The translations under genes were made by a program, and so were the position numbers. Under the pieces are notes generated by a model. The model saw only the letters and a list, made by a program, of their open reading frames with translations. It made no database searches and was not told the origin of the DNA. This document shows, piece by piece, positions 1 through 64,000 of a stretch of DNA of 64,000 bases. Source of the DNA: Bacillus niameyensis. GTDB lineage: Bacteria; Bacillota; Bacilli; Bacillales; Bacillaceae_C. How positions within the stretch are numbered: the first letter of the stretch is position 1; each line of letters opens with the position of its first letter. The DNA lies in contig NZ_LN831197.1 in assembly GCF_001375535.1 (NCBI RefSeq), positions 62,001 to 126,000 of the forward strand, written 5' to 3'.

Positions 1-408
1 CGACCTGTTGACGATATTCGATCTATTAGAAGAAGAAGAGAATGTGAGAAATGTTCGTATCGGTTTACTACATTTGAAAGAGTCGAAGAAACTCCGCTCA
101 TTGTTGTGAAAAAAGAAGGGATTCGTGAAGAATTTAGCCGTGAAAAAATATTGCGTGGTTTAATTCGGGCTTGTGAAAAACGCCCAGTTTCTTTAGATCA
201 ACTTGACCAGATCACTCATGAAATTGAAAGAGAACTCCGTAATCTTGGTCAAGCTGAAGTGAAGTCAGATTGTATCGGGGAAATGGTTATGGATAAATTA
301 GCCAGAATAGACGAAGTGGCCTATGTTCGATTTGCCTCTGTTTATCGTCAATTTAAAGATATTAATGTTTTTTTAGATGAATTAAAAGATCTTATTAAAA
401 AAGATTAA
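1..408 (+). CDS. nrdR: NrdR, repressor of ribonucleotide reductase genes (5' truncated by window edge)
   Basis: NrdR is a zinc-ribbon plus ATP-cone repressor that senses ATP/dATP and shuts down nrd operons. The window opens inside the gene: frame 1 is open from base 1 and reads [18 protein letters not shown], matching the basic DNA-binding part and the second cysteine pair of the N-terminal zinc ribbon. The true start and first CxxC pair lie upstream of base 1. The ATP-cone follows ([20 protein letters not shown] onward). The GTG at 106 is an internal Val codon, not the start. The stop is 18 nt before dnaB, so the two are probably cotranscribed, as in B. subtilis (ytcG-dnaB-dnaI). Identification is firm from motif and neighbourhood. 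Confidence 0.95.
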
Positions 409-426
409 TGAAAGTGTGTTTTTGAC

Positions 427-1836
427 ATGAAGCCTTATTGGAATGAAATTCAGCCTATTGATTCGTTTTTTGTAAAGACGAATGGGGTTTTACATGAATT
501 TGACCAAAAAATCATTGATCTTTTATACCAACCATTGATAGGGCCGATAAGTACAAGCCTATATCATACACTCTGGAATAAGGTAGAAAGAAATCGAACA
601 TGGTCGGAAGAATGGAATCATTATCATTTAATGAACTTTTTCGATTTGAATCTTGAAGAAATCTTTCAGGCACGACTAAAACTAGAAGGTATTGGTTTAC
701 TTAAAACTTATATAAAAAGTCATGAAAGTGGCCGAACTTTCTTATACGAGATACAGCCTCCATTATCTGCGGAGGATTTTTTTACAGATGGAATGCTAAA
801 TATATATTTATATCAAAAGCTTGGTCAATCTCAGTTTTTGAAACTAAAGCGATTTTTCACGGATCAAGCATTAGACTTGAATGAATATAAAGAAATGACA
901 CGTTCTTTTCAGGACGTTTTTTCATCATTAGGCCAGTCCGTTTTAGCAGATACAGATGTCCAATTAGCAAGTGCTGCAGATCAGAATCAAGAATTCATGA
1001 CAAGAAAGGGAGCAAACCCCATCCAAATTGATGGGACGGATTTTGATTTTGACCTTTTATTCACGGGATTATCCGAGATCATGATTCCGCGCAAAGCATT
1101 TACGAAAAGCGTACGCGAAGCGATCTCAAAGCTCTCATATTTGTATTCAGTAAATGCAATTGATATGAAAAACATTGTACTTTCTAGTTTATCTGCAGAT
1201 CAAGAAATAGATATAGATGAACTTAGAAAGGCTGCCCGTGATTGGTACCAAATGGAACATGAAAATCAACTACCTCAATTAGTAGATCGTAAACAGCCGG
1301 TCTTGCACAGAACAATCGAAACTGAACCAAAAACGAAAGAGGACCAGCTAGTATCTTACCTTGAGACTGTATCGCCAAGGCAATTTTTAATTGATTTATC
1401 TGATGGTGGAGAGCCTGCTATATCAGATCTGCGAGTTGTGGAAGATGTTATGTTTCAGCAAAAACTATTACCAGGTGTAACAAATGTCCTTATTCATTAT
1501 GTAATGCTGAGAACGGACATGAAGCTTTCGAAAAGTTATATAGCAAAAATTGCCTCACATTGGTCACGAAAAAAAATAAAAACAGTTCGCGAAGCAATGG
1601 ATCTAGCTAAAAGTGAACACCGTCAATACCAAGAATGGGCAAGTGATAAAAAGACATCCACTACAAAAAGAAACCAGCCAATCCGAACGGAGAAACTACC
1701 AGATTGGTTTACCGAACCGGAGGAACAACAAGAGGTCGTTTTTAATGAAGAACAAGAGGCAAAACGTCGAAGGTTAGAAGCGATTCAACAAAAGTACCGT
1801 GAAAATGGAGGTGAAAAAGGTGGAGCGGATAAATAA
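427..1836 (+). CDS. dnaB: DnaB, replication initiation and membrane attachment protein
   Basis: This is the Firmicutes primosome protein DnaB, not the replicative helicase of that name in E. coli. With DnaD and DnaI it loads the helicase at oriC and at PriA-marked forks. At 469 aa it has the family's usual length. It begins MKPYWNEIQPIDSFFV, and the C-terminal third (SYLETVSPRQFLIDLSDGGE onward) carries the DnaD-like domain ending in a basic, Glu/Gln-rich tail. It follows nrdR by 18 nt and its 3' end overlaps the dnaI start, which suggests translational coupling. The order nrdR-dnaB-dnaI is diagnostic for Bacillaceae. Confidence 0.95.
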   Translation: MKPYWNEIQPIDSFFVKTNGVLHEFDQKIIDLLYQPLIGPISTSLYHTLWNKVERNRTWSEEWNHYHLMNFFDLNLEEIFQARLKLEGIGLLKTYIKSHESGRTFLYEIQPPLSAEDFFTDGMLNIYLYQKLGQSQFLKLKRFFTDQALDLNEYKEMTRSFQDVFSSLGQSVLADTDVQLASAADQNQEFMTRKGANPIQIDGTDFDFDLLFTGLSEIMIPRKAFTKSVREAISKLSYLYSVNAIDMKNIVLSSLSADQEIDIDELRKAARDWYQMEHENQLPQLVDRKQPVLHRTIETEPKTKEDQLVSYLETVSPRQFLIDLSDGGEPAISDLRVVEDVMFQQKLLPGVTNVLIHYVMLRTDMKLSKSYIAKIASHWSRKKIKTVREAMDLAKSEHRQYQEWASDKKTSTTKRNQPIRTEKLPDWFTEPEEQQEVVFNEEQEAKRRRLEAIQQKYRENGGEKGGADK

Positions 1837-2752
1837 AACTCTTAACAAAATGACCCGTTCATCCAATTTTCAGAAACGGTATGATCAAATGAAAATGGAT
1901 GTATTATCAAACTCCGATGTCCAATCTTTTTTACTAGAAAATCAAAATGAGCTAACGGAACAAATGATTGAACAAAATTTAATGAAATTACATGAGTACG
2001 CATCTCAATCCAAAGGGTGCGCAAATTGTAATGGGCTTGATGGTTGCAAGAATATGATGCAAGGTTACGAACCAGTTTTAGCCCTGGAAAAAGGTAAGAT
2101 TGAGCTTTTTTATCGCCCATGTCCTAATAAAATAATTGATGATGAACGTCGAAAAACGGAAAAATTAATCAAAAGTATTTATGTTCCAAAAGAAATATTA
2201 CAAGCTTCTTTTGCTAATTTTTCCTTGGATACCCCAGACCGAAGTGATGCATTTGAATTTGCAGAACAATTTGCCTCTACTTATCAGCCAGGGACTCGGA
2301 TGAAAGGTTTATATTTATATGGGAAATTTGGCGTTGGAAAATCCTATTTACTTGGTGCCATTGCGAATCAACTAGCTTCAAAAGGAATCGCGTCTTTAAT
2401 CGTTTATGTTCCAGAATTTTTACGTGAAATGAAACAGTCACTAGGAGACCAAACATTAAATGAAAAATTAGAAACTGTTAAAAATGCCAGCATCTTGATG
2501 TTGGATGATATCGGTGCCGAAGCTATGTCAAGTTGGACAAGGGATGAAATACTGGGTTCTGTCCTTCAATTTAGAATGCATGAACAACTTCCGACCTTTT
2601 TCACATCCAATTTCGATTTTTCCGGATTAGAACATCACCTTACACATTCACAACGTGGCGAGGAAGAAAAATTAAAGGCTGCTCGTATTATGGAAAGAAT
2701 AAAATATTTGGCGATTCCGATGATGCTCTCGGGTCCAAATCGCCGTCATTAA
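1820..2752 (+). CDS. dnaI: DnaI, primosomal helicase loader (AAA+ ATPase)
   Basis: DnaI loads the replicative helicase onto DNA. I place the start at GTG 1820 (310 aa) because GGAGGTGA lies 7 nt upstream; GTG 1799 and ATG 1805 further up lack a site. B. subtilis DnaI is almost the same length. The N-terminal region has a zinc-type cysteine cluster (CANCNGLDGCKN and a later RPCPN). The AAA+ part has Walker A GKFGVGKS at about residues 168-175 and Walker B LMLDDIGAEA with Asp229-Asp230. The C-terminus ends GPNRRH, as in the family. The gene overlaps the end of dnaB by 17 nt and is followed by a small terminator. Confidence 0.95.
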   Translation: MERINKTLNKMTRSSNFQKRYDQMKMDVLSNSDVQSFLLENQNELTEQMIEQNLMKLHEYASQSKGCANCNGLDGCKNMMQGYEPVLALEKGKIELFYRPCPNKIIDDERRKTEKLIKSIYVPKEILQASFANFSLDTPDRSDAFEFAEQFASTYQPGTRMKGLYLYGKFGVGKSYLLGAIANQLASKGIASLIVYVPEFLREMKQSLGDQTLNEKLETVKNASILMLDDIGAEAMSSWTRDEILGSVLQFRMHEQLPTFFTSNFDFSGLEHHLTHSQRGEEEKLKAARIMERIKYLAIPMMLSGPNRRH

Positions 2753-2757
2753 ATTTG

Positions 2758-2780
2758 CACCCTATGACGGGTGTTTTTTT
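2758..2780 (+). terminator. Rho-independent terminator after dnaI
   Basis: A short CACCC/GGGTG stem with a six-base loop is followed by a run of T. It lies directly after the dnaI stop and probably ends the nrdR-dnaB-dnaI transcript. The stem is only five pairs, so readthrough is possible. Confidence 0.6.
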
Positions 2781-2906
2781 ACGTTGATTGATTTTCGCTA
2801 GTAATAGCTAAACTGTTAATTATGATAAATGTTTTTTCTATTCCTAGGTCTAGTCCCTTTTTCTCTTCATATACATTTATCAACGCGGAAAAAAGGGGGA
2901 ACAGGC

Positions 2907-3743
2907 TTGGAATTAATGTTCAAATCCATTAAAGAGGCAATCCGCTTTCGAACTTTTTTAGCTGACAATGGCTTACATGACTCCTTTCAGGAAAAGCGGG
3001 GCCATTTTATATACTCTTTTCAAGATTTGTTGACAAAAAAGGACCACTATTTATCGGCAATTGTTCAGTATATACGTAGCATTAAACGAAATGAATGGCT
3101 CAATCAAGTTCTAATTAGGAAATATAGATTTGAAAATGAGGACGAGCGGAACGAAATAATGGAGATCGTTACCGATATGTTTAATGGAGAGAGAGAGGAG
3201 TTGACATCTCTCGTAGGGGTTATTGCTGAAAAAGAGATTATCGGTGAGTCAGTGATTGATTTACTTAATTTTGATGGGGCTGTTGCTTTTGATTCCTTTT
3301 TAAGGTTTCGTTTAAAAAACTACTTTGAACGTGTATCGGGTTATTTAGAAGTAGCCATTGATGAATATAAAATGGAACAAGATTACCAGGTTTTTATTCA
3401 AATGCTACGGGATTATTTGCATAAAAGAAATACAAAACAAAATATTGTTCACCTTCTTCTTGAAAGGCCTATTCATTTTTTTGATGAAGCTTTACGAGAA
3501 ATGCCGGACGAAATGATTTTAGATATTCTTGATCCTCGACTCTTATCGAATCATCCTGTTTATGTTGACTCTGCTGTAATCGCTCCACTGCTCTCTATGG
3601 CACCGAAGAAAATATTTTTATATACGAAGGACGAAGATCAGCCGCTTGTAAGAACATTGGCTAATATCTTTGAGGAGCGCCTAACTATTTTTCCGTGTCA
3701 TTATTTATATTCATTGTCAGAAGCTTATTCCGAACGCTCTTGA
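2907..3743 (+). CDS. ytxC: YtxC-like sporulation-associated protein
   Basis: This protein of about 278 aa has the length and position (between dnaI and thrS) of B. subtilis YtxC, named as a putative sporulation protein of unknown biochemistry. The preferred start is TTG 2907 (MELMFKSIKEAIRF) with AAGGGGG 7 nt upstream; ATG 2916 is an alternative. The open frame continues back to ATG 2829, but that extension has no ribosome binding site. The sequence is mostly acidic and helical (INEYKM-type repeats, RENAEVDERNE-like segments), with no signal peptide or catalytic motif that I recognise. Its stop codon overlaps the -35 box of the thrS promoter. Confidence 0.8.
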   Translation: MELMFKSIKEAIRFRTFLADNGLHDSFQEKRGHFIYSFQDLLTKKDHYLSAIVQYIRSIKRNEWLNQVLIRKYRFENEDERNEIMEIVTDMFNGEREELTSLVGVIAEKEIIGESVIDLLNFDGAVAFDSFLRFRLKNYFERVSGYLEVAIDEYKMEQDYQVFIQMLRDYLHKRNTKQNIVHLLLERPIHFFDEALREMPDEMILDILDPRLLSNHPVYVDSAVIAPLLSMAPKKIFLYTKDEDQPLVRTLANIFEERLTIFPCHYLYSLSEAYSERS

Positions 3744-3767
3744 TTTTACTCGAAAAAATGGTATAAT
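3740..3767 (+). promoter_or_regulatory. SigA-type promoter of the thrS leader
   Basis: A -35 box TTGATT (3740-3745) and a perfect -10 TATAAT (3762-3767) are separated by 16 nt. The promoter starts within the ytxC stop codon and drives the T-box leader. Confidence 0.75.
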
Positions 3768-3781
3768 AAATTTTATAATTA

Positions 3782-4042
3782 ATCGAGGACAATGTAATGA
3801 GAAGGACAAGAGTGTTCCGTTACGATTCACAGAGAGGGAAGAATAGCTGAGAACTTCCCAATACGAACTGGATGCTTACCACCTTTGAACATCAATCATG
3901 AAATTATGAAGTAAAAGTAATGATTGACGGATAAAAACCGTTAACTTAATCCAAGTCGTATACAATGAATGTTTCATGTATATGAGAACCAGGGTGGAAC
4001 CACGTGTATAAACTCGTCCCTTTCCAGGAGACGGGTTTTTTA
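3782..4042 (+). promoter_or_regulatory. Threonine T-box leader with antitermination
   Basis: The T-box sequence AGGGTGGAACCACG lies at 3991-4004. It is followed by a terminator (CTCGTCCC...GACGGG plus a T-run) ending near 4040. Upstream are the AGAGAGGGAA-type elements of stem I and an ACC triplet at 3878-3880, read as the threonine specifier. Binding of uncharged tRNA-Thr to the T-box bulge should stabilise the antiterminator and switch on thrS. The specifier assignment is inferred from position and the downstream gene. Confidence 0.92.
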
Positions 4043-4078
4043 TTTTGTCCTATTATGAATGAAAAGGAGTGCAGTCAA

Positions 4079-6007
4079 ATGCCGGATCAATTAAACATAA
4101 CATTTCCAGATGGCTCTGTAAAAGAGTTCCCTAAACAAACTACAACCGAAGAAATTGCAGCTTCCATTAGCCCAGGCCTTAGAAAAAAGGCTCTTGCCGG
4201 CAAAATAAACGGAAAGCTCATTGATATGAAAACGCCGCTTGAACAAGATGGAGCAATAGAAATTATTACTCCAGATAGTGATGATGCTCTTGAAATATTA
4301 CGTCATAGCAGTGCTCATTTAATGGCTCAAGCTGTAAAAAGAATTTTCCCAGATGCAAAATTTGGCGTCGGTCCTGTTATTGAAAATGGTTTCTATTATG
4401 ATATGGATATGGAACATGCCATTACTCCAGAAGATCTGCCTGTTATCGAAAAAGAAATGAAAAAAATTATTAGTGAAAATATTGAAGTCATACGGAGAGA
4501 AGTTACTCGTTCCGAAGCAAAGCAAATTTTTGCCCATGATGAGTATAAGCAAGAACTAATTGATGCCATTCCAGAGGACGAGCTTGTCACAGTTTATGAG
4601 CAAGGTGACTTTATTGATCTTTGCCGAGGAGTCCATGTCCCATCGACTGGTAAAATAAAGGAGTTTCAACTTCTAAGTATTGCCGGTGCTTATTGGCGCG
4701 GTAATAGCGATAATAAAATGCTCCAACGTGTTTATGGAACAGCCTTCTTCAAAAAGGAAGATCTTAAAGCTTATTTGAAAATGCGTGAAGAAGCAAAGGA
4801 ACGTGACCACCGTAAAATAGGAAAAGAACTAGGTCTTTTTACTAATTCACAAAAAGTCGGTCAAGGTCTCCCTCTTTGGTTACCAAAGGGTGCGACAATC
4901 CGCAGGACGATTGAACGATATATCGTCGATAAAGAAGTAGCACTAGGTTATGATCATGTTTATACACCTGTTCTCGGGAGCGTAGAATTATATAAAACAA
5001 GTGGACACTTAGACCATTATCAAGATGACATGTTCCCAATTATGGACATGGATAATGAACAACTCGTTCTTCGTCCTATGAACTGCCCGCATCATATGAT
5101 GGTGTATAAAAATGATATTCATAGCTATCGCGAATTACCGATTCGCATTGCCGAACTTGGTACGATGCACCGTTACGAAATGTCCGGAGCTCTTTCTGGT
5201 TTACAACGTGTCCGTGGTATGACTTTAAATGATGCACACGTTTTTGTCCGTCCTGACCAAATTAAAGATGAGTTTTCACGAGTTGTTCAGCTAATCGTGG
5301 AAGTATATAAAGATTTTAATATTAGTGATTATTCCTTCCGTCTATCTTATCGTGACCCGGAAGATACCGAGAAATATTTTGATGATGATGAAATGTGGAA
5401 CAAGGCTCAGTCAATGTTAAAAGAAGCGATGGATGATCTTGGTTTTGATTATTACGAAGCTGATGGTGAAGCGGCATTTTATGGTCCAAAACTAGACGTT
5501 CAAGTCAAAACAGCACTTGGAAAAGAAGAAACTCTTTCTACTGTACAACTTGACTTCTTGTTACCAGAAAAATTTGATCTCACTTATGTAGGGGAAGATG
5601 GTCAGCAGCATCGTCCAGTCGTTATTCACCGTGGTGTCGTTTCGACGATGGAACGTTTCGTTGCTTTCTTAATTGAAGAGTACAAAGGCGCATTCCCAAC
5701 ATGGCTGGCACCAGTCCAAGCAACAGTCATCCCGGTGTCTACAGACGCTCATTTTGATTATGCTAAAAAAGTTGTGGATGAGTTGAAGAGAGCAGGCTTC
5801 CGTGTCGAACTTGACAAGCGCGATGAAAAAATGGGTTATAAAATTAGAGAAGCTCAAATGCAGAAAATCCCTTATATGCTTGTCGTAGGCGAGAATGAAA
5901 TTAAAGAGGAAGCTGTTAATGTCCGGAAATATGGTGAGAAGAAATCAGAAACGATTTCGTTTGAAACATTTTTAGCAGCTTTAAAAGAAGAAGTTCATAT
6001 TTTATAA
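4079..6007 (+). CDS. thrS: Threonyl-tRNA synthetase
   Basis: A class II aminoacyl-tRNA synthetase that charges tRNA-Thr. I place the start at ATG 4079 ([12 protein letters not shown], 642 aa), where AAGGAG lies 9 nt upstream. The open frame extends back through the leader terminator, but that part is not coding. Domains in order: TGS (about 1-63), the editing domain with HSSAH (His76 and His80), the catalytic core with zinc-binding Cys336 in [10 protein letters not shown], and the C-terminal anticodon-binding domain (from about residue 540). It is controlled by the T-box leader and followed by a strong terminator. All expected motifs are intact. Confidence 0.98.
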
Positions 6008-6045
6008 ATGAATGAGGATAGTTAATATCGGCCCTATGTACTAAT

Positions 6046-6088
6046 AGCAATCGTGAAGCCTCGCACTGTGGCTTCACGATTGCTTTTT
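6046..6088 (+). terminator. Strong terminator after thrS
   Basis: A perfect 15-bp stem (AGCAATCGTGAAGCC and its complement) with a nine-base loop is followed by TTTT. It ends the thrS transcript. Confidence 0.9.
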
Positions 6089-6148
6089 ATCTATTTAGTA
6101 TGATGGGGACTAAAAGAATCCTCTATAATTTCGTACCTGGTTGACAGT

Positions 6149-6490
6149 TCGAAAATCGCAATTAAAAAATTATGAGCTAAAGTCGCGAAATCCCTTCTCT
6201 AGTTCGAAAGATAAAATCCAAGCTTAAAAAATAATTCCAAAAGTTAAAAGATTATTCGCTTAAATCAAAAGATTATCGTCGAAAGTCGAAAGAATCACAG
6301 TCCACAATCTCGTAAGCTGTTTCGAACTAAGGTCAACCCCAATCAGTTGGTCGAAAATCGCAATTAAAAAATTACGAGCTAAAGTCGCGAAATCCTTTCT
6401 CTAGTTCGAAAGATAAAATCCAAGCTTAAAAAATAATTCCAAAAATCAAAAGATTATCCGCGAAAGTCGAAAGATTCACAGTCCACAATC
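6149..6490. repeat. Duplicated intergenic block built from decayed ~20-bp units
   Basis: Bases 6149-6309 and 6351-6490 are near-copies, both running from TCGAAAATCGCAATTAAAAA to CACAGTCCACAATC. The first copy has one extra ~20-bp unit (AAAAGATTATTCGCTTAAAT). Within each copy, fragments of the type AAAAGATTAT and CGAAAGTCGAAAG recur about every 20 bases, as if an old 20-bp minisatellite has drifted and then been duplicated as a block. No coding potential is visible in the 490-base gap between thrS and the ankyrin gene. Confidence 0.75.
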
Positions 6491-6578
6491 CTTTAATCGA
6501 CTTTTTGATAAATATAGATAATTTCGTCATTTTGATATATTATAGGAATAATTAGATTTTTTTATGGAGGTAAAAAAA

Positions 6579-7112
6579 GTGACTTTATCCGACGAAGTTC
6601 ATGATGTATTTCAAGCAGCTCAGTCAAATGATGTAATGAAACTAAAGACTTTACTAAAAACCAATAAAACCTTGTCTAATACGGAAAATGATGATGGATT
6701 AACTCCTTTGGGATATGCGGCCCATTTTGGCCACAAGGATGCTGTGCAAGCGTTATTAGATTATGGTGCGAGCGTTAATGAAATCTCTCATTCTAAAATC
6801 GATTTCATTCCATCCAACACAGCACTACACGCAGCAATTGCTGGAGCTCGAAATCTCCAAGTTATTCAATTGCTCCTAAATCATGGTGCTGATCCAAATA
6901 TTTTAGATAGTAACGGCCATATTTGCCTTCATACGGCAGCATTTCATGAAGATAATCGAACAATTATTGAAATGTTAATCAATCATGGGGCAGAAGTAAA
7001 TTTACTAGATTTAGAAGGTAAAACAGCGTTACAACTTGCTAAGGAAAAAGGCCATGATGAAGTGGCAAAGTTATTGAAAGGATACGAAGTTAAAGGTGGT
7101 CCGTATGATTAA
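6579..7112 (+). CDS. Ankyrin-repeat protein
   Basis: This soluble protein of 177 aa is made almost wholly of ankyrin repeats, a fold for protein-protein contact. I start it at GTG 6579 because GGAGG ends 8 nt upstream; the ATG at 6564 overlaps that site. Repeats can be read as DGLTPLGYAAHFGHKDAVQ, NTALHAAIAGARNLQVIQ, HICLHTAAFHEDNRTIIE and KTALQLAKEKGHDEVAK, with the usual L-A-A and G-A-N turns. There is no signal peptide. Its last 8 bases overlap the start of a HIT-family gene, so the two are probably coupled. The binding partner is unknown. Confidence 0.85.
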   Translation: MTLSDEVHDVFQAAQSNDVMKLKTLLKTNKTLSNTENDDGLTPLGYAAHFGHKDAVQALLDYGASVNEISHSKIDFIPSNTALHAAIAGARNLQVIQLLLNHGADPNILDSNGHICLHTAAFHEDNRTIIEMLINHGAEVNLLDLEGKTALQLAKEKGHDEVAKLLKGYEVKGGPYD

Positions 7113-7506
7113 AGAATGTGTTTTTTGTGAGCCTGAACTAGACGCTAAGCAAAAAATGTTATTTAGCAATGAATATTGTCTGTTTTTACAATTAGATGAA
7201 GCTCGAGAAAAAGGTAATCAGCTATCAGGAGCAGGTGTTATTGTTCCAAGACACCATCGGGAAACGGTTTTTGATTTAACGGAGGAAGAATGGAATTCCA
7301 CATACAAGCTACTTCAAGAAGTAAAATCCTACATAGATCGTAACTATCAGCCAAGCGGGTATAACTTAGGGTGGAACTGCGGTGAGACTGCAGGGCAGCA
7401 TATATTCCATGCCCATTTTCACATTTTGCCAAGATATGCGGATGAGCCAATGGCAGGAAAGGGTATTCGTTATCTGTTTAAAAATCCGAACAATAGTCGA
7501 GGTTAG
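7105..7506 (+). CDS. HIT-family nucleotide-binding hydrolase
   Basis: The histidine-triad motif HAHFHIL (within HIFHAHFHILPR) near the C-terminus marks this 133-aa protein as a HIT-superfamily nucleotide hydrolase or transferase. These enzymes typically cleave AMP-lysine, AMP-amide or dinucleoside polyphosphate substrates. A CVFC pair lies at the N-terminus, common in HIT proteins. The start ATG 7105 lies inside the end of the ankyrin gene, with AAGGTGG upstream, indicating translational coupling. A second, interrupted HIT gene lies 2 kb downstream at 9625. The substrate cannot be predicted. Confidence 0.9.
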   Translation: MIKECVFCEPELDAKQKMLFSNEYCLFLQLDEAREKGNQLSGAGVIVPRHHRETVFDLTEEEWNSTYKLLQEVKSYIDRNYQPSGYNLGWNCGETAGQHIFHAHFHILPRYADEPMAGKGIRYLFKNPNNSRG

Positions 7507-7527
7507 TTTTTTAGTTGGAGGTAATTT

Positions 7528-7609
7528 ATGAAATCCGAACAAGTGGCAATCGTATCATTGTCACAAAAAACAGTTGATGAGGCAAGCTTCTTACTTTCTC
7601 GTTATTTAT
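7528..7609 (+). pseudogene. 5' fragment of a GNAT acetyltransferase split by an IS element
   Basis: An ATG with GGAGG upstream opens a frame (MKSEQVAIVSLSQKTVDEAS..., 27 codons) that runs into the left end of the TnpB element and stops immediately. The matching 3' part lies at 9225-9605. Joining ...SRYL at 7608 to YSVSLGS at 9225 keeps the frame and gives a GNAT-sized protein of about 154 aa. The gene is therefore interrupted, not short. Confidence 0.8.
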
Positions 7610-9224
7610 GATTAAGCCGAGAACACCCGTGACTTCAGTCGTGGGATGAATCGGCTTATTTTTGTTACAAATTGGCATGTAATAGATTGCAAACATATGT
7701 TCCGCATAGTAAAATAATAGTATGGAAACGAGGTGATAACATGGAACGAGATGGAGGAAAGGAATATCGTACCTATCAAATGGATGTAAAAAAAGGCCAT
7801 CGTCTATTTTCCTATTTTGAAGAATTATGTGCAAACGGCAACAACTTATACAATGCAACAAACTTCTATATTAGGCAGGTTTACACTGCTTTGCAAAGTG
7901 ATAAACCACTGCAACCATTGCAGAAAGAAGTGTTAGAAACCATTTATCGTAACATCGATAAAATGAACGAGAAAAAGACCATGGCCTATTACAAAAAGCT
8001 GCAGAAGTTAAAAGGAAAGGAAAATCAAAAAGAGTTAAAACTATTTACACTGCCAACTAAAGAAAAAGCATTTGTCGGTTACAACTTCTTAGATGCTTTG
8101 TTTAAAACCATTAAACAAAAAGACTATTATTCTTTACCTGGACAAATTAATCAACAAGTCATCAAAAATGTTGTTCAAAATTGGGATTCCTTTTTTAAAA
8201 GCCTAAAAGGTTATAACGAAAACCCCCAGAAATATAAAGGCCGACCTAACATTCCTGGGTATCTACCGAAAGGCAGCCAAAAAGAAGTGGTTTTATCGAA
8301 CCAAATCTGTCAATTTAAAAGTGAAAAATATTTAAGATTCCCTAAAACAAGGGGGAAGTTAAATATTGGCAAGTTGGCAAATGTTTCGGGTAAGTTCCAA
8401 CAAGTAAGGATTATCCCGAAATATGATACCTTCACAGTAGAGGTCATTTTTTTCCTGGGTAAAAAAGTTGAAATTAATCCTAAAAAGAAACGCATTTTAA
8501 GCATTGATTTGGGTGTGGAAAATATAGCCACATTGGTATCGAACGTTGAAGTGACTCCTATTCTTTTTAAAAGCGGCAAAATTAAATCCGTTAATCGTTG
8601 GTACAATAAATTAAAAAGTTATTATTATGCTGCATTACGAAACGGCAGGAGTTCAAAAGAGGGTCAAAGATATTCAAAAAGATTAAGCAAGTTAGACAGC
8701 AAGCGTCATAATCAAATCAAAGATTTCTTTCATAAAGTGAGTTTTAACATTGTGAAAGTAGCAAAAGAACATCACATCGATACCATAATTATCGGTAAAA
8801 ATATGGATTGGAAACAGAAAGTCGCTTTAGGCTCAAAAAGCAATCAAAATTTTGTTCAAATCCCGCACTCGATGTTGGTTTCAATGATTCGGTACAAAGC
8901 AAATACCGAAGGCATTGCCGTCATTGAAACAGAAGAAAGCTATACATCTCGAGCAAGCTTTTTAGATGAGGATCCGATCCCAACCTACAAATCGGGGGAA
9001 AAAAGTGATGGCATCTTTAGCGGTAAGCGAATCTCGAGGGGGATGTACCGTTCAAAAAAGGGAATTTTAATCAACGCCGATGTAAATGGCTCGGCGAATA
9101 TACTAAGAAAAGTAGTCCCAAAGGCATTTGCCAACGGGATAGCGGTTGTGTGTACCCAGCCCCTAGCGGTCAATGTGCATTAGCACCAACCCTGAAACCT
9201 GCGACTTCAGTCGTGGGAGGTTCA
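7610..9224 (+). mobile_element. IS200/IS605-superfamily element carrying only tnpB (IS1341-like)
   Basis: The element carries one gene, tnpB, and no tnpA. It has no inverted repeats but has subterminal hairpins, as usual in this superfamily. On the left, AAGCCGA...TCGGCTT (7613-7649) encloses GACTTCAGTC; on the right, GACTTCAGTCGTGGGAGG recurs at 9203-9220. The left flank ends TTTAT, a plausible target/TAM sequence, and the right end reads TTCAT. The boundaries (uncertain by 1 nt because of a shared T) are fixed by the GNAT gene, whose frame is restored when the element is removed. Without TnpA it would need Y1 transposase supplied in trans. Confidence 0.85.
7741..9183 (+). CDS. tnpB: TnpB, RNA-guided RuvC-like nuclease of IS200/IS605 elements
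   Basis: TnpB is the transposon-encoded ancestor of Cas12 and uses an omega-RNA from the element's right end. I start it at ATG 7741 (480 aa), with GAGGTGAT upstream. RuvC-I is ILSIDLGVENIA with Asp256; RuvC-III is NADVNGSANI. Two departures are visible. The usual RuvC-II glutamate (xxExL) is absent: the strand reads TIIIGKNMDWKQ, while glutamates lie about 45-48 residues later in IETEESYTS. The stretch between TSRAS and NADVNG has no cysteine, so the canonical CxxC zinc finger is missing. The frame is intact to the stop inside the right end. Confidence 0.93.
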   Translation: MERDGGKEYRTYQMDVKKGHRLFSYFEELCANGNNLYNATNFYIRQVYTALQSDKPLQPLQKEVLETIYRNIDKMNEKKTMAYYKKLQKLKGKENQKELKLFTLPTKEKAFVGYNFLDALFKTIKQKDYYSLPGQINQQVIKNVVQNWDSFFKSLKGYNENPQKYKGRPNIPGYLPKGSQKEVVLSNQICQFKSEKYLRFPKTRGKLNIGKLANVSGKFQQVRIIPKYDTFTVEVIFFLGKKVEINPKKKRILSIDLGVENIATLVSNVEVTPILFKSGKIKSVNRWYNKLKSYYYAALRNGRSSKEGQRYSKRLSKLDSKRHNQIKDFFHKVSFNIVKVAKEHHIDTIIIGKNMDWKQKVALGSKSNQNFVQIPHSMLVSMIRYKANTEGIAVIETEESYTSRASFLDEDPIPTYKSGEKSDGIFSGKRISRGMYRSKKGILINADVNGSANILRKVVPKAFANGIAVVCTQPLAVNVH

Positions 9225-9245
9225 TACTCAGTCAGCTTGGGCTCG
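9120..9245 (+). ncRNA. Predicted omega-RNA of the TnpB element (scaffold plus flanking guide)
   Basis: In known TnpB elements the guide RNA scaffold covers the 3' end of tnpB and the right end of the element, and the guide is the adjacent host sequence. Here the scaffold would end with the GACTTCAGTC hairpin and GGAGGTTCAT, and the guide would begin at about 9225 (ACTCAGTCAGCTTGGG), inside the GNAT gene. That guide would match an uninterrupted GNAT allele preceded by TTTAT. The limits are inferred from position only. Confidence 0.4.
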
Positions 9246-9605
9246 ATACATAAGGATGAGTGTAAGAACAAAATCGAGCGCTTACTCAAATTTGAACATG
9301 CCCAATTTTTATTAGCAAAAATAGATGGTGAATATGTGGGATTTATCGCGTTAAATTGGGGATTTTCAACGACAAAAGGTCAACCTTTTTTGAGAATTCA
9401 AGATCTGTTTGTTTTAGAAGAGTTTAGAAGAAAAGGGGCTGCCTCCGCGCTTATAGAAGAATCGATAGTCATTACTAAAAGAAATAACGCAAATCGACTC
9501 CAATTGAATACAGGAACTAACAATATCCAAGCAAGAAAGTTATATGAATCTAGCGGATTTGAAAGGTTCGAGAACAAAGAAATCTACATGCTTTTTTTAT
9601 CTTAA
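9225..9605 (+). pseudogene. 3' fragment of the IS-interrupted GNAT acetyltransferase
   Basis: From TAC 9225 the frame reads YSVSLGSIHKDECKNKIERL and continues through GNAT motif D/A (LRIQDLFVLEEFRRKGAASA, with the R-R-K-G-A acetyl-CoA loop) and motif B (NNIQARKLYESSGFERF). The frame stays open upstream only because it runs into the tnpB region. The substrate is unknown. The fragment keeps the acetyl-CoA loop but lacks the first strand and its own start, so it is probably inactive. Confidence 0.8.
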
Positions 9606-9624
9606 TAGAAGGGAGAAGAATTAA

Positions 9625-10106
9625 ATGACATCAGATTTTTATCCCGCATTAACTGGCTGTAAGACCCCCACTTCAAGAATTCTAGGAGAATCCAAGAGTT
9701 GTAAGTGGGGGATCAACAGCCAGTAAAAGCCCGATTGGTTCAACTAACAATCAGTGGAGGATGGAAAAAACCCCCACTGATTGAAGTTTCACTTTACTGT
9801 GATGAAGTATTAAGTGGTAAAACTGAAGTTGATAAAGTCTATGAAACTGAAAATGTATTGGCCTATTATCATACGCGGCCTTTCTATAAGGTACATATTG
9901 TCGTGATACCGAAGAAACATATCCCATTACTGACAACGTTACAAGATGACGATATGGAGCTTTTTATAGAACTTATGACAGTAGTCCGAAAAGTGGCTAC
10001 GAAAACAGAATCTGAATATGGTGCTTGCCGTGTTATCACTAATTTAGGTGCATACCAAGATTCGAAACATTTGCATTGGCATATTGTGTCTGGGGAAAAA
10101 AGATAA
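9625..10106 (+). pseudogene. HIT-family hydrolase gene interrupted by a TTTA-flanked element
   Basis: ATG 9625, with GGGAG upstream, encodes MTSDF before a 151-bp element interrupts it. Removing 9642-9792 plus one TTTA joins codons to MTSDFYCDEVLSGK and restores a HIT protein of about 108 aa ending with the triad KHLHWHIVSG (HLHWHIV). The current frame can start only inside the element (9705), giving a chimeric N-terminus, so normal expression is unlikely. The family is related to the intact HIT gene at 7105 but is a different subgroup. Confidence 0.85.
9642..9792. mobile_element. TTTA-flanked palindromic non-autonomous element, copy 1 (151 bp)
   Basis: The element runs from TCCCGCATTAACTGGCTG to TTGAAGTTTCAC and is flanked by TTTA (9638-9641 and 9793-9796). 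It contains two hairpins: a left imperfect one (TTAACTGGCTG...CCCCCACTT with AAGTGGGGG...CAGCCAGTAA) and a right one (CAATCAGTGG...CCCCCACTGATTG). It has no ORF. It shares over 90% of its bases by eye with copies at 17823 and 39898. The hairpin-bounded layout resembles IS200/IS605-derived PATEs. Confidence 0.85.
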
Positions 10107-10169
10107 TCCTCTACAACGTCTAATTATTTTGAAACCAAAAATATACACTATTTTCATTTTGAAAAAACA

Positions 10170-10197
10170 TTGAATCTTTATAAGAAAGTGATATAAT
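10170..10197 (+). promoter_or_regulatory. SigA-type promoter of the xpt-pbuX operon
   Basis: TTGAAT (10170-10175) and TATAAT (10192-10197) are separated by 16 nt, about 25 nt ahead of the purine aptamer. Confidence 0.75.
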
Positions 10198-10220
10198 AGC
10201 AATATTCTACAATTCAATAG

Positions 10221-10296
10221 CACTCACTCATATAATCGCAGGAATAGGGCCTGCAAGTTTCTACCGATTTGCCGTAAACAAATCGACTATGGGTGG
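10221..10296 (+). promoter_or_regulatory. Purine (guanine/hypoxanthine) riboswitch aptamer
   Basis: The class signature is present: CTCATATAATC, P2 hairpin GCAGG...CCTGC, AAGTTTCTACC, P3 GATTTG...CAAATC, and GACTATGGGTG closing P1. The pyrimidine in J3/1 is C (GACTAT), which predicts guanine/hypoxanthine and not adenine specificity. It lies directly upstream of xpt-pbuX, the classic target. Ligand binding should favour the terminator at 10358-10412 and turn the operon off. Confidence 0.96.
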
Positions 10297-10343
10297 CAAG
10301 TGATTAGATAAATAAGGTTATAATATCTTATTGTCTTTTCTAA

Positions 10344-11032
<689 letters not shown>

Positions 11033-11033
<1 letters not shown>

Positions 11034-12337
11034 TGAAAAATGCACTTAAATCTACTACTTTGGGAATTCAGCATCTCTTGGCCATGTATGCAGGTGCCAT
11101 TCTAGTACCGTTAATTATTGGAAATTCTTTAGGTTTTGATCATAAACAATTAACGTATCTCGTCTCGATTGATATTATGATGTGTGGAGTTGCGACACTT
11201 TTGCAAATTACAAGCAATCGATTTGCAGGTATTGGTCTCCCGGTAGTGCTAGGGTGTACATTTACAGCAGTTGGTCCAATTATGAAAATTGGCGAGGATT
11301 TTGGGATTTCTGCCATTTATGGTTCCATCATTGCTTCCGGTCTAATTATCATGTTGATTAGCGGCTTTTTCGGTAAATTAGTTAAATTCTTTCCACCGCT
11401 CGTAACAGGTTGTGTGGTCACAATAATTGGTATCACTCTTATTCCTGTAGCAATCAACAATATGGGCGGAGGACAAGATGCTAATGACTTCGGATCATTG
11501 GCTAATATTGCATTAGCGTTTGGAACTTTGCTTACGATTATTTTAATCTATCGTTTTTCTACAGGTTTTATTCGGGCGATCTCCATTTTGCTCGGGCTTG
11601 GTGTTGGAACAATAGCAGCCATTATTATGGGAAAAGTTGATTTTATGCCAGTACAGGATGCAGCAATGGCTCAAATCGTCCAACCTTTTTATTTTGGTTA
11701 TCCAACATTTGAATGGTCAGCTATTCTCACGATGACATTAGTTGGGATGGTTTCATTAGTAGAATCAACGGGTGTCTATTACGCACTAAGTGATATATGT
11801 GAGAAAAAAATTAAGGAAGAAGACTTAGCGAGAGGCTACCGTGCAGAGGGGCTAGCTTCCGTTATTGGCGGTCTTTTTAATGCCTTCCCGTACACAACGT
11901 TTTCACAAAATGTCGGTCTCATTCAAATGTCAGGCGTCCGCTCCCGAAAAGTGATTTTGATTACGGGTTCAATGTTAATCGCACTTGGCTTTTTACCTAA
12001 AATTGCGGCAATGACAACGATCATCCCGACCTCTGTCTTAGGAGGAGCAATGATGGCGATGTTCGGAATGGTTGTTGCCCAAGGAATTAAAATGTTAAGT
12101 AAGGTTATATCTGAATCGCAGGAAAACTCGATGATCATCGCATGTTCTGTCGGTCTTGGACTTGGTGTTACGGTTGCACCTAATTTATTTGCAGCCTTGC
12201 CCTCAGGTCTACAAATTTTAACAAGTAACGGTATCGTTGCAGGCAGTGTTACAGCCATTGTGCTTAATATTATCTTTCATATGTTGCCGAAAAGGAAAAA
12301 GAAGGAAAACATTGTTGCAGCAAAGCAAAGTGCATAA
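11033..12337 (+). CDS. pbuX: PbuX, xanthine permease (NCS2 family)
   Basis: A nucleobase:cation symporter-2 permease of 434 aa with about 12-14 hydrophobic segments. It begins MKNALKSTTLGIQHLLAMYA, the NCS2 N-terminal helix with the conserved Gln-His, and carries the VSLVESTGVYYALSD block with the NCS2 glutamate. Paired with xpt under a guanine riboswitch, it takes up xanthine for salvage. The TAATG overlap shows coupling to xpt. A terminator follows 8 nt after the stop. Confidence 0.95.
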
Positions 12338-12345
12338 ATAACAAG

Positions 12346-12391
12346 AACCTATCCATATTGCGTAATAATCGCATGTATGGTAGGTTTTTTT
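12346..12391 (+). terminator. Terminator after pbuX
   Basis: AACCTA/TAGGTT and an inner CATATTGCG/CGCATGTATG stem are followed by TTTTTT. It ends the xpt-pbuX operon. Confidence 0.85.
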
Positions 12392-12546
12392 ATTCTAATT
12401 ACTTCAAAAAATAATACTTATAATAATTCTTTCCCTTTCCAAAACATATACTTTGTGTCTTAATAGATTGTAAACGTCTTCGCACTGTAACTTCTAATAA
12501 AATAATAATTGTTAGAGATGTAAATGAAAACAAGGAGGGACAGTTA

Positions 12547-14397
12547 TTGAAAAAACGGCTTTATAAAATTCGAGAATTGCGGAGTCAATTTAGGGAGTTC
12601 ATAGAAGTAGCGAATTATCTTAAACTTGTACTTTGGCAAGCATCTAGGACTTGGACAGTGTTACTATTCACTTTAAATATATTCGGTGGCTTGACCCTTG
12701 CTATTGAATTATGGGCAATGACAAGTTTGATTAATCTGTTGATTGAACAAGGCTCCATCCAGCATGATTTCAAGCGAATGATGCTGACTTTGCTACCATG
12801 GGTTCTCCTTTTTATTGGAGCTATGTTAATCAAAAATACAGTAAATGCAATCCAACCGTATATCTCAAAGCAATTACAAGAAAAGACTTCTAGCATTTTG
12901 AAAAACGACATTTATGAAAAAGCAGTAAAATTAGATTTACGTTCCTTTGAAACAGAAGATTACTACAATCGATTGGAAAATGCGAAGAGATCAACAAATG
13001 CTCAATTAACCTATGCTATTGAAAGTGTTGGCTTCATGATCGGGAATATATTTGAACTGATTGTCATCATCACTGCAATTTCACAAGGCGGACTCCTTTT
13101 AGCTCTATTTCTATTGGCAGCGTCTATCCCATTGATCATCGTCAATATAAAAACGAGTCAGGAATTCGTCCGTATTAACTATCGACAATCACCATTGAAA
13201 CGACAACTTCAGTATTGGTTGAATATATCGACATCACGCTCTACTGCAGCAGAATTGCGATTATTTGAACTGGGTCCCTTTTTTCTGAAAAACTGGAAGA
13301 AACTTAGTGACCAGATTATTGGTGAGTTACATATGGCTCGGAAAAACTTAGCTTTTACGAGTGCGAAAAGTACCATCCTCATGATGCTTACATTAATAAC
13401 AATGATTATTGGAATCGTTTACACAGGTGCGTCGGGCGTGATCACAGTTGGAGCGCTTGTTGCGTTTTTATACATGTTGAATCGTTATCAGGATGCTATT
13501 AGGCTAATTGCTTATTATAGTGAAATGCTGTCTGATTTCTATTTTCAATTTCAACATGTCCCTCAATTTTTGCAATCGGGGGAAGAAGAGTTACAGAAAG
13601 GCGTGGCAGCTCCTCAAAAAATTCAACAAGGTATTGTTTTTGAAAACGTTGATTTTACTTATCCAGGAAGTGCAAAACCTTCTTTGCAAAATATTAGTTT
13701 TCAGATTCGGCCCGGTGAGAAGTTAGCGGTTGTAGGTGAAAATGGAGCTGGGAAAAGTACATTGGCTTTATTGCTTTTAGGGCTATATGAACCAACAGAA
13801 GGCAGAATATTAATTGATGGAATTGATTTAAAAACGATAAATCCACATTCATGGAGGAGGAAAGCTGCAGCTGTATTTCAAAATTTTGTTAAGTATCAAT
13901 TAAGTGTTGAAGAAAATATTGTATATGGTGATATATTTGAAAAAAACAACTTGGAGAGATTACGGCAATCTGCCGAAAAGAGTGGGGTAGATGAAGTGCT
14001 ACATAACCTGCCTCATGGCTATCAGACATTATTAGGAAGAGAATATGAAAATTCCAAAGATTTATCTGGTGGGGAATGGCAAAAGGTGGCCATTGCCAGA
14101 GCTTATTTTAAAGAAGCGGATCTTTTAGTGTTGGACGAACCAACCGCGGCACTAGACGCCCAATCGGAATATGAAGTATATCGACAATTCAGTGAGGTTT
14201 CCGATGGGAAAACGTCAATGCTCATCTCCCATCGTCTAGGCTCTGCAAGACTTGCTGATAAGATCATCTATTTACAAGCAGGGGAGCTTGTTGAAATAGG
14301 AACACATGAGGAATTATTGGCACAGAATGGCTCCTATTCTAAAGTTTATCACCAACAAGCGGAATGGTATCAGCAGGAGGAAAGTTTTTTAGGGTAA
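12547..14397 (+). CDS. ABC exporter half-transporter, subunit 1 (TMD-NBD)
   Basis: A 616-aa fused membrane and ATPase protein of the type IV ABC exporter class. The start is TTG 12547 with AAGGAGG 7 nt upstream. About six membrane segments lie in residues 30-320. The nucleotide-binding domain has Walker A GENGAGKS (about 397-404), signature LSGGEWQ, Walker B LLVLDEPTAALD and an H-loop SHRLGS, so this half looks catalytically complete. A second full half-transporter follows after 44 nt, so the pair probably forms a heterodimer. The substrate is unknown; lipid, peptide or drug export are all possible. Confidence 0.9.
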   Translation: MKKRLYKIRELRSQFREFIEVANYLKLVLWQASRTWTVLLFTLNIFGGLTLAIELWAMTSLINLLIEQGSIQHDFKRMMLTLLPWVLLFIGAMLIKNTVNAIQPYISKQLQEKTSSILKNDIYEKAVKLDLRSFETEDYYNRLENAKRSTNAQLTYAIESVGFMIGNIFELIVIITAISQGGLLLALFLLAASIPLIIVNIKTSQEFVRINYRQSPLKRQLQYWLNISTSRSTAAELRLFELGPFFLKNWKKLSDQIIGELHMARKNLAFTSAKSTILMMLTLITMIIGIVYTGASGVITVGALVAFLYMLNRYQDAIRLIAYYSEMLSDFYFQFQHVPQFLQSGEEELQKGVAAPQKIQQGIVFENVDFTYPGSAKPSLQNISFQIRPGEKLAVVGENGAGKSTLALLLLGLYEPTEGRILIDGIDLKTINPHSWRRKAAAVFQNFVKYQLSVEENIVYGDIFEKNNLERLRQSAEKSGVDEVLHNLPHGYQTLLGREYENSKDLSGGEWQKVAIARAYFKEADLLVLDEPTAALDAQSEYEVYRQFSEVSDGKTSMLISHRLGSARLADKIIYLQAGELVEIGTHEELLAQNGSYSKVYHQQAEWYQQEESFLG

Positions 14398-14441
14398 ATG
14401 CTCATGTTTTTCGTTTCAGGCGTATGGAGAGGAGACAAATC

Positions 14442-16268
14442 ATGACACAAACAGAAGAACAACAAAAGAAATCAATTTATTGGAAAGATTTAATGAATCG
14501 CTGGAAGTATTTGTTTAAATTATTTAAACTTTTACTATCAACTGCTCCAAAAGAAGTACTGATTATTATGTTCGTGACCATTTGTATGGGGATGATCCCA
14601 CTTTTATCAGTTTTTGCTTTGCAACAATTGGTGAATGCGATTACACAACTGGGAGGTCACGCTAGCCCTGGATTCCCGATGCAACTCATTTTATGGGTGT
14701 TGCTCTTTATCTTTGCACTGATTTTACAGTTTGTCGGTAATATTTTTGGGGGAATGATAAGGGACCATATGCAGGAGCGAATGAAGGCGGATATTCAACG
14801 ATTGATTATTAAGAAAACCCATCAATTATCATTGGCTCAATTTGAAAATCCAGAGCTTTATGATCAGCTGCAACGAGCAAATAGAGGTCTAGAGTCAAGA
14901 CTGTTTTCAACGATGGCTTTTATCTTTCAAAGCATCAGTGATTTCATCACAATTGTTTCATTATTAATCTTTTTATTTTTCATTCACTGGAGTATTCCCC
15001 TCATTCTCTTTATTGGGAGCACCATTTTCACTCTTGTCCGGATTCGACTATTCACGGAACAGTATATTCTTGATCGAAAACAGACAACAGAAATGCGGAA
15101 GTTGGGATATTTTGAGCGATTGATGAGTACTCGTGAATCGGCAAGAGAAATCCGTCTATTTGGATTAGGCGATCATCTTAGAGGTAAATGGAAAGCGCTT
15201 AATATAAAATTAATGGATGAACGCATCCATTTGGCACGAAGAGAAAGTCGGCTTGAATGGGTCAGTTCTAGTGGTAATACATTAACGTTTTCTATTGTTT
15301 TAACCGGTGTAGTGTATATTGCTACTTTAGGATTATTATCGGTTGGGCAATATGCGGCTTTTATTAATGCTGTTCTCCAATTTCAAGAAGCATTGGGAAA
15401 TTTATTCTGGTCGATAGCATTGATTAATAATGATCTTCGCTATATAAAAGATTTCTTCGATTATCTGGAATTACCCGAGGAACAAAGTGAAGGGGCTTTA
15501 TTATTGAAGGAGCCTTTAAAACAAGGGATTGCATGTGAAAATATGAGTTTCGTTTATCCAGGGACAAAGGAGCAAGTCTTTAAAAATATTAATTTGCATG
15601 TTTATCCTGGTGAAAGAATAGCACTTGTCGGTCAAAATGGTTCAGGAAAAACAACACTGATTAAATTATTGATGGGATTGTACAAACCCACAGATGGAAG
15701 GATTTTAGTCGAAGGAAGCGATTTAGAGAAGATCAATTTATCCACTTGGAGAAAAAGATGTACGGCCATTTTTCAGGACTTCCATAAATATCATATGACA
15801 GTAAAAGACAATATTGCGATTGGCCAAATTGAAAAAATAGGAGATGCCGAACAAATCACAAGGGCGGCGATTGCAGCGGGAGCAGATGAGATGATTCAGG
15901 AATTGTCGAATGGATATGAGACACTTCTTGGCAAAGAGTTTGGTGGTCAGGAACTTTCTCAAGGACAATGGCAGAAGGTGGCGATTGCCAGAGCTTATAT
16001 CCGGGATGCCGACTTATTGATTCTTGATGAACCAACTTCTGCTTTGGATCCGCAAGCAGAAGTGGAGATTTATAAACAATTTCGGGATATTGCGAAAGAT
16101 AAAACGACGATCTTTATTTCTCATCGTCTCGGAATCTGCAAGTTAGTCGATCGAATTATTGTTTTACATGATGGTGGAATTGTAGAACAAGGAAGCCATG
16201 AGCAATTGATACAGGAAAATGGTCATTATGCCCATATGTATCGTCTTCAAGCACAGTGGTATGCGTGA
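14442..16268 (+). CDS. ABC exporter half-transporter, subunit 2 (TMD-NBD)
   Basis: Partner of the preceding gene, 608 aa, from ATG 14442 with GAGAGGAG upstream; the frame open back to 14364 overlaps subunit 1 and has no site. Walker A is GQNGSGKT (about 397-404) and Walker B is LLILDEPTSALD. The signature reads LSQGQWQ in place of LSGGQ, a degenerate form typical of one half of heterodimeric exporters with a single consensus ATP site. The two halves share the EIRLFGLG/AELRLFELG coupling-helix region, showing they are paralogues. No substrate-specific gene is adjacent. Confidence 0.9.
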   Translation: MTQTEEQQKKSIYWKDLMNRWKYLFKLFKLLLSTAPKEVLIIMFVTICMGMIPLLSVFALQQLVNAITQLGGHASPGFPMQLILWVLLFIFALILQFVGNIFGGMIRDHMQERMKADIQRLIIKKTHQLSLAQFENPELYDQLQRANRGLESRLFSTMAFIFQSISDFITIVSLLIFLFFIHWSIPLILFIGSTIFTLVRIRLFTEQYILDRKQTTEMRKLGYFERLMSTRESAREIRLFGLGDHLRGKWKALNIKLMDERIHLARRESRLEWVSSSGNTLTFSIVLTGVVYIATLGLLSVGQYAAFINAVLQFQEALGNLFWSIALINNDLRYIKDFFDYLELPEEQSEGALLLKEPLKQGIACENMSFVYPGTKEQVFKNINLHVYPGERIALVGQNGSGKTTLIKLLMGLYKPTDGRILVEGSDLEKINLSTWRKRCTAIFQDFHKYHMTVKDNIAIGQIEKIGDAEQITRAAIAAGADEMIQELSNGYETLLGKEFGGQELSQGQWQKVAIARAYIRDADLLILDEPTSALDPQAEVEIYKQFRDIAKDKTTIFISHRLGICKLVDRIIVLHDGGIVEQGSHEQLIQENGHYAHMYRLQAQWYA

Positions 16269-16296
16269 ATACTAGTTTGAGAGTGGAGGAAAATGA

Positions 16297-16748
16297 ATGT
16301 TAGATTTCCGTGATCTAGATGAGGGCAATATTGATATCTTGGAAGAATGGTTTCAAGATAAGAATGGTTTCAAGATGAAGAAGTGTTGAACAGATTAAGT
16401 GGTACACTGCCTTTGAATCAATGGTTTCGCTATGTACAGGAAAGCCCCTATTATTGGGCATGGCTTGTGTATGAAGGGGAAGTGCCGATAGGTCAAATTG
16501 ATATGGAAATGTACACAGATTTTTCGGCTTCGATTTCATTATTAACAAACCCGCGCTTAAGAAACAAAGGATTTGGAAAGAAAATGTTGAATACATTACT
16601 TCAAAGGCCAGAGATGGTACGGGTTCAGAAACTGGTTGTTTACGTTGAAATCGATAACCTAGCAAGCCTCGCCTGTTTCAAACACGTGGGATTTATAGAA
16701 AATGGAATAGATGAAGATGGCCTACAAATATTGACCTTGGAATTGTAA
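16297..16748 (+). pseudogene. GNAT acetyltransferase frameshifted by an exact 17-bp tandem duplication
   Basis: ATG 16297 with GGAGG 7 nt upstream starts MLDFRDLDEGNIDILEEWFQ and then stops at a TGA near 16388. The bases AAGAATGGTTTCAAGAT occur twice in tandem (16343-16359 and 16360-16376). Deleting one copy makes the frame read EEWFQDEEVLNRLSGTLPL and continue through GNAT motifs (NPRLRNKGFGKKMLN acetyl-CoA loop; NLASLACFKHVGF) to 16748, about 144 aa. The downstream part alone (ATG 16383) could be translated but would lack the first strand and has no ribosome binding site. Confidence 0.85.
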
Positions 16749-16768
16749 GGTTACGAGGGTGTGAAGTA

Positions 16769-17728
16769 ATGGAAAAATGGACGACAGAGCGGCTAGAGCA
16801 ATTATTGAATGGAGACATAAGCAAACGAGAAATAATTGATGATTCAAAAAGTGATAGATTCATTGAGATGATAAAGATAAATAACCGAAAAGTTTTTATA
16901 AAGTATGGTGATGACGACGGCTTGCGGAATGAAATAATAGTGTATGAAAGTGTATTAAATGGGAACCAACACCAAGTACCTGCAGTCATCAAGGCAAAAG
17001 AAGTGGAAAATAATGAATATTTCTTAGCCCTTGAATGGATAGAAGGGATACATCCGGAATTTGAGAATAAGAATCATAATGAAATAGTATTCACAGCGCT
17101 TGGAAAATGGACGGCGGAGTGGTCAAAACAAATTGAAGTATTATCTAACATTCCTAAGACCGAGTTATATGATATATCTAGTTTAGAAATTTTACTAAAC
17201 AAACATAGCGAAAGTTTGAAGCACATGTTTGGAAATTCCTTGGTCACCCTGCTTCAACAAATCGTATCCTTCCAACACATTATTATCCAACATATAGAAA
17301 AATTCCCACTTACATTGGATCCTGGGGATATATCATTACATAATGTTTTGTTGGATCGAAAGGACAAGGTTAATTTCATTGATTTTGAGTACTGTTCTAT
17401 TAGGCCAATGATTATGGTAGTTGAGCATTTTGGTGAGGAATATACATCCATCCCTTACCGGCAAAGTGATATTGATATCGCATTAAAAGCCTATGTAGAT
17501 GCTTGGAATGAACATTCAAATGCTTCGATTCGATGGGATGATTTTGCCCGTTCCCATCTATGTGCAAGAATCTACTATAAAGTAGGGAGCTTTCTTTATT
17601 GGATTAAGGAAATCGTAGGGGGTGATGATTCAGAAGAAATTAAGGAGTGGGTCAAAAAAGGACAGGAACAGCTTCAAGAGCTGGTCAATCACTTTAAAAT
17701 GAAGGGATTTCTTACAAATAGGATGTAA
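16769..17728 (+). CDS. APH-fold phosphotransferase (aminoglycoside/choline kinase-like)
   Basis: A 319-aa protein of the APH/choline-kinase superfamily. The Brenner-type motif is LDPGDISLHNVLLD (catalytic Asp in GDISLHN, with P-G in place of the usual H-G) and the metal-binding motif is FIDFEYC. The N-terminal ATP-binding lobe contains KVFIKYG and a later YESVLNG segment. The start ATG 16769 follows GAGGGTG. It lies after the broken GNAT gene with a 20-nt gap. Substrate prediction is not possible; antibiotic, sugar or small-metabolite phosphorylation are all known in the family. Confidence 0.75.
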   Translation: MEKWTTERLEQLLNGDISKREIIDDSKSDRFIEMIKINNRKVFIKYGDDDGLRNEIIVYESVLNGNQHQVPAVIKAKEVENNEYFLALEWIEGIHPEFENKNHNEIVFTALGKWTAEWSKQIEVLSNIPKTELYDISSLEILLNKHSESLKHMFGNSLVTLLQQIVSFQHIIIQHIEKFPLTLDPGDISLHNVLLDRKDKVNFIDFEYCSIRPMIMVVEHFGEEYTSIPYRQSDIDIALKAYVDAWNEHSNASIRWDDFARSHLCARIYYKVGSFLYWIKEIVGGDDSEEIKEWVKKGQEQLQELVNHFKMKGFLTNRM

Positions 17729-17791
17729 CAAAGTTAGTGAGTAATTTTACCAAAGGATTAGAAAGTTAGTAAGATAAAGGAGGCAGGCTGA

Positions 17792-18160
17792 ATGAATTAT
17801 GAACGTGGCGGTGTCGTATTTATCCCGCATTAACTGGCTGTTAGACCCCCCACTTCAAGAATTCGAGGAGAATACAAGAATTGTAAGTGGGGGATCAACA
17901 GCCAGTAAAAGCCCGATTGGTTCGGGCCCGCAGGACGCGGGTCACAAAGGCGTTGCAACAGGATGTTGCGAATTTAGCCTTTGTTCCTCTAACAATCAGT
18001 GGGGGATGAAGAAAACCCCCACTGATTGAAGTTTCACTTTATTTGCTGTATCTTACTTGGTGTAGGTCTAGGTTTTTTATTTGATCAAATTCCAGCTGGA
18101 GCATTAATTGGCGTTGGTGCGGGATTTTTGCTCATGGGGATTATCGGGAAAAGAAAATAA
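17792..18160 (+). pseudogene. Small glycine-rich membrane protein gene interrupted by a TTTA-flanked element
   Basis: ATG 17792 follows AAGGAGG and encodes MNYERGGVVF before the element inserts. Removing 17823-18037 and one TTTA restores a 49-aa frame that continues ICCILLGVGLGFLFDQIPAG and GALIGVGAGFLLMGIIGKRK, ending TAA at 18160. This looks like a two-helix glycine-zipper membrane protein of a kind common and uncharacterised in Bacillaceae. As it stands the gene is broken after codon 10. Confidence 0.8.
17823..18037. mobile_element. TTTA-flanked palindromic non-autonomous element, copy 2 (215 bp, long form)
   Basis: The ends match copies 1 and 3 (TCCCGCATTAACTGGCTG ... TTGAAGTTTCAC), with TTTA at 17819-17822 and 18038-18041. 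It differs by about 65 extra bases at 17924-17988 that can fold into nested stems (CCGC/GCGG; ACAAAGGC/GCCTTTGT enclosing TTGCAAC/GTTGCGA). The shorter copies look like deletion derivatives of this form, or this copy gained the module. It interrupts a small membrane-protein gene. Confidence 0.85.
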
Positions 18161-18173
18161 GGGGGATGTACAT

Positions 18174-18662
18174 ATGAGCTATGAACCACCAAAGCAAACA
18201 ATTAGCGTATCGGCTTTTCTTCAGAATGAAGAGGGTGAGGTGCTTTTACTCCGAACTCATTGGCGAAAAGACACTTGGGAAATGCCAGGTGGAAATGTAG
18301 AAGTAGGAGAGCCGTTGGACGAGGCTGTTTGCAGGGAATTTTTAGAAGAAACAGGAATTGTGATTCGGCCAATTGGAATTACGGGAATTTACTCCAATAC
18401 GACAAAAGCTACAATAGGTGTAGTTTTTCGTGCAGAATATGTTAGTGGAGAAATCAACATTCAACCAGAAGAAATTTTGGAAGCACGCTATATTAAAATC
18501 GATGAATTAAATATTGGTGAGTACATAACTCGACCCCAACAAAGATCGCGTACACTGGATGCGATGAAGGCGAAATATTTTATACCATATGAAGCGTGGA
18601 AAATGGAGCCTGACTATCAACTAGTGTCGAGGTTGGAAAAAAAGATAACGCTTGATGTTTGA
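18174..18662 (+). CDS. Nudix hydrolase
   Basis: A 162-aa Nudix-fold pyrophosphohydrolase starting at ATG 18174 (AAGGGGG upstream). The Nudix box reads G-N-VEVGE-PLDEAVC-REFLEETGI, a full match to GX5EX7REUXEEXGU. It follows the interrupted small membrane gene by 13 nt, so it may originally have been the second gene of that pair. A bidirectional terminator follows. The substrate is unknown; the box alone does not separate nucleotide, sugar or sanitising functions. Confidence 0.88.
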   Translation: MSYEPPKQTISVSAFLQNEEGEVLLLRTHWRKDTWEMPGGNVEVGEPLDEAVCREFLEETGIVIRPIGITGIYSNTTKATIGVVFRAEYVSGEINIQPEEILEARYIKIDELNIGEYITRPQQRSRTLDAMKAKYFIPYEAWKMEPDYQLVSRLEKKITLDV

Positions 18663-18691
18663 TTCGATATTTCCATCTTCCGTTAGATAAA

Positions 18692-18738
18692 AAAGAAAGA
18701 ACCGTCAACTTCCTTATTGTATGACGGTTCTTTCTTTG
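18692..18738. terminator. Terminator after the Nudix gene
   Basis: A perfect 16-bp stem (AAAGAAAGAACCGTCA and its complement) with a 14-base loop. It has T-rich and A-rich arms and could act on both strands. Confidence 0.85.
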
Positions 18739-18812
18739 CCCTTTCATTGTTCTCCTTGAAAAAGATTGTTAAAATATATATATATAAATTTAAAGTAGAC
18801 AGGAGTATCAGT

Positions 18813-19925
18813 TTGCCGAAATTAAGAAATGTGATTCTTTTATTGCTCATTGCATTAGGGTTTTGGCACTTTTACGGTGAGACATTAAAAACGACAGGTT
18901 TCCAAGGAGTTTTTGATGAAATTCAATCCGATATTAATTTGATAAAAGCAAATCCCCTTTTTAAAAATACTGTGGATTTCGTAAAAACAGAAATCGAACA
19001 GTTATTAGATAAAAATGAACCGAAATCGAATCAGCCAATTGTGGAAAAACCTCAGCTTGATATTCCAACAGATCAAACGTTTTCTGTGCATAACATCGAA
19101 ATAGGTGATGCACGTTCTTACGTTGAAAAAATAGTAGGACAACCAAAGCGTTCTTCCATGAATGAATATGGGGTAGACTGGGTCGCTTATCATGAAAGCT
19201 ATCATAATTTTTTCATGGTTGCTTATGATAAACAAGACCTTGTCGTCGGTTTGTACACGAATCAAGATTTATTATCTTCAAGTGTAGGAATAGAGCTTGG
19301 AACAACGCGAGAATCAGTCTTGGCAATGAACTATGATCCACTCGAATATATTCGAAAAGGGTGGGTATCTTATCAAATTAATTCTGAGGAAGAGTATGAT
19401 TTTTTTCAAATTGACGATAATTATGTAACGATTTTTTATGATATTGAAGAAGGTAATTCGGTGACAGCCATCCTCATTGTTAATGATAATCTCGAAAAAA
19501 TGAAAGAGGAAATTTACGGAAAGCCAAGCAAAGAGTTAAAAGAAGGTTTTGAATATCAACTGTTTGATTTAACTAATGCTGCGAGAGTGAAGAACGATCT
19601 TCCAGCACTTACATTTGATGAGGCAGTTAAAGAAACAGCACGCAGTCATAGTACTGACATGGCTGAAAACTATTATTTCAATCATACGAATTTAGAGGGG
19701 AAATCACCTTTTGATCGTATGGCAGAAGATGATATCGTGTACAGCATGGCTGGTGAGAATATTGCCATGGGTCAATTCAGCAGCATTTTTGCCCATGAAG
19801 GCTTAATGAATTCTCCAGGTCATCGAAAAAATATATTACTCCCAGAATATGAAGCGCTTGGTGTTGGTGTTGATTTTAACAAAGAGTCGCAACCTTACTA
19901 TACTGAAAATTTCCTGAGTCAATAA
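18813..19925 (+). CDS. CAP/SCP-domain exported protein (YlbC-like)
   Basis: A 370-aa protein from TTG 18813 with AGGAG upstream; the frame open back to 18717 runs through the terminator and is not coding. An N-terminal membrane anchor (VILLLLIALGFWHFY) is followed by a CAP-associated region with repeated EIGDARSYVEKIVGQPKR and ELGTTRESVLAM segments (two half-repeats), then a C-terminal CAP/SCP domain (LTNAARVKNDLPALTFDE; HSTDMAENYYFNHTN; AGENIAMG; SPGHRKNILLPEYEALGVG). The architecture is that of B. subtilis YlbC. It is extracellular or membrane-anchored; its function is unknown. Confidence 0.87.
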   Translation: MPKLRNVILLLLIALGFWHFYGETLKTTGFQGVFDEIQSDINLIKANPLFKNTVDFVKTEIEQLLDKNEPKSNQPIVEKPQLDIPTDQTFSVHNIEIGDARSYVEKIVGQPKRSSMNEYGVDWVAYHESYHNFFMVAYDKQDLVVGLYTNQDLLSSSVGIELGTTRESVLAMNYDPLEYIRKGWVSYQINSEEEYDFFQIDDNYVTIFYDIEEGNSVTAILIVNDNLEKMKEEIYGKPSKELKEGFEYQLFDLTNAARVKNDLPALTFDEAVKETARSHSTDMAENYYFNHTNLEGKSPFDRMAEDDIVYSMAGENIAMGQFSSIFAHEGLMNSPGHRKNILLPEYEALGVGVDFNKESQPYYTENFLSQ

Positions 19926-19969
19926 TAAAATTTGATCAAAAAACAACCTCTGTATTGCACAGATTGATG

Positions 19970-20134
19970 TGACCCCTAAAAGTTAGAGTTTTATATTATG
20001 CAGCTAACTGGCTGGTGTAAAGACGGTATTGAACCGGGCTCATGCCAGCCAATTTCTGTTTTATCCGTTTGTTGTTGTAGTACTCGATATAAGCTTCAAT
20101 AGTCCGTTTGAGCTCCTCATATGTGCGTGGTGAT
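19970..20134 (-). mobile_element. Remnant of an IS3-family element (3' end of transposase orfB)
   Basis: On the - strand the bases decode as YEELKRTIEAYIEYYNNKRI and KQKLAGMSPVQYRLYTSQLA before a stop, the C-terminus of an IS3/IS150-group DDE transposase. The terminal TGACCCCTAAAAGTT at 19970 is the IS end. The rest of the element is missing beyond about 20134. It sits immediately upstream of the Bce-like module. Confidence 0.85.
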
Positions 20135-20146
20135 TAGCCATTTTAC

Positions 20147-20192
20147 CTTACATCATCTGTAAGTATTTTTAGCCTTTTATACTAGTTATAAT
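20147..20192 (+). promoter_or_regulatory. Probable BceR-type operator and promoter of the bce-like operon
   Basis: An inverted repeat CTTACA-TCATC-TGTAAG (20147-20163) lies just upstream of the -35 position of a TATAAT box (20187-20192). Bce-type response regulators bind TNACA-TGTAA inverted repeats placed this way; the usual spacer as I recall is 4 nt, here 5. The assignment rests on similarity and position. Confidence 0.6.
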
Positions 20193-20243
20193 ATGTATAA
20201 CTCAATTTGACCGAAATTGAAAAAAATGAAAGGAGAGTTATAC

Positions 20244-21023
20244 ATGGTTGGTCAAGAGAAATTACTAGAGGTTCAAGACTTACAAAAAAACTACGGCAAG
20301 AATAATAATCTAACGAAAGCAATACAAGGGATTAGTTTCGAAGTTCTTTCAGGGGAATTCTTAGGTATAATGGGTCCAAGTGGCTCAGGTAAAACGACAT
20401 TATTAAACTGTATTGCTACAATTATACAACCAACATCAGGACGTGTACTGTTAAATGGGAAAAACATTAGCGCTTTTGGTAGTAAGGATTTAGCGGAATA
20501 CCGGGGGCGACGGATTGGTTATTTATTTCAAGACTTTGCATTATTAGATAATTTAACGGGACAAGAAAATATTCTATTACCTCTTTCTATTCATGGGATG
20601 GATTTTGCAAAAGCACGTGCTAAATTGGATGAATTAGCCCATTTTTTTGAAATTGAAGATATTCTTAATAAATTTCCATCACAAATGTCTGGGGGACAAA
20701 AGCAACGGGTAGCAGCTGCCCGTAGTTTGATTTCTGAGCCAGATATTGTTCTAGCAGATGAACCGACAGGAGCCTTAGACACACGTTCTGCAAGAAACTT
20801 AATGAACAAATTGAAACGTATGAATCGGGAAAGTGGAAGAACGATTTTAATGGTTAGCCATGATCCCAATGCTACAAGTTTTTGTTCAAGAATCCTTTTT
20901 ATCCAAGATGGTGTTATTTTTCATGAACTGCGCCGCAAACATGATGAATCACGCGAACAATTTTATGATAGAATCCTGCAATTAATGGCCCAGCTTGGGG
21001 GAGGAAGTGCTAATGTTCTCTAA
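20244..21023 (+). CDS. BceA-like ABC transporter ATPase (peptide-antibiotic detoxification)
   Basis: A 259-aa ATPase of the MacB/BceA group. The start ATG 20244 has AAAGGAGAG upstream. Walker A GPSGSGKT, signature MSGGQKQR and Walker B IVLADEPTGALD are intact. Its last 11 bases overlap the start of the BceB-like permease, and a BceR/BceS-like two-component pair follows; this arrangement defines a Bce module, in which the transporter both removes peptide antibiotics such as bacitracin and acts as sensor for the kinase. The paralogue (bce, psd, yxd type) cannot be fixed here. Confidence 0.92.
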   Translation: MVGQEKLLEVQDLQKNYGKNNNLTKAIQGISFEVLSGEFLGIMGPSGSGKTTLLNCIATIIQPTSGRVLLNGKNISAFGSKDLAEYRGRRIGYLFQDFALLDNLTGQENILLPLSIHGMDFAKARAKLDELAHFFEIEDILNKFPSQMSGGQKQRVAAARSLISEPDIVLADEPTGALDTRSARNLMNKLKRMNRESGRTILMVSHDPNATSFCSRILFIQDGVIFHELRRKHDESREQFYDRILQLMAQLGGGSANVL

Positions 21024-23166
21024 GCTGATTTACCGCAACGCAAGGCGAAGTCGTAAGGAAAATGTCATCTATTTTGCAACACTTGTAACGGCGATTGCAT
21101 CTTTTTATATTATTCTTTCACTAGGCAGACAAGATGTAATTATATTTTTGAAGGAATTTGAAAGTGATGCAATCGATAGTCTCTTAGCTCAAATGCCCAT
21201 TGTATATGGTTTTGCGTTATTGTTATTGTTTTTCTTAATTTTATTTGCAAATCGTTACCAATTAACTCGAAGAAGCAAAGAGTTTGGGCTCTATCTCTTG
21301 TTAGGAATGCGCAAGGAACGCCTCATTCTACAGCTTTTAGCAGAGGGACTCATTTCCTCTGTTTTGGCACTCATCGGAGGTATTTTAATTGGTGCATTTT
21401 TAGCAGAAATCATTAGTCTGACGGTTTCTAGATTAGTTGGTCAAGGAATTATCGGTCACCAGATGAGTTTTTCAATAGGAGCGGTTATTTTTACTACCAT
21501 TGGCTTTTTATGTATTCAGTTTATAGCACTAGCTATTCTTGGCAGAACGTTATTTAATCAAGAGGTACATCCATTACTTTACGAGCAAATGGATAAGAAA
21601 CTAGATATGGGTGATTTCAAAGGGAATATATTCCATATATTAATAGGCTCTCTCTTATTAGCAGTTGCTTATTGGATAGTTTTATATCGTTTTATGGATT
21701 TTGCAGGAATGCTTCTGTTTGTGGCGCTGGCTCTCGGATGTTTAGGAACAATCCTATTTATGAGGGGATTTGGAAAATTACTAGGTTTATTGGTAAGCTT
21801 GTTTAAAGATCGATCAACTAAAGGGCTGCACACTTTTACATTAAGGCAGTTTCAAGAAAACATAGCGAATCGATCTACATCAGTGGCAGTAACATCGATT
21901 CTGATGACGTTGGCCATTATACTAATAGCAAGTGGAGCATCTACCTTTTTAAGTTCAGATAGAGTGTTTCATAGGTCTTCCTCAGTGTACGATTTCACTG
22001 TTGTCGGAGATCGTCAAAAGATTGAGCAATTTCTATCTTCAGAAAAAATGACACCCTATGTAAGTGACCTAAACCTATTAGAAATGGGGAAAATGCAATA
22101 TCAGGACGTGAGCCAGTTTTTGTCATTAGTTGAATGGTCTGAGCTAAGAGAGCAAATTATGATGGCTCTACCAGATCAGGTAAAAGAACAAATTTTATCT
22201 GGAGAGATGCAGGGGTACAATATTAGTGCGGAAAATCCTGAAGCGCTGAATTTATTTGGAGTGTTAGAGATTGATGCAACATCTCCATATCTTATTCCGG
22301 AATCATCGTATAATGGACTTTTAGAAGCGATTGGAGAAAAACCACTGAATCTTCAATCAAATGAAATTGCTTTATACTTTAATCCAGATTTTGTGCCTAT
22401 GACTGATCTAGGAAGTCTGCCTGTCCTTGATCATATTCTTAATAAGGCTGCAAAAGAAGGTAAAAGTTTGATGAGTATTAACGATCAGGCAGTATTTATT
22501 CGCCCGTCTATTCCAATGAGGGGGTTAGTAGCTGATCGTTCCATACGAATTCATTCAGCTTTTATTGTTCCTGATCATATGTTTAAACCATTAATTAATA
22601 CGGAAACGTACATGTCTTATTGGAATTTTCGTATCCCGCAAAAATTGCAAGAGCAACAAGGTTTAATGAAACCAATGATGAAAGCTAGAGAAATATTAAA
22701 ATCCTCTGGCTTTGGGTTTGAAAGTTATTTAGAAAACTTTGGACGCAAACTTTTCTATCTTGTTGCTGGAAGTTATACGGAACTATATATGGGATTCTTA
22801 TTCTTAATTTTGGCCTGTACGGTATTAGCCTTACAATTTTTAACACAGATGAAGCAAACTGGCGCGCGCTATTTAACACTCTCCAAGTTAGGAGCAAAAC
22901 GAGATCAAATGAAAAAATCCATGCAAAGGCAAGTATGGTTGACCTTTCTTTTACCTATGTCTCTTGCATGTGTCAGTGGTGCTGTTGGGATAATGGCTAT
23001 GATTTCTTTTCAAATTATTTATATTGATAGCACAGCCTTACTTTCTCCAATTGCAGTGGCCTTTGCTTTTCTAGTAATTGTTACTGTACTTATTTATGGA
23101 ATTGCCGTTGCCCGTTCAGCTGATCAGGAGATAGATAAATTGCGATGGAAACCAAATATAGATTAG
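21013..23166 (+). CDS. BceB-like permease with large extracellular domain
   Basis: A 717-aa membrane protein beginning MFSKLIYRNARRSRKENVIY, the FtsX-type N-terminus of BceB proteins. There are about ten membrane segments, with a large extracytoplasmic region (about residues 320-590) between segments 7 and 8 that is the known peptide-antibiotic-binding and signalling domain. ATG 21013 with GGGGGAGGAAG upstream overlaps BceA. Together with BceA it forms the detoxification transporter, and the family signals to the BceS-type kinase within the membrane. Confidence 0.92.
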   Translation: MFSKLIYRNARRSRKENVIYFATLVTAIASFYIILSLGRQDVIIFLKEFESDAIDSLLAQMPIVYGFALLLLFFLILFANRYQLTRRSKEFGLYLLLGMRKERLILQLLAEGLISSVLALIGGILIGAFLAEIISLTVSRLVGQGIIGHQMSFSIGAVIFTTIGFLCIQFIALAILGRTLFNQEVHPLLYEQMDKKLDMGDFKGNIFHILIGSLLLAVAYWIVLYRFMDFAGMLLFVALALGCLGTILFMRGFGKLLGLLVSLFKDRSTKGLHTFTLRQFQENIANRSTSVAVTSILMTLAIILIASGASTFLSSDRVFHRSSSVYDFTVVGDRQKIEQFLSSEKMTPYVSDLNLLEMGKMQYQDVSQFLSLVEWSELREQIMMALPDQVKEQILSGEMQGYNISAENPEALNLFGVLEIDATSPYLIPESSYNGLLEAIGEKPLNLQSNEIALYFNPDFVPMTDLGSLPVLDHILNKAAKEGKSLMSINDQAVFIRPSIPMRGLVADRSIRIHSAFIVPDHMFKPLINTETYMSYWNFRIPQKLQEQQGLMKPMMKAREILKSSGFGFESYLENFGRKLFYLVAGSYTELYMGFLFLILACTVLALQFLTQMKQTGARYLTLSKLGAKRDQMKKSMQRQVWLTFLLPMSLACVSGAVGIMAMISFQIIYIDSTALLSPIAVAFAFLVIVTVLIYGIAVARSADQEIDKLRWKPNID

Positions 23167-23204
23167 GAAGGTCATTATATTTTACAGCAAAAGGGGGGGC
23201 TGAA

Positions 23205-23882
23205 GTGGCGAGGATTATTATTGTAGAAGATGATTTATGGATGAGAGAAGAGTTAATAGATATATTGCAAAAAGCTGGCTATGAAGCCGTAGCTATTACG
23301 GATTTTCATGATATAGATACACAGATAGTCACTTTGGCCCCAGACTTAGTCTTATTAGACATCAATTTACCAGAGCAATCTGGATTTGAAATATGTAAAA
23401 GTTTAAAAACAAAAGGAATTGGCCCAATATTAATTCTGACGTCTAGAGATAAGTTACAAGATGAATTACATGGTTTGCATTTAGGTGCGGATGACTATCT
23501 TACAAAACCATGTAATGGTGATCGATTATTAGCCCGCATTCAGAACTTGCTAAGAAGATTTGAAGGCCAACCAGAATTAATAGATGGTGGCTGTTTTTTA
23601 CTAGATTCCAATACCTTTACTTTATATAAAGGATCGCAATCAATAGTATTATCAGCGAATGAAGGGAAAATTATATTAACCTTAGTAGAGAATAGGCCTA
23701 ATATTGTCTCTAAGTCGCAATTAAGTGAACGATTATGGGGGACAGGTGAATATATTGACGAAAATGCTCTGCAAGTAAATCTCACTCGCTTACGAAAGAC
23801 ATTGCGTCACTTAAACTTGGAAAATCAGATTGAAACAATAAGGGGAAAGGGTTATCGACTTAGGGGGCAAGTGAAAAGATGA
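23205..23882 (+). CDS. BceR-like response regulator (OmpR family)
   Basis: A 225-aa two-component regulator, starting at GTG 23205 (AAGGGGGGG upstream). The receiver domain has IIIVEDDLWMRE, the phospho-acceptor in DLVLLDINLP and the conserved Lys in YLTKPCNGD. The C-terminal winged-helix DNA-binding domain runs from about residue 130 (LSERLWGTGEYIDENALQVN). It overlaps the kinase by 4 bases. The likely target is the inverted repeat at 20147-20163 ahead of its own operon. Confidence 0.92.
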   Translation: MARIIIVEDDLWMREELIDILQKAGYEAVAITDFHDIDTQIVTLAPDLVLLDINLPEQSGFEICKSLKTKGIGPILILTSRDKLQDELHGLHLGADDYLTKPCNGDRLLARIQNLLRRFEGQPELIDGGCFLLDSNTFTLYKGSQSIVLSANEGKIILTLVENRPNIVSKSQLSERLWGTGEYIDENALQVNLTRLRKTLRHLNLENQIETIRGKGYRLRGQVKR

Positions 23883-24916
23883 AATGGATCAAGCAAATTT
23901 ATGATTGTTTGCATGCTTATAAACTCTGGTTTCTTGTTTTAACGATGACAAATTTCCTGTTTATCTTTCTTGCTTGGTTAGCTTACCCGGAAACTTTTAA
24001 AGTGTTAGTAGGACTGATGATTATTTTTACTTTAGGTATAATTGTGCTATCTTTATTCATGATTATTAGAAAACAAAAATTAATAGAATCAGCCTTTCAA
24101 GACTTTTTGTTTGAAGCGAATGAGGCGAACGAAGAAAAATTATGCAGTGTTTCCCCTAAGACACATTCGACACATATTCGCAGAATGGGGAGAATCATTA
24201 GATCCTATCAGTCGAAACTGAACGAGCAAGCAATTGAGTTAGCAGATTATGAAAACTATATAGAAGGTTGGGTCCATGAAATTAAAAAGCCTTTATCATT
24301 GATGACATTAGTATTAGATAATCGCAGTGATGAAATGTCTCCTCTTGTAAAACAGCGGATGCACCATATTAAAGATCAAATGCACGGGGATGTAGAGCGA
24401 ATTTTATACTTCGCCAGACTTGGGGCTGCTCATAAAGATTATATTTTCGAGTCTATAAGCTTGCTAACCTTTTGTAAACAGACTATTGAAGACTATGAAA
24501 CACTACTAGAAGAAGCCGGATTTCATGTACAGATCAGCGGGGAAGAAAAGGAAATTGTTTCTGACCGCAAAGGATTAGCTTTCATTTTAGCACAAATTAT
24601 AGCAAATAGTACGAAACATATTGCCCATAAACAGGAACGCCCCCTTTTGAAATTTGAAACGGTTTATGACACTGTAAATGATCAAACCATTTTACATATT
24701 AGTGATAATGGACCTGGGGTATATAAAGAGGATTTACCATTTATTTTTAATAAGGGCTTTACGGGTAGGAGAGGCACTTATACTAGAGAAGCGACAGGTA
24801 TGGGCCTTTTCTTAGTGAGCAAGATGGCTTCTGATTTAGCGATTAAGTTGAATGCAAAGTCAGAGCCTGGTTCGGGGTTAAGCATAGAGCTAATATTTCC
24901 AAATGTGAAACAATAA
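23879..24916 (+). CDS. BceS-like intramembrane-sensing histidine kinase
   Basis: A 345-aa kinase with two N-terminal membrane helices joined by a very short loop (about residues 15-62), the hallmark of intramembrane-sensing kinases that have no external sensor domain and rely on the BceAB transporter. The H-box is GWVHEIKKPLSLM; the ATPase domain has IIANSTKHI (N box), ISDNGPGV (G1), GRRGTYTREATGMGLFL (G2). It is the last gene of the four-gene module and is followed by a terminator. Confidence 0.92.
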   Translation: MKWIKQIYDCLHAYKLWFLVLTMTNFLFIFLAWLAYPETFKVLVGLMIIFTLGIIVLSLFMIIRKQKLIESAFQDFLFEANEANEEKLCSVSPKTHSTHIRRMGRIIRSYQSKLNEQAIELADYENYIEGWVHEIKKPLSLMTLVLDNRSDEMSPLVKQRMHHIKDQMHGDVERILYFARLGAAHKDYIFESISLLTFCKQTIEDYETLLEEAGFHVQISGEEKEIVSDRKGLAFILAQIIANSTKHIAHKQERPLLKFETVYDTVNDQTILHISDNGPGVYKEDLPFIFNKGFTGRRGTYTREATGMGLFLVSKMASDLAIKLNAKSEPGSGLSIELIFPNVKQ

Positions 24917-24920
24917 GCGG

Positions 24921-24956
24921 AATCCGTTTTGATCCTTTTTTTCAAGACGGATTTTT
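24921..24956 (+). terminator. Terminator of the bce-like operon
   Basis: AATCCGTTTTGA pairs with TCAAGACGGATT, followed by TTTT, five bases after the kinase stop. Confidence 0.85.
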
Positions 24957-25048
24957 ATTGTTTTAAAACTACAAAAGAAGGGATTTTCCACTAAGTAAAG
25001 AATACTATGAAAAAGGTCTAATACAGTAGAGATTTGGAGGCTAAAACG

Positions 25049-25531
25049 ATGAAAATGCCAACACATATAGTAGCTGCTGGTGGGATTGTGGTAGATGATC
25101 AAGGGAATATCCTATTAGTTAAGACGATCCATGGCGGTTGGGTGTATCCTGGTGGGCAAGTTGAAGTTGGAGAAAATGTAATTGATGCAGTATGCAGAGA
25201 GATAAAAGAAGAAAGCGGAATTGATGTCGCTGTTACTCAATTGATTGGCGTTTTTTCTAATACGGGCACTCATAAATGGTATGACGGTGTGACAGATGTA
25301 CCGACCAAAGTCATGTTTGATTTCATTTGCAAGCCTGTAGGTGGCACATTAACGACATCGGATGAAACGACTGATAGCCGTTGGGTTGCTAAGGAAAAGG
25401 TGCTTGATTTAATTACTGCGCCAGCTATTCGCGCTCGTTATCAAGCCTACTTGGATTTTCAGGGGGGAATTTCTTATATGGAGTATGTCACGAAGCCAGA
25501 ATTTGAATTGAAGCTGGAGAGGAAAGTATAA
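25049..25531 (+). CDS. Nudix hydrolase
   Basis: A 160-aa Nudix protein from ATG 25049 (GGAGG 9 nt upstream). The Nudix box is GGQVEVGENVIDAVCREIKEESGI. A conserved VYPGG strand precedes it. It is followed at 30 nt by an S66 peptidase gene and then an APH(3')-like kinase, so the three could share a transcript. The substrate is unknown. It is paralogous to the Nudix protein at 18174, which has the same C-terminal YxxWK/YMEYVTKPEFEL-type tail. Confidence 0.85.
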   Translation: MKMPTHIVAAGGIVVDDQGNILLVKTIHGGWVYPGGQVEVGENVIDAVCREIKEESGIDVAVTQLIGVFSNTGTHKWYDGVTDVPTKVMFDFICKPVGGTLTTSDETTDSRWVAKEKVLDLITAPAIRARYQAYLDFQGGISYMEYVTKPEFELKLERKV

Positions 25532-25561
25532 AAAAGCTTTTGAATTGCTTGGAGGAGAACG

Positions 25562-26578
25562 ATGATCCATTATCCATATTTAAGAAAAGACGCTACAATC
25601 GGAGTAACGGCCCCATCTTCTGGAGTAAAAGGGGAAAGACAATCATTTCTTTATTTTGCATGTAATAGTTTAAAGGCGAGTGGGTTCAATATTGCTGTAG
25701 GTGATACTGTTTGGACTCAACATAAGGCAAAATCAGCTCCTGCGCAAATAAGGGCAATGGAGTTCAATGAAATGATACGAAATAACAGTATCGACATTAT
25801 TATCCCTCCATGGGGCGGGGAGTTATTAATAGAGATACTGGAATTCATTGATTTTGAAAATATCCCTAATAAGTGGATTCTAGGGTATTCTGATGTAAGT
25901 GTATTATTACTGGCAATCACGTTGAAAACGGGAATGGGAACAGCTCATGGGACTAATTTGACAAGTCTTCGAGGGGAGCACTCGGATGAAACAACAGCTA
26001 TGTGGCAATCGGTATTATCAACTAAAGTGGGACATTCAGTCACTCAGTTTTCCTCTAAAAAGTTTCAAAAAGAGTGGGGGAATGATAAACCATCCACATC
26101 AGCATTTCATTTAACAGAACCGACCTCCTGGAAAACGATGTCAGAAGAAAGTGAGAAAATCGAAGGTCGTTTACTTGGTGGTTGTATCGATGTCATTAGA
26201 CATTTAATAGGAACGCCCTATGGCGATGTAGAGAATTTTAGAAAAAACTTTATAAAGGATGAACCAATACTTTGGTATTTAGAAAACTGTGAACTAACGA
26301 CAACTGATTTGCGAAGATCATTAATTCAAATGAAGCTAGCGGGATGGTTTCGCAATAGCTCTGGAATTATGTTTGGAAGAAGTTCAGCAAACCATCCTAT
26401 CGATCATTATACCGCTGAGGATGTGTATAAGGAGTTAGCAGAAGAACTCAATATTCCTATCATATATGATATTGATTGTGGCCACGTTCCTCCGCAAATC
26501 ACCTTTATTAATGGGGCGTTTGCTGAAGTAGAGGTAAATGATGGGAGCGGAAAAGTGATTCAACATTTTCGTCCATAA
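25562..26578 (+). CDS. S66-family serine peptidase, MccF-like (microcin C self-immunity / LD-carboxypeptidase)
   Basis: A 338-aa S66 peptidase. The nucleophile elbow is LGYSDVSVL with Ser110, and the remaining triad is probably the Glu in WYLENCELTT and the His in DCGHVPPQ, as in MccF and LdcA. The N-terminus IGVTAPSSG is typical for the family. MccF-type members cleave the amide of processed microcin C and related aminoacyl-nucleotides; LdcA types trim muropeptides. Length and the LENCE motif favour the MccF branch. It lies beside an APH(3')-like gene and the bce-like module, which supports a defensive role. Confidence 0.85.
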   Translation: MIHYPYLRKDATIGVTAPSSGVKGERQSFLYFACNSLKASGFNIAVGDTVWTQHKAKSAPAQIRAMEFNEMIRNNSIDIIIPPWGGELLIEILEFIDFENIPNKWILGYSDVSVLLLAITLKTGMGTAHGTNLTSLRGEHSDETTAMWQSVLSTKVGHSVTQFSSKKFQKEWGNDKPSTSAFHLTEPTSWKTMSEESEKIEGRLLGGCIDVIRHLIGTPYGDVENFRKNFIKDEPILWYLENCELTTTDLRRSLIQMKLAGWFRNSSGIMFGRSSANHPIDHYTAEDVYKELAEELNIPIIYDIDCGHVPPQITFINGAFAEVEVNDGSGKVIQHFRP

Positions 26579-26611
26579 AAAATTTACGATTAACAAGGCA
26601 GGCGATGAAAT

Positions 26612-27382
26612 ATGCAGCACGTACCGCTAAAATTAGCCACTATGATTAATGGTTATGAGTGGAAGCAAATTACAATTGGAATGTCTGATGCTAGTACATA
26701 TTTGTTAGCAGGAGGAGAAAATCTATATCTGAAAATTCAACCATTTTCTAAGGAAAGTCCCTTATATGATGAGAAGATAAAATTAGAATGGTTACAAGGA
26801 AGACTAGATGTACCAGAAGTGTTGTATTATGGGCGTGGTGAGTATAAAGAGTTTTTATTGATGACGGAAATCAAAGGGATTAACGCTTCAGATGAGACAC
26901 ATAAGAAAAATGTTGAACACTTAATGAAATTATTAGCCCAGGGTTTAAGGGAGATTCATAGTGTAAGCATCGATAATTGTCCATTTCAACAAACACTGTA
27001 TGTTAAAATATTAGAAGCTGGATTACGGGTTGAACAACAGCTTGTCGATGAGGATGACTTCGATGACATAAGGGCAGGGCAAAAAGCAGAGGAACTTTAT
27101 CAAGAACTTCTTAAGAAACGCCCTGTCGAAGAAGATTTAGTTTTTACCCATGGAGATTATTGTCTCCCCAATATTATCATCAACGGAAATTCGATTGGTG
27201 GGTTTATCGACATGGGAAGGGCAGGAATAGCAGATCGATATCAGGACATTGCTTTAGCCGTTAGAAGTATAACTTATAATTTTGGAGAAACATTTGTACC
27301 AATATTTTTAGAAGAATATGGTCTATCGGAACCGGATTATTCGAAAATATATTACTATCAATTACTCGATGAGTTTTTTTAA
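26612..27382 (+). CDS. APH(3')-like aminoglycoside O-phosphotransferase
   Basis: The 256-aa protein follows APH(3') enzymes along its whole length. It has the ATP-lobe segment NLYLKIQP, the catalytic loop THGDYCLPN (Asp182, Asn187), the metal site FIDMGRAGIADRYQDIA (Asp200) and the terminal YYQLLDEFF helix. The 18-residue spacing between the two aspartates equals that of APH(3')-IIIa (Asp190 and Asp208), and the end of the protein corresponds to its C-terminus, which closes the active site. This makes kanamycin/neomycin 3'-phosphorylation a reasonable prediction, though unproven. It is in an apparent cluster with the MccF-like and Nudix genes. Confidence 0.85.
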   Translation: MQHVPLKLATMINGYEWKQITIGMSDASTYLLAGGENLYLKIQPFSKESPLYDEKIKLEWLQGRLDVPEVLYYGRGEYKEFLLMTEIKGINASDETHKKNVEHLMKLLAQGLREIHSVSIDNCPFQQTLYVKILEAGLRVEQQLVDEDDFDDIRAGQKAEELYQELLKKRPVEEDLVFTHGDYCLPNIIINGNSIGGFIDMGRAGIADRYQDIALAVRSITYNFGETFVPIFLEEYGLSEPDYSKIYYYQLLDEFF

Positions 27383-27413
27383 TTCTATAATTAAGAAAAT
27401 TCCTTGCCCGAAG

Positions 27414-27439
27414 GACCGAGTAGAGCACTTGGTCTTTTT
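27414..27439 (+). terminator. Terminator after the APH(3')-like gene
   Basis: GACCGAGT pairs with ACTTGGTC around an AGAGC loop, followed by TTTTT. Confidence 0.8.
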
Positions 27440-27591
27440 CTTATATTAAGCGGGATTATAAATAAAATGAAAAGCTTCAGACATAATTATGCTAAAATAT
27501 AACTAAAACTACTAAAAACATGAAACTTATCTCTACATAATACGTATTCCATTGTAAAATAGAAAGAGGATACGAAAAAGGACGTGGGACA

Positions 27592-28671
27592 TTGACAAGA
27601 AAACTTTGGTTTCAGGTTGGAGTTGGCTTGTTGTTAGCCATCTTAATTGTTAAATATTTTATGGAAATTAGCTTTATTTTTGAGCCAGTCGTAATCATTA
27701 TAAAAGCCATAATTCTGCCACTTTTACTTGGTGGTGTGCTCTATTATATGACTGAACCAGTGCAAAAGCTGTTAGAAAAGCGGAAAGTTCCGCGATGGGC
27801 AAGTATTTTGATCATTTTCGTAAGTCTAGGATTAATCATTTGGGGATTTACAGCCATTGTTGGGCCACCTGTCGCGGAGCAAGTGAATAACCTTGTTGAG
27901 AATGCTCCTAAATTGGCAAAGGAGCTAGATTTAGTCAAAGATAATTTGTTGCAACAAAAAAATAATCTGCCCCAAAACTTACAAGAATCTATTAATAGTG
28001 CTGCTAATTCACTTCAGGATGTTGCGATTAAATTTGGGAAATGGATTGTCCAATTTTTACAATCTTTCTTCCAAGCAATGTTTCTGCTAATATTGGTGCC
28101 ATTTTTCTTTATTTTTATGCTCAAGGATCATGAAAAATTTGCGCCGATTATTTATAACTTATTTACTGGGGAACGTCGTAATTGGATAAAGAAAACTTTG
28201 AGTGATATTGATCGTGTTTTGCGCTCTTATATACAGGGGCAATTATTAATCAGTGCCATACTTGCCCTAATGATCTTAATTGGTTATTGGATTATAGGGT
28301 TACAGTACGCTTTATTACTAGCTATTTTCGCCCTGTTCATGAACCTGATTCCATTTGTTGGACCTTGGATTGCGGTAACTCCGGCATTGATCATTGCCTA
28401 TTTGCAAGATCCAAAACTTGTCATCGGAGTAGCTATAGTTACGTTAGTTGCACAGCAAATTGACAGTAATTTAATTACACCGAATGTTATGGGGAAATCA
28501 CTAGATATTCATCCTCTTACGGTCATTACGATTATATTAGCTGCAGGTAATATTGCTGGGTTCGTCGGGATTATCGTTGGTGTACCAGCTTATGCTGTCA
28601 TTAAAGTAATCGTTATAAATATTTATGAACAACGTCAACAAATTAAACATGCAGCAACAAAGGATATATAA
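27592..28671 (+). CDS. AI-2E family transporter (UPF0118 membrane protein)
   Basis: A 359-aa polytopic membrane protein with about eight helices: three at the N-terminus, a soluble helical region (about residues 95-150) and a C-terminal bundle with the conserved LIPFVGPWI and QQIDSNLITPNVMGKSLDIHP blocks of the AI-2E family. Despite the family name, members have mixed roles (autoinducer export, Na+/H+ or other ion transport). TTG 27592 is the start, with AAAGGACG upstream. A bidirectional terminator separates it from the convergent gene. Confidence 0.88.
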   Translation: MTRKLWFQVGVGLLLAILIVKYFMEISFIFEPVVIIIKAIILPLLLGGVLYYMTEPVQKLLEKRKVPRWASILIIFVSLGLIIWGFTAIVGPPVAEQVNNLVENAPKLAKELDLVKDNLLQQKNNLPQNLQESINSAANSLQDVAIKFGKWIVQFLQSFFQAMFLLILVPFFFIFMLKDHEKFAPIIYNLFTGERRNWIKKTLSDIDRVLRSYIQGQLLISAILALMILIGYWIIGLQYALLLAIFALFMNLIPFVGPWIAVTPALIIAYLQDPKLVIGVAIVTLVAQQIDSNLITPNVMGKSLDIHPLTVITIILAAGNIAGFVGIIVGVPAYAVIKVIVINIYEQRQQIKHAATKDI

Positions 28672-28677
28672 GTATAC

Positions 28678-28707
28678 TAAAAGCCCTTCTTAGTAGAAGG
28701 GCTTTTA
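28678..28707. terminator. Bidirectional terminator between convergent transporters
   Basis: TAAAAGCCCTTCT and its complement form a 13-bp stem with a four-base loop and A/T-rich flanks on both sides. Confidence 0.85.
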
Positions 28708-28718
28708 GCATACTTATC

Positions 28719-30317
28719 CTACAAAATCAAAACGATTAGCTGTGCCGAAATCGCCATGAGAATGAGAGCAAACGGGTAGGCTGCTGCATAAGCGATAGCT
28801 GTATCTTCTGTGTCGATTAACTGATTTAATGCTCCTAAACCAGGGGTACTTGTAAGTCCGCCACATAAACCACCTAATGAATGAACAATGCTTAATTTAA
28901 AAACTTTTTTTGCAATTAAATATCCTGCAATAATCGGTACTATCGTAATAATTGTTCCCCCGAACATAAGCTTAAATCCTTGGGTTTGGATAACTTCTAT
29001 AACCCCTTGTCCGGCCGTTGTTCCTGCTCCAGCGAGAAAGAGAACAAGGCCTAATTCTTGGACAATGAGATTGGAGGGACCGTAGTAACGAACATGAATA
29101 GGCCCTAATTTTCCGAAATGCCCAATGATTAGAGCTATAAAGAGTGGACCGCCAGCAACTCCCAATGTTATGCTGCCTAACCCTGGTAAATAAAATGGAA
29201 GCATTCCAAACAAAACGCCAATTAATAATGTTAGACTTAGCGAGAAAATATGTATATTGGTTACAGCTAGCTTTTTCCTAGCAAAAAGAAGCTCTACCTC
29301 TTCAAGGCGTTTTTCCGTACTTACGATTGTAAGCACATCTCCACGAAGTAAAGGCAGATTCGGGTTTTGGTTTAATTCCAGTCCAGCACGCTCAATTCGC
29401 GTAACGGTTGCGCCGTATTTTGCGCGTAGCTGTAATTCCTTCAAGCTTTTTCCAATAATCTCATCAGAATCTACTACTACTTTGCGTAAATGAATATTGT
29501 CTGTGTTTTCTAAATGAGTCTCCACTTTCTGTCCCACATAAGCTGCCATTGCATTCAGTTCAGGTGCTATACCAACTGCCACTAATTTGTCTCCAACGAG
29601 AAGGACTGTATCTCCCATCGCAATCATCATATGCTGATGACGTATGACACGACTGATGACAATAGAATGCTCGCTAAAATCAAGCTCATCCAATGTTTTT
29701 TTATTCAATTCGGTATTTGTAATTTCAATAGTCGCTATTTCCGGTGAATTTTCATTCCTAATTGGATTTGTAGTCTCTTCTAAATCCTTTTGTAAGTCCA
29801 TTTTTCCTATTCTAGGAAGTAATTGCACAAACAATATGACAGCTAATACGCCAAAAGGATAAGCGATACCATACCCAACTGATGCAAGTGGATCATTAGT
29901 TGCTTGAAGTGCTGCCGCCAAGCCCGGAGTACTTGTTAAAGCTCCAGTCATTAACCCAACACTTAAAGCAGTCGGAAAATGAAATACTTTAGCTACGATA
30001 ATTGTTGTGATGACAGCGACAATTGTAATGAATAAAGCAATTAGCCCGAATACTAGTCCGTTTGTTCGCAACATCCTGAAAAAACGTGGCCCTGCTTGTA
30101 AACCGATAGCAACAATAAATAGACTTAGGCCTAAATTTTGAACAATAGGGGAGACTTGAAAGCCAAAATGCCCAAATACCATAGCGACGAGTAAGACTCC
30201 TGCGGCGCCTAAGCTAATTCCTTTTACTTTCCACTGCCCTAACCATGATCCGAAAAACAAAATGACAAAAAGGAGAACGAGCGGTTCTTGTAGAAGGTCA
30301 CGGATGAAATCCATCAT
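28719..30317 (-). CDS. Aspartate:alanine exchanger-family (AAE) membrane transporter with two TrkA-C domains
   Basis: A 532-aa protein of the AAEx/YidE family on the - strand. Two homologous five-to-six-helix halves each carry the signature SVGLMTGALTSTPGLAAA / SLGGLCGGLTSTPGLGAL, and a central cytosolic part holds two RCK/TrkA-C-like domains (TELNKKTLDELDFSEH; DEIIGKSLKELQLRAKYGAT). These repeats typify bidirectional exchangers such as AspT, but substrates differ among members. The first Met codons are adjacent (MMDF). It is one of only four - strand genes in the window. Confidence 0.87.
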   Translation of the reverse strand: MMDFIRDLLQEPLVLLFVILFFGSWLGQWKVKGISLGAAGVLLVAMVFGHFGFQVSPIVQNLGLSLFIVAIGLQAGPRFFRMLRTNGLVFGLIALFITIVAVITTIIVAKVFHFPTALSVGLMTGALTSTPGLAAALQATNDPLASVGYGIAYPFGVLAVILFVQLLPRIGKMDLQKDLEETTNPIRNENSPEIATIEITNTELNKKTLDELDFSEHSIVISRVIRHQHMMIAMGDTVLLVGDKLVAVGIAPELNAMAAYVGQKVETHLENTDNIHLRKVVVDSDEIIGKSLKELQLRAKYGATVTRIERAGLELNQNPNLPLLRGDVLTIVSTEKRLEEVELLFARKKLAVTNIHIFSLSLTLLIGVLFGMLPFYLPGLGSITLGVAGGPLFIALIIGHFGKLGPIHVRYYGPSNLIVQELGLVLFLAGAGTTAGQGVIEVIQTQGFKLMFGGTIITIVPIIAGYLIAKKVFKLSIVHSLGGLCGGLTSTPGLGALNQLIDTEDTAIAYAAAYPFALILMAISAQLIVLIL

Positions 30318-30593
30318 TTTTCACCTCAAAGTTTGTATATCTATTCACATTCTACTATATTTTGTTGATCTTATAAAACTTTTGTCATCTTATTTTTCTA
30401 AGATTTCATTATAATATTCTCCTTACTGATTCTAGAGTTCTTCAACTTAGATCACTTGCATAAAAATTTTCCAATTCTATAATCGGAACTGCTATAATTT
30501 GGATTAATAGAAATATTCGATATAGAGGAATTGTTTTTGTAATGACCTACGGGTGATAAAAAGAATAATTTTTTAGCTTGGAGTTGAAATGAC

Positions 30594-31028
30594 GTGGATA
30601 AGTGGTTTGGTTCCGCCGGTGTATGTATCAATGAAAACAATGAATTATTAATGGTTTTGCAAGGTAGACGAGAAGAAACGAAAACGTGGTCTATTCCATC
30701 AGGAGGACTGGAGAAACACGAAACTTTTGAAGAATGCTGCATAAGAGAAATAATGGAAGAAACTGGATATGAAGTTCGCCTTATTGAAAAACTATTTGTT
30801 AAAAAAGGAAGCTATGAAGAAATCAATCTCTTATTTGAAGTTCATTACTTTCTGACAGAAGTCATTGGTGGAAATCCAGTTATCCAAGATCCTGATCAGC
30901 TCATTTACGATATTGATTGGAAATCAGTAGATGAAATTAGCACTTTAGATTTGAGCTATCCAGAAGATAGGGAGTTTTTATTGAATTGTGTACAAAGGAG
31001 ATGGAATTTTGATAGCAGTATTTCTTGA
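30594..31028 (+). CDS. Nudix hydrolase
   Basis: A 144-aa Nudix protein from GTG 30594 (TTGGAG upstream). Nudix box: GGLEKHETFEECCIREIMEETGY, with the IPSGG strand before it. Its 3' end overlaps the next gene, an HAD phosphatase, by 20 bases, so the two are coupled. The substrate is unknown; the pairing with a sugar-phosphatase-like HAD might hint at nucleotide-sugar or phosphosugar chemistry, which is speculation. Confidence 0.85.
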   Translation: MDKWFGSAGVCINENNELLMVLQGRREETKTWSIPSGGLEKHETFEECCIREIMEETGYEVRLIEKLFVKKGSYEEINLLFEVHYFLTEVIGGNPVIQDPDQLIYDIDWKSVDEISTLDLSYPEDREFLLNCVQRRWNFDSSIS

Positions 31029-31566
31029 CCGAGATGGAACAATTGGTGGGGATGGAGGAGGGATTCATCCGTTTGAATTTGAACTTTATGAATATGCAGC
31101 ACAATCAATACGAATTTTAAATAACGCGGGAATCAAGGTGCTCCTTTTCACAAATCAGAGTTGGATTGGAATGGGGAAGTTTTCCGAAGAGACCTTTTTA
31201 AAAGGATTTGAATTAATGAAGAAGCAATTAGAGGACCAACACGCCTTTTTAGATGGACTTTACTATTGCCCACATAAACCAGAGGATGGTTGTCTTTGTC
31301 GAAAACCTAAGACAACATTGTTATTTGAAGCTCAAAAAGAGTTTGGTCTTGATTTTAGTCATTGTTATGTTGTTGGTGATAGGTTAAGTGACTTGGTAGC
31401 TGCAGAAAACGTTGGTTCAAAAAAGATTTTAGTGAAAACGGGTAGAGGAGAAAAAACGCTAGTTACTCATAATGAAAAAGCTTCAGAAAAACTAAGGATA
31501 GATTTTATTGCAGATGATGTGTTAAGTGCAGCAGAATGGATTGTGAAAGATGTGTGTTCTATATGA
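31009..31566 (+). CDS. HAD-superfamily phosphatase, GmhB-like (HAD-IIIA)
   Basis: A 185-aa HAD phosphatase starting at TTG 31009 (AAAGGAG upstream). Motif I is FLDRDGTIGG (DxDGT), motif II LLFTNQS, motif III/IV YVVGDRLSDL. The zinc-binding loop CPHKPEDGCLCRKPK has the Cys-His-Cys-Cys pattern of heptose-bisphosphate phosphatase GmhB and histidinol-phosphatases. In a Gram-positive the physiological substrate is more likely another sugar phosphate. It is translationally coupled to the Nudix gene upstream. Confidence 0.87.
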   Translation: MIAVFLDRDGTIGGDGGGIHPFEFELYEYAAQSIRILNNAGIKVLLFTNQSWIGMGKFSEETFLKGFELMKKQLEDQHAFLDGLYYCPHKPEDGCLCRKPKTTLLFEAQKEFGLDFSHCYVVGDRLSDLVAAENVGSKKILVKTGRGEKTLVTHNEKASEKLRIDFIADDVLSAAEWIVKDVCSI

Positions 31567-31641
31567 GAGGGTGAATTAGAAATAAATGCCATAATATTGA
31601 GGCTATATGAAGGCAGCTGTACGGGAAGGGATTGTTGAAGC

Positions 31642-32853
31642 ATGCAAGAGCGAAAACCCGTCATTATCGTGGCAATCGTCACAGCGATTTGCCTGCTAGG
31701 GGATTCGATGTTATATATTGTTTTACCAGTTTTTTGGAAGGATGCAGGTCTTCACTCGTTATGGGAAGTTGGTATTTTGCTTTCAATCAATCGATTTGTC
31801 AGACTACCTTTAAACCCATTTATCGGTTGGTTATATAATAAAATGACACTGCGAACGGGGCTTATTATAGCTGTTATAATTGGCGCGATGACGACAATTG
31901 GATATGGCCTTTTTAAAGGATTTTTACTTTGGTTCATATTAAGAGCCTTATGGGGGGTAGCTTGGTCATTCCTAAAGATGGGTGGTTATTTCACCGTGAT
32001 CAGCTATTCGAATGATGGAAACCGTGGCCAGTGGATGGGCAGTTATAATGGGATTTCTCGGTTGGGCAGTTTGGCTGGTATGTTAGCAGGGGGAATTCTT
32101 GTCCCTATTTTTGGACTGCAAGCTGTATCCATTCTGTTTGGAATAAGCATCTTCATAGGGATCCCGTTGATTCTAATATTTATTTCAAACAAAAAAGTTA
32201 CAGAGAATACTCATACAGAACGCGACTGGACTACGAGTATTTGGTCTAAACGCGTCGTCAGAGTGCTTGTGTGCGGATTATCGATCGCTCTTTTACAAGC
32301 GATTTTCACTTCAACGCTCAGCTTAATTATCGATACAAATTATTCGCAGTCCATCTCTATATTTGGCATTGTTTTAAGCAGTACGGCATTGGCAGGGATT
32401 TTACAGTCTGTAAGATGGGTTTGGGAGCCGTTTCTTGCTACGAAGATCGGTCGGAAATCGGATGGAATTTCAGGGCGAGTACCATTGTTTCTTTTTTCTC
32501 TTATTTGTGCAGCTGTCGGCTATTCGCTAATTCCGTGGGAACTCCCCATCTATTTTTGGATAATCATTGTTTTATTCGTAATGATGACCGGAACGGCAAC
32601 ACAAACATTGATGGATGCGTTAGCATCAGATACCGCAAAGGTAACTTCTGTCATTACGGTTATGACTGCTTATTCAGTTGTCACTGACCTTGGTTCTGCA
32701 TTAGGGCCAATGCTAACTTACTGGTTTGTTAATATGGAAAATGGAATACTAATCGTTTATCTTTGTAGCGCGATTATTTATTTAGCTATTATGTTATCGT
32801 ATCGTCCAAGTTCTCGAACTGAAAAAGTAAATGTTCCGAGCGGGAGAGTTTAA
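31642..32853 (+). CDS. MFS transporter
   Basis: A 403-aa, 12-helix major facilitator protein. Between helices 2 and 3 it reads NPFIGWLYNKMTLRTG, the loop 2-3 signature (G-x-L-x-D/N-K-x-x-R-R/T-G). Start ATG 31642 with GGGAAGGGA upstream. Helix 1 has LLGDSMLYIVLPVFW with an acidic residue, a feature common in drug exporters. It stands 75 nt behind the HAD gene. The substrate is unknown. Confidence 0.85.
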   Translation: MQERKPVIIVAIVTAICLLGDSMLYIVLPVFWKDAGLHSLWEVGILLSINRFVRLPLNPFIGWLYNKMTLRTGLIIAVIIGAMTTIGYGLFKGFLLWFILRALWGVAWSFLKMGGYFTVISYSNDGNRGQWMGSYNGISRLGSLAGMLAGGILVPIFGLQAVSILFGISIFIGIPLILIFISNKKVTENTHTERDWTTSIWSKRVVRVLVCGLSIALLQAIFTSTLSLIIDTNYSQSISIFGIVLSSTALAGILQSVRWVWEPFLATKIGRKSDGISGRVPLFLFSLICAAVGYSLIPWELPIYFWIIIVLFVMMTGTATQTLMDALASDTAKVTSVITVMTAYSVVTDLGSALGPMLTYWFVNMENGILIVYLCSAIIYLAIMLSYRPSSRTEKVNVPSGRV

Positions 32854-32891
32854 AGTCCATTTTTAACTGATTTCACTGTAAAAAGGATGAA

Positions 32892-33596
32892 ATGGGGAAG
32901 TATATGTCGGACAATATTTTTAAAATGTTTTCGTTAGAGCATATAGGAGCGATCCTTGCATTATTAGTTTCTCTTTTTCTTATTAAAAGATTACCGCAAC
33001 CGAATCGCCTCATGGAACGTCTTTTTGCACTTTCACTATTGGTAATGGAGGCTCTATACCATGTATGGATGCTACGAACAGGAAGATGGAACTTAAGTTA
33101 CTCTTTGCCACTGGAATTGTGCAGTATTAGTTTAATTTTAACTATACTTCTACTCTGGACAGGTAATAGGCGTCTTTATGAATTTGTTTTTTATGTAGGC
33201 ATTGGGGGCGCATTACAAGCAATTTTGACTCCAGATTTAGATATGGGCTTTCCTCATTTTCGCTTTTTTCACTTTTTTTACACACATATTGGAATCATAA
33301 TGACAGCTTGCTATTTTACGTGGATAAAAGGATATACACCTACGTTCAAAGGGATTATTAAAACGATGGTCGCTTTAAACATACTACTACCGTTTATTTT
33401 CATTATCAATATTATTTTTCAAGGTAATTATATGTTTCTAATCGAAAAACCGGTGGGAGGTAGTTTGTTAGATTATTTAGGCCCGTATCCATGGTACCTT
33501 TTATCATTGGAAGTGGTTGCGTTTCTCATCTTCCTTATTTTGTGGCTGATTTTTAGGAGAAGGGGAGAGGCGATGAGCGGGATTATGACTGATTAA
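32892..33596 (+). CDS. TIGR02206-type (YwaF-like) integral membrane protein
   Basis: A 234-aa protein with about seven membrane helices. The block LPLELCSISLILTILLLWTG and GGALQAILTPDLDMGFPHFR followed by FFHFFYTHIGII matches the YwaF/TIGR02206 family of predicted membrane proteins with unknown function. The start may be ATG 32892 or ATG 32904, each with a weak purine-rich site. It follows the MFS gene by 38 nt. Confidence 0.8.
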   Translation: MGKYMSDNIFKMFSLEHIGAILALLVSLFLIKRLPQPNRLMERLFALSLLVMEALYHVWMLRTGRWNLSYSLPLELCSISLILTILLLWTGNRRLYEFVFYVGIGGALQAILTPDLDMGFPHFRFFHFFYTHIGIIMTACYFTWIKGYTPTFKGIIKTMVALNILLPFIFIINIIFQGNYMFLIEKPVGGSLLDYLGPYPWYLLSLEVVAFLIFLILWLIFRRRGEAMSGIMTD

Positions 33597-33617
33597 AAAA
33601 ATCGAGGGAGAAAATTT

Positions 33618-34139
33618 ATGCGGTTATTCCATGTTAGTGAAGAAAGCAATATAGAAGTATTTCATCCAAGAAAACCAACAAGGAAAGATTTAGATCAGAC
33701 AACAGCACTTGTTTGGGCAATAAATGAAAAGTGTTTACCGAATTTTCTTACACCGAGAAATTGTCCGCGTGTTTGTTATTATGTTGGCCCCGAAACATCA
33801 GACATTGATAAACAAACATATTTGACATCAAAAACAAGCCCTCATGTTGTCGTCATCGAAAATGCTTGGTTTCAAAGAATGAAAAATACTCAATTATATC
33901 TTTATGAGTTCGATCCCCAGTATTTTACGCTTCAAGATGAAAATGCTGGGTATTATACAAGTGAGCATACGCAAATTCCCATTAATCAAATTATAATAGA
34001 AGACTTATTTTCAGAGTTATTTAAATATGAAGTAGAATTGCGTGTTGTTGATAATCTATGGGGGATCGGTGAGGAAATACAAAAAACGACTATGAATTGG
34101 TCCTTGTGTAGAATGAAGTTTGCACAACTGAAAAGATAA
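33618..34139 (+). CDS. DUF6886-like protein
   Basis: A soluble 173-aa protein beginning MRLFHVSEESNIEVFHPR. Conserved-looking blocks are LVWAINEKCLPNFLTPRNCP and YYTSEHTQIPINQ. This fits the family I recall as DUF6886, often annotated only as hypothetical in Bacillaceae. The opening (L-F-H-V-S-E-E) with later YTS and an acidic loop is reminiscent of ADP-ribosyltransferase-like or RES-type folds, but I see no clear catalytic triad and assign no function. GAGGGAG precedes the ATG. Confidence 0.65.
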   Translation: MRLFHVSEESNIEVFHPRKPTRKDLDQTTALVWAINEKCLPNFLTPRNCPRVCYYVGPETSDIDKQTYLTSKTSPHVVVIENAWFQRMKNTQLYLYEFDPQYFTLQDENAGYYTSEHTQIPINQIIIEDLFSELFKYEVELRVVDNLWGIGEEIQKTTMNWSLCRMKFAQLKR

Positions 34140-34379
34140 TTGACGCCTAAAAGTACCCGACTAGAATTATCGTGCAGGTACTCAATGACAGTTGAATTTT
34201 GGAATATTGTCGCGAAAAGGGAATAGGCGAAATTTTTGATGAAGTAACGGCTTCTTCACTTTGAAAATTTGAATGAATCTCCTTTCATGCGGGCGAATAT
34301 TAATTGTCTGTCAATCTCATAAATACTTATTAATCAAAGTTACATTGTTCCTTATGTTAACATGGTAAAAGGAGGGATT

Positions 34380-35231
34380 ATGTTGATCTACATAGGTGTA
34401 ACTGGGTGGGGGGATCATGACTCCTTATACCCGGCTCATATAAAAGCAAAAGATAAGTTAGCAGAGTATAGCAGTCATTTTCCAGTAGTCGAGGTAGATG
34501 CTTCTTTTTATGCGATTCAGCCTGTTCGCAATGCCTCTAAATGGGTAAACGAAACCCCGGAAAAATTCCGGTTTGTTGTGAAGGCTTACCAAGGGATGAC
34601 AGGACATCAGCGTGGAGAAGATATCCCATTTGAATCGAAGAGAGAAATGTTTCAATCATTTAAGGATTCTTTAATACCTTATCAGGAAGCTAATAAGTTG
34701 GCTACGGTGTTATTTCAATTTCCACCATGGTTTGATTGTAAAAAGGAGAACGTTGATTATTTACGTTATTGTAGAAATTTCATGGGAGATATACCAGTTG
34801 CATTGGAATTCAGGAATCAATCTTGGTTCAGTAACCAATTTCGGACAAGCACTCTTGCATTTATAGAAGAGGAAGGCTGGATTCATACCATTGTTGATGA
34901 ACCCCAAGCAGGTGCTGGCTCCATACCGACAGTACCGCTAGCTATAAATCCCAATTTGACACTTATTCGCATGCATGGAAGGAATGTACATGGATGGAAT
35001 AAACCAAATGATCGGAATTGGCGAGAGGTGCGATATTTATATAAATATAATCATAGTGAACTTTTGGAATGGAAAAACCATGTTTTAACGTTATCAAAAG
35101 ATACAAAAGATATTATCGTTTTATTTAACAATAATTCGGGCGGTGATGCTGCGGGAAATGCAAAAGAATTTCAGGAGATGTTAGGGCTAAATTATGAGGG
35201 GCTTTCTCCTAGACAGATGAAGCTTTTTTAG
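34380..35231 (+). CDS. DUF72 (YecE-like) TIM-barrel protein
   Basis: A 283-aa DUF72 protein, start ATG 34380 with AAAGGAGGG 4-5 nt upstream. Family blocks: YIGVTGWGDHDSLYP at the N-terminus, VEVDASFYAIQP, FRFVVKAYQGMTGHQR, ATVLFQFPPWF, VALEFRNQSWF and IIVLFNNNSGGDAAGNA. These proteins have a TIM-barrel fold and an unknown activity. The gene stands alone between a 220-nt gap and the 52-bp repeat array. Confidence 0.88.
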   Translation: MLIYIGVTGWGDHDSLYPAHIKAKDKLAEYSSHFPVVEVDASFYAIQPVRNASKWVNETPEKFRFVVKAYQGMTGHQRGEDIPFESKREMFQSFKDSLIPYQEANKLATVLFQFPPWFDCKKENVDYLRYCRNFMGDIPVALEFRNQSWFSNQFRTSTLAFIEEEGWIHTIVDEPQAGAGSIPTVPLAINPNLTLIRMHGRNVHGWNKPNDRNWREVRYLYKYNHSELLEWKNHVLTLSKDTKDIIVLFNNNSGGDAAGNAKEFQEMLGLNYEGLSPRQMKLF

Positions 35232-35497
35232 TGATTGACGCTTAAGTATTTACTACTTTGAACAGAAAATGATTAATCTTTAGTTATTTTTTTGCAGTAG
35301 TATTTAATCCTGTGATTAAAGGATAAACTTGTAATTAAAGACAAGCTGATAGAAACAAGTACATTCTCGGAATTTCAAGGTGTAAATTGGCCGAACTTCC
35401 AAATGCCGTTGGTTCCTTTTTTCACGAACAAGGACATGATAAAGCCTCTCATGTCCCTTATGTGCCGTTTTATTCCCTGAATGGGACACGATTCAAT

Positions 35498-35965
35498 GAC
35501 AATCGTTACCGTTTCACAGCAGTTCCACTCATTACGGGCACCATCCAGCGTCAATCGTTACCGTTTCACAGTAGTTCCACTCATTACGGGCACGATTCAC
35601 CGTCAATCGTTACCCTTTCATAGAAGATCAACTCATTACGGGCACGATCCATCGTCAATCGTTACCGTTTCACAGGAGATCAGCACATTACGGGCACGAT
35701 TCAATGTCAATCGTTACCATTTCACAGTAGTTCCACTCATTGCGGGCACGATCCACCGTCAATCGTTACCGTTTCACAGCAGATCAGTTCATTACGGGCA
35801 TGATTCATCGTCAATCGTTCCCGTTTCACAGTAGATCACCTCATTGCGGGCACGATTCACCGTCAATCGTTACCGTTTCACAGCAGATCACCTCATTGCG
35901 GGCACGATTCAGTGTCAATGGTTCCCGTTTCACAGGAGATCAGCACATTGCGGGCACGATTCATG
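35498..35965. repeat. Tandem array of nine 52-bp units
   Basis: Nine consecutive 52-bp units, each reading GTCAATCGTTACCGTTTCAC then a variable decamer (AGYAGWTCMN type) then CTCATTACGGGCACGATTCA. Most copies differ at a few positions and no two neighbours are identical. The 52-bp period is not a multiple of three, so the overlapping open frames across the array are a by-product and not genes. A 17-bp sequence CATGATAAAGCCTCTCA flanks the array on both sides (35435-35451 and 35962-35978). The gap of 780 bases between the DUF72 and TetR genes holds nothing else that I can support. Confidence 0.92.
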
Positions 35966-36011
35966 ATAAAGCCTCTCAAAGTCCGTGGGCATCCTCTGTT
36001 CTATCTCAATA

Positions 36012-36599
36012 CTACTCTTCATTTTTTCCAGCTATTCCAAAAAAGAAAAGTTTTGTTAGATCTTCTGTTATGGGGAGAATGTTTTTGGTCACATCCCCAC
36101 GTTGCAAAAATTCTTTAAACATTTGAATATATAACAAAATCGCTTCATTCGAAATACTTGGGTCTACAAATCCTTGTTCTTTGCCTTCGTTAAATAACTT
36201 CATAAACCGCGGTAATGCTTTCTCCATATATAATTTATCAATATAATTATCCTCACCAGAATATTCCTTCATAAAGTACTCAAAAAATTCTTCGTTAATG
36301 TGACTAGCTACCTCTGATTTATCAAAAATGATCTTTTTCACTTTTGTTGGAAATGGAATGTTGCTATTAAATAGCTGCTCATATTCCCCCCAGATTTTGT
36401 CAACGTAAAAAATAATCACTTCATGAACTAAGTTATCTTTATTTTCAAAGTAATTATAAATTGTAACCTGTGATACTTGTGCTTCTTTAGCTATTTCAGA
36501 AACGGATACTTTCCGGATGTTGTACTTCATAAATAACGTAAGCGCTGTCTCTAAAATTTTCCTCTTTTTTTGCTCTTTCCGTCTTTCAAACCCGTTCAC
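36012..36599 (-). CDS. TetR-family transcriptional regulator
   Basis: A 195-aa regulator on the - strand, divergent from an ABC export operon. The N-terminal helix-turn-helix reads ILETALTLFMKYNIRKVSVS then EIAKEAQVSQVTIYNYFENK, the classic TetR DNA-binding domain; the rest is an all-helical ligand domain. The divergent arrangement and two palindromes in the shared intergenic region suggest that it represses itself and the ABC operon until an inducer binds. Confidence 0.92.
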   Translation of the reverse strand: MNGFERRKEQKKRKILETALTLFMKYNIRKVSVSEIAKEAQVSQVTIYNYFENKDNLVHEVIIFYVDKIWGEYEQLFNSNIPFPTKVKKIIFDKSEVASHINEEFFEYFMKEYSGEDNYIDKLYMEKALPRFMKLFNEGKEQGFVDPSISNEAILLYIQMFKEFLQRGDVTKNILPITEDLTKLFFFGIAGKNEE

Positions 36600-36651
36600 A
36601 ACAGTTCACCTCCATCATAGTGTAATAAAAGTTTTGTAATAAAACAACAAT

Positions 36652-36728
36652 AATAGTTCATAAACTATTGCTGATTGACTAACTTTTGTATATTATGAAC
36701 TATATGGGCTTATAAAGTTCATAACTTT
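36652..36728. promoter_or_regulatory. Two palindromic operator candidates between tetR-like and ABC genes
   Basis: AATAGTTCATAAACTATT (36652-36669) and AAAGTTCATAACTTT (36714-36728) are near-perfect palindromes sharing the core AGTTCAT. They flank a TATTAT-like -10 region and a further TATGAACTAT half-site, consistent with TetR-dimer binding across both divergent promoters. Confidence 0.6.
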
Positions 36729-36762
36729 GATAATAAGTTCTTTAGTAGGGGGAGCGAAAAAC

Positions 36763-37656
36763 ATGTCTGTATTAAAAACTACGAATCTAACAAAAAAGTT
36801 TGGTAAGTTTACCGCACTTGATGGTATTAACATTGAACTAATGAAGGGGGAAGTTTTTGGATTTATTGGTCCGAATGGCGCAGGAAAGTCGACGACCATT
36901 CGTGTTTTGCTTGGAATCTTAAAGGCAACTACTGGTGAAGCAAAAATTTTTGGGAAGGATGCATGGATAGATGCTGTTGAAATTCACAAAAGGATTGCTT
37001 ATGTGCCAGGAGATGTAAATTTATGGCCTAACTTAACAGGTGGAGAGGTTATAGATTTATTTGTCAAACTTCGTGGTGGAAATCATAAAAGTCGTAGAGA
37101 AGAACTAATTAAGAAATTCGACTTAGATACAAGTAAAAAGTGTAGGACTTACTCAAAAGGAAACAGACAAAAGGTTGCATTAGTTGCTGCTTTTTCGTCA
37201 GAGGCAGACCTTTATATATTAGATGAGCCTACTTCAGGACTGGATCCTTTAATGGAACAAGTATTCCAAGAGTGTGTTCTAGAAGCAAAAAACGCTGGGA
37301 AGACAGTTTTACTTTCAAGTCATATTCTATCGGAAGTAGAAAAATTATGTGACCGGGTTGGGATTATTCGGCAGGGAAAAATAATAGAAACAGGAAGCTT
37401 AAGCGAATTACGGCACTTAACTCGAACAAACTTGATAGTTAAAACAAAACGTCCGATAACAGCTCTACATGAATTTAGAGGTGTACATGAAGTGGTAGAG
37501 AATGATGCAGGCCTTTCCTTTCAGGTTGATTCAGAGGAATTAGACTTGATTATTAAGCACATAGGTCAATTCGGCATTCTCAAATTGGAGAGTAGCCCTC
37601 CTACATTAGAGGATTTGTTCATGCGCCATTATGAAAATAAAGGAGGTGTATCCTAA
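36763..37656 (+). CDS. ABC-2 exporter ATPase (drug/antibiotic export type)
   Basis: A 297-aa ATPase starting at ATG 36763 with GGGGGAG upstream. Walker A GPNGAGKST, signature YSKGNRQK (in place of LSGGQ, as is common in DrrA-type ATPases), Walker B LYILDEPTSGLDP and H-loop SSHILSE. It overlaps the permease start by one base (TAATG). With the divergent TetR gene this matches the layout of substrate-inducible antibiotic export loci. Confidence 0.92.
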   Translation: MSVLKTTNLTKKFGKFTALDGINIELMKGEVFGFIGPNGAGKSTTIRVLLGILKATTGEAKIFGKDAWIDAVEIHKRIAYVPGDVNLWPNLTGGEVIDLFVKLRGGNHKSRREELIKKFDLDTSKKCRTYSKGNRQKVALVAAFSSEADLYILDEPTSGLDPLMEQVFQECVLEAKNAGKTVLLSSHILSEVEKLCDRVGIIRQGKIIETGSLSELRHLTRTNLIVKTKRPITALHEFRGVHEVVENDAGLSFQVDSEELDLIIKHIGQFGILKLESSPPTLEDLFMRHYENKGGVS

Positions 37657-39257
37657 TGGTTCGCTCCATCTTTATAAATACAGGGTCTTTATCCAAATTG
37701 ATTGTAAGACGTGATCGTATTCGGATCGCTTTATGGATAATAGGCATTTCTTTTTTTACAATCATCGTTCCAGTTACCTTTGCGGATATGTATCCTGATC
37801 AACAGGAAAGAGATTTGATGGCAGAAACGATGAAAAATCCTGCAATGACAGCAATGGTGGGACATGGAGATTTGGATCAGTACACTATTGGTGCAATGAC
37901 CGCACACCAAATGTTATTACTAACAGCTGTTGTTGTTGGGTTAATGAATATTTTACTTGTAACTCGTCATACAAGAGCAGATGAAGAAGAAGGGCGTATT
38001 GAACTAATACGTTCACTTCCGACCGGACGCCTTTCTAATATAAATGCAACATTTGTTGTTCTAGTTTTAGTTAATGTCATCTTGGGGCTAATTACAGGTA
38101 TCGGGCTATATGTATTAGGTATTGAAAGTATGAATCTAGAGGGTTCTTTGCTTTATGGAACAGCTTTAAGTGTAACTGGAATTTTCTTTGCTAGTGTGAC
38201 AGGAGTATTTGCTCAGCTTTCAGAAAGTTCTCGTGGTGTGATTGGCTATTCAATCGCTTTTTTACTTATTGCTTATCTTGTTCGTGCAATTGGTGATGTA
38301 AGTAATGAAATAATGTCTTGGATTTCACCCTTAGGCTGGGTGACACAAACAGATGTTTATTCAAATAATAACTGGCTGCCAATGGTGTTCATGATCACAC
38401 TGTCTATTTTCCTGTTTATATTAGCCAATTATTTAAACGCCATACGAGATTTGGAAGCAGCATTTTTTTCGGCAAGACCAGGAAAGCAACAAGCCTCTGC
38501 ATATTTACAAAGTCCTGTTGGCTTGGCCTTTAGGCTGCAACGCACAGGAACGATCGCATGGGCAATCGGAATGCTTGTAATGGGGCTTTCTTACGGTTCT
38601 GTTTTTGGTGATTTAGAATCTTTCTTCGAAGGCAATGAGATGTTGGAACAAATGTTAGCCGTAAAAGAAGGATATACGCTCACCGAACAATTCATTCCAA
38701 TGTTAATGATGGTGATCGCTATTCTTTCAGCCATTCCTCCATTAATGTCTATTTTAAAGCTTACTGTGGAGGAGAGAAAAAATCGGATTGAACATATGTT
38801 AAGTAGAGTTGTTTCTAGATATAAGTTAATGGGGAGTTACTTAGTACTCTCTGTCCTGAATGGATTTATTATGATTTCACTTGCTGCGATCGGACTTTGG
38901 ACGGCAGGAACAGCTGTAATGGAGAATGGTTTTTCGTTCGGAACAATATATGGGGCAGCTCTAGTCTATTATCCAGCAACCCTCGTGATGATTGGGATCG
39001 CTGTGTTATTCATTGGATTTTATCCAAAATTAACGAATCTCATATGGATATATGTCTTTTATTCTTTCTTTGTTCTTTATTTAGGAGGGTTATTTCAATT
39101 CCCCGATTGGGTCGGAAAACTTACACCATTTGGTTATATTCCGCAACTTCCTATTGAAGAAATGAACTGGTTGTCAGTACTATCCCTAATTGCGATATCC
39201 ATATTCTTTATAATTATTGGATTTATAGGTTACAAAAGACGAGATATAGAAGGATAA
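37656..39257 (+). CDS. ABC-2 type permease, polyketide-antibiotic exporter family
   Basis: A 533-aa permease with about 12 membrane segments in two halves, twice the size of a usual ABC-2 subunit, as in the family annotated as exporter of polyketide antibiotics. It begins MVRSIFINTGSLSKLIVRRD and has the block RHTRADEEEGRIELIRSLP, typical of that family, after the second helix. It is coupled to the ATPase gene. Probable role: efflux of hydrophobic toxic compounds under TetR control; the natural ligand is unknown. Confidence 0.88.
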   Translation: MVRSIFINTGSLSKLIVRRDRIRIALWIIGISFFTIIVPVTFADMYPDQQERDLMAETMKNPAMTAMVGHGDLDQYTIGAMTAHQMLLLTAVVVGLMNILLVTRHTRADEEEGRIELIRSLPTGRLSNINATFVVLVLVNVILGLITGIGLYVLGIESMNLEGSLLYGTALSVTGIFFASVTGVFAQLSESSRGVIGYSIAFLLIAYLVRAIGDVSNEIMSWISPLGWVTQTDVYSNNNWLPMVFMITLSIFLFILANYLNAIRDLEAAFFSARPGKQQASAYLQSPVGLAFRLQRTGTIAWAIGMLVMGLSYGSVFGDLESFFEGNEMLEQMLAVKEGYTLTEQFIPMLMMVIAILSAIPPLMSILKLTVEERKNRIEHMLSRVVSRYKLMGSYLVLSVLNGFIMISLAAIGLWTAGTAVMENGFSFGTIYGAALVYYPATLVMIGIAVLFIGFYPKLTNLIWIYVFYSFFVLYLGGLFQFPDWVGKLTPFGYIPQLPIEEMNWLSVLSLIAISIFFIIIGFIGYKRRDIEG

Positions 39258-39407
39258 TTTAGGTTTTTGATCATTCCGTTACGCATAAAGTAAAGGGAAA
39301 ATTACAATGTGTGAAATCTACGCCCAATCTTACTTTAATGAATTCCCAATTAGGTGATTATCCCATATATTAAAGAGAAAATGGAAAAATTGTGGAGGTA
39401 ATCAAAA

Positions 39408-39857
39408 ATGTATTATTATCACCCTTATCATGATAGTAGGCAACTTTCAAATTTGCCAGGATATTTATTAAATCAATTATTGGGACCTGGGGGACAACCT
39501 GGTGGCCCTGGACAAGGAGGCTTTTTTCCAGGGCAGCCTAGCGGACCAGGACAAGGTGGATTCTTTCCGGGACAGAGTGGTGGCCAAGCGGGGCCGGGAC
39601 AATCTGCTGGAGCACCAATGACACCGCCGCCAAATTTTGTCCCTCAAAAAGCAGAGTTTCAAACATTTGCGATTGACTCTGGTGCAATTAGAAGGTGTTT
39701 ATTCAGGTTTACCTATATTTGGTTAAGAAGGGATTCATTCTGGTTTTATCCGACTTTCCTCGGAAGAAACTCTATTGCAGGTTTTCGATGGAATGGATTT
39801 AGGTGGGTTTATTTTGGTATTGACTTAAACAGAATTGAATCATTTCAGTGTTTCTAG
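39408..39857 (+). CDS. Glycine/proline-rich protein with aromatic C-terminal domain
   Basis: A 149-aa protein. Residues 1-25 are Tyr/His-rich (MYYYHPYHDSRQ). Residues 26-75 are collagen-like Gly-Pro-Gln text with two near-identical repeats of GPGQGGFFPGQ. The C-terminal 60 residues form an aromatic, arginine-rich domain (IRRCLFRFTYIWLRRDSFWF; FRWVYFGIDLNRIESFQCF) of a type common in Bacillus small hypothetical and coat-associated proteins. A GGAGG site precedes ATG 39408. A CATATATTA motif at 39364 resembles a SigK -10 box. A spore or surface role is plausible but not shown. Confidence 0.75.
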   Translation: MYYYHPYHDSRQLSNLPGYLLNQLLGPGGQPGGPGQGGFFPGQPSGPGQGGFFPGQSGGQAGPGQSAGAPMTPPPNFVPQKAEFQTFAIDSGAIRRCLFRFTYIWLRRDSFWFYPTFLGRNSIAGFRWNGFRWVYFGIDLNRIESFQCF

Positions 39858-39897
39858 TGTATTAAGATGATTGATGATGGGCTCACTATGTAATTTA

Positions 39898-40047
39898 TCC
39901 CGCATTAACTGGCTGTAAGACCCCCACTTCAAGAATTCGAGGAGAATCCAAGAATTGTAAGTGGGGATCAACAGCCAGTAAAAGCCCGATTGGTTCAACT
40001 AACAATCAGTGGGGGATGGAAAAAACCCCCACTGATTGAAGTTTCAC
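39898..40047. mobile_element. TTTA-flanked palindromic non-autonomous element, copy 3 (150 bp)
   Basis: Same ends and hairpins as copies 1 and 2, short form, flanked by TTTA at 39894-39897 and 40048-40051. It sits between the glycine-rich gene and the six-gene biosynthetic operon, about 125 bp upstream of the KAS III start, so it may lie in the promoter region of that operon. No gene is visibly broken here. Confidence 0.85.
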
Positions 40048-40174
40048 TTTATAGTGGGTCTCTTTAATTTTAAGGGCGATATAGGTACAATTACATATTT
40101 TGCTATATTACTATATTTTCTTATGCCTGTCCTTTGATATACTCAGAAAAAGCCTATGTGGAAGGGAATTTAAT

Positions 40175-41170
40175 ATGAAAAGAAAGTTAAAGATTGTTGG
40201 AGTTGGAACATATTTACCATCGAAAATAGTCACGTCTAGTGAGATTGATCAATTTCTTCAATTGAAACCAGGATGGACTTATAAAAAATCTGGCGTTCAA
40301 TCGCGTTTTTATGTAGATGGAGAAACAGCTTCTCAGATGGGGGCGAAAGCGGCAGTTAAGGCTATTCAAGATGCTAATCTTGACCTGACTGATATTGATT
40401 GTATCATTGCGGGAAGTGGGACAATGGAACAACCTATACCTTGTAATGCTGCCCTTATTCAGCGGGAACTAAATCTCGGTGAATCCGGCATCCCATGCTT
40501 TGATATAAATACAACTTGTTTAAGCTTTGTGCAGGCACTAGATGTAGCATCTTTATATATTGAAACAGGGGTATATGAGACGATTCTTATTGTTTCTTCG
40601 GAGATCGCCTCTGTAGGAATTAACTGGAAGGAAAAGGAGAGCAGTGTGCTATTTGGTGATGGAGCAGCAGCAGTAGTTGTACAGAAAACACCAGAAGGGG
40701 AAGACTCGGGAATTTACACGATTCGCATGGAAACTTATAGTGAGGGTGCTTCTTACACTGAGATTCGTGGTGGGGGTACTAAAAAACATCCAAGAGAGCA
40801 TCGTCTGGAAACAGAAGCTGACTTTTTATTTCATATGAATGGTCCAGCTGTTTTTCGCATGTCATCAAAACTTTTGCCAGACTTTGTTGAAAAAATATTT
40901 GCTGCGAGTAATCTAAAGATGGCTGATTTGCAGGCAGTCGTCCCTCATCAAGCAAGTGGAATGGCGATGCGTCTTATGAAGAAAAAACTCCAAATTCCGG
41001 ATCAAATTTTTATTGATGTAATAGAGAATTATGGGAATATGATTGCCGCGTCTATTCCGCTAGCACTTCATGAAGCAATTCGAGCAAAGCGCCTTACACG
41101 TGGCGGGAAAGTGATGTTACTCGGGACTTCTGCAGGATTATCCTTGGGAGGAATGGTCCTTGAATATTGA
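40175..41170 (+). CDS. KAS III-like thiolase-fold synthase (FabH/OleA type), first gene of a biosynthetic operon
   Basis: A 331-aa condensing enzyme from ATG 40175 (GAAGGGA upstream). The triad is intact: Cys115 in DINTTCLSF, His258 in VVPHQAS and Asn288 in ENYGNMIAAS; SSVLFGDGAAAVVV is the family glycine loop. It should condense an acyl thioester with malonyl-ACP (FabH), or two acyl-CoAs head to head (OleA). It differs from housekeeping FabH by its genetic setting: it is the first of six overlapping genes, none of which belongs to fatty acid elongation. No ACP gene is nearby. The product is unknown. Confidence 0.88.
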   Translation: MKRKLKIVGVGTYLPSKIVTSSEIDQFLQLKPGWTYKKSGVQSRFYVDGETASQMGAKAAVKAIQDANLDLTDIDCIIAGSGTMEQPIPCNAALIQRELNLGESGIPCFDINTTCLSFVQALDVASLYIETGVYETILIVSSEIASVGINWKEKESSVLFGDGAAAVVVQKTPEGEDSGIYTIRMETYSEGASYTEIRGGGTKKHPREHRLETEADFLFHMNGPAVFRMSSKLLPDFVEKIFAASNLKMADLQAVVPHQASGMAMRLMKKKLQIPDQIFIDVIENYGNMIAASIPLALHEAIRAKRLTRGGKVMLLGTSAGLSLGGMVLEY

Positions 41171-42308
41171 TCATCAGAAAAAAGTTTTATTAACGGGGGG
41201 AAGAGCTCCTGTCACCTTGGAGTTAGCTAGATTATTTGCCCATGCAGGTCAAGAGGTCTATGTAGCGGACAGTTTTTCTTCCCAATTGACTAAGGCTTCA
41301 AATGGTGTAAAAGAAGCTTTTACGGTTCATAGTCCTGTTCAACACTTTACTAGCTTTATAGCTGATTTACTCAAGATCGTCCAAGAAAGACAAATCGACC
41401 TCATACTCCCGACATGTGAAGAGGTTTTTTATGTGGCGAAAGGAAAGTCAGTATTAGAAAAATATTGTAACGTTTTTTGTCCTGATTTAACTTACCTTTT
41501 GAAGCTGCATCAAAAATACGAGTTTATCAAATTAGTGGCAGAAAAAGGGCTACTAGCTCCTAGATCGGTATTTATTACGAGTAAAGAAGAGTTACCTTCT
41601 GCATGGGAAAAAATAGGCGAAGAGGCGGTTCTTAAACCTGTTTTTTCCCGTTTTGGTTCACACATTACCTTTTTTGATAAAACTTCCATTCCAAAATTAA
41701 ATTTTCCTAATGGAGAATATGTAGTTCAAAAAAAGATTAGTGGACAGCCTATTTGTAGCTACAGTGTTTTGTTGGAAGGAGAAATTGTTGCCCATACGCA
41801 ATATAAAGTGGAATTTTCAGCTGGCAACAGTGCAGCAATTCATTTTCGTCATATAGAACATTCAAAAATAGAAAATTGGATTCGTACATTTTTTGATGGT
41901 GAAAAAGTAACAGGTCAATTTGCTTTTGACTTTATTGAGACGGAGAAAGGAGAAATCTTTCCTTTGGAATGCAACCCCCGTGCGACTAGTGGGGTACATT
42001 TGTTTGCTGGACGCGCACTACCATCTTCTTTTTTAGGTGAAAAAAGGGAATTGTTAAAGCCTTCCTTGCAAACAAATCGGATGATCGCTCTAGCGATGCT
42101 AATTTATGGTTGGCGTAATAAAGGATTGTGGAAATGGCTGAAGGCCATGCATCAATCAAAAGATGTTATTTGGTCTTGGCAAGATAAGAAGCCTTTTTTT
42201 TATCAATTTTATTCTTATATAGCGATGCTGAAGTTGAGCCGCACAATTCGTAAGTCACCATTAGAGGCAACTACTTTTGATATTGAATGGAATGGTGATG
42301 ACAAGTGA
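41160..42308 (+). CDS. ATP-grasp carboxylate-amine ligase-like enzyme
   Basis: A 382-aa ATP-grasp protein. The N-terminal Rossmann-like part reads KKVLLTGGRAPVTLELARLF, the central ATP-binding part has EEAVLKPVFSRFGSHITFF (Lys and P-x-x-x-x-x-S-x-G-loop) and ECNPRATSGVHLFAG holds the metal-binding Glu/Asn of the family. Such enzymes join a carboxylate to an amine or another nucleophile through an acyl phosphate. TTG 41160 overlaps the end of the KAS III-like gene by 11 bases, and its stop overlaps the next gene by 4, so translation is coupled. Confidence 0.85.
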   Translation: MNIDHQKKVLLTGGRAPVTLELARLFAHAGQEVYVADSFSSQLTKASNGVKEAFTVHSPVQHFTSFIADLLKIVQERQIDLILPTCEEVFYVAKGKSVLEKYCNVFCPDLTYLLKLHQKYEFIKLVAEKGLLAPRSVFITSKEELPSAWEKIGEEAVLKPVFSRFGSHITFFDKTSIPKLNFPNGEYVVQKKISGQPICSYSVLLEGEIVAHTQYKVEFSAGNSAAIHFRHIEHSKIENWIRTFFDGEKVTGQFAFDFIETEKGEIFPLECNPRATSGVHLFAGRALPSSFLGEKRELLKPSLQTNRMIALAMLIYGWRNKGLWKWLKAMHQSKDVIWSWQDKKPFFYQFYSYIAMLKLSRTIRKSPLEATTFDIEWNGDDK

Positions 42309-43303
42309 AGATGTTTGTTACTGGTGGAACTGGATTTTTAGGTAAGGCACTAGCGAGAAGGTTTCTGCAATTAGGGCATGATGTTACAGTGCTTGGTAGA
42401 AATAAAGAGATTGGCAGTAAACTTGAAAGGGAAGGCATCCGCTTTGTTGCAGGAGATTTAGAAGATGCCAAGTTAATGGAAGAACTAATTGAAAATCAAG
42501 ATTATGTATTTCATTGTGGTGCTCTCTCTTCTCCTTGGGGAAAGTTTCAACGGTTTTATCAGGCGAATGTAATTGGAACGAAAAATGTTATTGCTGGATG
42601 TGAGCGGCATCAAGTTCGAAGATTGATTCATGTATCAACACCAAGTTTGTATTTTTATCATAATAATCGCTTGGATGTAAAAGAAGGAGACAGCCTTCCA
42701 CAAAAGTTTATCAATCATTATGCGCATACAAAATATTTGGCGGAAATCGAAATTGATCGTGCCTTTTCCAGAGGGCTTCCTGTGATAACTATTCGACCAA
42801 GGGCCATCTTTGGTCCTGAAGATACAACTATTATCCCTCGCTTAATTGAGGTAAACAAGAAGCGGTTTATTCCGCTTGTCGATGGTGGCCGTGCAAGAAT
42901 AGATTTAACTTATGTGGAAAATGTTGTGGATGCACTTTTATTATGTATGGAATCACCTGAACATACAATTGGGAAAAAATATAATATTACGAACGGTGAA
43001 AATGTCGTTTTTCGTGATGTACTGCAACAGTTATTTACTTATATGGACGCCCCGATGAAAACGAAAGAAATCTCTTTTAAGAAAGCGATGAAATTAGCTG
43101 GGCTTTTCGAATGGGTATCTACTTATCTTTTACTTGGAAAAGAACCATTATTAACGAAATATACAGTTAGTGTTCTAGGTAATAGTCAAACATTGGATAT
43201 TGAGGCAGCAAAATGTGATTTGGGCTACACCCCCAAAGTAGGTATAGAAGAAGGGATAGCTACATTTGTTGAATGGTGGAAGAAAAATGATGAAGAAAAC
43301 TGA
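42305..43303 (+). CDS. NAD(P)-dependent short-chain (extended SDR) dehydrogenase, 3-beta-HSD/OleD-like
   Basis: A 332-aa extended SDR. The Rossmann loop is MFVTGGTGFLGKAL; the catalytic tyrosine and lysine are in NHYAHTKYLAEIE (YxxxK); the nucleotide-adjacent region is RPRAIFGPED. The family includes 3-beta-hydroxysteroid dehydrogenases and the beta-ketoacid reductase OleD. GTG 42305 overlaps the preceding stop. In this operon it would reduce or epimerise the product of the KAS III-like enzyme. Confidence 0.87.
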   Translation: MKMFVTGGTGFLGKALARRFLQLGHDVTVLGRNKEIGSKLEREGIRFVAGDLEDAKLMEELIENQDYVFHCGALSSPWGKFQRFYQANVIGTKNVIAGCERHQVRRLIHVSTPSLYFYHNNRLDVKEGDSLPQKFINHYAHTKYLAEIEIDRAFSRGLPVITIRPRAIFGPEDTTIIPRLIEVNKKRFIPLVDGGRARIDLTYVENVVDALLLCMESPEHTIGKKYNITNGENVVFRDVLQQLFTYMDAPMKTKEISFKKAMKLAGLFEWVSTYLLLGKEPLLTKYTVSVLGNSQTLDIEAAKCDLGYTPKVGIEEGIATFVEWWKKNDEEN

Positions 43304-44129
43304 TCTATCTCTAACTCTTTTTCAAACAGGTTATTGTGTACATCCGGAAAAAGTGACTGTTAAAGATGGCAGTTGGAAAAAGGTGAAATTTCCAGCTCTT
43401 GTTGGTTTAATTGAACACCCTGAAAAAGGTTATATATTATTTGATACTGGATATGCTGAACATTTCTTTGCTGCGAGCAGGAAGTTTCCTTATTCAATTT
43501 ACCCAAAAGTGACTCCAGTTTATTTTGAAGATGAACAAAGTATTAAAAATCAACTTAGTGCAAAAGGAATTTATCCAGAGGATATTAGTTACATAATTAT
43601 TTCACATTTTCACGGAGATCATATTGGGGGATTGCTAGATTTCCCTAAATCAACATATATATGTTTCAAACGGGCCTATCAATTTATTAAAGATAAAAAA
43701 GGCTTTTCTGCAATCAAAAATGGCTATTTACCTGATTTGCTGCCTAAAGATTTTCTGGAGCGTGTTATTTTTTTAGAGGAGGGGGATGGTTCACAGTTAT
43801 CAGATGATTTTTCACCCTTTACAGAGGGATGGGATATTTTTCAGGACGGTTCGTTATTCGCCGTTGATTTAACAGGTCATGCAATTGGTCAAATGGGAAT
43901 TTTTCTACACGATTCTAAAATGGATTGCGTCTTCTTATGTGCAGATGCGTGTTGGCAAAGTAGAGCCTATAGGGAGAAGGTTTTTCCAAATCCGTTAGCT
44001 TATTTAATTATGCCAGATGTTAGATCCTATCAAGAAAACCTTATACGGCTTCATCAATTGCATGAACATCACCCGAAGTGGAAGATTCTTCCGACCCATT
44101 GTCAAGAGATTTGGAGGAATGATCAATGA
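43287..44129 (+). CDS. Metallo-beta-lactamase-fold hydrolase
   Basis: A 280-aa MBL-fold enzyme. The signature SHFHGDHIGG (HxHxDH) gives four metal ligands; further ligands are His in DLTGHAIGQ, Asp in LCADACWQ and His in LPTHCQEIW. It is related to N-acyl-homoserine-lactonase/glyoxalase II-type hydrolases, which act on lactones, esters and thioesters. The start is ATG 43287 or 43290 (adjacent Met codons, MMKK) inside the end of the SDR gene. In the operon it may release or open a thioester or lactone intermediate. Confidence 0.87.
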   Translation: MMKKTDLSLTLFQTGYCVHPEKVTVKDGSWKKVKFPALVGLIEHPEKGYILFDTGYAEHFFAASRKFPYSIYPKVTPVYFEDEQSIKNQLSAKGIYPEDISYIIISHFHGDHIGGLLDFPKSTYICFKRAYQFIKDKKGFSAIKNGYLPDLLPKDFLERVIFLEEGDGSQLSDDFSPFTEGWDIFQDGSLFAVDLTGHAIGQMGIFLHDSKMDCVFLCADACWQSRAYREKVFPNPLAYLIMPDVRSYQENLIRLHQLHEHHPKWKILPTHCQEIWRNDQ

Positions 44130-45427
44130 GTGTGCTCTCGATTGTAAAAGAATATATAATCCAAAAGCATTTTCGCCACTTTAAAACAAGGGAGCAGTTA
44201 AAAAAGTATCAAGAAAAAATGATGAAAAAACATCTACAATTCGTTCTACAGCATTCCGTTTTTTACCGTGATTATTATGGAACGGATAATGTTGCTGAAA
44301 TAGCAGATTGGCGGAAACTTCCGACAATCGATAAGACTTTAATGATGGACCAATTTAGTCAATTAAATACTGTTGGACTGGATAAGGATCAGGCTTTCTC
44401 TGTTGCAATGAAGGCCGAAGAAAAACGAGATTTTTCTCCAACTATTAAAGGAATAACGATTGGATTATCTTCTGGAACATCAGGTAATCGTGGATTATTT
44501 ATCGTATCTCCAGAAGAAAGAGAACGGTGGGCAGGGGTCATCTTAGCAAAGTTATTACCTGGAAGTATTTTGGAAAAACAGCGGATTGCCTTCTTTCTGC
44601 GTGCTAATAGTAATTTGTACACGACAACTCAGTCTAAACGAATCGAGTTTACCTTTTATGATTTATTGGATTCATTTCACGACCATGTTCTGCGATTGAA
44701 TGATTTTCAACCGTCCATTTTAGTTGCTCCACCTTCTGTACTTCGTTTTTTAGCAAAAGCTTCCTTAGAAGGCAGACTAAAATGTTCACCCCAAAAAATC
44801 ATATCAGTTGCCGAGGTTCTAGATCCTCTCGATGAGAAATTTATTGGAGAGGTCTTTAAACAAAAAGTTCATCAAGTTTATCAATGTACGGAAGGATTTT
44901 TAGGTTGTACATGTGAACATGGTACAATCCATCTTAATGAAGATCTGCTTATTGTTGAGCGGGAGTACATAGGTGATAGGCAATTTATGCCAATAATTAG
45001 TGATTTTTCCCGAAAAAGTCAACCAATTATCCGTTATCGGTTAAATGATATTTTAACTGAAAAACAAGAACCTTGCCCATGCGGTTCTCCAGCCCTTGCC
45101 CTTGAAAAGATCGAAGGACGAAGCGATGATATTTTTTATTTTTATAAGGGAGAAGAGAAAATTCCATTATTCCCAGATTTCATTCGCCGTGCGGTTATTA
45201 CTGCTTCAGAGGAAATAGAGGAATATCGGGTAATTCAAAGTGCTATCGACGTTATTGAATTACAAATTAAATGGAAAGAGAAAAAGGAAGAAGAAAGATT
45301 AAGAGATTCTTTCAAGGATGTTTTTCAAAAATTTGGAGTAAAAGTTCCCTACATCGAATTTAAAGATTATGATTTTCGACCTGGAGTTCAAAAACTTAGA
45401 AGGGTAGAAAGAAGGTTCAGATGTTGA
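44126..45427 (+). CDS. CoF-synthetase/PaaK-like adenylate-forming enzyme (F390 synthetase-related)
   Basis: A 433-aa ANL-superfamily enzyme of the PaaK/CapK/F390-synthetase branch. ATP-binding motif TIGLSSGTSGNRGL; cysteine clusters QCTEGFLGCTCEHGT and PCPCGSPAL, typical for the zinc-binding PaaK-like group; hinge motif GRSDDIFYF. It should activate a carboxylate as the acyl-adenylate, with transfer to CoA or another acceptor. It overlaps both neighbours by 4-7 bases. Together with the ATP-grasp enzyme it gives this operon two separate carboxylate-activating steps. Confidence 0.85.
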   Translation: MSVLSIVKEYIIQKHFRHFKTREQLKKYQEKMMKKHLQFVLQHSVFYRDYYGTDNVAEIADWRKLPTIDKTLMMDQFSQLNTVGLDKDQAFSVAMKAEEKRDFSPTIKGITIGLSSGTSGNRGLFIVSPEERERWAGVILAKLLPGSILEKQRIAFFLRANSNLYTTTQSKRIEFTFYDLLDSFHDHVLRLNDFQPSILVAPPSVLRFLAKASLEGRLKCSPQKIISVAEVLDPLDEKFIGEVFKQKVHQVYQCTEGFLGCTCEHGTIHLNEDLLIVEREYIGDRQFMPIISDFSRKSQPIIRYRLNDILTEKQEPCPCGSPALALEKIEGRSDDIFYFYKGEEKIPLFPDFIRRAVITASEEIEEYRVIQSAIDVIELQIKWKEKKEEERLRDSFKDVFQKFGVKVPYIEFKDYDFRPGVQKLRRVERRFRC

Positions 45428-46563
45428 TCGAACTTTTCAGCAAAAAAGAGCTTGAGAAGATTAATTGGCATGATTTTCGAAATGGGGAAGAAGTAAAGGG
45501 CTATTTTTCCGAAATGATGAAAGTGGAACCAAAAGTGTATGTGAAAAATGTCGACGCAGAAATTTACCTTTTGGCTGTAGATGATTTATTAATTCCTATA
45601 ACAAAGGCGATCAATAATGAAAAAAATAGTTACGTAGTCTCGCCTTTTGTCCATTACGTCAGCTATGCGATTGAAGAATTACGAGAACTGCAAAATCCGC
45701 TGTTGGAATGGTTTTTGAAAAGATTTCTGCAATGTTTTGGTTTCTTAATGAAATGGGGAAAAGTTGATCGTGTCGTTACTGTTAACAATTGGTTATTGTC
45801 AACAAATCTATATGAGGAACTAACGACAGAGCAAGCTGGGAGAATTGTGAAATTCGTCCAGAAACAGTTTCCTCACGATGCTATTCTTTTCCGCTCATTA
45901 ACAGAACCGCTCCATCAATCAATTATGGAAGCTTTTGCTGATCAAGGTTGTGTTTATGTTCCTAGCCGTTCCATTTATTTGTTTTATCCTGATCAATATG
46001 ATCAATTCTCGAAGAAACAAAGAAAAACGATTCGCCGTGATCAGCAGTTTATGGCGAAGAGCGGTTATATTATTGAGGATAAAATAAGCTCTACTGATAT
46101 GCAAAGAGTGCTGGATTTATATAACGAGTTATATTTAAAAAAATATTCATACTTTAATCCTCAATTTACAATCGAGTTTTTACAAAATGCTTACGAGAAC
46201 AAACTGATTCATTTTAGAGTATTAAAAAAAGAGAATCAGATTGATGGGGTTGTTGGCTTCATTGTACGAAATGGAAAGATAACGACTCCAATCCTTGGTT
46301 ATGATACTTCCAAGCCTAAAAAAGTCGGACTTTATCGATTGTGTTCGTTGATCCTGACAATGTCATCCCTTAAAACAGGTATTTTATTTCATCGTAGTGC
46401 AGGAGCAGGGGAATTTAAGAAAAATCGTGGTTCCCAAAATGAGATCGAATACTCCGCCGTTTTCACGGATCATTTACCATGGAGTCGAAGGTGGATTTGG
46501 AGAGCTTTAGAATTCCTGCTTACGAAAATAGGTGTGCCCTTATTGAAGAAGTTCAATTTATGA
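45421..46563 (+). CDS. GNAT/FemAB-like acyltransferase, last gene of the biosynthetic operon
   Basis: A 380-aa protein whose C-terminal half has FemAB/GNAT-style features: SKKQRKTIRRDQQFMAKSGY (the K-x-R-x-x-R-R block seen in BioF2/FemAB-like acyltransferases), VLDLYNELYLKKYSYFNPQF, VVGFIVRNGKITTPILGYD and RSAGAGEFKKNRGS. The N-terminal half is poorly conserved. It starts at ATG 45421, overlapping the adenylating enzyme by 7 bases, and ends at a terminator. Proposed role: transfer of an acyl or aminoacyl group onto the pathway product; this is inference. Confidence 0.7.
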   Translation: MLIELFSKKELEKINWHDFRNGEEVKGYFSEMMKVEPKVYVKNVDAEIYLLAVDDLLIPITKAINNEKNSYVVSPFVHYVSYAIEELRELQNPLLEWFLKRFLQCFGFLMKWGKVDRVVTVNNWLLSTNLYEELTTEQAGRIVKFVQKQFPHDAILFRSLTEPLHQSIMEAFADQGCVYVPSRSIYLFYPDQYDQFSKKQRKTIRRDQQFMAKSGYIIEDKISSTDMQRVLDLYNELYLKKYSYFNPQFTIEFLQNAYENKLIHFRVLKKENQIDGVVGFIVRNGKITTPILGYDTSKPKKVGLYRLCSLILTMSSLKTGILFHRSAGAGEFKKNRGSQNEIEYSAVFTDHLPWSRRWIWRALEFLLTKIGVPLLKKFNL

Positions 46564-46608
46564 AACAGCGAAACTAGGCCATGTTGCTTACAGTTTCGCT
46601 GTTTTTTT
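46564..46608 (+). terminator. Terminator of the six-gene operon
   Basis: AACAGCGAAACT pairs with AGTTTCGCTGTT, followed by TTTTT. It begins one base after the GNAT/FemAB-like stop. Confidence 0.9.
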
Positions 46609-46727
46609 ATGAGTTGTAGTAATAGAGAAAAAGAAGAAGGACAAAGACTGTATCGTTATTTTAGTCATGATATTTGAATCGAGAGGAATAATGAGAGTAC
46701 AGCCTTTTTTGAGAAAGGAGTACTATA

Positions 46728-47537
46728 ATGCCAGAACTGCCAGAAATGGAAAATTATAAATCGTTGTTACATGAAAAAGTCTTAGATCAAACTATCACAA
46801 ATTTAGTGATCAATCGAGAGAAATCGATCAATGTATCAGTGGAACAATTTAAGCAAAATGTGCTCAACCAAAAAATTATCGGTGTTGAACGCAGGGCAAA
46901 ATATTTAGTGTTTCACTTACAAAGTGACTCGTCTTTATTATTGCATCTGATGTTAGGCGGATGGATGTTTTATGGAAAAGATGAAGACAAGCCGAATCGG
47001 ACTGTGCAAGTTCAATTATCTTTCGGGGATTACCATCTTTACTTCATTGGATTGCGGTTAGGATACTTACATCTTCTATCCCCTGAAAAGGTTGAAAAGG
47101 AATTTTGTAAAATCGGTCTAGAACCTTTAGATCCCAATTTTTCACTTGATACCTTTCTTCAATTACTTAAAGAAAGGAGAGGAGGACTGAAAACGACTTT
47201 AATCAATCAAGAGTTCGTAGCTGGAATTGGGAATCGTTATTCTGATGAAATCCTTTGGCAAGCGAAAATATCGCCTTCCATGAAGACCAATGAGTTAGCG
47301 CATGATCAAAAAGTGCGATTATATAATTCGATCAAATTTGTTTTACAACAGGGAATTCAATATGGAGGTTATATGGATGAGCCCTTTTTTCGCGGAGATA
47401 GTCAGACAGGCCAATACGAGAAGATCATGAATGTACATAATCGTGAAGGAAGAACATGCCCTAGATGCGGTACTTCCATTGTGAAAAAAGAGATTTCTGC
47501 ACGAAAAACGTATTATTGTCCAAACTGTCAGCAGTGA
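46728..47537 (+). CDS. Formamidopyrimidine-DNA glycosylase (Fpg/Nei family)
   Basis: A 269-aa base-excision-repair glycosylase/AP lyase. The N-terminus MPELPEME gives the catalytic Pro2 and Glu3. The helix-two-turn-helix is LINQEFVAGIGNRYSDEILW. The C-terminal zinc finger is CPRCGTSIVKKEISARKTYYCPNC (two CxxC pairs). It is probably a second Fpg paralogue, because the housekeeping mutM of Bacillaceae is usually with polA. It is followed 20 nt later by an endonuclease IV-like gene, making a two-gene repair operon. Confidence 0.9.
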   Translation: MPELPEMENYKSLLHEKVLDQTITNLVINREKSINVSVEQFKQNVLNQKIIGVERRAKYLVFHLQSDSSLLLHLMLGGWMFYGKDEDKPNRTVQVQLSFGDYHLYFIGLRLGYLHLLSPEKVEKEFCKIGLEPLDPNFSLDTFLQLLKERRGGLKTTLINQEFVAGIGNRYSDEILWQAKISPSMKTNELAHDQKVRLYNSIKFVLQQGIQYGGYMDEPFFRGDSQTGQYEKIMNVHNREGRTCPRCGTSIVKKEISARKTYYCPNCQQ

Positions 47538-47557
47538 ACGGTGTAGGAGGAATTGAT

Positions 47558-48406
47558 ATGAAATTTGGTTGTCATCTTTCGATAAAGGAAGGTTATTTAG
47601 GTGCTGCGAAACAGGCACTTGCATGGAATGCTACAGCTTTTCAATACTTTCCAAAAAATCCACGAAGTTTATTAGTTAAAGATTTTGATCGAGTAGATGC
47701 TGCAGAGTGTAAAGCGTTTTGTCTGGAAAACAATCTTCAATCTGTTAGTCATTCTCCTTATCCAACAAGTTTGACGCCTCATGATGAAAAAAGGAAAAAC
47801 CAAGTCATCGCTTCATTGTTAAATGATCTCGAAATTACTGAAGCATGTGGTTCCATAGGTATAGTTGTTCACTTTGGAAAGCAGATTTCATCATCAAACC
47901 CTCTTCACAGCTATCAAATAATGATCGAAATGTTAAATACTGTTCTTGAGCGATGGGAAGGAAAAGCAAAGATTTTACTCGAAAATAATGCGGGTCTTCC
48001 CGGAAGTATTGGAACAACTCTGGAAGAACTCGTCCAAGTTCGCAAACTTTGTGAGTATCCAGAAAAAATTGGCTTTTGTCTGGATACTTGTCATGCTTTC
48101 GCTTCAGGTTTGTGGGATGGAGAAAATTGGGAGGAGGTATTGGAGAATGGGATAGAGCTTGGATTTTTTGATGAGTTAGAAGTAATTCATTTCAATAATT
48201 CAAAGTACGACACTCGTTTAGGAAAAGATCGTCATGCACCGATTTTTGGACCAGGATATATAAAGGTAAACCAATTTGACCAACTAATGCAAACACCTCA
48301 ACTTCAAAATATTCCTTTTATATTGGAAACCCCTAAAGAAGAGATACCACATGAAAAGGAAATAAAACTTATACAGGAAAGATGGGGACAAAAATTGGGG
48401 AGATAA
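47558..48406 (+). CDS. AP endonuclease family 2 (endonuclease IV-like TIM barrel)
   Basis: A 282-aa protein with metal-ligand blocks of endonuclease IV: SVSHSPYPTSL, IGIVVHFGKQ, KILLENNAG, IGFCLDTCHAFASG, VIHFNNSKYDTRLGKDRHAP and FILETPKEE. It should cleave the phosphodiester 5' of abasic sites left by the upstream glycosylase. Start ATG 47558 has GGAGG upstream; the frame open back to 47465 overlaps the glycosylase gene and is not used. The glycosylase-AP endonuclease pair gives sequential steps of base excision repair in one operon. Confidence 0.88.
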   Translation: MKFGCHLSIKEGYLGAAKQALAWNATAFQYFPKNPRSLLVKDFDRVDAAECKAFCLENNLQSVSHSPYPTSLTPHDEKRKNQVIASLLNDLEITEACGSIGIVVHFGKQISSSNPLHSYQIMIEMLNTVLERWEGKAKILLENNAGLPGSIGTTLEELVQVRKLCEYPEKIGFCLDTCHAFASGLWDGENWEEVLENGIELGFFDELEVIHFNNSKYDTRLGKDRHAPIFGPGYIKVNQFDQLMQTPQLQNIPFILETPKEEIPHEKEIKLIQERWGQKLGR

Positions 48407-48500
48407 AACATTGAAAAATTAGAAAAGAATAACTACTCGTTCCATAAAATGGTATAATTACGATGTAATAAATAGATCGTGAACAAGGAGTGGGTGAAAA

Positions 48501-49205
48501 ATGGATGGTTATGACGTTTTTGCAGATACGTATGATAATGTCATACGAAAAGGTTCACCTGTTAATGAATTAGCCTTTAACTTTGTAATAGACCAACTTC
48601 ATGATATAAAAGGTAAGCAAATATGTGATTTAGGATGCGGTCAGGGGGAACTTAGTCGACGATTAACACAAAATGGAGGGATCGTAACAGGAATCGACTT
48701 CAGCAAGAAGCTTCTTAAATTAGCACTCGATTATCCCTGTTCCGACACGATTAATTGGGTAGAAGATGATGCACAAAAATTAAGTAAGATAGAATCGGAA
48801 AAGTTTGATATTGTAGTATCTAATCTTATGCTTATGGATGTTCCAGATTTTCAAAAGGTCTTCCAATCCTCATACAGAATACTTAAGCATCAGGGAATTA
48901 TGATTTGGGTAATCACACATCCGTGTTTTCAATCACCTTATAGTGAGACATTAGAAGACGGATCTAGGAGAATTGTAATGTATGAAGATCAATGGTGGAA
49001 ATCAAATGGAAAAGGGACTATTAGGGGGACTTTAGGTGCCTATCATCGGACATTAGAAAACTACATAAATTCCTTTATTTCCACAGGATTTAAGCTTAAG
49101 CATATAAGGGAATTAACAATTTCACGAGATATTCCTTTAGAGGGACAACAGATCTCCCATTATGAAATTCCACCTTTATTAGGAGTAATTGGAATTAAAG
49201 AGTAA
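48501..49205 (+). CDS. Class I SAM-dependent methyltransferase
   Basis: A 234-aa methyltransferase. The SAM-binding motif I is ICDLGCGQGELSRRL, motif II VTGIDFSKKLLKLAL and the acidic motif VVSNLMLMDVPDFQKV. Start ATG 48501 follows AAGGAGTGG, and a TATAAT lies at 48453, so it has its own promoter. The substrate is unknown. Two other small methyltransferases occur in the window (58370 and 60197) but are not close copies. Confidence 0.88.
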   Translation: MDGYDVFADTYDNVIRKGSPVNELAFNFVIDQLHDIKGKQICDLGCGQGELSRRLTQNGGIVTGIDFSKKLLKLALDYPCSDTINWVEDDAQKLSKIESEKFDIVVSNLMLMDVPDFQKVFQSSYRILKHQGIMIWVITHPCFQSPYSETLEDGSRRIVMYEDQWWKSNGKGTIRGTLGAYHRTLENYINSFISTGFKLKHIRELTISRDIPLEGQQISHYEIPPLLGVIGIKE

Positions 49206-49401
49206 TTATACGAGATGAAAGCAAACTTTCCTACCTTAAGAATAAGCACACTTCACAACATGATGTTTACCACTATTTTATAATTCCATCGGGTTAAAGG
49301 ATCTCTTTTCTATTTCACAAGTTTTGAGGAAGAAAATCCATAAATTTTAGCGAAATCTAACGAATATTCCGATAAAAAAGCAAATGGAAACTATTAAATG
49401 T

Positions 49402-49497
49402 TATAATAAATATTGTAATAGAAGAGGTATTTAAGGGCGGTCAGCACCTGTCTTTGTCCCTGCCATGGTACTTTTGGTAGGAAGGGGGTGCTGCCTT
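49402..49497 (+). promoter_or_regulatory. Promoter and self-folding 5' leader of the type I toxin mRNA
   Basis: A TATAAT at 49402-49407 lies about 90 nt ahead of the toxin ATG. The leader can fold GGTCAGCACC (49439-49448) onto GGGTGCTGCC (49486-49495), which hides part of the GGAAGGGGG ribosome binding site (49480-49488). Such occlusion is known in type I toxin mRNAs and would delay translation. No good -35 box is seen. Confidence 0.55.
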
Positions 49498-49581
49498 ATG
49501 ACGGTGTTCGAAGGATTAATGCTTGCTATTTCATTTTCAGGCTTAGTCCTTATGATCTTGTCATTTAGGGATAATAAATAA
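49498..49581 (+). CDS. Type I toxin-antitoxin toxin, holin-like (BsrG/Hol_Tox-type)
   Basis: A 27-residue hydrophobic peptide beginning MTVFEGLMLAISFSGLVLMI and ending with charged FRDNK. It has one membrane helix, and the opening M-T-V-[FY]-E-x-L-M is the signature of BsrG-like and putative holin-like toxins of Bacillus. GGAAGGGGG lies 9 nt upstream of ATG 49498. It stands between two terminators that belong to opposite strands, with an antisense promoter downstream. These peptides depolarise or disturb the membrane when not repressed by the antisense RNA. It is too short for normal gene callers. Confidence 0.8.
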   Translation: MTVFEGLMLAISFSGLVLMILSFRDNK

Positions 49582-49711
49582 TCCGCCCTTGCGCCTCACA
49601 AGCAATAGAGCGGATTATCGCGAAACTGCTGATCGCCTTTGAAGCGATTCTATTACAACGACCGTTCAGTGTTACCAGCACTGGGCGGTCAGTTTTAATA
49701 TATTCAACTTT
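49578..49711 (-). ncRNA. Antisense RNA antitoxin opposite the toxin 3' end
   Basis: On the - strand a TATAAT (49718-49723) with TTGACT (49739-49744; 15-nt spacer, or TTTGAC with 16) points toward the toxin. Transcription from about 49711 would run leftward to the stem ATAATCCGC/GCGGATTAT at 49578-49618, followed on that strand by TTTATT. The RNA would overlap the last bases of the toxin ORF and its whole 3' UTR, the classic SR4/bsrG arrangement. Ends are predicted. Confidence 0.65.
49660..49697 (+). terminator. Terminator of the toxin mRNA
   Basis: GACCGTTCAGTG pairs with CACTGGGCGGTC (two G-U pairs) around a 7-base loop, followed by AGTTTT. It lies inside the region covered by the antisense RNA. 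Confidence 0.75.
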
Positions 49712-49807
49712 ATGTTTATTATAACACAAAATGCGAAAAGTCAAACAAATTTTGAGAGTTTCATGTAGATCGACTGCAAGATACGGCAGAAGAAGGGGGC
49801 ATCACAA

Positions 49808-50503
49808 ATGTATAAAGCAATTATTTTCGATTTAGACAATACTCTTTTAAATTATTCTACTAGTGAACTACATTCCATGCAAAATACAGTGAAAGAGCAT
49901 GGATTAACCGAAAATAAATTATTTAATTGGAGTGAATTTTGGGGTCTCTATCAAAAAATTAACATGAATCATTGGAATGATCGGGTTAAGTCCAACTATA
50001 GTATCTATAAAGTGCTAGAGAAATCTTTTCAAGACACTATAAATGAGTTAAATCTTGATTACTCCGAATCGGCAACCTTGGCAAAATCTTATTGGCGAAC
50101 CTTTTGCAATACATATCATTTTGAAGAATATGCACCAGAGATCTTATCTCAATTACATGGAAAATATAAATTGGCGATTATATCAAATGGTATTGGAGAA
50201 GCTCAGAGAAGTAGGCTTGCTGTAGGTGGTATTGCTCATTATTTTGATGCATTAGTAGTTTCAGATGAAGTTCGATATTGGAAGCCAGACAAAGAAATAT
50301 TTAATTTGGCATTGAAGCAATTAAATGTCGATCATACCGAAGCTTTATATATTGGAGATTCTATTAATGATGATTATTATGGCGCCTTAAACGCGGGAAT
50401 AGATTTTTGTTTATACAATCCAAAAGGCATTCCCGTTCAAGATAAAGAACGACCTAAATTCATTGTTGAAAAATTAGAAGAGATATTGAATGTTTTAGGT
50501 TGA
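49808..50503 (+). CDS. HAD-superfamily hydrolase (YjjG/YfnB-like)
   Basis: A 231-aa HAD subfamily IA phosphatase. Motif I IIFDLDNTLLNY, motif II LAIISNGIGE, motif III lysine in RYWKPDKEIF, motif IV LYIGDSINDDYYGALNAG. The helical cap lies between residues 17 and 90. The size and the NDDYYGALNAG motif resemble the YjjG/YfnB group, which dephosphorylates nucleoside monophosphates. AGAAGGGGG precedes ATG 49808. Confidence 0.85.
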   Translation: MYKAIIFDLDNTLLNYSTSELHSMQNTVKEHGLTENKLFNWSEFWGLYQKINMNHWNDRVKSNYSIYKVLEKSFQDTINELNLDYSESATLAKSYWRTFCNTYHFEEYAPEILSQLHGKYKLAIISNGIGEAQRSRLAVGGIAHYFDALVVSDEVRYWKPDKEIFNLALKQLNVDHTEALYIGDSINDDYYGALNAGIDFCLYNPKGIPVQDKERPKFIVEKLEEILNVLG

Positions 50504-50615
50504 TAAGAGCTAGATTTACTTAACTAGTATTAACTTCTATGCTCAAGTTATTATAATCCTAAAAAGTATCCTAGTATTCTTGTATCAAAAAATATGAGAA
50601 AGTGGAGGAGACCGA

Positions 50616-51602
50616 ATGCAAAATTCATATGTAATTGGCTTGGAAGGCGGCGGAAGTTTTACGAGAGTCATGGTTGCGGATTTGCAAGGGAATATATTGG
50701 CGTATAAAGAATCGGGCAGCGCTCATCCATATCGAGATCCTCGAGCAGGGGAAAATATTCAAAACGCGGTGTTACAAGCCTTGAGGACTGCAGAAGTTTC
50801 ATTAAATGAAGTAGTTCACTTTACTGCAGGTCTTCCTAGTTATCAACAAGAAGAAGATTTACCATTAGCTCATAGCTTGCTTGATATTGAAGGTCTTGCA
50901 TGTCAAAAAACGATTGTCAATGATTCTGTTGTTGGTCATGCTGGTGCGCTTTTATTTCAACCGGGAATCATGGTTGTTTCAGGAACAGGCTCAATCGTAA
51001 TGGGCTACACCGAGAATGGGCATGTTCTTTTCAACAGTACTTTTAGACATTATGCCCCGACAGCTGCACGTTTTTTATCATACCAGGCTATTCACTATTT
51101 GTTGGCAGGTCAAGTGGAACTGGAAGACACCGCTTTTATAGAACAGATTTTTGAGTTTTGGGGAGTCAAAGATATGGCTGAATTCCGAGAGCTGGCTCTA
51201 CAAGATTATCATTTAAGTAAACAGGAAATGGATCGTCGATTTGGGTTAATGGCTCCTATTTTAACAGTAGCTGCTTCACAAGGAGTACCTTTAGCTGTAA
51301 GAGTTTGTGATGAAGCGATTCGTACTTTGGAGACAGGTGTCCGTTTGCTAGGAAGTTACTTTACTGATCACGATATTCCAGTTTGTTTCGTAGGTAGTGT
51401 TATTCGTAGTCCATATTTCAGTAGACGTTTTTCAGATATACTTCAACGCTGCTCGCATAAACGTTATAACATCATGGAGCCACTCATGTCACCAGTTGCT
51501 GGGGCGGTGGCCATGTCTTTAAAAGAAAGTGGGATTCATGTTACAGATAATATTGTAGAGCGGTTACTAATGCATGAAAAATCATTGGTAAGTGTTTTGT
51601 AA
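50616..51602 (+). CDS. BadF/BcrA-type ATPase, N-acetylglucosamine-kinase-like
   Basis: A 328-aa ASKHA-fold ATPase/kinase. Phosphate-1 motif VIGLEGGGSFTRVMVADL; the central block KTIVNDSVVGHAGALL with the catalytic Asp; phosphate-2 motif MVVSGTGSIVMGY; C-terminal MSPVAGAVAMSL. The group includes eukaryotic-type N-acetylglucosamine kinase and bacterial amino-sugar kinases. GTGGAGGAG precedes ATG 50616. No sugar-transport gene is adjacent, so the substrate stays open. Confidence 0.82.
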   Translation: MQNSYVIGLEGGGSFTRVMVADLQGNILAYKESGSAHPYRDPRAGENIQNAVLQALRTAEVSLNEVVHFTAGLPSYQQEEDLPLAHSLLDIEGLACQKTIVNDSVVGHAGALLFQPGIMVVSGTGSIVMGYTENGHVLFNSTFRHYAPTAARFLSYQAIHYLLAGQVELEDTAFIEQIFEFWGVKDMAEFRELALQDYHLSKQEMDRRFGLMAPILTVAASQGVPLAVRVCDEAIRTLETGVRLLGSYFTDHDIPVCFVGSVIRSPYFSRRFSDILQRCSHKRYNIMEPLMSPVAGAVAMSLKESGIHVTDNIVERLLMHEKSLVSVL

Positions 51603-51728
51603 GCTAGATGTAGGATTGAATCATAAATGAAACAAAAACAATCTTCAAATCGTAGTACAAGTACGTATATCAAACAGCTACCTTCATCCCATAGCGCTTC
51701 TAAAGAGGAGAGGAGGTAATATTAAAAA

Positions 51729-52301
51729 ATGAGGTTTTTTGCGATTTTCATTATCCTTTTGGCTATGGTATTAATTTCAAAATGGTTAATCGCACTGGAA
51801 GATTTTGGCCAGTTTATCAAGTTTCTACTTTTTGACGTGTTTATTGTTAACTTTTGGGGAACCATCCTCCTGTTGGCGGGATTGTTTACGCTAATTTTCA
51901 CTTTGTATATGATCATTAGCAAGAAAGCAGTCAATCCTAAAGGTACGATCATGCCTGCCATTGTATTGATGCTTATTACATTTAGCCTTGGGATCGGTTT
52001 GAGTTATAATATATTCGATGATTTTGCTGATGCGAGATCTTACTTGGTCGGTAATGTAAAAGAAGAAACGGTCATTATTTCTGATTTTCGCTATATAAAG
52101 ACAACCGAAGGTCATTTGTACTATTATACTTTTTCAGATGGTCGAACTTTTGAAGAGGGCTATAGAGGAAAGGGTTTTTCACAAATAGAGGAAGGAGAGA
52201 CTTATTTTATCCGCTATTTGCCACGGACTGAAAAGCTGCTCAGAATTGAACGGAAATATATTAATATAAATCATAAGATGGATGTGTTAGAAGATGTATG
52301 A
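51729..52301 (+). CDS. Membrane protein of unknown function
   Basis: A 190-aa protein with three or four membrane helices in the first 110 residues (FFAIFIILLAMVLISKWLIA; WGTILLLAGLFTLIFTLYMI; IMPAIVLMLITFSLGIGL) and a soluble C-terminal part (residues 110-190, VIISDFRYIKTTEGHLYYYT) that looks like a small beta domain. I do not recognise the family. GAGGAGG lies 12 nt ahead of the ATG, a long spacing. Its last 8 bases overlap the next gene. Confidence 0.75.
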   Translation: MRFFAIFIILLAMVLISKWLIALEDFGQFIKFLLFDVFIVNFWGTILLLAGLFTLIFTLYMIISKKAVNPKGTIMPAIVLMLITFSLGIGLSYNIFDDFADARSYLVGNVKEETVIISDFRYIKTTEGHLYYYTFSDGRTFEEGYRGKGFSQIEEGETYFIRYLPRTEKLLRIERKYININHKMDVLEDV

Positions 52302-52710
52302 ACTGAAGACAAAAGAAAATGATGAAAGTGTTATTGAATTCATTGAAAGTGTCGATAGTCCGAAAAAACGCGAAGACGCTTATAAATTGCTTGATATATT
52401 TACTGAAACATCAGGTTATGAGGCAAAAATGTGGGGACCGAGTATTATTGGGTTTGGGTCTTATCATTATAAATATGAATCCGGTCATGAAGGGGATGCC
52501 CCGCTTGTCGGTTTTTCTCCTAGAAAAGCGAAAATCAGCTTATATTTTGCAACAGGTGATACGAAACGAGATGAGATATTAAAAAAATTCGGTAAACACA
52601 CTTCTGGAAAGGCATGTGTGTACATTAGTAAAGTGGCAGATATTGACGTAGAGGTACTTAGAGAATTGATCAAGGAATCAATCACTTTTTTGAAGAAGAT
52701 GTACGGATAA
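52294..52710 (+). CDS. DUF1801 (YdhG-like) protein
   Basis: A 138-aa protein of the DUF1801 family. The pattern is an N-terminal helix (FIESVDSPKKREDAYKLLDI), the WGPSIIGFGSYHYKYESGHE block and GFSPRKAKISLYF, then a C-terminal helical segment. Family members have a YjbR-like fold and are unassigned biochemically. ATG 52294 overlaps the membrane protein gene, so the two may be cotranscribed; a terminator follows. Confidence 0.85.
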   Translation: MYELKTKENDESVIEFIESVDSPKKREDAYKLLDIFTETSGYEAKMWGPSIIGFGSYHYKYESGHEGDAPLVGFSPRKAKISLYFATGDTKRDEILKKFGKHTSGKACVYISKVADIDVEVLRELIKESITFLKKMYG

Positions 52711-52739
52711 AGAGAAAAAACATAAGGAGTTACCAATTT

Positions 52740-52762
52740 AATCGGCTTATGCCGATTTTTTT
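52740..52762 (+). terminator. Terminator after the DUF1801 gene
   Basis: AATCGGC-TTAT-GCCGATT followed by TTTTT, about 30 nt after the stop. Confidence 0.85.
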
Positions 52763-52791
52763 TAGACAGGTGTTATACTTGAAACATTACC

Positions 52792-52820
52792 TTGACAGGC
52801 ATAGTAATATATTTTATATT
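52792..52820 (+). promoter_or_regulatory. Strong promoter of the padR-like/pentapeptide operon
   Basis: A perfect -35 TTGACA (52792-52797) and -10 TATATT (52815-52820) with 17-nt spacing. The expected start near 52827 is at the AAGGCGGTGAGG ribosome binding site, so the leader would be only about 15 nt. Confidence 0.8.
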
Positions 52821-52841
52821 ATACTCAAGGCGGTGAGGAAG

Positions 52842-53171
52842 TTGACACAAGCAAAATTGACCTCGGATCTGCTTAGAGGCCATGCGGATACGATGATTCT
52901 TAAACTACTCTTAAGCGGTGATAAATATGGTTATGAAATAAGTAAACTAATTTTTTCTCAATCCGGCGATCAATTTGAATTAAAAGAAGCCACTATGTAC
53001 TCCAGTTTGAAGCGGCTTGAGAAAGAAGGAAATATTCGCTCCTATTGGGGAGATTCTTCACAAGGAGGAAGACGGAAATACTATAAGATTACGTCGATTG
53101 GAGAAGAGACATACCGGAAAAATAAGGAAAACTGGGTACAAGCGAAGCAAATTCTTGAACGCTTGTTATAG
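52842..53171 (+). CDS. PadR-family transcriptional regulator
   Basis: A 109-aa winged-helix regulator. TTG 52842 (MTQAKLTSDLLRGHADTMIL) is preferred because AAGGCGGTGAGG lies just upstream and the promoter places the transcript start at about 52827; upstream starts would be outside the message. The PadR pattern is ILKLLLSGDKYGYEISKLIF, KEATMYSSLKRLEKEGNI and SQGGRRKYYKITSIGE. A HAAS-domain gene follows 18 nt later, the usual partner of this PadR subgroup, so it probably controls its own operon. Confidence 0.9.
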   Translation: MTQAKLTSDLLRGHADTMILKLLLSGDKYGYEISKLIFSQSGDQFELKEATMYSSLKRLEKEGNIRSYWGDSSQGGRRKYYKITSIGEETYRKNKENWVQAKQILERLL

Positions 53172-53189
53172 GAAGGGAGATTTGATTGT

Positions 53190-53909
53190 ATGATGGATCA
53201 GTTAATGACACGTGTTCAGAACATTTTTGCACCATATAAAAATTCGAGTTCTGCCCAAGAGTTAGAAGAGGAGCTTTTGCAAAATTTAACCGATAAATTT
53301 CGAGATTTTAAACAGAAAGGGTACAGTGAGGAAGAAGCATATCAACTTACAGTAGATTCGATTGGAGATGTTGATGAATTAATTGATTCCATCCGTTTGG
53401 ATGATAATGATCATAGTGGAATGAAATTTGCTGATTTATCTATGAAAATATTACGAGGCTCTGATTTTCGTTCAGTTTCTGTTCACAATGGAAAATTTAA
53501 CCATAGTGATCTGAGGGACAGCGATTTTAGTCACTCTGACTTAAGTAACAGTACTTTCCACAGCAGTAATTTGCAAAACTGCATTTTTGAAGACGTGAAC
53601 TTAACAGGTGTTTCCTTTGGTAGTGCGCATTTGAAAAACGTTGTTTTTAAAAATAACAATTATTATCAAACGCATTTTAAAAGTTGTGATCTATCCAATT
53701 TTAAATTTGATGGTGAAACATTGAAAGAAACAATTTTTTCATATACTTCCTTGAAAAAGACATCTTTTCGCAATGCGACAATCCTGCACGTTCAATTCCG
53801 TTTTTCAGATGTAACAAACGCCGATTTTACAGGCGCAAAGATGGATAAATTAACTTATAACGTTTTAAAAGGCGGAAAGGCAATTTTGAATGATGTCCAT
53901 TTTGTTTGA
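53190..53909 (+). CDS. HAAS-domain pentapeptide-repeat protein
   Basis: A 239-aa protein. Residues 1-70 form a HAAS-type helical domain (LEEELLQNLTDKFRDFKQKG; SEEEAYQLTVDSIGDVDELI), which in this PadR-linked group is normally followed by membrane helices. Here residues 85-235 are pentapeptide repeats instead (SDLRDSDFSHSDLSNSTFHS, NLQNCIFEDVNLTGVSF, SDVTNADFTGAKM), predicting a right-handed beta-helix as in Qnr/MfpA. There is no membrane segment. Function is unknown; a DNA-mimic or scaffold role are possibilities only. Confidence 0.87.
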   Translation: MMDQLMTRVQNIFAPYKNSSSAQELEEELLQNLTDKFRDFKQKGYSEEEAYQLTVDSIGDVDELIDSIRLDDNDHSGMKFADLSMKILRGSDFRSVSVHNGKFNHSDLRDSDFSHSDLSNSTFHSSNLQNCIFEDVNLTGVSFGSAHLKNVVFKNNNYYQTHFKSCDLSNFKFDGETLKETIFSYTSLKKTSFRNATILHVQFRFSDVTNADFTGAKMDKLTYNVLKGGKAILNDVHFV

Positions 53910-54235
53910 GATTGGACTTCGTTAATAAAAACTCCCTCCTAGTGCGAACATTGAAATACTTAAGTGGAGGAAGTATACGTAGACCCTGCGAGGAATGGCA
54001 TATAAGTGAGACCCAAAAGGTCATTAACCTGAGACAATGAAAGGCGCTAGTTGTCTTTCATTGTCTCAGGTTATTTGACTTTGAGCTGACTAGTAGGAAT
54101 TTGAAAATCAGCCTTAAGAGAAGTTACGGAAAAGACTGTGATTACACATTATTAGATAGTTTTTTCGGTAAACTTGAAGGGGAATAGCTCGAATTTGTTG
54201 AAGTAAGCAAGAATGAAATAGAAAGGTGATTAAGA
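53910..54235. other. Intergenic gap with one long perfect hairpin (54026-54072)
   Basis: AACCTGAGACAATGAAAG and its exact complement form an 18-bp stem with an 11-base loop. It is followed by ATTTGACTTTG and not by a T-run, so it is a weak terminator candidate or a remnant of a palindromic repeat. Elsewhere in this 326-base gap I see no gene, RNA or promoter that I can support. Confidence 0.6.
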
Positions 54236-54679
54236 TTGCAAATTACATATGAGACTATCGACACTGTGCCAGATTCTATTATTCTTTCAGAGATATTACT
54301 TCTGCATGAAAGGATTTTTAATCAATCTAAAGGTCTTCTTGAAGACATTGGAAAAAGGTATGGCTTGTTATTTGTTCTCGCCATGCAAGGAAAGCAAGTA
54401 ATCGGGTATAAGATTGGGTATGAATTGAACTCAAAGAAATTTTACAGCTGGCTTGGCGGTGTAGACGAAAACTATCGAAATTATGGAGTCGCAACGAAGT
54501 TAATGGAAATACAGCATCAATGTTTGGTACAAAACGGATATAAGGTTGTACAGACAAAAACAAAAAACAAGTGGCGGAGAATGTTGATTTTAAATATTAA
54601 AAATGGGTTTGATATTATTGGTACATATACTGATGATTATGGTGAGCCTAAAATTATCCTTGAAAAGAACTTGATCTAA
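54236..54679 (+). CDS. GNAT-family acetyltransferase
   Basis: A 147-aa GNAT protein from TTG 54236 (AAAGGTGAT upstream). Motifs: FVLAMQGKQVIGYKIGYE (beta4-beta5), the acetyl-CoA loop VDENYRNYGVATKLME (Q/R-x-x-G-x-A type) and NGFDIIGTYTDDYGEPKIIL at the C-terminus. The pattern is typical of small stand-alone GNATs. The substrate is unknown. Confidence 0.85.
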   Translation: MQITYETIDTVPDSIILSEILLLHERIFNQSKGLLEDIGKRYGLLFVLAMQGKQVIGYKIGYELNSKKFYSWLGGVDENYRNYGVATKLMEIQHQCLVQNGYKVVQTKTKNKWRRMLILNIKNGFDIIGTYTDDYGEPKIILEKNLI

Positions 54680-54742
54680 CGATATGGAAATATCTAAACT
54701 GGATCGTTATTGCTTTATTAAAGAAAGTAAGGGGTGAAAGGG

Positions 54743-55465
54743 ATGGTAGATGGTAAAAGACCGAGTCCATTGGATGCTGCAAATCTATTTATCAACCAAT
54801 ATTTTCCTAATTGTCAGGCTGCATTACTAGCGGGAAGTGTTGTTAGGGGAGAGGCAACTGATACGTCAGATCTTGATATTGTTATTTTTGATCAAAATCT
54901 TCGTTCATCCTATCGCGAGTCTTTCATTCAGTTTGGCTGGTATATTGAATGCTTTGTCCACAATTTTTCTTCTTATAAAGAATATTTTGAGAGCGATTGC
55001 AAACGAGCCAAACCAGCAATGCCGAAAATGGTATCTGAAGGAATTATATTAAAGCACGATGATAGATTAAAGGAGATAAAGAAGGAAGCGAAGGACCTTC
55101 TAGAAAAAGGCCCAGAAGAATGGTCAGCAGAATCGATTAAAGTGAAACGATATTTTTTGACAGATGCATTGGATGATTTTAAGGGATGCATAAATAGAGA
55201 AGAAGGGATATTAATTGCTAATACACTTGCTGAAGCTACGAGCGAATTTGTTTTACGGACGAATCGAAAATGGACCGGATCATCTAAATGGGTATTGCGA
55301 GCATTAAAAAATTATGATGAGGATTTTGCTATGTCTTTCATCAATGCATTCGATACCTATTATAAAGAAAATAATAAAGAATTAATTATTCGAATCGTTG
55401 AAGAGGTTCTAGAGCCTTTTGGAGGCTCGCTATTTGCTGGTTTTTCTATGGGGAAACATAAATGA
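54743..55465 (+). CDS. Nucleotidyltransferase-domain protein
   Basis: A 240-aa protein of the DNA polymerase beta-like nucleotidyltransferase superfamily. The active-site motif is LLAGSVVRGEATDTSDLDIVIF (GSxxxG and DxD). The C-terminal half is helical (KVKRYFLTDALDDFKGCIN). Start ATG 54743 has AAGGGGTG upstream; GTG 54734 is less likely. Antibiotic nucleotidyltransferases and minimal toxin-antitoxin NTases share this motif, but no partner HEPN gene is present. It overlaps the next small gene by 4 bases. Confidence 0.8.
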   Translation: MVDGKRPSPLDAANLFINQYFPNCQAALLAGSVVRGEATDTSDLDIVIFDQNLRSSYRESFIQFGWYIECFVHNFSSYKEYFESDCKRAKPAMPKMVSEGIILKHDDRLKEIKKEAKDLLEKGPEEWSAESIKVKRYFLTDALDDFKGCINREEGILIANTLAEATSEFVLRTNRKWTGSSKWVLRALKNYDEDFAMSFINAFDTYYKENNKELIIRIVEEVLEPFGGSLFAGFSMGKHK

Positions 55466-55650
55466 AAAAGTATAAAATTAGCATTATCATTCTAACTGTA
55501 ATTCTTGGGGCATCTCTTTATTTGAATTTTTGGCTTTATGAAAAAAACAAACAATTTTCAGCTGAGAAAGGCAGTCAGTATATAGTTACTGTTAGGAATA
55601 CATTATTTCATATAAAACCTGGAGATGCGGATCGCTGGATAGTGAAATGA
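55462..55650 (+). CDS. Small membrane-anchored hypothetical protein
   Basis: A 62-aa peptide with one N-terminal membrane helix (ISIIILTVILGASLYLNFWL) and a short outside domain (GSQYIVTVRNTLFHIKPGDA). ATG overlaps the nucleotidyltransferase stop (ATGA), which argues that it is real and coupled. I do not recognise the family. Confidence 0.6.
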   Translation: MKKYKISIIILTVILGASLYLNFWLYEKNKQFSAEKGSQYIVTVRNTLFHIKPGDADRWIVK

Positions 55651-55687
55651 TAAAAAGGAAGCTAAATGATAATAAGGGTGTGTTTAT

Positions 55688-56164
55688 ATGGGATATCTAT
55701 CCGACTTGCGAATAGAAATTGGAAGTAGGCCTGTTATAACACCAGGAGCGACTGTTCTCGTTGTAAATGATCTACGAGAAGTACTTTTTCAATATCGTTC
55801 TGACACGTTAGACTGGGGGTTTCCAGGAGGATCAATGGAACTTGGTGAATCAATGGAACAGGTCGCATCCCGCGAATTAAAGGAAGAAACTGGACTTGAA
55901 GCGGCTTCCTTCGAATTAATCGATATCTTCTCTGGCACTGAGTATTATTTTCGCTATCCAAATGGTGATGAGACGTTTTGTGTAATTGCATTGTATCATG
56001 CTAAAAATGTAAGCGGTAAAATAGAGATGGAAGATGGTGAAAGCCTTAAATTAGAATTTTTTAGTGAATCGACACTCCCGCAAACAATAGAAAAGAGGGC
56101 GAAGACCATCAACGAAAGCCTTGGTGATGAATTGTGGAGGTTGGAAAGTTCGTTTAAATCATGA
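55688..56164 (+). CDS. Nudix hydrolase
   Basis: A 158-aa Nudix protein. Box: GGSMELGESMEQVASRELKEETGL preceded by LDWGFPGG. Start ATG 55688 with AATAAGGGTG upstream. The last 4 bases overlap a second, unrelated Nudix gene, giving a tandem pair. The N-terminus (GYLSDLRIEIGSRPVITPGA) is that of the group annotated as NUDIX hydrolases related to mutT-like ADP-ribose/NTP pyrophosphatases; the substrate is unresolved. Confidence 0.86.
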   Translation: MGYLSDLRIEIGSRPVITPGATVLVVNDLREVLFQYRSDTLDWGFPGGSMELGESMEQVASRELKEETGLEAASFELIDIFSGTEYYFRYPNGDETFCVIALYHAKNVSGKIEMEDGESLKLEFFSESTLPQTIEKRAKTINESLGDELWRLESSFKS

Positions 56165-56682
56165 AGAAAGTTAAGGGAATGGAGCGGAATACGATGTTTT
56201 TTGTTAATGCACGGGCAATTATAGAGAAGGTTGAGGATGACGTCTTATTTGTTTTACTCCAGACTAGAAATAAACCTAATGAACCTTTAAGTTTAGAATT
56301 GCCAGGTGGACAGATAGAAAAATATGAGTCTATTATTGATGCATTGAGAAGAGAGGTTAAAGAAGAAACAGGGTTAGATATAGTAGAAATTGAAGGAGAA
56401 CAAACACGAGTTCATACAGAGGGAATTAATCCTAGTTTTGTTGTAGAATGCATAAAACCATTCGCAGTTTATCAGACAGTAAAAGGACCGATAGATTCAA
56501 CTGGCTTTTATTTTAGATGTAGAGCAGAAGGTGAATTAGTTACTGAAGGAGATGGGACAAAGGATATTCAATGGATTAAAGTGGATGACCTCAATCGATT
56601 ATATACGAGTGATCCTCTGCAATTTTCAGATGTTGATCGGGCAGGCGTTTTGTTTTATCTAAAAGAGAGGGGTTTCAAATAA
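56161..56682 (+). CDS. Nudix hydrolase, second of a tandem pair
   Basis: A 173-aa Nudix protein. Box: GGQIEKYESIIDALRREVKEETGL, preceded by SLELPGG. ATG 56161 overlaps the preceding gene; a later ATG (MERNT, 56179) is an alternative start. Sequence outside the box is unlike the first Nudix protein, so this is not a recent duplication. Translational coupling suggests linked substrates. Confidence 0.86.
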   Translation: MKKVKGMERNTMFFVNARAIIEKVEDDVLFVLLQTRNKPNEPLSLELPGGQIEKYESIIDALRREVKEETGLDIVEIEGEQTRVHTEGINPSFVVECIKPFAVYQTVKGPIDSTGFYFRCRAEGELVTEGDGTKDIQWIKVDDLNRLYTSDPLQFSDVDRAGVLFYLKERGFK

Positions 56683-56718
56683 GGATTCTTCTATTAAAAT
56701 TAAATGAGGAGTGATGTC

Positions 56719-57810
56719 ATGCAGGGTGCGCTTGAATTACTGGAAAACTTTTTGCAAAAACATCAGGAAGACCCAACTTCTAATGATAATGTAATGTTAG
56801 AGCAGGCAGCTGAACATGTTGATATAGAAATGAGGGAATCTTCTTTTTCAATCGAAAGTGTTCGAATGGCGCATAAAATATATGGTTTATTAGGAGATCA
56901 AGGCTTAAATAGAATAGTCGAAGTAATGAAATGCTATTTAGTTTCCCGTAAGGATGATCCTCTAGAAAATCAATTTTGGGCCAGATGGGAGTTAGTTGAC
57001 AATCTGGCTTTATTGAAAAGATATAAAGAAATGATTAAAGAACAACGAAGTTTTTTGGATTGGACAATGGAAAATATGTCTCATGATTATTGGCTAAAGG
57101 TAATCTATGATAGTACTCAAGGTGTTGGGTGGGTTGAAGAAGGATTACAAGATGAGTGGTTTTCCATGTATGAAGAAGTTATGAATAAAGTAAAGCGAAC
57201 CGAAGAGAATCGTTTAGAACGAATCTTACTAGTAGAAACAGCAGCAGGTCTTTATATTTTTAATCTATTAGAGGCAGAGAATGCACTTAAAGAAATTGCA
57301 AGATATGATGAGATCCTCCAAGAAGATCCAAGTTGGTCACGTTATAATGAATTTTCAACGCGAATTCGATCTTATCAGCTGGAGGTTTATCGCGTTCTTA
57401 AGGATTGGGAAAAATACGATGCAATTGCATTAAAATCCCTGGCCGAACTGGAACAGCAGATTAAACTTTATCAAACAGCAGATAAGGAAGGGAATGTATT
57501 AGAGCTATCTAGCAAAGCTCATGAACTGGGAACATGCTTCATGTGGGCCAATCGATATCAAGATGCGCTTAAACTATATCGGTTTGCTGTTGAAAATACT
57601 GGAAGCGGTGTTAATCACTTTTTTTATGCGGTTTGCCTTTGGGCTCAAGAAAAAGATAAAGAAAAAACATTGCATCATTTGAGAATGGCTGAACACGACG
57701 TAACTTGGAATGGAGGGTTACGCGGAAGATATAAGCAAATGTTTTTAAATCAACCAGAGTTTGCCGATGTTTACGACGATCAGGAGTTTTTAACTGTGTT
57801 TCATAAGTAG
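56719..57810 (+). CDS. TPR-like helical protein of unknown function
   Basis: A 363-aa acidic, all-helical protein. Start ATG 56719 follows GAGGAG at 7 nt; the upstream ATG 56704 overlaps that site. The central region has TPR-like helix pairs ([60 protein letters not shown]). There is no signal peptide, membrane segment or catalytic motif. I do not recognise the family; a scaffold role is usual for such repeats. Confidence 0.75.
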
Positions 57811-57844
57811 ACGATTTTTTGAATCTAAATTAAGGGGCCGTAAG

Positions 57845-58291
57845 ATGAAAGACTACATAATTAAAGAGCTTTATTCAAAAAGCGAAATTTTGAATGCATT
57901 TCCAGTCATGAAGCAATTAAGAACACATCTTGATGATACTGCGTATTTGGATCTGGTTTTAGATGCTCAAAAAAATGATCACTACAAAATGTTTGGATTA
58001 TACGAAGAGGGAAAAATAGTTGCTGTTACCGGCTTTAAACCAATGATTACATTGTATTATGGGCGTTTCGTTTGGGTCTGTGATTTAGTAACGGATCAAG
58101 TTCAACGGTCGAGAGGGTTCGGTGAGAAATTGTTAAATTTTGTTCATCAATGGGCGCAAGAAAACGGTTATGAAAGTGTGGCCTTGTCATCAGGATTGCA
58201 AAGAATGGATGCCCACCGATTTTATGAAGAGAAAATGGAATATGAGAAAGTGAGCTACGTCTTTAAAAATACTTTGGATAGTAAGGGTTAG
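57845..58291 (+). CDS. GNAT-family acetyltransferase
   Basis: A 148-aa GNAT protein. Motif A reads [20 protein letters not shown] (R-x-x-G-x-G loop), followed by [20 protein letters not shown] and [18 protein letters not shown] (motif B). AAGGGGCCG precedes ATG 57845. The domain is complete. The substrate is unknown. Confidence 0.86.
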
Positions 58292-58369
58292 AGTTACATA
58301 AAATGTAATAAAGTAAATAGTTTAATAGGACAAAGACTTCAAGATGTACAATAAAGGTGAGGTGCCCGA

Positions 58370-59080
58370 ATGAAAAATAGGATAGAAGCTGCATTTAATC
58401 AACTTGCAGAAATATATGAACATAGTGTTGATACAGCAAGCTTGTTTAATACGGAGCTGGAAAGGCCTGCTATGCTAAAGTGTCTACCAAACAATCTAAA
58501 TAACATGCAGGTGTTGGATGCTGGATGTGCAGCCGGGTGGTATACGAATGAATTGGTTGGTCGTGGGGCAAAAGTAGTTGCAACCGATCTAAGTCCTAAA
58601 ATGGTCGAAGCTGCAAAGAGACGTGTAGGATCAAAGGTAGAGGTGAGGTGTCTCGATCTAAGTGTGGACTTGCCGTTTACAGACAATTCGTTTGATATTA
58701 TTTTAAGTTCATTAGCACTTCATTATCTTGAAGATTGGCGAAAAACCTTTGCTGAATTTCAAAGGATACTTAAGCCTTCAGGATTTCTATTGTTTTCTGT
58801 TCACCACCCATTCATGGACATCCAGTTATCTCAAAATGGAGAATACTACTTGACTGAACTTATCATTGACCAATGGAATAAAAATGGCCAAAAAGTTGAA
58901 GTTCCTTTTTATAGGAGACCTCTTCAATCTGTTATAAACGATACGCTTGCTTATTTTACGATTGAAAAAATAACGGAACCTCAACCGACAACGGTATTTA
59001 AAAGGAAATCCCCCGAGAAATATGAAAAGTTAATGAGCAACCCGCATTTTTTAATAGTGAAAGCTGTAAACAACAAATGA
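58370..59080 (+). CDS. Class I SAM-dependent methyltransferase
   Basis: A 236-aa methyltransferase. Motif I VLDAGCAAGWYTNELV, motif II VVATDLSPKMVEAAKRR, motif III/IV DIILSSLALHYLEDW and FLLFSVHHPFMD. The length and HHPF motif fit the small-molecule (Methyltransf_11) group. AAAGGTGAGGTG precedes ATG 58370. It is separated from the next gene by a 20-bp repeat array. Confidence 0.88.
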   Translation: MKNRIEAAFNQLAEIYEHSVDTASLFNTELERPAMLKCLPNNLNNMQVLDAGCAAGWYTNELVGRGAKVVATDLSPKMVEAAKRRVGSKVEVRCLDLSVDLPFTDNSFDIILSSLALHYLEDWRKTFAEFQRILKPSGFLLFSVHHPFMDIQLSQNGEYYLTELIIDQWNKNGQKVEVPFYRRPLQSVINDTLAYFTIEKITEPQPTTVFKRKSPEKYEKLMSNPHFLIVKAVNNK

Positions 59081-59096
59081 TACATGATTTGACCCA

Positions 59097-59236
59097 GTTC
59101 GCAGAGAAATAAACCCGTTCGGGAGGATTTAAACTCGTTCGCAGAGAAATAAACCCGTTCGGGGAAAATTAACCCCATTCGCGGAGAAATAAATCCATTC
59201 GACAGGAAAAAAATCCATCCCGGATATTTGAATCCC
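59097..59236. repeat. Tandem array of seven 20-bp units
   Basis: Seven contiguous 20-bp units with the consensus GTTCGCAGAGAAATAAACCC. Units 1 and 3 are identical; units 5-7 are increasingly diverged. They lie between a methyltransferase and an APH-like gene. The array is AT-rich with a TTCG core in six of seven units. The 20-bp length matches the decayed units near 6150-6490. Confidence 0.9.
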
Positions 59237-59300
59237 TTTTATACTAAAGGAAAAGTTTTTCCAGAAGATGATCCTTCAGTTTTCAAAAGGAGCGTGTTTT

Positions 59301-60188
59301 ATGAAAAATGCTTACACCGTAATTGAAAAATTGAACCTACAAGTAAAACAAATTGATAATGTTCCAGATTCCTTTAGCTCTGAAGTCTACAAAATTCTTC
59401 TCAAAAATGAAGAAACAGTTATTTTGAAAATACCATATAACAAAAACAAATTATATCGAGAACGGGCGATGTTAGAACGATTGCAAGCGGTTCTTCCAGT
59501 ACCAAAATTACTTGATTTTTGGGAAGGAGATGAGCGTATTACTGGAGCTCTTCTTCTATCCTATATCCCTGGCCTACCTATTCAAAATGAGATTAATAAA
59601 AAACTAGCCTATGAAATGGGAGATCTATTAGCGAAGTTACATTCTGTAAAAATGCCTGGCTTTGGGCATGACACGAAGGAAGGCTTTCAATGTGTGGAGG
59701 ATAATAATTGGTGGGGAGATATTCGCCAAAAAATAGACAACATCAAACCGATATGCGAGGCAATATTGGAAAAAGATTTATTCCGACAATGCATGAATTA
59801 CTCCCATGATGTTTTATCTAACTGTCGGGAAGTAGATGGTCCATGTGTTGTTCACATGGATTTTCGTCCTGGTAATATTCTTGTAGATAATGAATTGTCC
59901 TTATTAGGACTTATTGATTTTGAAAGCGCGAATGGGGGATCCTCTGAAATGGATTTCACTAAGATCAAACAATATGTATGGGATATAATGCCAGAGATGA
60001 GGAAAGAGTTTCTAAATGGCTATAAAAGTATTCGGCCTGTACCAAATTTGGAAACCTTTCTCCCCTTTTATTCTTTTTATCATGCATTTAGCGGAGTTGC
60101 TTGGTGCAAAAAACGTGGTATTGAAAAAAATAAAGAATTTCTAGTGGAAAATATACAAATATTACGAGATACAGTTCAATTGAGGTGA
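59301..60188 (+). CDS. APH-fold phosphotransferase
   Basis: A 295-aa APH/choline-kinase superfamily protein from ATG 59301 (AAAGGAG upstream). ATP lobe: ETVILKIPYNKNKLYRERAM with Lys and the Glu partner. Brenner motif VVHMDFRPGNILVD (catalytic Asp, Asn) and metal site LGLIDFESA. The spacing fits the phosphotransferase family PF01636. It is followed by a methyltransferase 8 nt later. Substrate unknown; it is not closely like the APH(3')-type gene at 26612. Confidence 0.83.
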   Translation: MKNAYTVIEKLNLQVKQIDNVPDSFSSEVYKILLKNEETVILKIPYNKNKLYRERAMLERLQAVLPVPKLLDFWEGDERITGALLLSYIPGLPIQNEINKKLAYEMGDLLAKLHSVKMPGFGHDTKEGFQCVEDNNWWGDIRQKIDNIKPICEAILEKDLFRQCMNYSHDVLSNCREVDGPCVVHMDFRPGNILVDNELSLLGLIDFESANGGSSEMDFTKIKQYVWDIMPEMRKEFLNGYKSIRPVPNLETFLPFYSFYHAFSGVAWCKKRGIEKNKEFLVENIQILRDTVQLR

Positions 60189-60196
60189 GAAGATCA

Positions 60197-60748
60197 ATGC
60201 AAACAGATATAAAGGTTGTTATAGGAGCGGGAGAATATAATAATAATCCTGGTTGGATCCATACTCAGGAAGATGAATTAAATTTGCTTGATGAAAATAC
60301 ATGGTCGAATCGATTTGCGCCAAACTCAGTGACAGCCATTTTAGTGGAGCATGTTTGGGAACATCTAACATGGGAAGAGGGGTTAGCAGCTGCGAGGCTA
60401 TGCTATAAATACTTGAAACCATCCGGATATATTCGCTGTGCGGTACCAGATGGCTTTTTTCCGGATGAAAACTATCAAAATACTGTAAAAGTTGGAGGAC
60501 CAGGTCCGAAAGATCATCCAGCAGCTAGTCATAAAATAGTTTACAATTATAAAACTTTGACTAATTTATTTGAATCTGCTGGATATCAAGTAAAGTTACT
60601 TGAATTTTGTGATGAGGAAGGACTCTTTCATTTTAGCAAGTGGTATGGAAAGGATGGGGTGATTTTTCGATCAAAACAGTATGATCCAAGAAATCAAGGG
60701 GATCAATTGCTTTGTCCTTCTTTAATACTAGATGCAATCAAAGAGTAG
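60197..60748 (+). CDS. Small SAM-methyltransferase-like protein
   Basis: A 183-aa protein resembling the group annotated as predicted SAM-dependent methyltransferases. It has VVIGAGEYNNNPGWIHTQED at the N-terminus, then VEHVWEHLTWEEGLAAARLC and LKPSGYIRCAVPDG, the motifs of late Rossmann strands. The classic GxGxG loop is reduced to GAGEYNN. Start ATG 60197, just downstream of the APH-like stop. It may methylate a small substrate, or be a degenerate relative. Confidence 0.72.
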   Translation: MQTDIKVVIGAGEYNNNPGWIHTQEDELNLLDENTWSNRFAPNSVTAILVEHVWEHLTWEEGLAAARLCYKYLKPSGYIRCAVPDGFFPDENYQNTVKVGGPGPKDHPAASHKIVYNYKTLTNLFESAGYQVKLLEFCDEEGLFHFSKWYGKDGVIFRSKQYDPRNQGDQLLCPSLILDAIKE

Positions 60749-60771
60749 CTTAGTTTGAACTAGATAAGGGA

Positions 60772-61335
60772 GTGAACGATATAGCTGTCAAAAAAGTATT
60801 CCTTTTCAACGAGAAAGTATCCTTAAGAGAATTCAACAAAGAAGACTGGATGGCTGTCCATCAATATGCCTCACAAGACCAAGTTTGCCAATACCAACCG
60901 TGGGGCCCGAATAGTGAAGAAGATTCAAAGGGCTTTATCCAGGAAGTACTAGCGAATGCTGAACAATATCCAAGAACTAGACATACTCTTGCTATTGAGT
61001 TTAGTGGGAAATTAGTTGGGGCGGGCGAATTGGCAATTGATGATATCTCTAATAGAGTTGGAGAAATGGGGTATGTTGTGAATCCCGATTATTGGGGTCA
61101 GGGAATCGCAACAGAGGCAGCCCAATTGTTAATTAAATTCGGTTTTCAAGAGCTGGAATTGCATCGGATTTTTGCGACATGTGATCCACGTAATATTGGC
61201 TCAGCCAAAGTTTTAGAGAAAGTAGGGATGACGAAGGAAGGTCGGCTTCGTGAACATAAATTAATTCGAGATGGTTGGCGAGATTCCTTCCTTTATAGTA
61301 TTTTGGAACATGAATGGAAAAAATCAAATGAATAG
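60772..61335 (+). CDS. GNAT-family acetyltransferase (RimJ/RimL-like)
   Basis: A 187-aa GNAT of the RimL type: VSLREFNKEDWMAVHQYASQ, GYVVNPDYWGQGIATEAAQL (acetyl-CoA loop), ELHRIFATCDPRNIGSAKVL and EKVGMTKEGRLREHKLIRDG. Start placement is odd: AAGGGAG lies directly next to GTG 60772, while an ATA codon (60781) is at normal distance, as if an ATG had mutated to ATA. Expression may therefore be weak. A terminator shared with the convergent MFS gene follows. Confidence 0.87.
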   Translation: MNDIAVKKVFLFNEKVSLREFNKEDWMAVHQYASQDQVCQYQPWGPNSEEDSKGFIQEVLANAEQYPRTRHTLAIEFSGKLVGAGELAIDDISNRVGEMGYVVNPDYWGQGIATEAAQLLIKFGFQELELHRIFATCDPRNIGSAKVLEKVGMTKEGRLREHKLIRDGWRDSFLYSILEHEWKKSNE

Positions 61336-61346
61336 AGTATTCAAAA

Positions 61347-61370
61347 GGGAAGGTAGTCTCCAACCTTCCC
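61347..61370. terminator. Convergent terminator between GNAT and MFS genes
   Basis: GGGAAGGT pairs with ACCTTCCC around an 8-base loop. It ends at the MFS stop codon and has no long T-run on either side. Confidence 0.6.
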
Positions 61371-62542
61371 TAGGTATCTAACGCATTCTTTACTTTTCGT
61401 TTTGGCATCCAAAGGTAAGCTAATAAGGCTCCAACAAAGCTAAGCGCACCAATCACCATAAATCCACCCGAAAGGCCTACATATTCCCCGATCCAGCCCG
61501 CAATAAAGGGTCCTCCAAACATGCCGAGTGAATAAAGCGCTTGGAAAAAACCCATAGCAGAAGCTCTTCTTTCTTCATTAACCGATTGAATCGCAAGCCC
61601 CATTAAAACCGGCATCATTAAACCTTGAGCAAAACCATTAAAAGCCTGGGTGATGATTAGTACAGTAAGGCTTGTCGTAAAGGGCAAAAGGACGGTACAA
61701 ATAGCAGCTACAACGAAACCAATTAAAACGGTATATCTTTCACCAAACCTTTTGACAAAGACACTTCCACTCAAATATCCTGCAATTGCGTTTGGAAGAG
61801 TGGATAACAAAGTTAGCACACTTAAATCAGCATTCGAGGCTCCTATACTCGTAGCATGTAATGGTGTAAATCCAAACATCGTTGTAAATGTAATACATTG
61901 GACAACAATAGCAAGTAAGGAGACAGATAAAAGTAGTTTTTCTCCACCCATTTTTATAAGCTCTTTTACTTCAACAGGCTTCTTTTTTACATCAGCTGGT
62001 TTTTCAACGAGTTGTAATGCCAAGATTAATCCTAGTAAACCTACGAAGGCACCTAAGTAAAAAGGAGCACTCCAACTTATATACTCAGCTAAAAATCCAC
62101 CAACCGTTGTCGCCGTCATTTGACCAAGACTTGTATAAAAACTAATAATGCCCATTGCTTTTGGAGCCTCGTCAGGTTCAAAATAACTGGCAAATAAAAC
62201 TGTAAAAGCGACCCAACTCGCTGCCGCGACTCCTGCAAGCGAGCGGAAGCCGAAAATTACCCATACATTTGTCGTCAATGCTAGCCCAACACTACTTAAC
62301 ACTGCACAAGCAATTCCTGCAATAATAAACAATTTCCGTCTTCCAATTCGATCTGACCAAATTCCTAAGGGGATTCGGACAAGCATTTGCGTAAAGCCAT
62401 AGCTTGCCACAACTAAGCCAATCATAAAAACAGATCCACCAAGATGTTCAACATAAGGGGAAAGAATCGGGACATATGTATACATGGAAAACCAATACAT
62501 CATCGTAACAATATAGAATAATAGCTTTCTGGAAGATTTCAC
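61370..62542 (-). CDS. MFS transporter
   Basis: A 390-aa, 12-helix MFS protein on the - strand. The loop 2-3 motif is VRIPLGIWSDRIGRRKLFII (G-x-x-x-D-R-x-G-R-R), and motif C-like GFRSLAGVAAASW lies in helix 4/5. Helix 8-12 and ending KRKVKN are typical. Divergent from the two-DTG protein gene, with an 86-nt gap. Drug efflux is likely from the class, but the substrate is unknown. Confidence 0.88.
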   Translation of the reverse strand: MKSSRKLLFYIVTMMYWFSMYTYVPILSPYVEHLGGSVFMIGLVVASYGFTQMLVRIPLGIWSDRIGRRKLFIIAGIACAVLSSVGLALTTNVWVIFGFRSLAGVAAASWVAFTVLFASYFEPDEAPKAMGIISFYTSLGQMTATTVGGFLAEYISWSAPFYLGAFVGLLGLILALQLVEKPADVKKKPVEVKELIKMGGEKLLLSVSLLAIVVQCITFTTMFGFTPLHATSIGASNADLSVLTLLSTLPNAIAGYLSGSVFVKRFGERYTVLIGFVVAAICTVLLPFTTSLTVLIITQAFNGFAQGLMMPVLMGLAIQSVNEERRASAMGFFQALYSLGMFGGPFIAGWIGEYVGLSGGFMVIGALSFVGALLAYLWMPKRKVKNALDT

Positions 62543-62628
62543 TGCAACACCCTCGTTATCTGATTATTTTGGTAACAACTTAACAATTAGATTCCTATTT
62601 AGTATTATAGTAGAAAGGGAGTGAAAAA

Positions 62629-63534
62629 ATGAAATTATTAAAAGAGTCTAAGACTTTGCCGGTTGATTTTGTTGATAATCGAATTATTGTTCAACCTGTG
62701 ACAAAAAATGGCGAGACATTAAATATTTTAACAGACACTGGCGGTGGGCTTATTTTAAGCTTAGATGCCACCCAAAGAGCTAACCTGCCTATAAGTATCG
62801 AGATCATTGATAGTAAGGAAATCCAAGCAGTAGATTTACCGGAATTTATAGAAAGTAGATGGATTCCACCTCTATCTGGTCAATATAAAAAAATGAGAGT
62901 ATTTTCTGGGGATTTTGTTGGGGAAGCAGGTTTTTTACAAGAGGTAGACGGGTTACTAGGACAAGCCTGGTTTGGAAATCGAATTTGGACTTTTGACTAT
63001 TTAAAGAAAGAAATGCTTTACCATGAACTTTTGGATTATACACATATGGATCAAACTCATAGCGTAAAACTTTGGTTTCAAAAAGATGATAAAGGTAATC
63101 AGACAAATCATTTTCCGCGTATTCAAGCTTCTGTTGATGGTGAAATTCTTGATTTTCTCTTTGATACAGGTGCTACTATAAGACTTTCTGAAAATGGATT
63201 TATACACCTAAACGAGAATGGTGGCAGACATATAGGAACTTGTTTTATTACAGAAAATAAGTTTAATCAGTGGAAGGAACATCATCCAGACTGGCGAATC
63301 ATAGAGAACGCGGAAGAAGATACGGATTTTCCAATTATAGAAGTTCCAGAAGTAACAATTGCTGGTTACGCAGTTGGCCCTGTTTGGTTTACGTACAGAA
63401 ATAATTCCAGCTTTCACTGGTATATGGCACAGATGATGGACAAAGAAGTCGAGGGAGCATTAGGCGGATCATTATTTCAATATTTTAAAATAACAGTTGA
63501 TTATCCAAACGGCACCGCTTACTTCGAGAGATAG
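62629..63534 (+). CDS. Aspartic-protease-like protein with two DTG motifs
   Basis: A 301-aa soluble protein with two retropepsin/pepsin-style motifs: NILTDTGGGLILS (about residues 31-42) and FLFDTGATIRLS (about 180-190), each with hydrophobic residues before D-T-G. Viral-type retropepsins carry one motif and dimerise; here two halves in one chain suggest a bilobal enzyme, as in eukaryotic pepsins. No signal peptide is visible. GAAAGGGAG precedes ATG 62629. No neighbour hints at a substrate. Confidence 0.75.
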   Translation: MKLLKESKTLPVDFVDNRIIVQPVTKNGETLNILTDTGGGLILSLDATQRANLPISIEIIDSKEIQAVDLPEFIESRWIPPLSGQYKKMRVFSGDFVGEAGFLQEVDGLLGQAWFGNRIWTFDYLKKEMLYHELLDYTHMDQTHSVKLWFQKDDKGNQTNHFPRIQASVDGEILDFLFDTGATIRLSENGFIHLNENGGRHIGTCFITENKFNQWKEHHPDWRIIENAEEDTDFPIIEVPEVTIAGYAVGPVWFTYRNNSSFHWYMAQMMDKEVEGALGGSLFQYFKITVDYPNGTAYFER

Positions 63535-63535
63535 A

Positions 63536-63568
63536 ATATCCCACTCCTGCTAAGTAGAGTGGGATATT
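63536..63568. terminator. Convergent terminator
   Basis: AATATCCCACTC and its complement form a 12-bp stem with a 9-base loop between the two convergent genes. Confidence 0.8.
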
Positions 63569-63570
63569 AC

Positions 63571-63939
63571 TTATTTATTTGGAGCTTGCCTATAAAGCAT
63601 AATGAGTATAGCCAACATAACAATATCCAGTCGTGCATCAAAAAGAAACTTCATGACATTTACCGAAAGAGTGGGAAGTTTGGTAATGACTATAGCACCA
63701 ATCATGATTGCTAATAACGGGATAGAGGCTAATTTTACTTTAATATTTAAGATTATGAATATGCCACAAATAATTTCTGTTAATGCAACGGCATATAACA
63801 GAAAGGTGGGAAACGGGAGTCCTAAGCTGACAAAAAAGTTACCTAGCCCTGTATCTAATAATTTCATTAATCCGGAAACAATAAAGACATATGCGACTAC
63901 GTACCTCATGATTTTAAAAGAGAACATATGATCAATCAA
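63571..63939 (-). CDS. DoxX/MauE-like small membrane protein
   Basis: A 122-aa protein with four membrane helices. Start is TTG 63939 (MIDHMFSFKIMRYVVAYVFI), with AAGGGAGTG 8 nt upstream; an in-frame ATG at 63966 has no site, and the internal ATG (MFSFK) is a further choice. Family blocks: VFIVSGLMKLLD, GLPFPTFLLYAVALTEIICG. DoxX-like proteins are linked to redox or thiol metabolism and MauE-type ones to disulfide chemistry; no function can be set here. Confidence 0.78.
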   Translation of the reverse strand: MIDHMFSFKIMRYVVAYVFIVSGLMKLLDTGLGNFFVSLGLPFPTFLLYAVALTEIICGIFIILNIKVKLASIPLLAIMIGAIVITKLPTLSVNVMKFLFDARLDIVMLAILIMLYRQAPNK

Positions 63940-64000
63940 TAAAGTCACTCCCTTGACGGAAATCATTATTAATGAATCATATGCTTATGGATGGACAAAC

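Follow-up and report, generated by a model that had tools for sequence, protein, structure and literature searches.

What is made by a run of six overlapping genes in which a ketosynthase, a reductase, a hydrolase, two predicted activating enzymes and a predicted transferase lie together is the question raised by this locus of Bacillus niameyensis. Within the 64-kb window (the whole stretch of DNA that was analysed), the six genes are all encoded on the plus strand between positions 40175 and 46563 and share a single terminator at the end of the operon. They encode a KAS III-type ketosynthase (KAS; 40175..41170, starting at ATG 40175), an ATP-grasp carboxylate-amine ligase (41160..42308, TTG 41160), an extended SDR (42305..43303, GTG 42305), an MBL-fold hydrolase (43287..44129, ATG 43287 or 43290), a PaaK-type adenylate-forming enzyme related to F390 synthetase (44126..45427, ATG 44126) and a predicted tandem-GNAT transferase (45421..46563, ATG 45421). 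Successive genes overlap by 11, 4, 17 (or 14), 4 and 7 bases. The frame of the MBL gene opens at TTG 43266. This further candidate start is likewise preceded by a purine-rich sequence, and its use would extend the overlap with the SDR gene to 38 bases. The immediate leader and predicted ribosome-binding site of the first gene are located at 40129..40174 on the plus strand (GGAAGGGAA upstream of ATG 40175). The intrinsic terminator (about 46565-46608, plus strand), a long stem followed by seven T, was recognized from sequence and fold and is missed by a simple scan; the 97-base stretch 46564-46660 folds at -21.6 kcal/mol (z -1.87). The sequence-only reading had described the same one-strand layout, with overlaps of 4-17 bases that hold for ATG 43287 or 43290 as the MBL start, and Pfam and NCBIfam profile searches returned the domains that it had named, the FemAB_like match being weak. 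As it also noted, none of the six genes encodes an ACP, a PKS or an NRPS.

These genes are a real, repeatedly inherited cassette that is not unique to this strain. Related loci were picked by the adenylating enzyme alone. At least 587 relatives lie on genome contigs, and 79 of the 80 best-scoring ones were used; 6 more loci come from 34 matching genomes (every other match outside the strain's own genome has an E value of 1.7e-12 or worse), and 7 were selected for breadth among 74 plasmid records. This gives 92 distinct loci after removal of L034, which comes from the same genome as L028. Among the matches listed, the genes for KAS III, SDR, MBL hydrolase and the F390-type enzyme lie on the same strand within 9 kb in 85 of the 92 loci (the exceptions are L046, L063, L068, L072, L095, L100 and L113), all six genes are present in 54, and the exact six-gene order, whose absence from all relatives had been named as grounds for abandoning the operon as a unit, is kept in 48. 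The core consists of four genes, with the ATP-grasp ligase and the transferase as frequent companions. Six of six additional plasmid loci, examined afterwards and kept outside the 92, have the four core genes as well. The distance matrices of the cassette genes correlate in all 15 gene pairs (r 0.78-0.91; 0 of 999 permutations reached the observed value in any pair, the highest permuted r being 0.24), a correlation for which shared species history accounts in part. The earlier suggestion of a small-molecule operon survives insofar as this is one conserved metabolic cassette. Its patchy spread reaches beyond Bacillaceae to several phyla, namely Bacillota, Pseudomonadota (including Escherichia coli), Fusobacteriota and Bdellovibrionota. 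Within the genus, 4 of 16 genomes carry the cassette, this strain's among them, and the closest copy among the matches listed shares the cassette and differs in its flanks. In E. coli, the four-gene core is accompanied by other tailoring genes in 671 of 5,426 complete genomes (about one in eight), and all but one of the 10 E. coli records among the matches listed are of human origin. No KAS is seen in three cyanobacterial loci, of which one is cut off by the end of its contig.

The KAS belongs to NCBIfam PRK07204 (496 bits versus a cut-off of 402), and its best PDB matches are MxnB (4v2p, 278 bits) and CorB (4yuc, 267 bits), compared to 177 bits for the best FabH. The Cys115-His258-Asn288 triad had been given exactly and is unchanged throughout the 89 aligned copies, including that of the window (residue counts are restricted to copies whose match spans 90-115% of the window protein, so that n varies between genes). 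Cassette KAS, MxnB and CorB share several departures from FabH: Ile, Leu or Val before Pro in place of Phe-Pro, mostly CLSF in place of C(A/S)GF, N-x-I in place of NTS, and a GGG-containing insertion, whose G200 and G201 are present in at least 97% of the 89 cassette copies. The residue before the invariant Pro is Ile in 63 and Leu in 26 of these copies, and in none is it Glu. OleA carries Glu117 followed by Pro (PMC7064751), and MxnB and CorB carry Val where PpyS and OleA carry Glu (PMC4578411); the position was located in the cassette KAS via this Val94 rather than via OleA itself. The latter source attributes the missing glutamate of MxnB to its substrates, beta-keto chains bound to a PKS. 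In vitro, MxnB links two chains that are each attached to a carrier (PMC5724707). Simple fatty acyl substrates might need the glutamate that is absent from the cassette KAS.

In a 42-row tree, 26 cassette KAS, MxnB, CorB and a KAS from a Priestia plasmid are split from 13 other KAS III (4 FabH and 9 others; no OleA, PpyS or DarB row) with values of 100/99. The cassette rows form one group in 21% of the bootstraps of this tree, with MxnB and CorB placed beside or inside the cassette KAS. A 101-row tree (95 cassette KAS, MxnB, CorB and 4 FabH-type enzymes) gives a split of 100/100 with a long-branch warning and, because only the four FabH-type rows lie outside, is uninformative as to which of the two, cassette KAS or FabH, is the closer relative of MxnB and CorB. 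The Priestia KAS, of or near this clade, is encoded outside any cassette, next to genes for an ACP and an MMPL transporter; it groups beside MxnB/CorB in the 42-row tree (96/92) and beside the cassette KAS in a quick tree. Another KAS of the clade or near it is encoded on a plasmid of Paracoccus sp. TOH, with no other core gene annotated nearby. Judging from alignments and trees, the cassette KAS appears to belong with the MxnB/CorB clade and to lack the glutamate of OleA and PpyS, and such membership falls short of proof that it uses two chains.

The remaining core enzymes have intact predicted catalytic sites. The top named family for the SDR is OleD, the 2-alkyl-3-oxoalkanoate reductase (NF042422, 252 bits, below the cut-off of 580), the next named family outside such reductases scores 147 bits, and two OleD-type models rank first and second for the E. 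coli homolog; Y139 and K143 are kept in 88 of 88 copies. The MBL hydrolase (Pfam Lactamase_B, 47.8 bits) is lactonase-like with complete metal-site residues: H106, H108, D110, H111, H197 and D219 are present in 86 of 86 copies and H270 in 85 (numbering from 43290). Its best named family is AttM, at 98 bits against a cut-off of 390, and the position aligned with the lactonase Tyr, a residue with a catalytic role, is Trp in 85 of the 86 copies; on both counts, it falls outside the N-acyl homoserine lactonases (AttM/AiiA). The adenylating enzyme clearly belongs to TIGR02304 (547.3 bits, cut-off 251.9), a family whose name assigns no substrate, with conserved SSGTSG and TEG motifs, D308 and K423; it matches the profile for coenzyme F390 synthetase proper only weakly (18.8 bits). 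The eight families listed for this protein, from a profile library that may hold no OleC model, do not include OleC; F390 synthetase and PaaK represent a branch of adenylate-forming enzymes different from that of OleC.

The two companions are assigned mainly by fold. The ligase matches Pfam ATP-grasp_3 (24.0 versus 23.2 bits) and has a fold like those of PurK, GAR synthetase and PylC. The last gene product scores 20.2 bits with Pfam FemAB_like, below the gathering score of 27, and among 40 members 2 match FemAB_like and 14 match Acetyltransf_6 at E 0.001. Structure prediction gives it a tandem GNAT/FemX fold, which is that of the aminoacyl-tRNA-dependent transferases FemX, Sbb17 and MprF; the likeness to these is one of fold, with 9-14% identity, and the fold is also common to mycothiol synthase and N-myristoyltransferase.

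Several neighbors were considered as further components. Genes for an ABC transporter and a TetR regulator upstream (36012-39257) were rejected as exporter and regulator of the product because 13 of the 16 genomes of the genus, this strain's among them, encode a full-length homolog of the permease (a 14th has a 40-residue piece), versus 4 of 16 for the cassette, and because, among L021-L113, there are distant ATPase matches in only five (25-30% identity) and no TetR or permease match at E 1e-10. The downstream Fpg gene was likewise rejected, its homologs (63-70% identity) being found in 13 of 15 congeners, one partial. Carriage as phage cargo was discarded, with only two partial matches (26% identity) in 50,697 phage records. 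A motif search (not a profile search), which recovered both of two annotated ACPs used as a control, detected no carrier protein gene beside the cassette in the 92 loci. Genes of a lipid type, each of them rare, do adjoin the cassette in other genomes: a fatty-acid hydroxylase, a fatty-acid desaturase and PAP2 at E. coli loci, a Rieske oxygenase in 4 and an OYE in 5 of the 92 loci among the matches listed, and a sulfotransferase in 3 plasmid loci. A sphingolipid-like reading, with the transferase as a bacterial ceramide synthase, gained no support from a literature search.

From the genes and their families, the intact catalytic residues, the co-inheritance and the ketosynthase clade, we infer substrates, an order of steps and a product. 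The operon has, in our estimate, an even chance of making a lipid-like small molecule by head-to-head condensation of two chains, reduction, activation and aminoacylation, in parallel to OleABCD. The KAS would join two acyl thioesters head to head in the manner of MxnB and CorB, as suggested by the nearest solved structures, the 100/99 split and the shared departures from FabH; the SDR, given that OleD-type families come first for both the window protein and its E. coli homolog, would reduce the beta-keto acyl group to beta-hydroxy. The MBL hydrolase, as a thioesterase or lactone hydrolase, may release the acid, which the F390-type enzyme would adenylate for formation of an ester, amide or lactone. 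Where all six genes are present, the attachment of one or two amino acids might, judging by fold, be the task of the ATP-grasp ligase and the FemX/MprF-like transferase. The best reading of the product is therefore a putative alpha-substituted beta-hydroxy lipid, activated and aminoacylated, its lipid character being suggested by the neighbors in other genomes. The scheme of condensation, reduction and two activations in the sequence-only reading is the natural one for the predicted enzymes and persists in outline, with the difference that the condenser is MxnB/CorB-like rather than OleA-like and that the last gene has a transferase fold.

A more conventional ketosynthase could also feed such a pathway. 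If the KAS were FabH-like and decarboxylative, condensing acyl-CoA with malonyl-ACP, a linear beta-hydroxy acyl chain would be formed; after its release and renewed activation, it would be coupled to an amino acid as an N-acyl or O-acyl conjugate. The complete Cys-His-Asn triad, the superfamily shared with FabH and the ACP gene adjoining the Priestia relative are compatible with this scenario, which we nevertheless hold to be unlikely given that the clade differs from FabH at conserved positions surrounding the active site, that its insertion is absent from FabH and common to MxnB and CorB, and that the two KAS III paralogs in the same genome are only 32% and 26% identical to the cassette KAS. 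A strict equivalent of OleABCD seems more doubtful still. Here the F390-type enzyme would stand in for OleC as a beta-lactone synthetase and the MBL enzyme for OleB as a beta-lactone hydrolase or decarboxylase, yielding a beta-lactone or an olefin; the roles then match one for one (condense, reduce, adenylate, act on a lactone), with an SDR nearest to OleD and an MBL enzyme nearest to lactonases. Against it stand Ile/Leu-Pro in all 89 KAS at the site of the OleA Glu117-Pro, the different adenylate-forming branch, the Trp at the lactonase Tyr position, and the ATP-grasp and FemX-like partners, which an olefin leaves unexplained. The affinity of the MBL enzyme to N-acyl homoserine lactonases would also fit a catabolic, quorum-quenching cassette that hydrolyzes a lactone signal and, by activating the resulting acid, directs it to degradation; with its score below the lactonase cut-off, its Tyr replaced, and a ketosynthase, an ATP-grasp enzyme and an aminoacyl-transferase fold that are all biosynthetic, this reading is very improbable and was rejected.

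Known systems resemble the cassette in part. In the olefin (OleABCD) and beta-lactone (oleACD) pathways of Xanthomonas and of lipstatin formation, a thiolase-fold condenser, an OleD-type SDR, an adenylate-forming enzyme and a hydrolase are clustered in a similar manner, and the comparison with OleABCD drawn from the sequence alone was apt in that OleD is the best named family of the SDR, although below the family cut-off. The cassette, by contrast, has a condenser without the OleA glutamate, a ligase of the F390/PaaK type, additional ATP-grasp and FemX-like genes, and an MBL-fold hydrolase with no gene for a decarboxylase of the OleB type, an alpha/beta-hydrolase. With MxnB and CorB of the myxopyronin and corallopyronin systems, it shares the KAS III clade and signatures; those enzymes work for PKS assembly lines, where they produce alpha-pyrones, whereas the cassette lacks a PKS or ACP and has a reductase. 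No description of the cassette was found among the papers listed from the open-access literature, passages of PMC5467263, PMC10850344 and PMC12304814 included, nor was a product; for the E. coli island, the search was by text; given that the search covered open access only, the negative on the cassette is weak.

The cassette is likely to be useful to its hosts through its product, as suggested by the intact enzymes, the conserved order and the patchy spread over several phyla. More speculatively, and with the chances rather against it, this could be a third, independent pathway that condenses acyl chains head to head, in addition to the Ole route and the formation of alpha-pyrones. It would yield mycolate-like alpha-alkyl-beta-hydroxy acids to which amino acids are added in tRNA- and ATP-grasp-dependent steps, a class of lipids or signals across several phyla, with its core in approximately one-eighth of complete E. 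coli genomes. The chemistry of the cassette could assign a biochemical function to the curated family TIGR02304 and would show whether enzymes of the MxnB/CorB type take part in lipid pathways independently of polyketide assembly lines.

The six genes at window positions 40175-46563, all on the plus strand, form a single cassette. Adjacent genes overlap by 11, 4, 17 (or 14, depending on the MBL start), 4 and 7 bases, and the cassette is closed by an intrinsic terminator directly 3' of the six genes (about 46565-46608). Family searches assign the products to a KAS III ketosynthase, an ATP-grasp ligase, an extended SDR, an MBL-fold hydrolase, an F390-synthetase-related adenylate-forming enzyme (TIGR02304, the fifth product) and a FemAB/GNAT-type transferase. 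Several repeats occur elsewhere in the window. Directly 5' of the cassette lies a palindromic repeat about 154 bases long (39900-40053) with 51 matches in the genome, 10 of which, the window copy among them, match at 95% or more over nearly the full length; this looks like a dispersed MITE/REP-type element. Further upstream, a 52-base unit in 9.2 tandem copies (85% matches; 35487-35963) adjoins a TetR gene, and the open reading frame at 35740-36126 that overlaps this array is probably spurious. Another tandem array, a short one at 59086-59201, has periods of 40 and 20 bases.

Loci were selected solely by the adenylating enzyme: its profile, run against 84,980 species, matched at least 587 relatives. 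The best 80 of these, 6 regions from genomes and 7 records of plasmids amount to 92 distinct loci after removal of one duplicate. The KAS, SDR, MBL and F390 genes are located on one strand within 9 kb in 85 of the 92. All six genes are present in 54 loci, in the exact order in 48, and the first five are found in the exact order in 70. Among the best 80 of the at least 587 relatives, the main hosts are Paenibacillus, Cohnella, Brevibacillus, Saccharibacillus, Metabacillus, Ureibacillus, Lysinibacillus and Thermoactinomycetaceae, with Bdellovibrionales and cyanobacteria as outliers. A classical SDR is encoded at the cassette in 35 of the 92 loci, and 33 of these have it 3' of F390. Pairwise distances between cassettes are correlated across all 15 gene pairs (r 0.78 to 0.91; the highest value among 999 permutations of any pair is 0.24), a correlation that owes part to common species history. 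The catalytic positions are kept throughout: KAS Cys115, His258 and Asn288 in 89/89 copies; SDR Tyr139 and Lys143 in 88/88; MBL His106, His108, Asp110, His111, His197 and Asp219 in 86/86 and His270 in 85/86; and the F390-type SSGTSG motif, Asp308 and Lys423 in 97% or more of 91 copies. The cassette is thus under functional selection and is not debris.

The cassette moves between genomes. The DNA alignment of the window with G012, another genome of the genus, is confined to 40082-46455, and the 5-6 kb on each side of the G012 copy show no match to the window. The TIGR02304 cut-off is passed by 4 of the 16 genomes of the genus, this one included, and by 6 of 299 in the order, and plasmid-borne copies are found in Paenibacillus and Pontibacillus. 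Two versions of the cassette are present in the genus: all six proteins are 60-76% identical in G012 and 30-53% identical in two other genomes (G008 and G011).

The core of the system consists of four genes, KAS-SDR-MBL-F390, which are retained in alpha-, beta- and gammaproteobacterial loci, often with other enzymes added. Paracoccus and Ketogulonicigenium have a divergent sulfotransferase and TetR gene, Rhizobium and Roseateles encode Rieske proteins, and Rhizobium and Paraburkholderia carry the ATP-grasp and GNAT genes in a different order. In Fusobacterium vincentii (L117, NZ_CP084075, whose 2.1-Mb record is entered as a plasmid and is probably a mislabelled chromosome), the order is SDR-MBL-F390-KAS, near a weakly HpnI-like glycosyltransferase. 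In Escherichia coli NRG 857C, the core four are accompanied by PAP2, fatty-acid hydroxylase and fatty-acid desaturase genes in an island (L123, 3001-9882) with narI on one side and the tyrosine tRNA/purU region on the other. Of 5,426 complete genomes of the species, 671 contain at least 80% of this 6.9-kb island. The 385-kb record of strain KE48 (L023, NZ_CP141085) is called a plasmid, and its core genes are set within what looks like a chromosomal stretch, from the nar operon to galU and hns; this may be a matter of assembly or a piece of chromosome. There are exceptions to the core. On a Priestia megaterium plasmid (L124, 7995-11623), a KAS of the same clade has an ACP and an MMPL transporter as neighbours and none of the remaining core genes. 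On plasmid p3 of Paracoccus sp. TOH (L127, 6307-7975), a TetR gene adjoins a relative of the cassette KAS that is perhaps a remnant; the annotation shows none of the remaining core genes nearby. Three cyanobacterial loci (L072, L100 and L068) encode MBL and F390, two of them also SDR, and no KAS was detected within the examined stretch, which in L068 ends at the contig end.

The solved structures nearest to the window KAS are MxnB (4v2p) and CorB (4yuc), well above any FabH. In a 42-row tree (midpoint-rooted for drawing), one side of a split supported at 100/99 holds 26 cassette KAS, MxnB, CorB and the Priestia KAS, and the other side holds 13 further KAS III: four FabH, a second paralogue from the genome of the window and eight KAS III of other kinds encoded on plasmids. 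MxnB and CorB are placed either beside or inside the cassette rows. Like these two enzymes, the cassette KAS replace the Phe that precedes a conserved Pro in FabH by Ile, Leu or Val, mostly have CLSF at the cysteine, carry an insertion that contains GGG, and have N-x-I where the FabH type has NTS. Published studies report that the OleA/PpyS glutamate is replaced by Val in MxnB and CorB (PMC4578411) and is present in all the OleA proteins of one alignment except two (PMC7064751); it is found in 0 of the 89 cassette copies. Given the structure matches, the tree, the shared signatures and the joining of two carrier-bound chains by MxnB, as shown in PMC5724707, two-chain condensation is the best, even if unproven, reading of the cassette KAS.

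Under the proposed reaction order, the KAS would condense two acyl thioesters, the SDR would reduce the keto group, the MBL hydrolase would free the acid, and the F390-type enzyme would activate it as an adenylate for joining; the ATP-grasp and FemX-like enzymes may add amino acids. A lipid product is suggested by the kinships of KAS and SDR and by the lipid-type neighbours in other genomes, which are individually rare (of the 92 loci, 4 have Rieske and 5 have OYE). Every enzyme of the cassette belongs to a known superfamily; no description of the combination was found among the papers listed by full-text searches of an open-access library, and it may still have been published. The cassette lacks three of the four tested features of OleABCD, and the fourth, the OleC beta-lactone synthetase, is not among the eight families listed for the adenylating enzyme; we place the cassette outside that system, as a candidate variant of head-to-head acyl condensation.
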